A stretch of DNA of 35,318 nt from an uncultured Ignavibacteria bacterium (GTDB lineage Bacteria > Bacteroidota > Ignavibacteria > Tepidaquicellales > Tepidaquicellaceae): assembly GCA_937872315.1 (NCBI GenBank), contig CALMST010000161.1, positions 1-35,318 of the forward strand. Direction: 5' to 3'. Positions 1 to 35,318 of the stretch are shown here, in pieces; position 1 is the stretch's first letter, and each line of letters begins with the position of its first letter. The notes beneath the pieces are model-generated. The model worked only from the letters and a program-made list of their open reading frames with translations. It ran no database searches and was not told the DNA's origin. Both the position numbers and the translations under genes were made by a program.

Positions 1-794
1 AATTAGAATTAGAATTTATTCTGTAAAGCATTCCCAAAGTCTTACCTTCTTTTATTAATTTTGATGCTTCGTCATAAACAGTCCGGGCTCTGATCACATG
101 CATTCCCGTTCCCACCATAGGTCTTTCACCAGTATATAAACCTTTTGACCAGAGAAGTTCTTCCATCGGCTTTACATCCGTTTCAACTCCAATGTCGGTT
201 TTTCTTGAATACACATTATATTCTTTCAAACTTTCATTTCCCTTTTTATCAATGTATCTGCCTTTGAATATCTTATGAAATCTGTTTGGCGCATTTTCGG
301 ATTCCTCCACATAATGATAATAAGTCATGCAAAATTCACCTGCTACGTCGATTGCCGCAATTTTACCGTCAAACTCTGTAAGTATTGCAAAAGGCGAATC
401 TTTTCCGAAAGCGCTGAAATTATCAAGATCTTCAAATTCATTTTTATAATATCCTGCTGCGGTAAATGAAAACATCGGATGCCCTGTTCTGACGAAAGCC
501 GGATGGTTCCTCGCAGTCTCCGTCAGTATGCCGGTTTCAGATCTGGAATTTCTTATATCAAACGGTATTCCTTTTGTAAAACCAAAATTATAAACAGGGA
601 ATATAAGCGTTCCTTTCTCCCCGACTGCATTCATAAGTGACTGCAGTATATCGCCGGGCGTGATATCCGTTCCGCGGTTTTTATATTTTTTTAAAAAAGA
701 GGAAAGTGAACTATGGACAAGCACCATGTCATTTTTCTTAAGTCCGCTCTTCAGCCAGCTCTCAGTCAATTCTTTTATTAAATCCTTATTCAAA
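1..794 (-). CDS. AAC(3)-fold N-acyltransferase, 3' end cut by window edge
   Basis: The reading frame is open from position 794 to the left edge (264 codons, no stop), so only the last few residues are likely missing, since the family is about 260-280 aa. It matches the aminoglycoside 3-N-acetyltransferase (Antibiotic_NAT) fold: LVHSSLSS near the N-terminus, GTLIFPVYNFGF, RTGHPMFSFTAAG, GKDSPFAILTEFDGK, and the HYVEE motif carrying the family histidine. In surface-glycan loci such proteins are usually acyl-CoA-dependent N-acyltransferases of amino sugars, so drug resistance is the less likely role. No ATG fits; the frame opens after a TAA and the first usable codon is TTG at 792-794, 20 nt after the preceding gene, with only a weak AAGAG upstream. 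It closes the leftward run after the phosphonate cassette. The acceptor is unknown. Confidence 0.82.
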
Positions 795-814
795 AACTGT
801 GGCTCTTGTATAAA

Positions 815-2011
815 TTATAAACCGAGTAATTCAATTATCTTATCTCCGGCTGCTTCTGCCGCCTTGCCGGGGTTATAGCTTAATTGCTTTGCAAAATCTT
901 TTCTCTTATCCGATAGCTTATCAGGATCTGACAGACATTCATTTATTACTAAATGCAATTTCTCAATGTCATAAACCACATCACCCACATGACGACCGGC
1001 ATTTGCTTTGGGATCATTTTTCACAAGATCAGCAGTTGTGTCTCCAAAAGCCGAATATGTTTTCTTAAGCGTCGTCTCAAAAAATTCCGGACAGTCAATA
1101 TATATTACCGGTTTGTCAAGCATAATGTATTCAAGCGCGACACTGCTTACATCAGTGACCAGGACATCCGCGGCTTCAAGCAAAGGATCTATGCTGTTAG
1201 ACGGAACATGCCTGAAGTTTTCAAATCTGTTAAACTCTTCAAGCTCTTTAATCCAGTTTATCCCTCCCGTATAAAACATATAATTCGGTCCGTTTTCCGG
1301 ACAATAACTTATAGGATGTAATTTTACAATTAAATTTATGTTTCCGGTCTTAAGTATATTCTGAATGACTTTTTTTCCAAACTTTCTGAGAGACAATCCT
1401 TCGTCCCATGAAGGCGCATACAGAACTGTTTTTTTTAACGGATCCAGATTCAAGCCGGTCAATATTTCATCTCTGTTGTATTCACCATTGAGCAGCTTAT
1501 CAGATTTTGAATATCCAGTATCATAAAGACTGATATTCATTTCTTCAAGTTTGTATTTTCTGATCGTATTTTCAGTCTGCTCCCTGTGTAAAGGACTGGT
1601 CAGAAAATGAACATCAAAATTTACAAATTCACTTTTCTGATATGATTCATACTTTACAGGCTGATTGTGATTGATATGTATCTTCAGTGATCTTTTATTT
1701 CCTTCACCGTATATATGCGGCGAAAGAAATATGTCCGCACCGGAAAATTCCCTGCTGTGATTTACACTGAACTGTTTTCTTACCGGTATCCCAAATATTT
1801 TAAGATTTTCATTACCCGGATAATGAGTGGCTATATAATAGGAAATTTTTTTTGTCCTCTCCAGTAAAACATTGTAAATTGGAAGTATGTAAGGAATAAA
1901 TGAAAGCTCTTCAATATCAAGTATTATAATTTTCTTACCGCCTAGTTTGTCCTTAAGCATCCTGGATTTGATCTCCAGTACTTTCAGAGATGATGTGCTG
2001 TCATAACCCAA
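815..2011 (-). CDS. TagB/TagF-family CDP-alditol-type transferase, candidate phosphonate transferase
   Basis: A 398-aa protein of the CDP-glycerol glycerophosphotransferase family (GT-B fold, cytoplasmic or peripheral). Visible motifs are HINHNQPVKY (residues about 112-121), YAPSWDEG (198-205), KLHP (230-233) and the nucleotide-binding stretch LVTDVSSVALEY (284-295) followed by DKPVIY. Family members move glycerol- or ribitol-phosphate from a CDP-alditol to a glycan or polyol and release CMP. Here the gene directly follows the three genes predicted to make CMP-hydroxyethylphosphonate, and no CDP-glycerol or CDP-ribitol gene is in view, so I infer that it transfers hydroxyethylphosphonate. The start is uncertain: TTG at 2009-2011 sits directly after the upstream stop, and ATG at 1958-1960 would shorten the protein by 17 residues. 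The family call is firm; the donor is inferred. Confidence 0.85.
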   Translation of the reverse strand: MGYDSTSSLKVLEIKSRMLKDKLGGKKIIILDIEELSFIPYILPIYNVLLERTKKISYYIATHYPGNENLKIFGIPVRKQFSVNHSREFSGADIFLSPHIYGEGNKRSLKIHINHNQPVKYESYQKSEFVNFDVHFLTSPLHREQTENTIRKYKLEEMNISLYDTGYSKSDKLLNGEYNRDEILTGLNLDPLKKTVLYAPSWDEGLSLRKFGKKVIQNILKTGNINLIVKLHPISYCPENGPNYMFYTGGINWIKELEEFNRFENFRHVPSNSIDPLLEAADVLVTDVSSVALEYIMLDKPVIYIDCPEFFETTLKKTYSAFGDTTADLVKNDPKANAGRHVGDVVYDIEKLHLVINECLSDPDKLSDKRKDFAKQLSYNPGKAAEAAGDKIIELLGL

Positions 2012-3148
2012 CTATGCTATGTTCCTTAATATATTAACAATGTTTTCTTTTGTTAATCTTCTCGGATTATTTTTTAATCTTTCAGTATTAACATTTTCAG
2101 AGATCTGATTAATTGAATCTTCACCTTTGATATTCAGCTCATTTAATCTTGTTTTCAGACCGGCTGAAATTATAAGTTCATGGATCTTCATTTTTAATTC
2201 ATCAATATCCTTGCAACCGGATAATTTTGCCAGATCATCTAAACTCTGTTTTATTTCAACTGCAGATGCTCCGTCATTTACGTCATTTTCCGTAACTTCA
2301 TAATTAAACTTAAGAAATTCTCCAAGCGAAATGCAAACTGCCTGTCCGTGAGAGATTCCATAATGTGAAGTCAGATAATATGATAACGCATGAGGTCCTG
2401 TTGTCTTTGTAATGTTAATGGCTTTACCGGCAAGATGCGCCGCTCTTGACATGCTGATTCTTGATTCTTCACCGGCATCGTTTACTGCCTTGCATAAACT
2501 ATCAAATATAAGCTGAATAGCCTCTGTGCTGTATTTTCTTGATTCATCATTTGCATTTATATTCCAGTAAGATTCCATAGCCTGTGAAAAAGCATCCATT
2601 CCCGAAGTTGCAGTGATTTCTTGCGGCAATCTGAATGTGAGCTGCGGATCGACCACCGAATATTCCGGCAATATGAATTCATGCGCAAGAGAATATTTTT
2701 TGTCGCCCGAATAAACTACAGCAAAATGAGTAGCCTCACTGCCTGATCCGGAAGTCGTAGGAACTGCTATAAGCGGTTTCCCTCTCTGTATGATTTCTGT
2801 TTCACCTTTTAAAATTGATTCGGGATTGTTTGCCTGAAAACTTAAAATATTTACAGACTTTGCTATATCTATTATACTTCCGCCCCCTACCGCCAGCACT
2901 GTATCACTTTGTGTTTCAATAAAACTATCCATACCTTTTATCACATCTGCCAGTTTAGGATTTTCCGTAAAGTCCGAGAAATAATTCACATTGTATTCCT
3001 TCAATAATCCTTCAAGTAATTTTTCAGCTCCCGAAGTTTCAAATGAACTTTTGCCTCTTACTAAAAAAATATTTTTTGAATTAACGGATTTTAGGATCTC
3101 CGGAATATTCTGTATAGCGCCAATTCCAAAATACTCTTTAATATTCAA
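2012..3148 (-). CDS. Phosphonoacetaldehyde reductase (iron-containing ADH family)
   Basis: A 378-aa group III (iron-type) alcohol dehydrogenase, predicted to reduce phosphonoacetaldehyde to 2-hydroxyethylphosphonate as FomC and PhpC do. It shows the dinucleotide loop GGGSIIDIAKS (88-98), the VPTTSGSGSEAT stretch (129-140) and metal-site positions D185, Q189, H253 and H267. These have exactly the spacing of Asp196, His200, His263 and His277 in E. coli FucO, but the second ligand is Gln in place of His (GMDAFSQAMES). The gene starts at TTG 3146-3148, three bases after the decarboxylase stop, and its stop abuts the next gene, so translation is probably coupled. Specificity comes from the neighbours: with PEP mutase and phosphonopyruvate decarboxylase directly upstream, phosphonoacetaldehyde is the expected substrate. 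Confidence 0.86.
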   Translation of the reverse strand: MNIKEYFGIGAIQNIPEILKSVNSKNIFLVRGKSSFETSGAEKLLEGLLKEYNVNYFSDFTENPKLADVIKGMDSFIETQSDTVLAVGGGSIIDIAKSVNILSFQANNPESILKGETEIIQRGKPLIAVPTTSGSGSEATHFAVVYSGDKKYSLAHEFILPEYSVVDPQLTFRLPQEITATSGMDAFSQAMESYWNINANDESRKYSTEAIQLIFDSLCKAVNDAGEESRISMSRAAHLAGKAINITKTTGPHALSYYLTSHYGISHGQAVCISLGEFLKFNYEVTENDVNDGASAVEIKQSLDDLAKLSGCKDIDELKMKIHELIISAGLKTRLNELNIKGEDSINQISENVNTERLKNNPRRLTKENIVNILRNIA

Positions 3149-3151
3149 ATG

Positions 3152-4291
3152 TTATTTATTCATAAGATTATTCATAAATGATTCCTTGTTCTGATGCGGG
3201 GTTGTTGTAGGTCTGCCAAGATCTTTTCTTGCGCCTTTGTTTACTTTAATTTCAAGAAATGAGGGACCGGCGCTTTTTTTTAATTTATTAATTTCAAAAG
3301 TTATATCTTCTGCTTCTTCAGCGGAAGAAACGTATCTGTACCCGCATGCTTTTGCTATTTCCGGAAAGTTTATTTCAAACCCGGCTGTCGGCTGGCCGCC
3401 AACAGAATCATGGGCTCCGTTATTTATAACAATATGTTTTAAATTTTCAGGTGCTAATGAACCGGAAATTGCAAGAGAACCCATCTGCATTATTACAGCT
3501 CCGTCTCCGTCAAGAATGAATATCTGAAGGTCCTTCTTCACGATTGCTATTCCCAGCGCAATCTGCGAACAATGTCCCATTGATCCGACAGTTAAAAAAT
3601 CATTCTGATGCCCTTGTCCTTTTGATTCCCTGTATTCAAAAACTTCCCTGGAAGCCTTTCCTGTAGTCGACACGATCACATCTTTTTCTGAAATATTGTC
3701 TATGATCAGTTTTACAGCATCCTCTCTTCGTAATTTTAGACCTGATCCTTTTTCATTTTCCGATATATTCAGATCGTAATTTTCAAATGTACCGTCTGAT
3801 ATTATTAATGCCACCGGGCTTTTGCTTATAAACATTTCTTCAATCAGCCTGTCAATTTTTTCTGAATACTCCCCTGTATCTCCGGTTAAATGCTCATATC
3901 TGATACCCATAGAATCAAGCAAACTCAGCATTACTTTTCCCTGTTTTATATGCTGAGGTTCGTCTTTCTTTCCGGGCTCACCTCTCCAGCCTATCATGAG
4001 AAGCATCGGTATTCCGTACACTTCCGGGTCAGCCAGCGAGAGCAGCGGATTTATTGAATTACCAAGTCCCGAATTCTGCATATATACAAGTGCGGGTTTT
4101 CCGGTTGATAAATAGTGACCTGAAGCTAAAGCTACTGCCGCTCCTTCATTTGAATTTATAATATGCTTTTCCACGGGAGAATTATCAGTAACATATGAGC
4201 AGAAATTTTTAAGTAATGAATCAGGCACTCCTGTATAAAAATCTATACCCTTTGTTTTCAAATAATTAAATAAATCTTCTGGTCTTATCAC
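3152..4291 (-). CDS. Phosphonopyruvate decarboxylase (ThDP-dependent)
   Basis: A 379-aa thiamine-diphosphate enzyme that decarboxylates 3-phosphonopyruvate to phosphonoacetaldehyde. This step pulls the unfavourable PEP mutase equilibrium forward. The N-terminal Pyr domain has FYTGVPDSLLKNF (18-30), the catalytic E49 in the EGAAVALASGHY motif, and MQNSGLGNSINPLLSL (71-86), all typical of Ppd/Fom2/AepY. The C-terminal PP domain has VGSMGHCSQIALG and the ThDP/Mg motif GDG (262-264) to NN (290-291). Length matches the family (about 375-400 aa) as a single chain. The start is GTG at 4289-4291; a clear GGAGG lies about 10 nt upstream, inside the last codons of the PEP mutase gene, and decides this start. 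Confidence 0.93.
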   Translation of the reverse strand: MIRPEDLFNYLKTKGIDFYTGVPDSLLKNFCSYVTDNSPVEKHIINSNEGAAVALASGHYLSTGKPALVYMQNSGLGNSINPLLSLADPEVYGIPMLLMIGWRGEPGKKDEPQHIKQGKVMLSLLDSMGIRYEHLTGDTGEYSEKIDRLIEEMFISKSPVALIISDGTFENYDLNISENEKGSGLKLRREDAVKLIIDNISEKDVIVSTTGKASREVFEYRESKGQGHQNDFLTVGSMGHCSQIALGIAIVKKDLQIFILDGDGAVIMQMGSLAISGSLAPENLKHIVINNGAHDSVGGQPTAGFEINFPEIAKACGYRYVSSAEEAEDITFEINKLKKSAGPSFLEIKVNKGARKDLGRPTTTPHQNKESFMNNLMNK

Positions 4292-4309
4292 TTTTTATTT
4301 TCCTCCGGG
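4280..4309 (-). promoter_or_regulatory. Shine-Dalgarno and GTG start of the decarboxylase gene
   Basis: Read on the minus strand, the 3' end of the PEP mutase gene holds GGAGG just before its TAA stop, followed after about 10 nt by GTG. This is one of the few strong ribosome-binding sites in the window. It fixes a non-ATG start and couples the two phosphonate genes. Confidence 0.6.
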
Positions 4310-5596
4310 GATAAGATTGAGTATCTCACCAATTGGCATCATTTTATTATCCGCTTCAAATGATCTTCCATTTTCAAGAATGGATTTAGCTGTTTCCAGC
4401 ATGGCAGGATATGCGCTGCGCAATAGCTGATTTGCATAAATTACAATGTTAACACCGGCGTCTGTAAGCTCTTTTTCCGTTATTACATTATATGAAGATG
4501 GGACTGCGACAAGTGGTACTTTACTTTCAAATTTCCTGTAACCTTCGCAGAATTCAAGTATTTCCTCCGGACTCTTTTCCTTGCTGTGTATCATTATCCC
4601 GTCGGCTCCCGCTTCGATATAAGCTCCTGCTCTCATTAATGCATCCTCCACTCCCTTCCCTAGAATCAGACTTTCTACTCTTGCAATGATCATAAAATCT
4701 TTTGTGATCTGTGATCTTTTACCAGCTGAGATCTTGGCAGAAAAATTCTCCGGCGTGTCCTGACTCTGATCGACATCAGTACCAAACAGGGAATTCTTTT
4801 TTAAACCCACTTTATCCTCAATGATCACTGCAGAGACTCCGAGCCTCTCAAGCGTCTTTACTGTAAATACAAAATGTTCGGCTCTTCCTCCGGTATCACC
4901 GTCATAGATAATGGGCTTGGTTGTAACTTCAATTATATCATTCAAAGTCTGCATCCTTGCTGTTACATCCACTGCTTCAATATCAGGTTTCCCTTTAGCT
5001 GTGGAATCGGTCAGACTGCTGAGCCACATTCCGTCGAATTCCTTCGGGATGCTGTCTTTTTCGATTTTTAAATTCTCCACTATCAGTCCTGTAAGACCAT
5101 TATGAGCTTCAATAAGTCTTACCAGTGGTTTCACTTCAAGTAATCTTTTTAATCTTTGCATCCGGATCTCCGGAGTAGTACCTATCTCTTTCATACCAGA
5201 GTTAAGCTGAGTCGAGGAAATTCCTTTTGTGTATTCAACTTCTACAAGCTCTCCTCCCCATTCTGCAAGAGTATCTATGACCCTCTGTCTTGTGCCGCTC
5301 TGAACGCCATTCTTCCAGTCATCTCCGTGTACCACATAATCAGGCTTAACCATTTTAAGATTAGCTACATAATCCAGAGTCTCCTGCGGAATGACATTAG
5401 CCACTCCCTTGATATTTTCTATAATAATTTTTCTCTGATCATAAGTAAGAAACGGAAGTCTTTTGTAACTTGCTATGGCTTTGTCTGTCAGCAGTCCTAT
5501 TGTAACCTGTCCTAACTTCCGTGCTTCGTTTATAATGTTCAGATGACCGGGATGTACCAGATCTGCGCTCATTCCTACATATACTTTCTTACTCAT
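4295..5596 (-). CDS. Fom1-like cytidylyltransferase-phosphoenolpyruvate mutase fusion
   Basis: A 433-aa bifunctional protein. Residues 1 to about 138 form a TagD-like cytidylyltransferase with H15-P-G-H18 (HxGH) and ISSTQ (126-130). Residues about 150-433 form phosphoenolpyruvate mutase, with the family signature [10 protein letters not shown] (260-269) and DGDTGG (232-237). PEP mutase makes the C-P bond (PEP to phosphonopyruvate). In Fom1 of fosfomycin synthesis the same domain order occurs, and its N-terminal domain puts CMP on 2-hydroxyethylphosphonate. With a decarboxylase and a reductase three bases downstream, the expected substrate here is also hydroxyethylphosphonate. Aminoethylphosphonate is less likely because no phosphonate transaminase is seen. 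The ATG start overlaps the upstream GT2 stop by 4 nt. Both domains keep their key motifs. Confidence 0.93.
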
Positions 5597-6591
5597 GCTG
5601 CAACTTTATTTTTGATTGTATCACTGTTTTTAATAATCCAGTCTCCTTTTGTAAGAGCTGTTCTGAATTTTTTATCGGAAATTATTTTCATTGTATATTT
5701 GATCTGAGCTGTATAAAAAGCTGTTCTGAAAATTGAATACTTTTCATTTTTTTCGTCAAACTTTAAAGAAGCTTTTAATTTGTTGAGTTTCCATTTCATG
5801 GCCTGCTTCAATGCAAGAAACATATTCCAGATCAAAACTCTGTACCCTTTTTTTTCAATAGCAAAAATATTATAAGGGATACAGATACCATTGTTCATAA
5901 ATCTTCTCTTTATGTCTTCTACGGTTGCATTCTTTTTAGCTATCTGATAATGCTCCATTATAGCCTTAGGAGCCCAGCCTATAATATAGTTTTTATTTTT
6001 CAATCTTAACCAGAGACCGGTTTCACCGTCACCCATAAGCCATTCTCCGATCATTTCCGGATTAAAACCGCCTACCTCTATCAGTATATTTTTTTTGATA
6101 CTAAGATTTCCTGCATTCATATACAATCCCGCACTATATTTGATCTCATCACCATAGTTCAGTTTTCCGAGAAAATTTTCGTATTCACGTATCCAGAGAG
6201 GAGGTTCTTCATCCCATTTTATCAGGATCTTACCTGCCACTCCTACAGCTTCTTTATTTAATTCAAAAACATTCCGGATTTCTTTTAACCAGTCCGGCGA
6301 CAATATTCCGTCATCATCCGTAAAACTCAATATCTCATTCTCAGCAGCCAGTATTCCGATCTGTCTTGCATATACCTGACCTGGTTTTGGGATAAAATAA
6401 TATTTTATCTCTGTATCCGGATAATCCTTTATATACTTTTCTATGACTTCTTCAGTATTATCAGAAGAATTGTTATTGATAATAATGATCTCATAATCAG
6501 ATTTAGGAAAATTCTGATTTATTAATGAGTCCATGCACATTGGTATGGTCCCTGCCCTGTTAAAAGTTGTAATTATAACCGAAAATTTCAT
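5593..6591 (-). CDS. Family 2 glycosyltransferase
   Basis: A 332-aa GT-A fold enzyme. The N-terminus reads [14 protein letters not shown] (3-16), followed by [12 protein letters not shown] and the metal-binding FTDDDG (90-95, DDD at 92-94). The acceptor-side motif [11 protein letters not shown] (about 185-197) is typical of inverting GT2 enzymes. The C-terminal third contains a hydrophobic and basic stretch (residues about 245-275) that may bind the membrane. It probably adds one sugar to the repeat unit on the inner face of the cytoplasmic membrane; donor and acceptor cannot be read. The stop overlaps the ATG of the PEP mutase fusion (ATGA), which ties its expression to the phosphonate genes. 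This hints that it may add the sugar that later carries the phosphonate. Confidence 0.9.
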
Positions 6592-6618
6592 CCCATTAAA
6601 CCCAGCTTTGAAATTGAT

Positions 6619-7311
6619 TTAATATATCCCACCGTTTATATCCACTGAAGTCCCGTTTATATAATCTGACTGAATAATAAATTTGACCGCATTGAAAATA
6701 TTTCCCGGATCTCCGAATTTACCGGTTGGGATTTTCTTTTTAACTATCTGCTGATAATCTTCACTTACTTCATTTATCATTCCGATATCAAAATAACCAA
6801 GATTAAGATTATTTATTGTGATACCTTTACTTGCATTTTCCACTGCCATACTTCTGGTCATTCCCCAGAGCCCGGCTTTTGAAGCGGCATAAGCACTTGT
6901 ACCGGGAATTCCGGTTTCAGCCACAATAGATGAAAAATTTATTATCCTCCCGTAACCCTGCTCTCTCATAACAGGAAGAAATGCTCTTATTGTATTGTAA
7001 GTACCTGTCAGATTGGTTTCTATGACTTTGCTCCATTCCGCGGGAGATGATTTATGCGCAAAGCAGTTGTAATTATTTCCAGCGCAGTTTATGAGCTTTA
7101 GATTTTTAATTTCAGGTCTTAACATTTCAGATAAATTCTCAAGCTCTTCATACTTTGTTATATCCAGCCTGAAGAATTTATCATTTCCGGACAACTCTTC
7201 ATTTTCATTTAAATAAGTGCCGATTACTTTTTCGTCAATGGTGTTTGCATCAGAAAATTTTTCAAATAAAAATTTACCTATTCCTCTTGAAGCTCCCGTA
7301 ATTAATATCAT
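6619..7311 (-). CDS. Short-chain dehydrogenase/reductase
   Basis: A 230-aa classical SDR with the Rossmann motif TGASRGIG (5-12), NCAGN (75-79), the catalytic serine in INFSSIV (124-130), and Y141-xxx-K145. The C-terminal GTSVDINGGIY matches the family end. Length is slightly short but all catalytic residues are present. It sits between a GT2 gene and a GT-B-like gene with gaps of about 28 nt, so it probably reduces or oxidises a sugar or a substituent in this pathway. A FabG-type role in making an acyl substituent is possible. The substrate cannot be assigned. The start is ATG. Confidence 0.88.
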   Translation of the reverse strand: MILITGASRGIGKFLFEKFSDANTIDEKVIGTYLNENEELSGNDKFFRLDITKYEELENLSEMLRPEIKNLKLINCAGNNYNCFAHKSSPAEWSKVIETNLTGTYNTIRAFLPVMREQGYGRIINFSSIVAETGIPGTSAYAASKAGLWGMTRSMAVENASKGITINNLNLGYFDIGMINEVSEDYQQIVKKKIPTGKFGDPGNIFNAVKFIIQSDYINGTSVDINGGIY

Positions 7312-7339
7312 GCTAATTTTCTTTTAAATTATTTTAAGA

Positions 7340-9004
7340 TCAGGCTGATGTTCTGATTTGTTCTTTTTCATCTACATGGGTCAGCTGTACGAGTTCTTCG
7401 GGAAGTATGAAATCTTTCCCGTCAATAATTTTATCACAAATAAAATCCATGAATTTGTTTTTTCCCGGTATGAGATAATTCAGTTTACTGAAATCTATGT
7501 GAAGATCTTCTCCTATTGTCGGAAGCAGGGGAATTTGTTTCTGTATAAAATATATATAAGCATATTTCCAGGCATGATCAAGTTTATCCTCATCCAGTTT
7601 ATTGATTCTCCCTGCTGTCATCAGAAGTTTTTTGTAATCCTCATGGTCTTTTGCGTCATAAGTAAATCCCTTTTTTGAATAATGAGCATCCCCTGCAAGT
7701 ATGACAGGTTTGCCTTTCAGTGAAAGTTCCAGTCCGCCGGTTCCCATCACGGTGACGGCACCATTGAGTATATTATAAAAATCTAGCGGACTTATGTCAT
7801 CATCCATTTTTATGACTTTTATATGCGGCGGCAGATCAGGGAATTCTTTTTCTATGAATTTCTGACAGCCAGTTTCAGGATTATCGTTTAACTCTGACGG
7901 ATGTATCTTTATTAACCATTGTACATCTTTTACATCATAAATTATTTTTATCGTTTCAGATAACCATTCATCAAAACTTTCATGTAACATATCAAAATAA
8001 TCGGAAACTGCATCCCAGTTTATATGTGTCATGATTCCCCAGACAGGTTTATTTTTATCCAGACCGTACTTTTCATAGATAAGATCGTCATTTCCCTTAA
8101 ATTGCTTCATCAGACCTTTCATATCCTGAGTTACATTTTCGTGATATCTCCTGTTCAGAAAATTCAGTAACCTCTTTTTATGAACATCCGACATTCCTTT
8201 TGAATAATAATCTTCCCAGGAATCCTTACTGATAGTTAAAAATGTATCGCTTGTCTTCTTTACCGTACCAAAGAAAAAATGGGCGGTAAGATAGCAGCAG
8301 ATATATGAAGTAACCGGAATTTTTCCGTTCAGAAACACACTAAGAGCCGGACCCCAGTCTGCATATATTCCATGAGACATATATACTCTGGAAGGAGAGA
8401 ATTTTTTAATCGCATTCAGAGAGGCTTCAGTATTGATAAGTACAGTAAATGCATACTCTTTTAAAATGTCTTCCAGGCCTTCATAAGAACCGCCTCTGGT
8501 ATGTCTCATCATTGATGATTCCATATGAGATCCAAGATGAATACCTTCATGGGAAAGTTCTTTATAATTTTTTAAAGTGGTTTTATCAGCTTCGATCCTC
8601 AGCTGCCTGACTTTGCTATCTGACACAAGTTCGCTGATGAATGTAAAATCAATACCTAATCTCTCAAGGATCTTTGCATTCTGCCTGATGCAGCTTTTGC
8701 AGAAGCTTCCCCAGTCTTTCATTTCCACATCAGGGAAGTCAATTCTTTTAGCACAGGCTTTATACACCCCGTCGCACAGTATGACCCTGACCCTGTGTCC
8801 TCTGAGTTTTAAGGAACTGGCTATTACTCCTTCAAGATTAGTCTGAATTATCATCCCGCCTGTAGACCAGAATAAAACAGATTCAGATTTCCCGTTTAAC
8901 TTTAAAGAATTGCTGTAAAATTTTTTAAGTTTTAAATTGCTGTTGAGTTTCTTTATATACTTATTTTTCAGAAGTATACTTTTCATGCTAATGACAAGAT
9001 CCAA
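7340..9004 (-). CDS. Capsule-synthesis-like GT-B protein, function unknown
   Basis: A 554-aa cytoplasmic protein not firmly recognised. The C-terminal half has features of the Capsule_synth/KpsC-KpsS group of glycosyltransferases: WLIKIHPSEL, then VMGTGGLELSLKGKPVILAG followed by AHYSKKGFTYDA, where a GT-B nucleotide-sugar site would lie. The N-terminal half holds a cysteine pair (CKSC) and YMSHGIYADWGP. It is longer than most TagF or GT1 proteins. It is probably a glycosyltransferase for the glycan built here; it could also be a polymerising or phosphate-transferring enzyme. The start is unclear: TTG at 9002-9004 or ATG at 8984-8986 (six residues shorter), neither with a good ribosome-binding site. 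Confidence 0.6.
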   Translation of the reverse strand: MDLVISMKSILLKNKYIKKLNSNLKLKKFYSNSLKLNGKSESVLFWSTGGMIIQTNLEGVIASSLKLRGHRVRVILCDGVYKACAKRIDFPDVEMKDWGSFCKSCIRQNAKILERLGIDFTFISELVSDSKVRQLRIEADKTTLKNYKELSHEGIHLGSHMESSMMRHTRGGSYEGLEDILKEYAFTVLINTEASLNAIKKFSPSRVYMSHGIYADWGPALSVFLNGKIPVTSYICCYLTAHFFFGTVKKTSDTFLTISKDSWEDYYSKGMSDVHKKRLLNFLNRRYHENVTQDMKGLMKQFKGNDDLIYEKYGLDKNKPVWGIMTHINWDAVSDYFDMLHESFDEWLSETIKIIYDVKDVQWLIKIHPSELNDNPETGCQKFIEKEFPDLPPHIKVIKMDDDISPLDFYNILNGAVTVMGTGGLELSLKGKPVILAGDAHYSKKGFTYDAKDHEDYKKLLMTAGRINKLDEDKLDHAWKYAYIYFIQKQIPLLPTIGEDLHIDFSKLNYLIPGKNKFMDFICDKIIDGKDFILPEELVQLTHVDEKEQIRTSA

Positions 9005-9027
9005 TTGGGTTAATTTTTGTAGTTGAG

Positions 9028-10413
9028 TTATTTACTATTTAATGATTCATTTATGTTTTCTACATGGTCAGATCCGGCGGGGATTAGTTCATTTTTTCTT
9101 AAATGATCTGTAAATCTGAAGAGAAGCAGATCGTTGTATTTCCTTGAAGCAAACTGAACTCCGAATGGTAATCCGTCCGGTGATCTGAAAACCGGCGCAC
9201 TGATCACAGGTAAATGTGAAAGCGTCCATATCAATGAAGGGTCCGGTCTTTCCGATTCATTTCTTAACGGAGCTTCTCCGGCTGTGCTGAGTGAAATTAT
9301 TATGTCATATTTTCCAAAGAAAGAATCCATCGAATGAATTATCCTTTCCTGATCCTTAAGTGCCTCATGATATTCACTAACCGTAATGCCGTTTCCTCTC
9401 TGTATAATCTCATTCATTACAGATGAAACTTGTTCGGGCTTTTTGAACTCTTCCTGAAAATAATATGAAAGAGTCTTATCATATATATTCTGATGTACTT
9501 CATGAGAAGTTAAAACCACCTCGGGTAAACTTACTTCATCAATTTCAATTTCATCAAGTGCTGATACCTTTTTTATAAAATCATTAACCGAACTTTTCGC
9601 GTAATCTGCCGCATGATCCCAGGTGTGAGTTTTCACATATGCCACTTTCCATTTTTCTGATCCGGATTTGTTCTGACGGACTTCATCATTCAGGGCATCA
9701 TTGCTAATCGGATAATTAGAACCATGAACTCTTGTAATGTCAAACAATCTCTCAAGATCTGAATACTTTGATGTGAAAAATCCGATCGTGTCAAGACTGT
9801 CTGTGGTCTTTAGCATTCCAGTTCTTGGAATAAGCCCGAATGATGGTTTGCATCCGTAAACTCCGCAGAAGCTTGCCGGTCTTACTATCGAACCTGCTGT
9901 CTGTGTCCCTATTGCTGCGGGAACCATTCCTAGTAATACAGAAACAGCCGATCCGCTCGAAGACGTACCGGGTGTCCGTGTTATGTCATGCGGATTCAGA
10001 CAATTACCGATCGCATGTACTGCAAATTCAGCCGTGTCTGTCTTTCCGGGAATTACTGCTCCTGATTCCTTTAGATAATATACTACTCTCGAATCATTAC
10101 CCGAAGTAAATCCTGCCCACAACGGACTTCCCATCTGTGTCGGAAAGTCATAAGTGTTGAATATATCTTTTATCCCTACAGGTATTCCTTCAAGCGCTCT
10201 TATTTTTTTACCTGATTTAATTCGCTCAGATGTGCTCTCCGCCTGTTTGAATAATATATCCCTGTCATAGCAGACAAACACTTTAAACATTTCATTATAC
10301 TCATCTATTGTTGTGATACATTGTTCTGCTAATTCTAATGGAGTTATGCTTCCATCACTTACTTTATTGAGTAATTCGGAAATACTGTATTCTAAAAATA
10401 AATTATTGTTCAA
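9028..10413 (-). CDS. Amidase-signature family amidohydrolase (GatA-like)
   Basis: A 461-aa amidase-signature enzyme with the intact Ser-cisSer-Lys triad: K82 in GIPVGIKDIFNT, S151 in GTSSSGSA, and the nucleophile S175 in GTQTAGSI. FCGVYGCKPSFGLIPRTG follows as usual. Length fits GatA-type amidases. No GatB or GatC is nearby, so it is not the tRNA amidotransferase subunit in its normal setting. It starts at TTG 10411-10413, one base after the stop of the WbuX-like amidotransferase gene, so the two are tightly coupled. It may release ammonia for that enzyme in place of the usual HisH/HisF-like partners, or hydrolyse an amide on a sugar intermediate. Family certain, role inferred. Confidence 0.88.
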   Translation of the reverse strand: MNNNLFLEYSISELLNKVSDGSITPLELAEQCITTIDEYNEMFKVFVCYDRDILFKQAESTSERIKSGKKIRALEGIPVGIKDIFNTYDFPTQMGSPLWAGFTSGNDSRVVYYLKESGAVIPGKTDTAEFAVHAIGNCLNPHDITRTPGTSSSGSAVSVLLGMVPAAIGTQTAGSIVRPASFCGVYGCKPSFGLIPRTGMLKTTDSLDTIGFFTSKYSDLERLFDITRVHGSNYPISNDALNDEVRQNKSGSEKWKVAYVKTHTWDHAADYAKSSVNDFIKKVSALDEIEIDEVSLPEVVLTSHEVHQNIYDKTLSYYFQEEFKKPEQVSSVMNEIIQRGNGITVSEYHEALKDQERIIHSMDSFFGKYDIIISLSTAGEAPLRNESERPDPSLIWTLSHLPVISAPVFRSPDGLPFGVQFASRKYNDLLLFRFTDHLRKNELIPAGSDHVENINESLNSK

Positions 10414-10414
10414 T

Positions 10415-11626
10415 CTATTCTGTGCTGTTATCTTTTTTTAAAATCCCTTTTTCCTTTTCAACCAACTGTTCGGGATAAGGCATTATCTTCTCCTTATTTT
10501 TTCTGGTTTTAATTGTAACCGGAAGCTCAATATCTTTTATCTCAGGTAATCTTTTTTCCATCATCATTTTATAAAACTCTTCCTTTGACATACCCGTGAT
10601 CTTCAGATAATAATCCAGTGATTCAGGAATTTCACTGTCATATTTTTTGGATAATTCAAATCCTTCCTCTCTGGTAAGTAATCCGTTCCTTACATCAACA
10701 CTTGCCTGATATGTTGCTCTCCCATATCCGCGTTTGAGATAGTTAGTGTAATCGTGCATACCCGGCATTATACATTCCGCGCTCTTATAACCTTTGTATG
10801 TTCCTTCTACTTCCGTTTCCTTCCAGTCGTAATGATCTCTTACAAACTCCATCTGCCTCTCATCATCCCAGAATATATAATCTCCAAGATGCATTAATCT
10901 CACACCTGCTTTCTCAAGCTCTTCAATTGCCGGAAAGAAAAAAGGCTTCATATCCTGCTCCGAAATATAATCACATACCATGCTCTGCGGATTTCTCTTC
11001 GTAGAAACTTTCATAAAATAATCTACATTGAAATCCATTAAAGGATTTTTATAAGAAGATCTTCCTGAAGATTCCGCAATTGACTCACCGTATATCAGTA
11101 ACGGTATATTAAATCTTACCGCAACCTGCAGCGGAAATGCGCCTACCCCTGCATGACAATGCCAGCAGGTATCACCTATTGCTTCGAGTGAACGCTTAGC
11201 AATCCGGTTTACAAGACTCCTGTTTGGAGTGAACATTATATGATCCACATTGAACTTTTCAAGAGAATTCATAAGATTATACCAGCCGGTCTCACTATAC
11301 CAGTTGTGGCTGAAAGTCACTGCCAGCGGCTTCATACCATAGACCTTAGTCAGTACGTGCAACTGAAAAGTACTGTCTTTGCCGCCGCTTATTGGAACTA
11401 TACAATCATAATTATTTCCTGCTCTGGATTTTGCATCTTCAAGTATATTCTTTAACTCATTTCCTTTTTCCACCCAGTCTATATGTATTTTTTGCTCGGA
11501 AGACTGACAAGCCTGGCAGATTCCCATTTCATCAAACTTAACAAGTTCCTGCGTAGCCGGAATACAGCATCTTATACAATACTGAATTCCTTCCATCTGC
11601 GGTTTCCCGTAATTTTCTTTACTCAT
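10415..11626 (-). CDS. N-acetyl sugar amidotransferase (WbuX/WbpG/PseA-like)
   Basis: A 403-aa ATP-dependent PP-loop enzyme. The N-terminus has a four-cysteine zinc-type site (C17, C20, C37, C40; YCIRC and CQAC), the ATP loop is SGGKDST (80-86), and a later CWHCHAG fits the family. WbuX/WbpG/PseA proteins activate an N-acetyl group and replace its oxygen with ammonia-derived nitrogen, giving acetamidino sugars (for example in Pseudomonas O-antigens and Campylobacter flagellin). They normally use ammonia from HisH- and HisF-like partners, and none is found in this window. It lies between a GNAT gene (12 nt) and an amidase gene (1 nt). The substrate may be a nonulosonate (NeuB is nearby) or a 2,3-diamino uronic acid. 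Confidence 0.9.
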   Translation of the reverse strand: MSKENYGKPQMEGIQYCIRCCIPATQELVKFDEMGICQACQSSEQKIHIDWVEKGNELKNILEDAKSRAGNNYDCIVPISGGKDSTFQLHVLTKVYGMKPLAVTFSHNWYSETGWYNLMNSLEKFNVDHIMFTPNRSLVNRIAKRSLEAIGDTCWHCHAGVGAFPLQVAVRFNIPLLIYGESIAESSGRSSYKNPLMDFNVDYFMKVSTKRNPQSMVCDYISEQDMKPFFFPAIEELEKAGVRLMHLGDYIFWDDERQMEFVRDHYDWKETEVEGTYKGYKSAECIMPGMHDYTNYLKRGYGRATYQASVDVRNGLLTREEGFELSKKYDSEIPESLDYYLKITGMSKEEFYKMMMEKRLPEIKDIELPVTIKTRKNKEKIMPYPEQLVEKEKGILKKDNSTE

Positions 11627-11638
11627 AATTTTCCGTAA

Positions 11639-12199
11639 TTATTTTTTCTTTGAAAAATCTTTAGCTAAAATTGAATATATAACTGCATCTGCATATTTAC
11701 CGTTTTTGAATAATACCTCCCGTAATATACCTTCCTTCTTCATTCCGTTCTTTTCGCACACATTTATCATGCCTTTATTTGAAGTGGTCTGCCCTGATGA
11801 AATTCTGTTCAGATTAAGCGTATTGAATCCGTATTTAATAACTAATTCATATGCTTCGCTTCCTATACCTTTATTCCAGTATTTTTTATTTCCGATAATA
11901 ATAGCGATCTCTGCCGATCTGTTTACCGGATCTATTTTCTGAACAGAGATATTTCCTACATGTTCATTATTTTTTTTCCATTTAATTGCAAATACTATTT
12001 CCGATCTGTTTTTACCTGCTGATCCGACATAAGCCAATGTTGACTCATATGTGTTCGGATAAACCGCATGTGAATTCTCACTGCAAACCTCACCATCATT
12101 TAACCAGCTGATGTATTCTTCTGAAATATCTTCTACGGTAAGAGGAGAGAGATAAATTTTCTCTCCGGTAAGAAATGGATTTTTCATTTTGATAGCCAT
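11639..12199 (-). CDS. GNAT-family N-acetyltransferase
   Basis: A 186-aa RimJ/RimL-type GNAT. It has the acetyl-CoA-binding stretch YWNKGIGSEAYELVIKYGF (about 109-127), then NLNRISSGQTTSNKGMINV and EKNGMKKEGILRE, which are the standard C-terminal GNAT landmarks. In this context it most likely acetylates an amino group on a nucleotide-linked deoxyamino sugar, the role PseH plays in pseudaminic acid synthesis. Such a product could feed the aminotransferase/amidotransferase steps encoded on either side. There are two possible starts four codons apart (MAIKMKNP); either ATG works. Confidence 0.88.
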   Translation of the reverse strand: MAIKMKNPFLTGEKIYLSPLTVEDISEEYISWLNDGEVCSENSHAVYPNTYESTLAYVGSAGKNRSEIVFAIKWKKNNEHVGNISVQKIDPVNRSAEIAIIIGNKKYWNKGIGSEAYELVIKYGFNTLNLNRISSGQTTSNKGMINVCEKNGMKKEGILREVLFKNGKYADAVIYSILAKDFSKKK

Positions 12200-12205
12200 T
12201 GTTGT

Positions 12206-13279
12206 TTAATTAAGTCTTAGTTCTTTCATTACAACATTTACGATATTACGTATTCCTCCGGAAAATTTCCGGATATCAGTTTCGATGTTACTCTTCTCTG
12301 TTATGCACTTAATAATACTTTCCGTATCCGGACCGCTAATTTCAATTCCCGCATCTGTCATTGCCTTCGATAAAGAATTATTCAAATCTGCAACCTTTAG
12401 ACTAATTGCCCTTCTGCCTGCGGCTTTTGCTTCAAATAAAGCTATTGTATTATATCCTGCAACGAGGTCACTGTTTTCAATAAGTTCATCAAGCGTAATA
12501 TCCTCCTGCGCAAATGCAACATCAGGATTCTCTTTATCATACTTTTTTAAAATATTAATAATCTCGTCTGATTTTTTTTCGGAAGGATGTAATTTTATTT
12601 TTACGGAAATGATGTTATTGAATTTAACTGTGATGTGTTCAATTGCTTTCAGGAATATATCAAGAGGATGTATCTCATAACTCTTAACCCCAATGATCTC
12701 CAATGGCTGGGACAGGAAAAGTATTTTAAGAGATCCGCTTAATTCAATATCAGCATTCTTAATGCCCTGATAACTGCCGAATATTTTGTCAAGGTATGGA
12801 TGTCCTGTTACAATAATATTTTCTTCTTTAAAATTTTCATCTAACATTTCTTTTTTTGTCAGTTCATCCATCACACAAATTATGTCTTTCATTCCGCTGA
12901 CAGTATATTCTGAATACTTCCATCTTCTGGAATAATCTTTCCAGAAATCAAGTATCACAATGCTTTTTATGTTATTTCGGAATGCGGCATTTCTTAATTC
13001 CTGCTCGGCATTCCCTCCGCCTGTTCCTGTTATTATAATATCAGGTCTTTCTTTTCTGATAATTTTTTCGGCATCTTCACGATTTATGAAAGAATCTATT
13101 TCTCTTGTCTCAAAATTTTCTTTTTCTTCTTTGTTTAAAAATCTTCTGCTAAGCCTGCCGGCGTAAATTATCAATTCCGGATTGACATCTTTGTATAACG
13201 TGTCCAGTATTGAACTTACAGCCAGACCTCCTCCCGGATCATCAAATGCCAGAAGAATTTTTTTTTTCACCAGGACCAA
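12206..13279 (-). CDS. Unassigned GT-B/epimerase-like protein
   Basis: A 357-aa protein not recognised with certainty. The N-terminus (KKILLAFDDPGGG) looks like the first strand and loop of a GT-B or UDP-GlcNAc 2-epimerase fold. Later stretches are IIITGTGGGNAEQEL, VTGHPYLDKI, VKIKLHPSEKK, and LIENSDLVAGYNTIALFEAKAAG, the last resembling the nucleotide-binding region of GT-B glycosyltransferases. It may be a glycosyltransferase or a hydrolysing 2-epimerase supplying a NeuB substrate; the usual NeuC N-terminal motif is absent, so I favour glycosyltransferase. Start candidates are TTG 13277-13279, which abuts the aminotransferase stop, and GTG 13268-13270. Confidence 0.6.
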   Translation of the reverse strand: MVLVKKKILLAFDDPGGGLAVSSILDTLYKDVNPELIIYAGRLSRRFLNKEEKENFETREIDSFINREDAEKIIRKERPDIIITGTGGGNAEQELRNAAFRNNIKSIVILDFWKDYSRRWKYSEYTVSGMKDIICVMDELTKKEMLDENFKEENIIVTGHPYLDKIFGSYQGIKNADIELSGSLKILFLSQPLEIIGVKSYEIHPLDIFLKAIEHITVKFNNIISVKIKLHPSEKKSDEIINILKKYDKENPDVAFAQEDITLDELIENSDLVAGYNTIALFEAKAAGRRAISLKVADLNNSLSKAMTDAGIEISGPDTESIIKCITEKSNIETDIRKFSGGIRNIVNVVMKELRLN

Positions 13280-14602
13280 TTATACTAAAGCTTCATCTTT
13301 TTTCGCTTCATAGATTTTCAGATCATTCACATTAGTGTAAACTTTCTCATAAGCATTTACCACATCTTCAAGATCTCTTTTTGAAAATGAAGGACGCATA
13401 TACTCATGTGTAAATACTTCCTCAAAAAACATTCTCTCCGTCACTGGACAAAGTCCCTTTTCATAAGATACACTGCCGTCATATCTCGGACAGTTGAATG
13501 AACATTTATGCAACCGCTGCTGATAGATTGGCTGAAGATACAACGGAGGCGCAAATCCGCATCCGATGATAGGAGTTGACTCCCTGAGTACCATGGTCGG
13601 GAGTTCAGCTTTCATAGCTTCAATAAATGTATTTCTGTGAATTCCGATAATATCTTTTTTGAATTTAAATGTCTGCTGATAATAAACATGTCTGCATCCT
13701 TCTTTTACTGCCGGCGGAATTATACCTTTTAGTTCACCGAGTATGCTTGACAAATAATTGGCATTAGCAATTCTCTTATCAAGTAATGCCGGAAGTTTCT
13801 TCAGCTGCTCAATACCAACTGCCGCTTCCATCTCTGTCATCCTGTAATTAAATCCGAATGTATTCCACAGATCTTTTGTTTTTTTGCCTTCTACTACTGC
13901 TTCTCCGTGATTTCTTATCAATTCAACTTTTTCTGCGATCACAGGATCATTTGTAACGATCATTCCGCCTTCACCCGTATGAATGTGTTTGTGATAATTA
14001 AGACTGAATATCCCGACATCGCCGATCGTACCTACAAACCTTCCCTTATAAGTTGACATGGGCGACTGCGCGCAATCCTCTATCACTTTGAGATTATGCT
14101 TTTTAGCAATAGCCATAACAGCATCCATATCCGTAGGATGACCGCAGATATGTACAATTAAAATCGCCTTCGTCCTTGATGTGATGTTTGCCTCAATGCT
14201 TTTCGGATCAAGACAGAATATATCTTCATCAATATCCGCGAACACAGGCACAGCTCCGTATATCAATGGAGCAATCGCTCCGGCTGTCATAGTGTATGGT
14301 GAAACGATAACTTCATCTCCCGGACCAATATCACAAGCCCCGATACATGCATACAATCCGGAAGTGTTTGAGTTGACGGCATGACAGTATTTTACACCAA
14401 ATGCTTCAGCCCAGTCATTCTCAAACTGCTGAACCATCGGTCCGCCTTTGAAATCTTTATTCCATGATCCGACATATTGTGACAGATTTCCCGAATCAAG
14501 AACTTTCATCACGGCTTTCTTCTCTTCTTCGCCGATTGTGTTACTTTGTGAAAAAATTTTAGTCCGGACAGGATTCCCTCCGAGTAATGCTAGATCTGAC
14601 AT
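13280..14602 (-). CDS. DegT/DnrJ/EryC1-family aminotransferase
   Basis: A 440-aa PLP-dependent sugar aminotransferase. It shows NSNTSGLYACI (PLP phosphate region), EDCAQSPMSTYKGR with the cofactor-binding D176, and the Schiff-base lysine K205 in NYHKHIHTGEGG. It is about 60-80 residues longer than common family members; the extra length lies near the C-terminus, in a cysteine-containing segment (KCSFNCPRY to CPVTERMFF). The ATG overlaps by 1 nt the stop of a Gfo/Idh dehydrogenase. That pair is the classic oxidise-then-aminate couple (as WbpB/WbpE) that installs an amino group at a keto carbon of a nucleotide sugar. The position aminated cannot be told. Confidence 0.93.
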   Translation of the reverse strand: MSDLALLGGNPVRTKIFSQSNTIGEEEKKAVMKVLDSGNLSQYVGSWNKDFKGGPMVQQFENDWAEAFGVKYCHAVNSNTSGLYACIGACDIGPGDEVIVSPYTMTAGAIAPLIYGAVPVFADIDEDIFCLDPKSIEANITSRTKAILIVHICGHPTDMDAVMAIAKKHNLKVIEDCAQSPMSTYKGRFVGTIGDVGIFSLNYHKHIHTGEGGMIVTNDPVIAEKVELIRNHGEAVVEGKKTKDLWNTFGFNYRMTEMEAAVGIEQLKKLPALLDKRIANANYLSSILGELKGIIPPAVKEGCRHVYYQQTFKFKKDIIGIHRNTFIEAMKAELPTMVLRESTPIIGCGFAPPLYLQPIYQQRLHKCSFNCPRYDGSVSYEKGLCPVTERMFFEEVFTHEYMRPSFSKRDLEDVVNAYEKVYTNVNDLKIYEAKKDEALV

Positions 14603-15564
14603 TATGCTTTCTCCCTGATTCTGTTTACTAATTCAAATACTTTTAATGATTGATCAGCGGGTGACTTTAATTCCTCTTTCCCGATTAAGGTTTTATAAAT
14701 ATTTTCAACTGCATTCGGCAATGCCTTCTGATATCCGATTGCTTTAGTTTCATATAACTCATAAGAGGAATATCCGCTGAAGGTTTTATTCTCTGTTATT
14801 CTGTATTTTTCAATTTCATTTCTGTAATTTATTCTGATCCTGCCCTTTGTTCCGATAAAATCAACTTCCGCAAATGATAATTTCGTCGGACCAAGTCCTA
14901 TAAACCTGATTTCCATTCCATTGCTGCAGGTCATATCAAAGCTTATCGTATCATCGTTTTTATGTAATCCTTTTTTTATTGAAACTACACTTATATCATT
15001 TATTGGATCAGAAAAATACCGGTTCACCAGATCCAGATAATGTGATGCGTTATGTATGAGACCCCTTGAATAATATAATGTTACCGATTCAATTTCTCCC
15101 ATGGATTTTTCAGTTATCATATTTTCAATTTCACAAAATTCCTCAAGAAATCTCCTGGTAAAATTTACCTGAAGCAAAATGTTTTTGCTTCGGTATGATC
15201 CTGTAATTATTTTTGCCTCTTCCGGATCAAGTGTCAGAGGCTTTTCACAAAAAACAAGTTTGGGCTTGTAATCAATAATATTTTTTAAAATCTCAAAATG
15301 AGTTTCATCACCTGTTGCTACAACTATCACATCCGGTTTTTTTTCAAAGCACATTTCTTTATAATTTTCATAAACATCAGTTTTATATTCATGCTTTATA
15401 ATATTCCTTATATCGCTATCCGTATCGGCTATTCCCGCGATCTCAAAATTCTCAGAATCATTAAATGCCTTAAAATGAGAAAGCGCGCCATTATTATTTT
15501 TGTTATGATCAAACAGAAAACCTATATCACCGCATCCGATTATGCAGACTTTATATTTACTCAA
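14602..15564 (-). CDS. Gfo/Idh/MocA-family sugar dehydrogenase
   Basis: A 320-aa NAD(P)-dependent dehydrogenase with a Rossmann motif IIGCGDIG (8-15) and the family signature CEKPL with EKP at 107-109. The N-terminal domain is followed by the mixed beta-sheet domain (VTLYYSRGLIHNASHYLDL). Length matches WbpB-type enzymes that oxidise C3 of UDP-N-acetyl-glucuronate. It precedes the aminotransferase with a 1-nt overlap, so the two are probably consecutive steps. The start is TTG at 15562-15564, lying 8 nt inside the upstream cytidylyltransferase gene. A role on a nonulosonate precursor is an alternative. Confidence 0.9.
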   Translation of the reverse strand: MSKYKVCIIGCGDIGFLFDHNKNNNGALSHFKAFNDSENFEIAGIADTDSDIRNIIKHEYKTDVYENYKEMCFEKKPDVIVVATGDETHFEILKNIIDYKPKLVFCEKPLTLDPEEAKIITGSYRSKNILLQVNFTRRFLEEFCEIENMITEKSMGEIESVTLYYSRGLIHNASHYLDLVNRYFSDPINDISVVSIKKGLHKNDDTISFDMTCSNGMEIRFIGLGPTKLSFAEVDFIGTKGRIRINYRNEIEKYRITENKTFSGYSSYELYETKAIGYQKALPNAVENIYKTLIGKEELKSPADQSLKVFELVNRIREKA

Positions 15565-16339
15565 GATCTTTGACCGTTTTTTGAATTATCATAGAATTCA
15601 CTTTTAATTTATCCCTGTTTTTATCAAGGTAGCAGAGTATATCTTCAAGACTGAAGTATTCATTTCCGGGTGAGAGTTTTTTATAAATTTTATTTATAAG
15701 CGCAAAGTCTTCTTTCGTATCAAGACAAAGCCGCGGATTATAATCACGTTTCCATTTATCAGGTGTATCAATGTTTAAAAGTTTATACTTATCTTTTCCC
15801 GTCCGGAAAAAATAAAGTGACACATGCTCCCTGTCTTCCGGATCATTTGTTATCTCGCTGATTTCCTTAAGATCCTTGAAATTAAATACCCTTACATCCA
15901 TTCCGATCGGGATCTCACGTATACTGTCACCGACATAACCAATGTTTGTTACATAATCATATTTCTGATCTTCAGATAAAAACTTTTCTATAACCGAATC
16001 CACTACTTCAGGATCCATCAACGGGCAATCACCTGTTATCTCAACGATTATATCTGCGCCTGCAATTTCCGCAGCGCATACTACCCTTCCGAGCACATCA
16101 TCTTCACTTCCTCTGAAAGTATAAATCCCGAGCTTATATCCAAGCTTTTCGATGGGATCATCTTCAATTCTGTCTGTAGCGGCTATGATTATTTCATCAA
16201 TGAATCTGGATCGCATTAGCCTCTCGATCAGGATCTGAAGAACAGGTTTTCCGGAAATAGTTTTCAGGACTTTTCCAGGAAGTCTGCTTGAAGTCATCCG
16301 GGCTTCAATACAGGCGACTATTTTTTTTCTTACTTTCAA
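15557..16339 (-). CDS. SpsF/NeuA-like cytidylyltransferase, copy 1
   Basis: A 260-aa nucleotidyltransferase of the SpsF / acylneuraminate cytidylyltransferase type. It has the CTP-binding motif ARMTSSRLPGKVL (13-25), ITGDCPLMDPEVVD in the middle and PRLCLDTKEDFALI near the end. Such proteins activate nonulosonic acids or related acids as CMP-sugars; with NeuB about 700 bp upstream that is the likely job. It starts at TTG 16337-16339 and overlaps the following dehydrogenase gene by 8 nt. A second, diverged copy lies at 20734-21483. SpsF is often annotated only as spore-coat polysaccharide synthesis; the activity is inferred. Confidence 0.87.
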   Translation of the reverse strand: MKVRKKIVACIEARMTSSRLPGKVLKTISGKPVLQILIERLMRSRFIDEIIIAATDRIEDDPIEKLGYKLGIYTFRGSEDDVLGRVVCAAEIAGADIIVEITGDCPLMDPEVVDSVIEKFLSEDQKYDYVTNIGYVGDSIREIPIGMDVRVFNFKDLKEISEITNDPEDREHVSLYFFRTGKDKYKLLNIDTPDKWKRDYNPRLCLDTKEDFALINKIYKKLSPGNEYFSLEDILCYLDKNRDKLKVNSMIIQKTVKDLE

Positions 16340-16346
16340 TTAAAAA

Positions 16347-16985
16347 TCATTTTTTAAACAGATACGTTGTGTCAAGATCATCATTAAATGTGTACTTATA
16401 TTTTTTCTCTTTTAAAAGTTTCAGATCCGGAAAAATATCCAGAAAGATCTGAGGAAAGTTTCTTTTCCAGGCTATGTTGTTCTGACCGTGATAGTTTTTA
16501 ATTTCGGTGAGTTCATCAGCGTAATATTCATTACCGTAAATATATTCCTTTGAGCATCTCACAATTTCACTAATGGCTTTGCTTATCACATCAGGATTCA
16601 TATGAATCAGTACACGGCTGGTGAATACAAGATCAAAATATCCGTCTTTAAAAGGAATATCATAGGCAGTTCCCTGAATAATGTTCATACCCTTCGTTTT
16701 TTGCTTTGCCAGCTCAACTGCATTAGACTGAAGTTCGATTCCGTATAAATTTCTGAATCCCATTTCATAAAGATTTACAAGCTGCATTCCGATATTGCAG
16801 CCGACTTCCAGGATCTTTATATCCCTGTCAAGATTTCCTATGAATTCTTCATTCATAGCTGTTCTAGATACCCCTAAATCATTAATATAAACTTGATCAA
16901 GGGTATTGTTGTCAAAATTATTCCGAAGATTTTAGTCTTCTCCGAAATTCGTTTTCCAAACTTCTTCCTGTGATGTTTGCTTCAT
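16347..16985 (-). pseudogene. Nonulosonate-associated SAM methyltransferase broken by an in-frame TAA
   Basis: The downstream part (from ATG 16854-16856, 169 codons) is a class I SAM methyltransferase: ILEVGCNIGMQL (motif I), GIELQSNAVELA, IPFKDGYFDLVFTSRVLIHM, YIYGNEYYADELTEI. It resembles the pseudaminic-acid-biosynthesis-associated methylase family but lacks the usual first 40 or so residues. These are present upstream in the same frame: ATG at 16983-16985 encodes MKQTSQEEVWKTNFGED, then TAA (16932-16934), then NLRNNFDNNTLDQVYINDLG and VSRTA running without a shift into the ATG at 16856. I checked every codon. The family expects Tyr near this point, so one TAY-to-TAA change explains it. 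It is either a recent pseudogene, a sequencing error, or a shortened protein made from the internal ATG that keeps the SAM site. Confidence 0.8.
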
Positions 16986-17019
16986 AATGAATAGTTTTAA
17001 TTAATAAATTAAATTTAAT

Positions 17020-18072
17020 TTAATCCAGCATATTCCATTGAAGAGCTGTGTCTTCTTCAATTTCAACCAGAGATTTTTTACCTATTACCTCATCAAGAAA
17101 TTTCGGGCTGATTCCAAGCCCCGGTCGTTTCCAGGTCACATCATCAATTGTGATTACTTCTCCAACGCCAATCTTTCTTTTTGAAACAAGACTCCTTCTT
17201 GCATTCATAACTGATCTCTCTTCAGATGCCAGAGGTCTTTTTCTGAAGTCTCCGATCAATTCAAAGATCTTATCCATGTCCTTAAAAAAATATTTGAGAT
17301 CCTCCTTATCCATTGCATGATAATGGTCATTACCCGGCAATGATTTATCATAAGTAAAATGCTTCTCAAGTATTACGGCGCCAAGTAATGTAGCGGTTTT
17401 CAGAACTTCCATGTTTCCGGGAAGAGTATGATCGGAATACCCGGGTATGGTTTCAGGAAATTTTCTTTTCTGATCGAGTATCATACCGAGATTTGCATTC
17501 TCGTTGAGAGTCGGATAATTTAGTATGCACTGTAAAAGCGCAAGCGGATTTTTGTAATGTCCTATCAGTTCAACCGCCTGCTGTATCTCCCATAAATTGG
17601 ATGCGCCGGTGGATAAGAGTATTGGCTTCCCGAATCCGCATATATGCTTTATGAATGGAAAATTTGTAATGTCAGATGATGAGATCTTATATACGGGCAT
17701 AAGATCATTCAGGAAATCCGAAGACGGAATGTCAAATGGTGTTGAAAGAAATTCTATCCCCGCTTTCTCACATTCAACTTTGAGTTCCTCATATTCTTTC
17801 TTCCAGAATTTATCATACAATTTGAAAAGTTCAAACTGGTTTTTTATTTTCTCCTGCTCTGTATCCCAGTATGAGGGACTATCCTTTATTGTTAAAGTCT
17901 CTGCCTTATATGTCTGAAATTTTATCGCATGTGCTCCGCCTTCGGCTGCTTCATCTATGAGACGTTTGGCAAGATCCATACTTCCACCGTGATTAACGCC
18001 TGCTTCAGCTATCACATAAGGTCTGTTTATTATGTTTGGGTCGTATGAATTGAATATTTCTGTGATCTTCAT
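17020..18072 (-). CDS. NeuB-family nonulosonic acid synthase with SAF domain
   Basis: A 350-aa PEP-condensing synthase (NeuB/LegI/PseI family) that joins PEP to a 6-carbon amino sugar to form a 9-carbon nonulosonic acid. The TIM barrel carries AEAGVNHGG (22-30), IKFQTYKAE (50-58), the metal-binding H215 in GYSDHT and H238 in LEKHFT. The C-terminal antifreeze-like SAF domain is at about 290-350 (RRSLVSKRKIGVGE to KKSLVEIEEDTA). Length is typical. Whether it makes sialic, legionaminic or pseudaminic acid cannot be decided from motifs. Like PEP mutase, it draws on PEP. The start is ATG; a 143-nt gap precedes it. Confidence 0.94.
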   Translation of the reverse strand: MKITEIFNSYDPNIINRPYVIAEAGVNHGGSMDLAKRLIDEAAEGGAHAIKFQTYKAETLTIKDSPSYWDTEQEKIKNQFELFKLYDKFWKKEYEELKVECEKAGIEFLSTPFDIPSSDFLNDLMPVYKISSSDITNFPFIKHICGFGKPILLSTGASNLWEIQQAVELIGHYKNPLALLQCILNYPTLNENANLGMILDQKRKFPETIPGYSDHTLPGNMEVLKTATLLGAVILEKHFTYDKSLPGNDHYHAMDKEDLKYFFKDMDKIFELIGDFRKRPLASEERSVMNARRSLVSKRKIGVGEVITIDDVTWKRPGLGISPKFLDEVIGKKSLVEIEEDTALQWNMLD

Positions 18073-18215
18073 ATCGATTATTTTTTATCTGCTGATTTAA
18101 TTCCAAAAAAACTTTTCATAATGATCGCTCTGCCGGTTATTTATCCTTTAATTGTGAAATCTTAAAACTGAGATCTGTTACCATAAAACTTTTATCCGGG
18201 ATCTGTAAAAAGCGG
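18073..18215 (-). other. Gap before neuB with two very short reading frames
   Basis: This is the longest untranslated gap in the run from 24513 leftward. On the minus strand it holds two small ATG frames: 18184-18137 (15 codons) and 18119-18078 (13 codons, MKSFFGIKSADKK), the second ending just before neuB. Neither has a strong ribosome-binding site. They may be leader peptides, gene remnants or chance. No terminator or Bacteroidota-type promoter is visible. Confidence 0.3.
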
Positions 18216-19037
18216 TTACCACGCTGTCCACCCGCCATCAACCCTTATGTTATCACCGGTTACATAACTCGAAGCATCCGATAACAGAAAAATCACAGCT
18301 CCTGCTACTTCATGATTATAGCTCATTCTTTGAAGAGGAGAAAAATTTGCAAAATTTTTCTCGAACTGGTCTTCATGATTATTCCATACACCATGAGGAG
18401 TGATCTGATTAACCCTTACTCCTTTATCAGCCCAGTAAGTGGAAAGATACTGTGAAAGAGCCATTACACCGCCTTTGGATGCGGAATATGCTGCGGGACA
18501 TCCGATACTTGTACCTTTGTAAAGATTCTGGTTTGGAGCAACTACTGAATATGTAGAAGGCATATTAACTATTGAACCGCTTCCGTTTTCAGCCATATAG
18601 CTGCCTATTATCTGGCAGGTGAGATATGTTCCTTTAAGGTTGGTTTCAACTACAGCATCCCAGTCTTCATCCACATACTCTTCAAACTTAGCAAAAAATT
18701 TTGCCGTCTTGTTCTGATGACAGTTTACAAGTCCGTCTATCTTACCGAATTTCTCCAGAACTTTATCTTTTAACTTTTTCACATCTTCTCTTTTACCCAC
18801 ATTTAAACTGAATCCCATCATTTCATTTCCGTATCTTCCGGATAATTTTTCAGCATGATCTTCAGCACCAGAATTTTCTATATCAGCTATAACAACATTG
18901 CTTCCGTATTGAGCACATGCTTCCGAGAACGCTCTTCCTATTAATCCCATTCCTCCCGTAATTATTATTACTTTGCCTTTAAGATCAAATTTATCTCTGA
19001 AATTTATCTCTTCAGGATTTGTTGTACGCTTCTGCAT
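18216..19037 (-). CDS. Short-chain dehydrogenase, PtmA-like
   Basis: A 273-aa SDR with TGGMGLIG (27-34), catalytic S161 (in MPSTYS), Y184 and K188 (YSASK), and the C-terminal GDNIRVDGGWTAW. The usual NNAG motif reads NCH (105-107), a departure from most classical SDRs. A central insertion around VAPNQNLYKGTSIGCPAAY matches the flagellin-modification SDR PtmA, a gene linked with legionaminic acid derivatives in Campylobacter. It is 20 nt after a Gfo/Idh gene and precedes neuB by 143 nt. It probably oxidises or reduces a nonulosonate or its precursor. Confidence 0.87.
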   Translation of the reverse strand: MQKRTTNPEEINFRDKFDLKGKVIIITGGMGLIGRAFSEACAQYGSNVVIADIENSGAEDHAEKLSGRYGNEMMGFSLNVGKREDVKKLKDKVLEKFGKIDGLVNCHQNKTAKFFAKFEEYVDEDWDAVVETNLKGTYLTCQIIGSYMAENGSGSIVNMPSTYSVVAPNQNLYKGTSIGCPAAYSASKGGVMALSQYLSTYWADKGVRVNQITPHGVWNNHEDQFEKNFANFSPLQRMSYNHEVAGAVIFLLSDASSYVTGDNIRVDGGWTAW

Positions 19038-19057
19038 TTATAATTTTAATTTAATGT

Positions 19058-20032
19058 TTAATTTCTGCCTATATCCTTTAAAATTTTCAAAGCCGTTTTC
19101 ATATCTTTTATGCCTGTATCAAGCCCGGCTCTCGGTGAAGTTTTATTTCTGATAATATCAAGAAAATGTTCAGTCTGCTTTTGATAACTGATCCCGAGAA
19201 GTTCCATTGGATCTTCACCAAGTTTTATTATTTCAGTTTTATCTTTATATAAAATTTTAATTTCCGGGATCATGAAATCCCAGTATAAAGTGCCTTCTGT
19301 ACCAATGATCTGGCAATTTCTGTAATATGGTTTCTGAAAAAAATTCAGATGTATGTTTGAGACAACACCGCTGCTGTGTCTCATAAGTATCTCAACAGCT
19401 TCTTCTGAATCAATGTCTGTTACATTTCCTCCGGCTTCCATTGCAAGCACATCTGTAATTTCACCAAACATATCACTAAGATAATTCTGTTCATGAATTG
19501 AGGTCAGCACCACTCCTCCTCCCATTGATGAATTTGCGGCATAAGATTTCTTATAGTCTTCATCCTTATGCCAGCCCGGCATGAATGTACCGAACTGTGC
19601 TTTTGCTGAAATTATTTTTCCTATCTTTCCTTCCTCCGATAATTTCTTCATTCCAGCGATACCCGGATGATAAAGTAAATTATATCCCATTAATACAGGC
19701 AGGTTTTTTTCTTTAACGATCCTCTGCAGTTCGTCTGATCCCTTAAGATCTTTGCCAAGAGGTTTTTCTATAAGAAGAGGAATTCCTTTCAATGCGAGCT
19801 CTGTAGATGTTTCAATGTGAAGTGAAGTTGGATTTGAAACAACTGCTCCGTCTATTTTCTGCCCTTCGATTTCTTTAAGATCTGTAATTTCCAGATCAGC
19901 AAAGACATCGGGATCATTATTTTTTTCATTTCTTAATGATCTTAAAGCAATAATTTTATCAACTCCCGCTTTTCGTAAAAGCTTCAAGTGTCTTTTACCG
20001 ATTGAACCGAGACCGCAAATAAGAATTGTCAT
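19058..20032 (-). CDS. Gfo/Idh/MocA-family oxidoreductase, second type
   Basis: A 324-aa dehydrogenase with the Rossmann motif ICGLGSIGKRHLKLL (5-19), the EKP signature at 89-91, and a C-terminal domain with SMGGGVVLTSIHEQNYL. It is only distantly similar to the Gfo/Idh protein at 14602-15564, so it probably has a different substrate. The GGGVVLTSIHE stretch resembles Gfo/Idh proteins found beside NeuB and SpsF genes in other surface-sugar loci (from memory, not searched). It sits between the TylF-like and PtmA-like genes with gaps of 15 and 20 nt. Confidence 0.88.
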   Translation of the reverse strand: MTILICGLGSIGKRHLKLLRKAGVDKIIALRSLRNEKNNDPDVFADLEITDLKEIEGQKIDGAVVSNPTSLHIETSTELALKGIPLLIEKPLGKDLKGSDELQRIVKEKNLPVLMGYNLLYHPGIAGMKKLSEEGKIGKIISAKAQFGTFMPGWHKDEDYKKSYAANSSMGGGVVLTSIHEQNYLSDMFGEITDVLAMEAGGNVTDIDSEEAVEILMRHSSGVVSNIHLNFFQKPYYRNCQIIGTEGTLYWDFMIPEIKILYKDKTEIIKLGEDPMELLGISYQKQTEHFLDIIRNKTSPRAGLDTGIKDMKTALKILKDIGRN

Positions 20033-20047
20033 GAAAATATAACAGTG

Positions 20048-20710
20048 TTATTCTTTTATCAGATAACTTGGTGTCGGGCTGAATGGAAATTTTTTTATTT
20101 CAATATTCATATCCTTGAAATAATCATCAGCCGCTTTTGTCTCACCCGGAAACACACCGTAATCATCAAGTATAAGAACTCCGCCTTTTGATAATCTGGG
20201 AAAAAAATTCTCAAGAATTGTTACGGAAGGTTCATAAAGATCTGCATCCAGATTAAGCAAAGATATTTTAAGATCGGGATTGTTCTTTAAATATTCGGGG
20301 ATCGTCCCGGTAATATCACCTGCAACGAGTTCAACATTTGCATCACAATTTTTATGCGCAAGTACTTTCATCAGTTGCTCTGTAGAAATACTCTGATCAC
20401 CGCACTCTTCTACAAAATTAACTCTCATTTCTTTATCAGGTTCAAATTCGGTATGCGGAAATTCGGCAAAGGAATCAAAGCCGATTATTTTTTTCTGCTC
20501 GCTGACAGGAAAAAGTTTTCTGAATACGGAAAACCTGATGAGAGATGCGCCTTTGAATACGCCGCACTCAACTATCGCTCCTTCAGATTTTTGTGCTAAT
20601 TTAAAAAGCTCATAATGAGCAAGCAGTTTCCCCACTCTTTGTGTATCACATGTCCAGTAGAAAAAATTTTCATATTCATAAGTTTTCTCAAAATCAGGAA
20701 GTTCTATCAT
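20048..20710 (-). CDS. TylF/macrocin-type O-methyltransferase
   Basis: A 220-aa SAM-dependent O-methyltransferase. Motifs are IVECGVFKGASLI (SAM loop), IGFDSFAEFPHTEF, LNLDADLYEPSVTILEN and GGVLILDDYGVFPG; the clustered acidic residues in the last two match the Mg-binding site of the TylF/MycE group. TylF enzymes methylate a hydroxyl on deoxysugars. In this locus it could methylate a sugar of the repeat unit or cap the chain end, which would matter for recognition by the Wzt C-terminal domain. Start ATG, 23 nt after the cytidylyltransferase gene. Confidence 0.86.
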   Translation of the reverse strand: MIELPDFEKTYEYENFFYWTCDTQRVGKLLAHYELFKLAQKSEGAIVECGVFKGASLIRFSVFRKLFPVSEQKKIIGFDSFAEFPHTEFEPDKEMRVNFVEECGDQSISTEQLMKVLAHKNCDANVELVAGDITGTIPEYLKNNPDLKISLLNLDADLYEPSVTILENFFPRLSKGGVLILDDYGVFPGETKAADDYFKDMNIEIKKFPFSPTPSYLIKE

Positions 20711-20733
20711 TTTTGGAATTAATATTTTTTGGG

Positions 20734-21483
20734 TTAATAAACTTTACCTTTAACAGGCTTTTGTTGTATGTTTGAATTTATATTTCTTAACTCCGGATTA
20801 TTTTTCAAAAAATCTAAAATTTCCGGCAGCCGGATCGGACGGTTTTTATACAAATTTCTGAAAATTTCCGTAAGCAGATCTGCATCTTCCTCTGTATCCA
20901 GACAAAGTCTGATATCTTCATTACTTTCACCTTCATTCTTCACACTGTTAATACTGAAGATCTCCGGATGTCTTCTGATAAAAAGCGTAACATGCTCTCT
21001 GTCATCTTCATCTATATCATTAAATGTTCCATTCCAGCATGATTCCATTGCTTTGTATTCAATTACCTCTGTGTCCATTCCTCTCGGATAAGTTCTTTCG
21101 ACCATGTTCGAACTGTAATCATAATCCCCGTTCATATGTTCAGAAATTACTTTATCTATAATTTCAGGATCCATAAGAGGGTCATCACCTGTTACCCTGA
21201 TTATTCTTTCAGGCTTAAGCTCTTCACCTGCTATTCTAAATCTCCCGAGTACGTCATTGACAGGACCTCTGAAAACTTTCACATTATGTTTTTCACAAAG
21301 ATCAGCTATTACATCATCTTCGGATAGAATGCTTGTTAGTACGGCATAATCATCCACCAGCTTTGATTCATTCAGAATATTGAAAATGTGAACTAAAGAC
21401 GGGATACCTGCAAGTTCTTTTAAAACTTTTCCGGGCATTCTTTCCGAGCCCATTCTTGCAGCAATGAAGGCTGTGTTACTCAA
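20734..21483 (-). CDS. SpsF/NeuA-like cytidylyltransferase, copy 2
   Basis: A 249-aa paralogue of the protein at 15557-16339. It carries AARMGSERMPGKVLKEL (8-24), RVTGDDPLMDPEIID and DIRLCLDTEEDADLL, the same landmarks with many differences between them. The two copies are separated by about 4 kb, so they are not a recent tandem duplicate. Two cytidylyltransferases with one NeuB suggest either two CMP-activated sugars or one copy acting on a different acid or polyol phosphate. It starts at TTG 21481-21483, 21 nt after the GT2 gene. Confidence 0.87.
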   Translation of the reverse strand: MSNTAFIAARMGSERMPGKVLKELAGIPSLVHIFNILNESKLVDDYAVLTSILSEDDVIADLCEKHNVKVFRGPVNDVLGRFRIAGEELKPERIIRVTGDDPLMDPEIIDKVISEHMNGDYDYSSNMVERTYPRGMDTEVIEYKAMESCWNGTFNDIDEDDREHVTLFIRRHPEIFSINSVKNEGESNEDIRLCLDTEEDADLLTEIFRNLYKNRPIRLPEILDFLKNNPELRNINSNIQQKPVKGKVY

Positions 21484-21504
21484 TTGATTTGTAAAAAGCT
21501 GTTT

Positions 21505-22149
21505 TTATTTTTTGTGTTTTTTCTTAAGTGCTTTTTTGTACTCATCCATTTTTTTCTTGTTGTTAGTCATATTTTTGTCATGTTTTCTGTACCGGTACAA
21601 TGGTAATTCAATATTTCTGATCAGATGATTCTTTTCAAATCTTAGCCTGAGATCTTCTTCTTCTCTAAATTTAAATTTTTCATCATACAAACCAATTTCA
21701 AAAAGAAGATCAGTTCTGAACATCACTCCGCACGCAATGGGTTTTTCTGCACCGGATATTCTGCCTATGTGCTTTTCATCCTCATCCACGAGAAAGTAAT
21801 CACATGAAACTGCATCCCATGTCGGATTAAAATTCAGAAAGGTCATTTCAATATGAAGAAGATTTTCATCCATATAATCATCAGCATCGAGATTCACTAC
21901 GAATCTTCCAAGAGCTGATTTTATGCCTTCATTCCTTGCCGCCGCAAGACCAACGTTTTTTTTAAGGATAAGAGGCTTGATCTTACCGGAATAGGTTTTC
22001 ATAACTTTTCTGGTTTCGTCAGTACTGCCGTCATCCACAACTATGATCTCATAATCCTTCTTATCCAGCGACTGATTGATTGCGCTTCTGATCGCCCGTG
22101 AAAGATAGCGGGCGTAGTTATGACATGTTATTATTACTGAGACTTGCAC
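21505..22149 (-). CDS. Short family 2 glycosyltransferase
   Basis: A 214-aa minimal GT-A domain: VSVIITCHNYARYL (3-16), VVDDGSTDETR (37-47) and LDADD (87-91). At this length it has the catalytic core and almost no C-terminal extension; the tail is lysine-rich (KKKMDEYKKALKKKHKK), which may bind anionic membrane. It starts at GTG 22147-22149, 32 nt inside the end of the dioxygenase gene, so translation is coupled to it. Donor and acceptor cannot be predicted, though a nonulosonate or its neighbouring sugar is plausible from the context. Confidence 0.88.
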   Translation of the reverse strand: MQVSVIITCHNYARYLSRAIRSAINQSLDKKDYEIIVVDDGSTDETRKVMKTYSGKIKPLILKKNVGLAAARNEGIKSALGRFVVNLDADDYMDENLLHIEMTFLNFNPTWDAVSCDYFLVDEDEKHIGRISGAEKPIACGVMFRTDLLFEIGLYDEKFKFREEEDLRLRFEKNHLIRNIELPLYRYRKHDKNMTNNKKKMDEYKKALKKKHKK

Positions 22150-23107
22150 GAAGTTTTTTCTTTTTATCTTTATCTATTTTTTTTACAATTCTTCTTGTGA
22201 CCTTGGAGATCAGATCAGTTTCATTCCTGCTCAGAGTATTTCTCCATGTCTCAAGATGCCGGTAATCAAGCTGAGCTGTTAATCTGGGTTCGAGTGTTTT
22301 AAAATCTCCCCTGTTATGATAGCCCATGTTGTTTGAAATGAAAAGAGTATTGGCTTTTCCGCAAATGTGTTCGGGATAATACCCGAGCTTTGCAATGTCC
22401 TCATCTGTTACAATATCATTTTTCGTTTTTGCGTATCTTACGCTGAGTTTATATTCAAACAGCAATCTCTGCAGAGTCATTTTGTGAGAGCCTTTTGCAT
22501 AGATGTAAGCTGCATTGGATTCATCAACATCATTAAGATACAAAAACACCTTTACGGTAGGGTAAGGTACATCCGCATGCGGATATGCCGCGGAATGCGT
22601 ATAACTCGCTTTTTCATTTTCGAGTGTTCTTCTCTGCAGATACCAGAAATGATGATGAGGAGTTAATCTGTTCTTTCTGTGTACAACAGCTGTGGTTATC
22701 TCGTTGATGGTTTCATTATTAACAAAATATTTTGTAAAAGCCGGAGTTTTTGGTGTGATGATCTTTTCAGCAATGGTCTTAAAATATTCGGGAAAATCCT
22801 TTTGCCGTTTTGAAAGTTCCTCTTCATTATAATCAAACGGAGACCAGTCAGAATACGATTCATCAAACTCTTTCTTTATCTGTTTAAAAACATCTTCGGG
22901 AAAAAAATCCGGAATGATAAGTATTCCGTCACGGTCTAATGTTTCCACATAAGATTTAATTTCATCTCTTACTTTTTTAGGCTTCATTCTCCAGATGTTA
23001 AGATATAAAGTCCTTATAATATGAAGCCCAAGTATATTGGATAATACTCCTCCTGAGTAGAGAGGCGGGGATTTGTCTAAAAAATCATCGCTGATAATTG
23101 CACTCAT
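22118..23107 (-). CDS. Phytanoyl-CoA dioxygenase (PhyH)-like Fe(II)/2-oxoglutarate oxygenase
   Basis: A 329-aa protein with the PhyH-type double-stranded beta-helix. The iron facial triad is visible as H177-A-D179 and a distal H264 (MGYHNRGDF), with R275 in EPRLTAQ placed to bind 2-oxoglutarate. DGILIIPDFFPEDVFKQI (60-77) is the standard entry to the domain. PhyH proteins hydroxylate small metabolites and occur in sugar, phosphonate and antibiotic clusters. Here it may hydroxylate a sugar, a fatty substituent or the phosphonate; the sequence does not say which. The start is ATG, directly next to an 11-bp tandem repeat (23109-23163) where a ribosome-binding site would be expected. Confidence 0.82.
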   Translation of the reverse strand: MSAIISDDFLDKSPPLYSGGVLSNILGLHIIRTLYLNIWRMKPKKVRDEIKSYVETLDRDGILIIPDFFPEDVFKQIKKEFDESYSDWSPFDYNEEELSKRQKDFPEYFKTIAEKIITPKTPAFTKYFVNNETINEITTAVVHRKNRLTPHHHFWYLQRRTLENEKASYTHSAAYPHADVPYPTVKVFLYLNDVDESNAAYIYAKGSHKMTLQRLLFEYKLSVRYAKTKNDIVTDEDIAKLGYYPEHICGKANTLFISNNMGYHNRGDFKTLEPRLTAQLDYRHLETWRNTLSRNETDLISKVTRRIVKKIDKDKKKKLRASLSNNNMS

Positions 23108-23108
23108 A

Positions 23109-23163
23109 ATAGAATTAAAATAGAATTAAAATAGAATTAAAATAAAATTAATATAGAATTAAA
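23109..23163. repeat. 11-bp tandem repeat, five copies
   Basis: Five consecutive copies of ATAGAATTAAA (the fourth is altered to ATAAAATTAAT) fill most of the 68-bp gap between wzt and the dioxygenase gene and end two bases from its start codon. The unit is close to one helical turn and not a multiple of three. No Shine-Dalgarno sequence is seen in this leader, so copy number could affect expression. Confidence 0.85.
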
Positions 23164-23175
23164 AAAAAATTAACA

Positions 23176-24513
23176 TCAATTTAAAATTTCCTTTTTTGCG
23201 TTTCTTGATGTCTCAATTTCATTCAACAGCAGATCTGAAGGAATTGCAATAAATCCCGATGGTCTATCCGGATCAAAATCCGATCCCTTCACATTATCTC
23301 CACCTTTAATAATAAGCGGCGCTGTCAGATCATCAATAACATCTTTTGAGTAACCGTTAAATTTTTCATCGATCAGTTCAAAATACAATGGGTATTCACC
23401 CGGCTTAATATAAATATCAGGCAGTACCACTACCGCTTCACCGGTTGTGCCCGGATATAATGTTGATGTTGTAAGTTTATGCATTGCAAGAGTAATGCAT
23501 TCCCTGGAAAGCCCGGACAAAATTGCAATTATAAGATTCAATCCTTCAATTTCTCTGAACACTTCATAAGATATTTTAAATTTTATAGTTTCTCCCAATT
23601 CAAATTCATTTCTTTTGTTACCGTCCTGATCTGTTACATCAATTCCGGAAAATCTGATCACTCCTTTGCCTCTTCTGTTAGTGTTATTATCAATATCCGT
23701 TTTTACATTAATTTTTACTTCCCTTACCAGTTCTGCATATTTTTTAAGTGATTCATCAGTGGGTCCGCTGGTATAGATCTCTCCGTTATTCAGTATCAGA
23801 GTTCTCTGGCAAAGATTTTTAATTGCCTGCAGATTATGACTTACAAACAAAACTGTCCTTCCTTCTTTTTCCGATACATCATGCATTTTTCCAAGACACT
23901 TCCTCTGAAACTCTGCATCACCTACGGCAAGTACTTCATCTACTATCAGGATCTCCGGTTCAAGATGTGCCGCTACTGCAAAAGCAAGTCTTACATACAT
24001 TCCTGATGAATATCGTTTTACAGGCGTGTCAATATATCTCTCAACTCCCGAGAAATCAACAATACTGTCAAGTTTGCTTTTGATCTCTTTCTGGGACATT
24101 CCAAGTATTGAACCGTTCAGAAAAATGTTATCTCTGCCTGTAAGTTCGGGATGAAATCCGGTCCCGACTTCAAGAAGGCTTGCAACTCTTCCTTTTAATT
24201 TTATTGATCCTTTTGTCGGACCTGCAACTCTCGAAAGAATTTTCAGAAGAGTGGATTTTCCTGCACCGTTTTTTCCTATGATACCGAATCTTTCTCCTTT
24301 TTTGACTTCAAAACTGATATCTTTCAATGCCCAGACATAATCACTTCTGCCTTTGGTTATTCTGTTATTAATCTCACCGACTTTCATATAAGGATCTTCT
24401 TTACCGCGCATACGAGCCCATAGCCTGTTGAGATCCTCGGCAATTGTTCTGTTGCCGACAATACCAAGCCTGTATAATTTTGAAACATCCTCTACTCTTA
24501 TTGCATCACTCAT
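23176..24513 (-). CDS. wzt: Polysaccharide ABC exporter ATPase with C-terminal carbohydrate domain
   Basis: A 445-aa protein. Residues about 1-265 are the ABC ATPase: Walker A GKNGAGKST (80-88), signature YSSGMYVRLA, Walker B EILIVDEVLAVGD, and a switch histidine in FVSHN. Residues about 275-430 form a Wzt_C-like beta-sandwich domain (IRFSGIDVTDQDGNKRNEF to IKPGEYPLYFELID). In O-antigen exporters of this type the C-terminal domain binds the finished glycan, in some cases its non-reducing-end cap, before export. It works with the permease at 24555-25412, 41 nt upstream. This shows that the glycan is exported by the ABC route; no Wzx or Wzy is present in the window. Confidence 0.95.
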   Translation of the reverse strand: MSDAIRVEDVSKLYRLGIVGNRTIAEDLNRLWARMRGKEDPYMKVGEINNRITKGRSDYVWALKDISFEVKKGERFGIIGKNGAGKSTLLKILSRVAGPTKGSIKLKGRVASLLEVGTGFHPELTGRDNIFLNGSILGMSQKEIKSKLDSIVDFSGVERYIDTPVKRYSSGMYVRLAFAVAAHLEPEILIVDEVLAVGDAEFQRKCLGKMHDVSEKEGRTVLFVSHNLQAIKNLCQRTLILNNGEIYTSGPTDESLKKYAELVREVKINVKTDIDNNTNRRGKGVIRFSGIDVTDQDGNKRNEFELGETIKFKISYEVFREIEGLNLIIAILSGLSRECITLAMHKLTTSTLYPGTTGEAVVVLPDIYIKPGEYPLYFELIDEKFNGYSKDVIDDLTAPLIIKGGDNVKGSDFDPDRPSGFIAIPSDLLLNEIETSRNAKKEILN

Positions 24514-24554
24514 TTTAAATTTACTTTATTCTTTTATCCCAGATCCCCGGTAAA

Positions 24555-25412
24555 TTAAACCGTATCCATAAAAGTTTTTTCTATCCTGTTAAAGATTACT
24601 ATTCCGATTGCAATTATCACTACCATAAAAACTGTGCTATAGATCAGATTTCCCGCATTGAATTCGCCTGCTCCCAGATAAGCATATTTAAAAGTATCAA
24701 TTATCGCTGTCATCGGATTAAGCAGTATTATCCATTTATATTTTTCCGGTGCAGCTGATAAAGGATAGATCACAGGAGTTGCATACATTAAAAGCTGAAC
24801 TCCAAATCCCACAAGAAAAGAAAGATCTCTGTATTTTGTCGTAAGAGATGAAACAATAATTCCAAATCCAAGACCAAGACCTGCCATAAGAAATATCAGA
24901 AAAGGCGTAAGCAGAATATAAATATTGGGATCGACAAGCGCTCCGTTCAATTTATAATATATTATAAATCCTATCAGAAGTAACATTTGAATTCCAAACT
25001 TTATTAGCAGTGATATTACATTAGAAAGAGGACTGACTAATCTGGGGAAATATACTTTACCGAATATATGAGCGTTTGATACGAATGTTGATGAAGTTCT
25101 TGTAAGACAATCTGCAAAATATCCCCAGCATACAATCCCTGCCATATAAAATAAAACCGGAGGCACATTATCCGTAGGTATTTTAGCAATGTTACCAAAT
25201 ACGATCGTAAAAGTAATTGTTGTAAGTATCGGCTGAAGAAAAAACCATGACGGACCGAGAATTGTTTGTTTGTAAACAGCGACAAAGTCCCTTCTGACAA
25301 ACATAAATAAAAGATCACGGTATGTCCATACATCTTTCAGATGAAGATTAAACCAGCCGGAAACAGGTTTAATTTCAATAGTCCATTCCGGGTCAGAATT
25401 ACTTTTGCTCAT
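24555..25412 (-). CDS. wzm: Polysaccharide ABC exporter permease
   Basis: A 285-aa inner-membrane protein of the ABC-2 transporter family with about six hydrophobic segments, for example FLQPILTTITFTIVFGNIA, VISLLIKFGIQMLLLIGFII, LTPFLIFLMAGLGLGFGIIV, and a C-terminal VFMVVIIAIGIVIFN. The cytoplasmic N-terminus contains VWTYRDLLFMFVRRDF, the usual start of the Wzm fold. It forms the export channel with the ATPase downstream and moves lipid-linked glycan across the inner membrane. The start is ATG; a 135-nt gap with a 12-bp hairpin separates it from the upstream Wzc gene. Confidence 0.94.
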   Translation of the reverse strand: MSKSNSDPEWTIEIKPVSGWFNLHLKDVWTYRDLLFMFVRRDFVAVYKQTILGPSWFFLQPILTTITFTIVFGNIAKIPTDNVPPVLFYMAGIVCWGYFADCLTRTSSTFVSNAHIFGKVYFPRLVSPLSNVISLLIKFGIQMLLLIGFIIYYKLNGALVDPNIYILLTPFLIFLMAGLGLGFGIIVSSLTTKYRDLSFLVGFGVQLLMYATPVIYPLSAAPEKYKWIILLNPMTAIIDTFKYAYLGAGEFNAGNLIYSTVFMVVIIAIGIVIFNRIEKTFMDTV

Positions 25413-25446
25413 TTAATAATTAAGGATATTTCCAGGGAAGAATAAT

Positions 25447-25483
25447 ATTGACTAATTGATCTCATTGAAACCAATTAGTCAAT
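25447..25483. other. 12-bp stem hairpin between wzc copy 1 and wzm
   Basis: The arms 25447-25458 and 25472-25483 (ATTGACTAATTG and its exact complement) flank a 13-nt loop. On the minus strand the stem is followed by TATTATTCTT, a weak U-rich run. It may be a leaky terminator or an mRNA-stability hairpin that sets exporter levels, or a protein-binding palindrome. Confidence 0.5.
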
Positions 25484-25547
25484 TTAAAAAATTATTCATT
25501 TTTGACACTGTGAAAGTTCTAGAAACATATTAAAGCTGATTTTAAAA

Positions 25548-27800
25548 CTATTTCAGAATCTTTTTATTTGCTTCCGGCTGTGAATAATAGTAGTAGTAAT
25601 TATAGTAATATCCATAAGAACTCTTGAAGTTGAAATTATTCAGTACACATCCGAGAAGATGATGCGGATATTTTTTGCTTAATCTGTCATAAGTCTTCCA
25701 GAAAGCATCCGATGGAGTTTTATTAGCCTGACATACAAGGACCGTTCCGTCTGTAATATTATACAATATTTCCGAATCAGTTACTGTTATGAAAGGTGGT
25801 GAGTCAATTATAATTATATCATATATCTCTTTAAGCTTATGCATAAACTGTTTCATCTGAACAGAGCCCAGCAATTCGGAAGGATTCGGTGGAATAGTAC
25901 CGCTTGTTATAAAGTACAGATTATCCATCGGAGTCCGCTTTGTAATATCCTCAAGAGTAACATTTGTAAACAAATAATCACTCAATCCGGGGAATTTATC
26001 AGTTTCAAATACATTATGAATTCTGGGTTTTCTCAGATCACAATCCACAATTAATACTTTTTTACCTGCCTGTGCAAAACTACCTGCAAGATTTGATGCT
26101 ACAATTGTTTTTCCTTCAAACGGAATCGAACTTGTAACAAGTATTGTCTTTAGCTGTTCAGATTCAAGTTTTGAGAACTGAATTCTTGTTCTCAAAGCTT
26201 TGAATGCTTCAGATGCAGCAGAGTTTGATTTATTACCGACAATAAACTCCGGAGTGATCTGACCTTTCTGTGTCATAGTCTCAATTTTCGGAATCCAGGA
26301 AAGAACACTTGCGCCTTTTGCTTCAAGCTCTTCAGGAGATTTAATTGTCTTATCGAGATAATTTCTGATGAATGCAAATGCAAGACCAAGTCCTAATCCG
26401 ATAAGTACGCCAAACAATATGATCTTGGGTCTGTCCGGAGCAACAGGTCCGTCATTATCAAGTCCAAGATCAAGGATATCAGCATTACCAACTCGGGATC
26501 TTTCATTGATAGTTGCTTCCTGATATTTTTGCTCTAATGCAGTATATAATTTTTCAGCAGAAGCTTTTTCTCTTTCAAGTTTTACAAGCTCTCCCATCTG
26601 AGCGGGAAGATTAGTCAGTTCCGATTGTGAATTTCTGATAAGATCCTGATAAGATCTGTTTTTTAACTGCAGATCCTGTATGTCCATCTTTGTATTGAAA
26701 ATCTGTTCACTTAACGCTTTTTTCTCGGAAGGAGTATTAGCGGTAATTCCGGATTTCATTATTTCGATCTGATCTTTTAATTTTTCTCTGAGACTTTCAA
26801 GTTTCTTATCAAATATCTCCTTAGTTTTTTCCTTTACCTGCGGGTTTTCTATCGGAGCAATTTCCACATCTCTCTGAACTTCTAAATTCGCCACCTGTGA
26901 CTGAATTGCAGTCAGATAAGACTGATTGATCTGCGCCTGTATAAAATCATACAATTGGGGATCCATCTTGTCAAACTCTTTCTTCAAAGTTTCAAGATTA
27001 CTCTCCTTGATCCGCATATCAAGTTCATTAGTCTTAATATTTGATTCATAAGTGGCAATATTATTGACCAATGCATCTGTCTGAGAAGACAGGGACATAT
27101 AACCCGTCCTCTTCTGGAAATTCTCAATTGAGGTTTCAGCATCATTTAACTCTTTAAACTTTTTTTCTTTTTCGTCAACAATAAACTTTTTTACATTTGT
27201 TATATCCTGACGGCTGTTCTCAACGTTGTTTTGAATATAAACTCTTGCATATGTAGTCGTTATATATTGAAGCTCTTCAAAGATTGGACCTTCAGCGGTA
27301 ATGCTGATAGCGTCAAGTCCCTTTAAAGTTGACATAGTAACAAAATTACCCAGCTCCCTTCTCAGAACTTCCTGTGATACAGCAACTGTTTCTGGTAATA
27401 ATGAACTGTTGAGTAATAAAGCATAACTCCTGTGGCCGACATTAAATGAATCAATAAGGGCTTTGGCTACTTTATCTCTCATGTCATAACTTTTCATAAC
27501 CGCGATCTGAACTGACATGTATTTTTCAGTAGTTCCCATACCGACATCCGGACCAAAATTTGTGTTCAGAATGTTTCCGGGCTGGCTTTCTATTTTTACG
27601 CTGGTAACAGATCTGTAAATATTGGTAGCGGTATTAACGTATATTAAAGTATAAATTATACTTACTGAAAGTATAATCAATATTGGGATGAGATTTTGAC
27701 GAAGTACATTTATATATTCTTTCAGTACATCTTTAGAAGGAAGATTATCCTGCTGCTGATCTATATCATCAAACTCATCGTATGAATTGTTTTTTGCCAT
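25548..27800 (-). CDS. Wzc-type polysaccharide co-polymerase with BY-kinase, copy 1
   Basis: A 750-aa inner-membrane protein. A first membrane segment (about 37-55) leads into a Wzz-type periplasmic domain, then a long coiled-coil region (about 200-435), a second membrane segment (about 460-478) and a cytoplasmic BY-kinase. The kinase has Walker A SSIPFEGKT (557-565), Walker A' VLIVDCDLRKP (582-592), Walker B IIIIDSPPF and a tyrosine-rich tail (SYGYYYNYYYYYS) for autophosphorylation. Wzc proteins control chain length and export in an oligomer that cycles with tail phosphorylation. Finding it beside an ABC exporter is uncommon, since Wzc usually serves Wzy-dependent systems. It starts at ATG, 54 nt after an SLBB-domain gene. 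Confidence 0.94.
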   Translation of the reverse strand: MAKNNSYDEFDDIDQQQDNLPSKDVLKEYINVLRQNLIPILIILSVSIIYTLIYVNTATNIYRSVTSVKIESQPGNILNTNFGPDVGMGTTEKYMSVQIAVMKSYDMRDKVAKALIDSFNVGHRSYALLLNSSLLPETVAVSQEVLRRELGNFVTMSTLKGLDAISITAEGPIFEELQYITTTYARVYIQNNVENSRQDITNVKKFIVDEKEKKFKELNDAETSIENFQKRTGYMSLSSQTDALVNNIATYESNIKTNELDMRIKESNLETLKKEFDKMDPQLYDFIQAQINQSYLTAIQSQVANLEVQRDVEIAPIENPQVKEKTKEIFDKKLESLREKLKDQIEIMKSGITANTPSEKKALSEQIFNTKMDIQDLQLKNRSYQDLIRNSQSELTNLPAQMGELVKLEREKASAEKLYTALEQKYQEATINERSRVGNADILDLGLDNDGPVAPDRPKIILFGVLIGLGLGLAFAFIRNYLDKTIKSPEELEAKGASVLSWIPKIETMTQKGQITPEFIVGNKSNSAASEAFKALRTRIQFSKLESEQLKTILVTSSIPFEGKTIVASNLAGSFAQAGKKVLIVDCDLRKPRIHNVFETDKFPGLSDYLFTNVTLEDITKRTPMDNLYFITSGTIPPNPSELLGSVQMKQFMHKLKEIYDIIIIDSPPFITVTDSEILYNITDGTVLVCQANKTPSDAFWKTYDRLSKKYPHHLLGCVLNNFNFKSSYGYYYNYYYYYSQPEANKKILK

Positions 27801-27854
27801 AATTTATAAGGATCTAAAATTTTTACTTTATGGGGATTAAATAAAAATCAATTT

Positions 27855-28412
27855 TTAATTTCTGTATTGCTGACGATAAATCAGATTATCTATCAGATAG
27901 TAAAATGTAACTAATGTGCTTACAAACGCAATGGTAGTCTGTATATAATAGAATAATGATCTGCCATCATTTACCTCCGGTACAATAACCATATCGCCCG
28001 GCTTAAGATTCGGATTACTTAAAGGTCTGAGTATGTCCTGTTTGTCTCCGTAAAGTCCGTCAAGATTATACTCCAGAACTTCTGCAGCCTGTAATTTGGG
28101 AGAATCGCTTTTAAATCTTACGATCTTTACATCTTCCAGCATATCAGAACTGCTTGCTCCTGACATGATTAAAAAATCAAAGAGCTTTGTCCCTTCGGGT
28201 ATCAGATATTTACCCGCTAAATTTCCAAGTAAAATAATTTCAATATTGACTTTGTTCTTATCAGCGAAATTATAGTAGTGACCGCCTTTAAATTGCTGTA
28301 ATTCCTCGGGTCCTATTTTTGTATATATACTGTCAGCTAATTGAGAAAATCCGTTTTGAAAAGAAATTATAAGTAAAACTATTGTGAAAAAATACGAGCG
28401 TTTTAAGATCAA
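27855..28412 (-). CDS. SLBB-domain export protein with C-terminal membrane anchor, copy 1
   Basis: A 185-aa protein with a signal peptide (about 1-23: basic start, FFTIVLLIISFQNGFS), an SLBB-type domain (VNIEIILLGNLAGKYLIPEG, then LIMSGASSSDMLEDVKIVRF), a NPNLKPGDMVIVPE stretch and a C-terminal membrane segment (FYYIQTTIAFVSTLVTFYYLI). It lacks the N-terminal Poly_export domain of Wza, so it is not a full outer-membrane exporter. It may form a periplasmic adaptor between Wzc and an outer-membrane component encoded elsewhere. The start is TTG (28410-28412); no other codon keeps the signal peptide. It precedes a Wzc gene by 54 nt. Confidence 0.8.
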   Translation of the reverse strand: MILKRSYFFTIVLLIISFQNGFSQLADSIYTKIGPEELQQFKGGHYYNFADKNKVNIEIILLGNLAGKYLIPEGTKLFDFLIMSGASSSDMLEDVKIVRFKSDSPKLQAAEVLEYNLDGLYGDKQDILRPLSNPNLKPGDMVIVPEVNDGRSLFYYIQTTIAFVSTLVTFYYLIDNLIYRQQYRN

Positions 28413-28535
28413 ATTATTTTTCTGTTTTATTTATTAAGTGTGTAAAAAATTAATTAAAAATATATGAAAATTATTGATAATATCTTAGTCATAAAATAGT
28501 ATATTTTAACAAAAAAATCCCGTCTTAGGATAAGA

Positions 28536-29462
28536 TCAATTCAGATAACTATCAATTGTTTTTTTCAAACCTTCTTCAAAAGAAACTACAGGTTTATAGC
28601 CAATAGATTTCCCGGCAAGACTAATATCCGCATAGGAATGTTTGATATCGCCGGCTCTTGGTCCTTCATAAACAGGCTGAACATTCTTATTCATAAGTTT
28701 ATTCATTTCCTTTACCAGATCGTTCAGTGTAATCTGACCGCTCACAGCACAGTTAACCGTAATACCCGATTCACAATCCGAAGTTGCAGCTAAAATATTA
28801 GCCTGTATGACATTAGAAACGTAAGTGAAATCTCTCGATTGTTCTCCATCACCATAAATCACCGGTTGAATATCCTGGCTTATCGCTTTAATGAATTTAG
28901 GTATAACTGCCGAATACTGCGATGTAGGATCCTGTCTTGGACCAAAAACATTAAAATATCTGAGACAAACAGTTTCAAGTCCGTATATTCTTGAAAATAC
29001 ATTACAGTATTTTTCTCCGGTCAATTTCGAAACTGCATAAGGTGATAAAGGATTGGGAACCATTGTCTCTACTTTCGGAAGCACTGGGTTATCTCCGTAC
29101 ACAGAAGATGATGATGCATAAACAACACGTTTAACTTTCAAATCTACTGCTGCCTCCAGAATATTCAGAGTACCATTTATATTAACGTCATTTGTCGTTA
29201 TGGGATCTTTGATTGATCTTGGCACGGAAGGTAATGCTGCCTGATGAAGAACAATGTCTATTCCTTTAAGAGAATCCTGAACAATATGATAACTTCTTAT
29301 GTCACCTTCCACAAGCTCAATATCCTTTTCCATTCCCTTTAAATTTTCTCTCTTACCTGAAGAAAAATTATCTAAAATTCTGACAAAATATCCTTTTTTT
29401 AATAATTCGGACGCAATGTTTGAACCAATAAATCCCGCCCCGCCTGTAATTAAAAATTTCAT
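28536..29462 (-). CDS. NAD-dependent UDP-hexosamine/uronate 4-epimerase (WbpP/TviC-like)
   Basis: A 308-aa extended SDR with TGGAGFIG (6-13), ASSSSVYGDNP with the catalytic serine near 118, and Y142-xxx-K146 (PLSPYAVSK). LRYFNVFGPRQDPTSQYSAV is the pattern of WbpP/TviC-type UDP-N-acetylglucosamine (or uronate) 4-epimerases; plain GalE usually differs here. Together with the UDP-sugar 6-dehydrogenase at 33906-35213 this could supply UDP-N-acetylgalactosaminuronate, as WbpO/WbpP do in Pseudomonas O6. It is preceded by its own probable promoter in the end of upxY (29596-29625). The exact epimer pair is inferred. Confidence 0.9.
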   Translation of the reverse strand: MKFLITGGAGFIGSNIASELLKKGYFVRILDNFSSGKRENLKGMEKDIELVEGDIRSYHIVQDSLKGIDIVLHQAALPSVPRSIKDPITTNDVNINGTLNILEAAVDLKVKRVVYASSSSVYGDNPVLPKVETMVPNPLSPYAVSKLTGEKYCNVFSRIYGLETVCLRYFNVFGPRQDPTSQYSAVIPKFIKAISQDIQPVIYGDGEQSRDFTYVSNVIQANILAATSDCESGITVNCAVSGQITLNDLVKEMNKLMNKNVQPVYEGPRAGDIKHSYADISLAGKSIGYKPVVSFEEGLKKTIDSYLN

Positions 29463-29595
29463 TTATTTATTATTATATTAATTTGAATTGTTTATAGCTC
29501 CGCTAATAGACTCACATTTTAAAAATTTCAAGCCTTTCTATATTCTATTTTTTTATTCTAAATAACAATAACTTTTCTGAAAAAACTTAAAAATT

Positions 29596-29625
29596 CAAAC
29601 TTATTTTAGGCATTAAGCTGCTCAA
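29596..29625 (-). promoter_or_regulatory. Bacteroidota-type promoter before the 4-epimerase gene
   Basis: On the minus strand TTG (29625-29623), a 19-nt spacer and TAAGTTTG (29603-29596) match the Bacteroidota consensus TTG(N19-21)TAnnTTTG. It overlaps the end of upxY and would start transcripts near 29590, about 128 nt before the epimerase ATG. It would let the downstream genes be expressed apart from the first two. Confidence 0.45.
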
Positions 29626-30160
29626 TTTCATTAGAATTCAATATTATACTAACTGAATATGAAAGCTCTTCAAGATTTACAGTTAGTTTATATTTTCCTC
29701 TGAATTCGTTTACAATGCCCTTCATACCCTTAAAATGTCCGTGAGTAACTATTATCGGATCGCCTTTTCTGATCTTCTTATCTTCTATACTTATTCTTTC
29801 CGGTTCTGTCAATGCCTGCCTGATAAACTTTATCTCATTTTCACTGACGACTGCAGGTCTGTTTTGAAAAAAAATATATTTAAGAGCGCCAATTGTATCC
29901 TTTATTGCAAATTTTCTTTCTTCTTCTGTAGCATGAATAAATACATAACCTGAAAACAACGGTACCTTAACTTTTTTTTTCCTGTCTGACCAAATTCTTA
30001 TCTTCTCAGTAAACGGACAAAAAACCTCAATATTTCTTTGTTCAACCTGAGTTACAACAATGTTTTCTTTCCTGGGTCTGGTTTGAAGAACGAACCAGTT
30101 TCTTAATTCTGATTGCTCAGAAAGTTCATTATTTGATTCCTCATGATTTACCATCAGCAT
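29606..30160 (-). CDS. UpxY-type NusG paralogue (operon antiterminator)
   Basis: A 184-aa specialised NusG. The NGN domain begins NWFVLQTRPRKENIV (21-35) and includes VKVPLFSGYVFIHA (64-77); the C-terminal KOW domain is at about 131-160 (RKGDPIIVTHGHFKGMKGIV). UpxY/RfaH-type proteins bind RNA polymerase on their own long surface-polysaccharide operons and prevent early termination. In Bacteroides upxY is usually the first gene of the capsule operon; here it is second, after a short SLBB gene. It probably acts on the 30-kb leftward unit. Start ATG 30158-30160 or the in-frame ATG two codons later. Confidence 0.9.
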   Translation of the reverse strand: MLMVNHEESNNELSEQSELRNWFVLQTRPRKENIVVTQVEQRNIEVFCPFTEKIRIWSDRKKKVKVPLFSGYVFIHATEEERKFAIKDTIGALKYIFFQNRPAVVSENEIKFIRQALTEPERISIEDKKIRKGDPIIVTHGHFKGMKGIVNEFRGKYKLTVNLEELSYSVSIILNSNEIEQLNA

Positions 30161-30212
30161 TAAACATTCAGCATAATTTATTTATTAACTTCCATTATAC
30201 ACAGCTTGTTTA

Positions 30213-30794
30213 TCAATTTGAATTTGCAATCGAAACGATCAGGATACCAATTGAAATTAAAACAGCTGAAATGCTTAAAATAAAATTAATATTATCTCTT
30301 GCAAAATACCTGGGTTCTCCGGTAAATATAAGAATATCTCCGGGCATCAGAGGCAAATTAATTTTGTTCTTAAAATTTCTCAGATCTTCAGGAGGAGCAT
30401 CCCACAGCAGATCATTATAATCTATATTAATTAACTTATCTTTTGTTTTTAAGCTGTCATTTTTCGGTCTGAAGAGTCTTATATCTTCGAGTTTTGATTC
30501 GGTTATGGGACCACCGCTGTATGAAATGAGATCCATTACTGTTGAACCCTTGGGGATTAAATATTTTCCGGGGAATTTAACATATCCCCAGATATTTACT
30601 TCTATGTTTACTTTGTTCTTGTCTCCGTAATTATAATATCCGCCTTGCTGCGAATTTATTTCATTATTACCCACCTTCTCTCTGTCATTCTGAGAAAAAA
30701 GGATGGTAGGTAAACTTAAAATTATGAGAATACTGAATCGGAAATAAAATGATCTCAAATATTTATTGGATTGCATATAAAATTGAACAAACAT
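30213..30794 (-). CDS. SLBB-domain export protein with C-terminal membrane anchor, copy 2
   Basis: A 193-aa paralogue of the protein at 27855-28412 with the same plan: signal peptide (best from the second ATG, residue 7: SNKYLRSFYFRFSILIILS), the shared GGYYNYGDKNKVNIEVNIWG motif, FPGKYLIPKGSTVMDLISYS, LPLMPGDILIFTGEP, and a C-terminal membrane segment (FILSISAVLISIGILIVS). The Poly_export domain is also missing. It is the first gene of the leftward unit and faces the rightward wzc copy 2 across the control region, so each Wzc has an SLBB gene next to it. Start ATG at 30792-30794 or 30774-30776; the second gives a more usual signal peptide. Confidence 0.8.
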   Translation of the reverse strand: MFVQFYMQSNKYLRSFYFRFSILIILSLPTILFSQNDREKVGNNEINSQQGGYYNYGDKNKVNIEVNIWGYVKFPGKYLIPKGSTVMDLISYSGGPITESKLEDIRLFRPKNDSLKTKDKLINIDYNDLLWDAPPEDLRNFKNKINLPLMPGDILIFTGEPRYFARDNINFILSISAVLISIGILIVSIANSN

Positions 30795-30949
30795 AAAAAA
30801 AAATCAACTTAAATTAAAGTCTGAACTGTTACTTAGTGTCAACTTTGTTCCGGTAGTGTCCAAAATAAATCTTTATATCTTTAAATATTTATATATCAAT
30901 TCAAAATCTAAATAAAAATTTTCATTAACCAAACAATTCCGTCTGTAAT

Positions 30950-31080
30950 AAATTGCCGAACAGAAATTCAGAGTATTGGCGAATAGCTATAATTTCCTGT
31001 CTGACGGGTTCGGCAGCGCTCTTCTGCCGAACCCGGAGTTGAAATTTTTGCAGCCAATAAGAATGAATTTCCGGCAATTT
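30950..31080. repeat. 131-bp palindromic element, MITE- or REP-like
   Basis: The outer arms are AAATTGCCG..GAAATTC (30950-30969, with a 4-bp insertion) and its complement GAATTTCCGGCAATTT (31065-31080). Inner matches (TATTGGC against GCCAATA, AATTTC against GAAATT) lead to a perfect 12-bp core stem, CGGGTTCGGCAG (31005-31016) with its complement at 31024-31035 and a 7-nt loop. The core is far more GC-rich than its surroundings. No transposase or clear target-site duplication is seen. Confidence 0.65.
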
Positions 31081-31337
31081 GACTTTTTGACAAGAGAGAT
31101 GCGAATTATCTTTGCTTATGCAAGTGCCATAATTTACCCCGAAGAAGCGAAGACACAAAGTAAAAAATGTTTAAAGAATAGATACTTTTAACCTGTGTTT
31201 CTTTGCGGTAATATTTAATTTTCACATTTTAGACTGCCCCGGAAGATAAATAAGAGTATAGAAGAATCTATTCTGAATTTGAATAAAACGTTTTGGTCAG
31301 ATACGGCTAAACAATATCAAAAGCAATATTTAATACG

Positions 31338-31368
31338 TTGAATAAATGATTAAAAGGTTATATCTTTG
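31338..31368 (+). promoter_or_regulatory. Bacteroidota-type promoter for wzc copy 2
   Basis: TTG (31338-31340), a spacer of 20 nt and TATCTTTG (31361-31368) match the Bacteroidota consensus TTG(N19-21)TAnnTTTG. Transcription would begin near 31374, giving a leader of about 170 nt before the ATG at 31545. This is the best promoter in the window and the main clue to phylum. Confidence 0.6.
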
Positions 31369-31398
31369 AGCGCAAAAAATTAAGAATTTTCCTAATAT

Positions 31399-31435
31399 AA
31401 ACTAAATAATTCAAGAAAATTATTTAGTTTTTTAT
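31399..31435 (+). terminator. AT-rich leader hairpin with T-run, possible attenuator
   Basis: A perfect 13-bp stem (31399-31411 with 31418-31430) closes a 6-nt loop (CAAGAA) and continues into TTTATTTTC. It starts about 25 nt after the predicted transcription start of wzc copy 2. The stem is nearly all A/T, so as a terminator it would be weak; it may be an attenuator on which the UpxY-type antiterminator acts. Confidence 0.4.
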
Positions 31436-31544
31436 TTTCAATATTATTTTATATCACGTTTTAGAAACCGGTATTTTTAATGTCTGATATTCTCATAGTC
31501 AGGTGCTGATACTTTACAGTAACAATATCTTTTCTTAACAAATA

Positions 31545-33842
31545 ATGAATAAACCAAATATAAACGGTTCTATTAAAAATTCCGGAAACGGAGTTCATGA
31601 ATTTAACAATACCAAAGATAATTTCAGAAATTATCTTAATATTATAAGAGCAAATATCCTCCCGGTGGCAATCATTACCCTGATTTTTATTATACTTACT
31701 GTGATTTATGTTTCATATGCAAAGGATATTTACAGATCTTCGGCAACAATTAAAATTAACCGTCCTCAGGGAAGCGTATTAAGTTCAAGTCTGATCCCTG
31801 AATTTCAGGATTTTATAACCGACCGTTACATTTCAAATGAGATAGAAGTTCTTAAGAGTTACAAAATAAGAGAAGATGTTGCGCAAAATCTTCTGGATTC
31901 TTTTAAAGTACTTCAGGACAAAAGTAAATTTTTTTATATTTTTAATCAGAATAATAATAATTCCGAAACGATATCCGTAACAGCACTTGCAGACATTTTG
32001 AGCGCTATAGTAAAGATAGATCAGAAACGGGGACTGGATATAGTGGATATAGTTGTTGAAAGTCCCGCGAAATATGAGGCTATGCTTACGGCAAATTTAT
32101 ATTCAAAGGTTTATCAGGATTTCTCACTGGATCTTTCCCGTGAAGAGCTGACCAATCTTACCAGATATCTGCAGGAAGAAAAGGAAAAAAAATATCAGGA
32201 TCTGACACGTTCTGAAAATGATATTGAGGCATACCAGCAAAACGGAGGTCTTATACTGCTCGATGCTCAGGTTAAAAATCTTGTTGATAATATCTCACAG
32301 CTTGAAGCCCAGAAAAATGCAGCAAGCATTGAACTGAATGCAAAGGAAAAAGAATATGAGAGTCTTTCGGATGAATTAAAAAGAATTGACCCTACATTAG
32401 TTGATTACATAAAAAGTAAAGTAGATGAACTCTATATTAATGAAGTTCAGGCAGATATAGCAGAGCTGGAATCAAAAAGGGATATAGAAGCATCAATACC
32501 CGAAGATGAAGCCTTAAAGGAAAAAACAATCCGGGATTACAATAAAAAAATAGAACCTCTTCAGCAAACACTTGATCTGAAATTCCAGTCACTTAAGAAT
32601 AGTTTGTTTTCCGGTACCCCGGAAGAAAGAAGACTCGTGGCTCAGAAAGTACTTGACGCAGAAGTTGGTGTACAGTCTTATGAAACTAAATTCAATACCT
32701 TATCGAGAATGCTTGGTAAATATGAAGAGCAGTTTTCTAAATTACCGACACAGAGCATAGAGTTTGCAAAGCTTGAAAGAAAAAAGAAAGCAACTGAGAA
32801 ATTATATCTTATACTTGAAGAAAAATTTCAGGAAGCAAAGATTAATGAAAGGATAAAGCTTGGAACGGTTCTTGTAATTGCTCCTGGAATTGAAGCTGCC
32901 AGACCTTCAAAGCCAAACAGAGTGCTCATAGTTTTTATGGGAGTTCTTCTTGGTCTTGCTTCCGGTCTTGGATTTGCTTTTGCCAGAAATTATTTTGATC
33001 ATACTGTAAAGAGTCCCGATGAGATCGAGAACAGAGGCATAGGAGTTTTATCCTGGATACCTACAATTGATGAGATGAAGAGCAAGATCCCGCAGCATGA
33101 ATTCATTGTGATGAACAATCCCAAGTCACCTCCGGCAGAAGCCTTCAAAGCACTGCGTACCAGAGTGGAGTATTCAAAATTAGGGGAAAACCCAATTAAG
33201 ACAATATTGCTGACAAGCTCTGTACCGTCCGAAGGTAAAACAACCATATCCGTAAATTTAGCAGGAAGTCTTGCCCAGGCTGACAAGAAAGTATTGCTTC
33301 TTGATTGTGATCTGAGAAAGCCGAGAGTTCACAGTCTTATGGAGATCGAGAGATTTCCCGGTCTGAGTGATTATTTGTTTTCCAATGCCACATTGGATGA
33401 AATAACCAGGGAATCAGGTTTGGTGAATCTTGATATAATAACAAGCGGTACAATCCCGCCAAATCCTTCCGAGCTTCTGGGATCAAAGCAGATGAAACAG
33501 TTTTTTGAAAAGTTAAAGGGAATATATGATTACATTATTATTGACTCCCCTCCTTTTATATCGGTAACTGATGCAGAAATTTTATTCAGGATAGCAGACG
33601 GTACAATACTCGTTCTGAGAGCCGGTAAAACCCCGGCAGATGCATTCTACAGAACCTGCGATAAATTAATGAGCATTGATCAGCATAATTTCCTCGGAGT
33701 GGTGTTTAATAACTTCAGTTATAAGAGTGCTTACGGATATTATTATAATTACTATTATTATTATTCACGTTCTGAAGGAAAGCCGAACCCAAACGGAAAA
33801 TCAGATAAAATCTCAGATCCGGATAAGATATCAAAAAATTAA
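31545..33842 (+). CDS. Wzc-type polysaccharide co-polymerase with BY-kinase, copy 2
   Basis: A 765-aa paralogue of the protein at 25548-27800 with the same plan: membrane segment near 38-57 (LPVAIITLIFIILTVIYVS), Wzz-type and coiled-coil region, second membrane segment (VLIVFMGVLLGLASGLGFAF), and BY-kinase with Walker A SSVPSEGKT (K565), Walker A' VLLLDCDLRKP and Walker B IIIDSPPF. The tail keeps the run SAYGYYYNYYYYYS and adds about 18 polar residues (NGKSDKISDPDKISKN) that copy 1 lacks. The kinase half is much better conserved between copies than the periplasmic half, so the two may serve different glycans or partners. It starts at ATG behind a probable promoter at 31338-31368. Confidence 0.94.
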   Translation: MNKPNINGSIKNSGNGVHEFNNTKDNFRNYLNIIRANILPVAIITLIFIILTVIYVSYAKDIYRSSATIKINRPQGSVLSSSLIPEFQDFITDRYISNEIEVLKSYKIREDVAQNLLDSFKVLQDKSKFFYIFNQNNNNSETISVTALADILSAIVKIDQKRGLDIVDIVVESPAKYEAMLTANLYSKVYQDFSLDLSREELTNLTRYLQEEKEKKYQDLTRSENDIEAYQQNGGLILLDAQVKNLVDNISQLEAQKNAASIELNAKEKEYESLSDELKRIDPTLVDYIKSKVDELYINEVQADIAELESKRDIEASIPEDEALKEKTIRDYNKKIEPLQQTLDLKFQSLKNSLFSGTPEERRLVAQKVLDAEVGVQSYETKFNTLSRMLGKYEEQFSKLPTQSIEFAKLERKKKATEKLYLILEEKFQEAKINERIKLGTVLVIAPGIEAARPSKPNRVLIVFMGVLLGLASGLGFAFARNYFDHTVKSPDEIENRGIGVLSWIPTIDEMKSKIPQHEFIVMNNPKSPPAEAFKALRTRVEYSKLGENPIKTILLTSSVPSEGKTTISVNLAGSLAQADKKVLLLDCDLRKPRVHSLMEIERFPGLSDYLFSNATLDEITRESGLVNLDIITSGTIPPNPSELLGSKQMKQFFEKLKGIYDYIIIDSPPFISVTDAEILFRIADGTILVLRAGKTPADAFYRTCDKLMSIDQHNFLGVVFNNFSYKSAYGYYYNYYYYYSRSEGKPNPNGKSDKISDPDKISKN

Positions 33843-33905
33843 AACTCATTTAATATTCATTTATAATATTTATCTAAAAATTAAAAAACATCAGAAGGGA
33901 AATCT

Positions 33906-35213
33906 TTGGATTTAAAAAATAAAGTTCTTGAAAATAAATTTTCAGTCGGCATCATAGGTCTTGGATATGTCGGACTTCCGCTTGCTCTTGAATTTGCAGG
34001 CAAAGGAATCAAGGTCATAGGTTTTGATCTGGATGAATTCAAAATAAAAAAGATATTAAAAGAAAAAAAATCTTATATAAAACACATTCCGTCAGAGAAG
34101 ATCAAAAATGCTGTAGATAAAAACATGCTGTCTGCAACTACGGATTTCAGTAAACTAAAAGATGTCGATGCTATTATAATATGCGTTCCTACCCCGTTGA
34201 ATGTGAACCGTGAACCTGATATGAGCTATGTTGTCAATACTGCCGAAGTGATTGGGAAATATATCCGTAAAGGACATTTTATTTCTCTGGAAAGTACTAC
34301 TTACCCCGGTACAACAGATGAGATATTACTCAAAATTTTTGAAGAAAAAGGACTTAAAGTCGGAAAGGATTTTTATCTTTGTTTTTCACCGGAAAGAGAA
34401 GATCCGAATAATGAAAAATATTCTACTTCCACTATTCCTAAAGTGCTCGGTGGTGTCACCAGAAAGTGTACTGAAATAGGGAAACTTATATATGAAAAAG
34501 TGATAGTTCAGGTAGTGCCTGTGTCTTCAACTAAGGCAGCTGAATCTGCCAAGCTTCTTGAAAATATTTTCAGATCCATAAACATAGCTTTAGTAAACGA
34601 ACTGAAAGTAGTATTTGACAAAATGGGAATTGATGTATGGGAAGTTATTGAAGCTGCATCGACCAAACCTTTCGGATACACTCCATTTTATCCCGGACCC
34701 GGTCTCGGAGGACATTGCATCCCAATTGATCCGTTTTATCTGACCTGGAAGGCAAGAGAGTATGAGATCTCAACAAAGTTCATTGAACTTGCCGGAGAGA
34801 TCAATACTGCCATGCCGGAGTATGTGGTCCATAAAGTTAATCATGCTCTTAATGAAAATAAAAAATGTATAAAAGGTTCTAAAATACTCATCCTTGGTCT
34901 TTCATACAAAAAAGACATTGATGATCTGAGAGAATCACCTTCTCTGAAACTTATTGAACTTCTGCAGGATGAAGGAGCTGTTGTGGATTACAGTGATGAA
35001 TATGTTACAATGATCCCGAAGCTGAGAAAATATGAGTTTAAAAAGAAATCGGTTCCGCTGAATAAAAAGAATATCGCAAAATATGACCTTGTCTTACTTT
35101 CGACTGATCATACTTACTTTGATTATAAACTGATCTTTGATAATGCAAAGATCATTGTTGATTCACGTAATGCTTTTAAGAAATTCAAAGGTAAGAAGCT
35201 GTTTAAAGCGTAG
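33906..35213 (+). CDS. UDP-N-acetylhexosamine 6-dehydrogenase (WbpA/WbpO/WecC-like)
   Basis: A 435-aa UDP-sugar dehydrogenase that oxidises C6 of a UDP-hexosamine to the uronic acid with two NAD. It has GIIGLGYVGLPLA (15-27), IICVPTPLN (91-99), YPGTT, SPEREDPNN and the catalytic C271 in GLGGHCIPIDPFYL, followed by the C-terminal UDP-binding domain (ILGLSYKKDIDDLRESPS). The SPEREDPN form is typical of the WbpA/WbpO/TviB side of the family. The start is TTG 33906-33908, chosen because AAGGGA lies 7 nt upstream. It follows wzc copy 2 by 63 nt, probably in one transcript. Its product could feed the WbpP-like epimerase or the dehydrogenase/aminotransferase pair on the other strand. Confidence 0.94.
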   Translation: MDLKNKVLENKFSVGIIGLGYVGLPLALEFAGKGIKVIGFDLDEFKIKKILKEKKSYIKHIPSEKIKNAVDKNMLSATTDFSKLKDVDAIIICVPTPLNVNREPDMSYVVNTAEVIGKYIRKGHFISLESTTYPGTTDEILLKIFEEKGLKVGKDFYLCFSPEREDPNNEKYSTSTIPKVLGGVTRKCTEIGKLIYEKVIVQVVPVSSTKAAESAKLLENIFRSINIALVNELKVVFDKMGIDVWEVIEAASTKPFGYTPFYPGPGLGGHCIPIDPFYLTWKAREYEISTKFIELAGEINTAMPEYVVHKVNHALNENKKCIKGSKILILGLSYKKDIDDLRESPSLKLIELLQDEGAVVDYSDEYVTMIPKLRKYEFKKKSVPLNKKNIAKYDLVLLSTDHTYFDYKLIFDNAKIIVDSRNAFKKFKGKKLFKA

Positions 35214-35218
35214 TCAGA

Positions 35219-35267
35219 TATTAAGTATTAAGTATTAGGTATTAGGTATTAAGTATTAGGTAATAGG
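35219..35267. repeat. 7-bp tandem repeat, seven copies
   Basis: Seven units of TATTARG (TATTAAG or TATTAGG, one TAATAGG) begin three bases after the dehydrogenase stop, with a further partial unit to 35274. The unit length allows slippage. It sits where a terminator would be expected, and none is seen before the window ends. Confidence 0.85.
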
Positions 35268-35318
35268 TATTAAAAATTGTTAGATTTTTTAAGAAGTATA
35301 ATAACAGAACAGAGCGTG

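Follow-up and report, generated by a model that had tools for sequence, protein, structure and literature searches.

A TagF-like protein encoded in an ignavibacterial phosphonate cassette as a candidate CMP-hydroxyethylphosphonate:glycan phosphonyltransferase

We analysed a window of 35,318 nucleotides, which is one whole contig (C161) from a 4.56-Mb, 96%-complete genome of an uncultured Ignavibacteria bacterium, and found a gene for a TagF-like protein directly downstream of a set of phosphonate genes. On genomic grounds, this protein is a putative CMP-hydroxyethylphosphonate (CMP-HEP):glycan phosphonyltransferase, a function to which we assign a probability of about 0.66. An earlier note on this DNA had proposed the same phosphonyl-transferase interpretation from the letters alone, and the analysis lends it support: no CDP-alditol synthase was found, and the protein did not cluster with canonical members of its family.

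Phosphonate cassette and its glycan setting

On the minus strand, genes for a GT2 glycosyltransferase, a PF01467-PEP mutase (PepM) fusion, phosphonopyruvate decarboxylase (Ppd), an Fe-dependent alcohol dehydrogenase (Fe-ADH), the TagF-like protein, and an AAC(3)-type acetyltransferase follow one another 5' to 3' (Table 1), separated by intergenic gaps of -4, 3, 3, 0, and 21 bases, so that they very probably form a single operon. The TagF-like ORF starts at a TTG that immediately follows the Fe-ADH stop codon, and an alternative in-frame ATG at codon 18 is kept in 9/9 relatives. The AAC(3) gene adjoined the TagF-like gene in eight of nine orthologous loci, with the ninth locus ending within the TagF-like gene. 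The cassette sits in a glycan setting, since it is surrounded by glycosyltransferases, nucleotide-sugar genes, a Wzt/Wzm-type exporter, and Wzc-like proteins. In ignavibacterial cassettes, the next gene after AAC(3) encodes a DUF4910/DUF2172/HTH_47 protein (L021:7242-8525 and L024:10724-12013), which was seen again near a viral HEP cluster (L103:13476-14882).

Table 1. Features of the TagF-like gene and its neighbours in the window
Feature	Position	Strand	Evidence
AAC(3)-family N-acetyltransferase, runs off contig end	2..793	-	PF02522 94.3 bits
TagF-family (PF04464) protein, 398 aa; putative CMP-HEP:glycan phosphonyltransferase	815..2011	-	Pfam, nine orthologues in one operon context, fold
S289-S290 of TDxSSVALE, equivalent of DYSS donor-binding motif	1142..1147	-	alignment
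H232 (KLHP), equivalent of TagF H584	1316..1318	-	invariant in nine, alignment
K169 in GYSKSD, replaces Arg of GYPRxD	1505..1507	-	alignment
H115-N116-Q117-P118 vs H-G-T-P of TagF (H444-P447); putative base and headgroup loop	1658..1669	-	9/9 invariant, alignment
Fe-dependent alcohol dehydrogenase, putative phosphonoacetaldehyde reductase giving HEP	2012..3148	-	PF00465 130 bits
Phosphonopyruvate decarboxylase (Ppd)	3152..4291	-	TIGR03297 496.6 bits (cut-off 312.5)
Cytidylyltransferase-PEP mutase fusion	4295..5596	-	N-terminal PF01467 47.6 bits, PF13714 187.1 bits, TIGR02320 395.6 bits (cut-off 319.6)
PEP mutase motif EDKxxxxxNS	4790..4819	-	sequence; motif from PMC6697681
GISST motif of fused domain, intact	5210..5224	-	sequence
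IASYKR signature of fused cytidylyltransferase	5459..5476	-	comparison of fusions
HPGH nucleotidyltransferase motif of fused domain, intact	5543..5554	-	sequence
Upstream conserved genes: GT2, SDR, Capsule_synth-like GT-B protein	5593..9004	-	profile matches and locus comparison

Profile searches bore out the earlier reading that a TagF-family gene abuts phosphonate genes, with Fe-ADH, Ppd (TIGR03297), and PepM (TIGR02320) as the neighbours. Three features of phosphonyl tailoring (Pnt) clusters were present, namely a PEP mutase with EDKxxxxxNS, intact cytidylyltransferase motifs (HPGH and GISST), and a Ppd scoring over its cut-off. The Fe-ADH certainly belongs to family PF00465 and is 35% identical to the Segatella copri gene annotated as phosphonoacetaldehyde reductase; its score on TIGR03405 (199.5 bits) lies under the cut-off of 423.7.

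In the proposed pathway, the mutase domain would convert PEP to phosphonopyruvate and Ppd would convert this to phosphonoacetaldehyde, two steps assigned from strongly scoring families. Reduction of phosphonoacetaldehyde to HEP by the Fe-ADH is probable, given a certain family and a model score below cut-off. The fused TagD-like domain would then join HEP and CTP into CMP-HEP, as its intact motifs and the precedent of Fom1 (cited in PMC6697681) suggest.

Comparison of the fusions revealed a signature in the cytidylyltransferase domain that follows the neighbouring gene. Wherever the pattern was readable, xIA[SD]YKR was the sequence in fusions next to an Fe-ADH gene, whereas four fusions with another gene at the Fe-ADH position (L069 and L071-L073) read VTKxSR; in L069, an AEP cluster, the slot is held by a class V aminotransferase. 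The TagF-like gene was absent from these four VTKxSR (AEP-type) clusters. IASYKR versus VTKxSR is a possible substrate-specificity determinant, and the signature, as a correlation, fits a domain tuned to HEP or AEP with the TagF-type transferase paired with the HEP kind. Elsewhere, a CDP-alcohol phosphotransferase (PF01066; L075:10246-11130) adjoins an AEP-type PEP mutase cluster, which suggests phosphonolipid synthesis at that locus.

Family, active-site residues, and phylogeny of the TagF-like protein

The TagF-like protein matched Pfam PF04464 with 60.1 bits (cut-off 22.1; E 2.4e-16), placing it in the superfamily as a divergent member, and a genome-wide profile search identified it as the sole PF04464 match in the genome. 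On the TarF equivalog model of NCBIfam, it scored 35.6 bits against a cut-off of 550, level with the 34.4 bits of the BFO_1060 glycosyltransferase model; the latter counts against a phosphonyltransferase. The nine ignavibacterial orthologues are 62-86% identical.

The sites described for TagF/Cps3D (PMC11666461) mapped by motif to H115, N116, Q117, P118, K169, A199, K230, H232, S289, S290, and E294. The two essential histidines of TagF, H444 and H584, whose roles are described in PMC11666461, correspond to H115 and H232 and are invariant in 9/9 orthologues. The base, the pyrophosphate-binding histidine, the donor-loop serines, and the glycerol-pocket proline are retained (P447 of TagF is the proline to which the glycerol pocket owes its small size; PMC10299916), whereas the Gly-Thr beside the base has become Asn-Gln, two arginines have become lysines, and one aspartate has become glutamate; the catalytic and CMP-binding frame has therefore been kept and the headgroup loop altered. 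All nine orthologues read NHNQP where TagF has WHGTP, so that the canonical WHG(T/N)P is missing; this loop and the replacement of both arginine contacts by lysine speak against the phosphonyltransferase function. The altered loop would suit a small headgroup other than glycerol, although it is no proof of one.

If the donor is CMP-HEP, H115 would activate a glycan hydroxyl for attack on the phosphonyl phosphorus, with the leaving group held by H232 and the TDxSS loop; the products would be an HEP ester on the polysaccharide and CMP. A further proposal, that the TagF-like protein acts as a polymerase in which the last HEP hydroxyl is the next acceptor, would yield a teichoic-acid-like poly(hydroxyethylphosphonate) with a C-P backbone. 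It is conceivable because HEP, unlike AEP, has a free hydroxyl as in glycerol phosphate, but we regard it as very unlikely.

The AlphaFold2 model (pLDDT 81; loop 105-130 low, at 58-64) predicted a GT-B fold like that of TagF. The top Foldseek match was Staphylococcus epidermidis TagF (E 3.2e-12), and VIA-align gave TagF a Z of 18.4 over 323 residues (rmsd 6.1), with UDP-GlcNAc 2-epimerases tying with it, as expected from the GT-B fold common to both. A PDB profile search with the nine-sequence alignment returned nothing relevant; the link to TagF came only from the fold comparison and the S. copri protein described below.

Molecular phylogenetic analysis united the nine ignavibacterial proteins, on a long stem, in a single clade (100/100) separate from the canonical TagF/TarF group, whose own clade excluded them with support of 97/93, rising to 100/98 after removal of four long rows. 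In the pruned tree, the nearest relatives were two short Bacteroidota proteins encoded in glycosyltransferase clusters (L079 and L084; 92/91), and a sister position of the ignavibacterial clade to the canonical group had a p-AU of 0.30; these trees rest on distant sequences and have a weak backbone. Clustering with ordinary glycerophosphotransferases, which the earlier note had named as evidence against its proposal, was thus not found. Its question of whether members beside PepM fusions form a clade of their own received a divided answer: the nine ignavibacterial proteins do, but the S. copri protein falls inside the canonical TagF/TarF group, and an AU test rejected a joint clade of the two (p-AU 0.0004). 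PepM-adjacent TagF-like proteins are therefore not one clade and their pairing had more than one origin, a stronger argument for a shared function than a single clade would be.

Donor supply and pairing with PEP mutase fusions

As claimed earlier, the window has no CDP-glycerol or CDP-ribitol synthase, and the same holds for the genome as a whole, which is 96% complete. The earlier statement that no TagD-like domain exists apart from that fused to PEP mutase applies to the window but not genome-wide: five PF01467 proteins were found, of which four, identified by NCBIfam, are housekeeping or heptose enzymes (CoaD, NadD, RibF, and HldE-II, a heptose-1-phosphate adenylyltransferase domain) and the fifth is the PepM fusion. 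The single IspD-family cytidylyltransferase over its cut-off was IspD itself (217 bits, cut-off 181), and the ribitol-5-phosphate cytidylyltransferase model stayed under its own cut-off in the genome, which thus has no TarI. Nor was TagD found in the seven other operon-bearing genomes: nothing scored above 58 bits, and the best matches included the PepM fusions themselves, compared with 172.6 bits for the positive control, a true TagD beside a TagF-like gene in genome G296. The genomes searched are 91-98% complete; a synthase may have been missed in one of them, but hardly in all eight, and a CDP-glycerol synthase elsewhere in the genome, which would have spoken against the proposal, was found in none. 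LicD was likewise absent from all eight operon-bearing genomes, and no CDP-alcohol phosphotransferase occurred among the scanned window proteins. Without the TagF-like protein, the cassette has no recognisable user of CMP-HEP.

Among 44 genomes of the host's order, nine carried the TagF-like gene and eight carried the PepM fusion, all eight being among the nine carriers. In each of these (8/8), the TagF-like gene lies in the same operon as the fusion; in the ninth carrier, a genome with 67% completeness, the contig breaks off within Ppd. The order PepM-cytidylyltransferase, Ppd, Fe-ADH, TagF-like gene was constant across the nine orthologous loci wherever the contig allowed; the relatives with this operon are MAGs titled Ignavibacteria/Ignavibacteriae or Bacteroidetes bacterium. 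The naive probability of this co-occurrence is 5e-8, a figure that treats repeats of a single cassette as separate: the nine orthologues come from related MAGs and represent one inherited or transferred cassette, not nine events, and separate cases are therefore more telling.

Such a case was found in Segatella copri (plasmid record NZ_CP085933), where a PEP mutase fusion, aepY, phosphonoacetaldehyde reductase, and a CDP-glycerol glycerophosphotransferase family protein follow the order of the window. A tblastn search of plasmids with the TagF-like protein of the window gave no match. The S. copri transferase, WP_006848639.1, is of the canonical type, with WHGNP and 119 bits to S. epidermidis TagF. 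In its triple fusion (L099:9287-11296), the middle PF01467 domain lacks both HxGH (NSAH) and GISST, and a LicC-like nucleotidyltransferase domain has been added at the N-terminus, as judged by eye and from the triple fusions in PMC6697681. This domain apparently replaces the dead PF01467 domain, so that cytidylyl activation was seemingly kept by replacement.

On the viral contigs L113 and L114 (68 bits) and L121 (23.7 bits, just over the cut-off), the PepM fusion is immediately preceded by a PF04464 gene. Most viral HEP clusters carry other candidate genes in place of PF04464, and two HEP-type clusters from the same phylum are not easily reconciled with the pairing: in L074, PF04464 is missing from the surrounding 9 kb or so, and in L070 the neighbour lacks the first catalytic histidine. 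This neighbour, a 443-aa PF04464 protein, was considered as a further case and rejected, as it reads VQYSF at the position of the base and has relatives in five other genomes that are not beside PepM.

About three dozen IMG/VR contigs (L101-L136) contained PepM-cytidylyltransferase fusions or related cytidylyltransferases, most with an Fe-ADH and a Ppd split in two, and viruses appear from these gene sets to carry HEP pathways. A family of about 380-400 aa with no Pfam match (A4) adjoins the fusion in viral HEP clusters, lying directly upstream of it in L109-L112, L115-L117, L119, L120, L127, and L129 and being fused to it in L118 (8867-11269; 801 aa). Its low-confidence model (pLDDT 59) resembles alkaline-phosphatase-superfamily enzymes and sulfatases, and A4 may be another phosphonyl transferase or a hydrolase. 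A LicD-domain protein lies directly upstream of the fusion in L103 (8646-9986), and an 853-aa protein in L136 (2730-5288) unites GT2, LicD, and TagD-like domains.

Alternative explanations and known systems

The main rival, which we consider rather unlikely, is that the protein is an ordinary PF04464-like GT-B glycosyltransferase or hexose-1-phosphate transferase that uses a UDP-sugar and belongs to the operon only as a glycan builder. Domains of the PF04464 type also transfer hexose-phosphate (PMC5974469), and the parity of the BFO_1060 and TarF scores, the tie with UDP-GlcNAc 2-epimerases, the altered WHG motif, and the location of the nearest relatives in the pruned tree (L079 and L084) in glycosyltransferase clusters all point the same way. 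Against this, in the host's order the TagF-like gene is always accompanied by phosphonate genes on contigs that extend far enough, the same slot in S. copri is filled by a separately recruited PF04464 protein, and the cassette would otherwise be left with no CMP-HEP user. Confidence in the phosphonyltransferase function is held at the level given above because of this rival, the misfit of L074 and L070, and the use of some other gene by most viral HEP clusters.

It is quite improbable that the product of the operon is a small-molecule phosphonate or a phosphonolipid, with CMP-HEP used by another enzyme and the TagF-like protein in a side role. In fosfomycin biosynthesis, CMP-HEP occurs transiently as an intermediate (Fom1, cited in PMC6697681), and L075 pairs an AEP cluster with a CDP-alcohol phosphotransferase gene, but the cassette described here is embedded in a polysaccharide locus and neither LicD in the genome nor a CDP-alcohol phosphotransferase among the scanned window proteins was found. 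Still less probable is an ordinary CDP-glycerol or CDP-ribitol transferase: the family assignment and the retention of the proline of glycerol-phosphate transferases as P118 agree with it, whereas the lack of TagD and TarI in the genome and of TagD in seven operon-bearing relatives, the position outside the canonical clade, and a TarF equivalog score far under its cut-off do not.

The putative phosphonyltransferase resembles TagF/TarF/TarL (PF04464; PDB 3L7I-3L7M and 8VA1) in its GT-B fold, two essential histidines, YAP[TS] and TDxSS motifs, and CMP as the proposed leaving group. It differs in forming its own clade, in NHNQP for WHGTP and lysine for two arginines, and in that its genome has no CDP-alditol synthase, its partner being the PepM-fused cytidylyltransferase. 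Like the Pnt pathway with PntC (PMC6697681), the cassette combines a PEP mutase and a Ppd with a cytidylyltransferase that would activate a phosphonate destined for the cell surface; fusions of PepM to PF01467 are numerous (PMC6697681). PntC in that study is a PF12804 protein acting on AEP, whereas HEP is proposed here, together with a PF04464 protein for the transfer step, which that study left open. Fom1 of fosfomycin biosynthesis is also a PF01467-PEP mutase fusion and involves CMP-HEP, which in that pathway is carried on to a small antibiotic; the present cassette lies in a polysaccharide locus, and no such genes were seen in the window. LicD-type phosphocholine/polyol-phosphate transferases likewise use headgroups activated with CMP or CDP and are encoded next to phosphonate genes (PMC6697681; viral contig L103), but they belong to another protein family, one absent from the eight genomes searched.

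Our search of the open-access literature returned no paper linking phosphonates with the glycerophosphotransferase (PF04464) family; on CMP-phosphonate transfer, only the PntC paper (PMC6697681), according to which it is not known how phosphonyl tailoring proceeds after CMP activation, was relevant, and no characterised transfer enzyme was found. What we claim as new is the donor, for a family already known; the kind of system is not new. Most bacterial phosphonate capacity is directed to cell surfaces (PMC6697681), and 2-hydroxyethylphosphonate ranks with the most abundant phosphonates in the high-molecular-weight dissolved organic phosphorus of the sea (PMC8931226). With residues defined and two unrelated versions available, one ignavibacterial and one from S. 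copri, the missing transfer step becomes directly assayable, and the TagF-like family would serve as a marker gene for HEP-bearing glycans.
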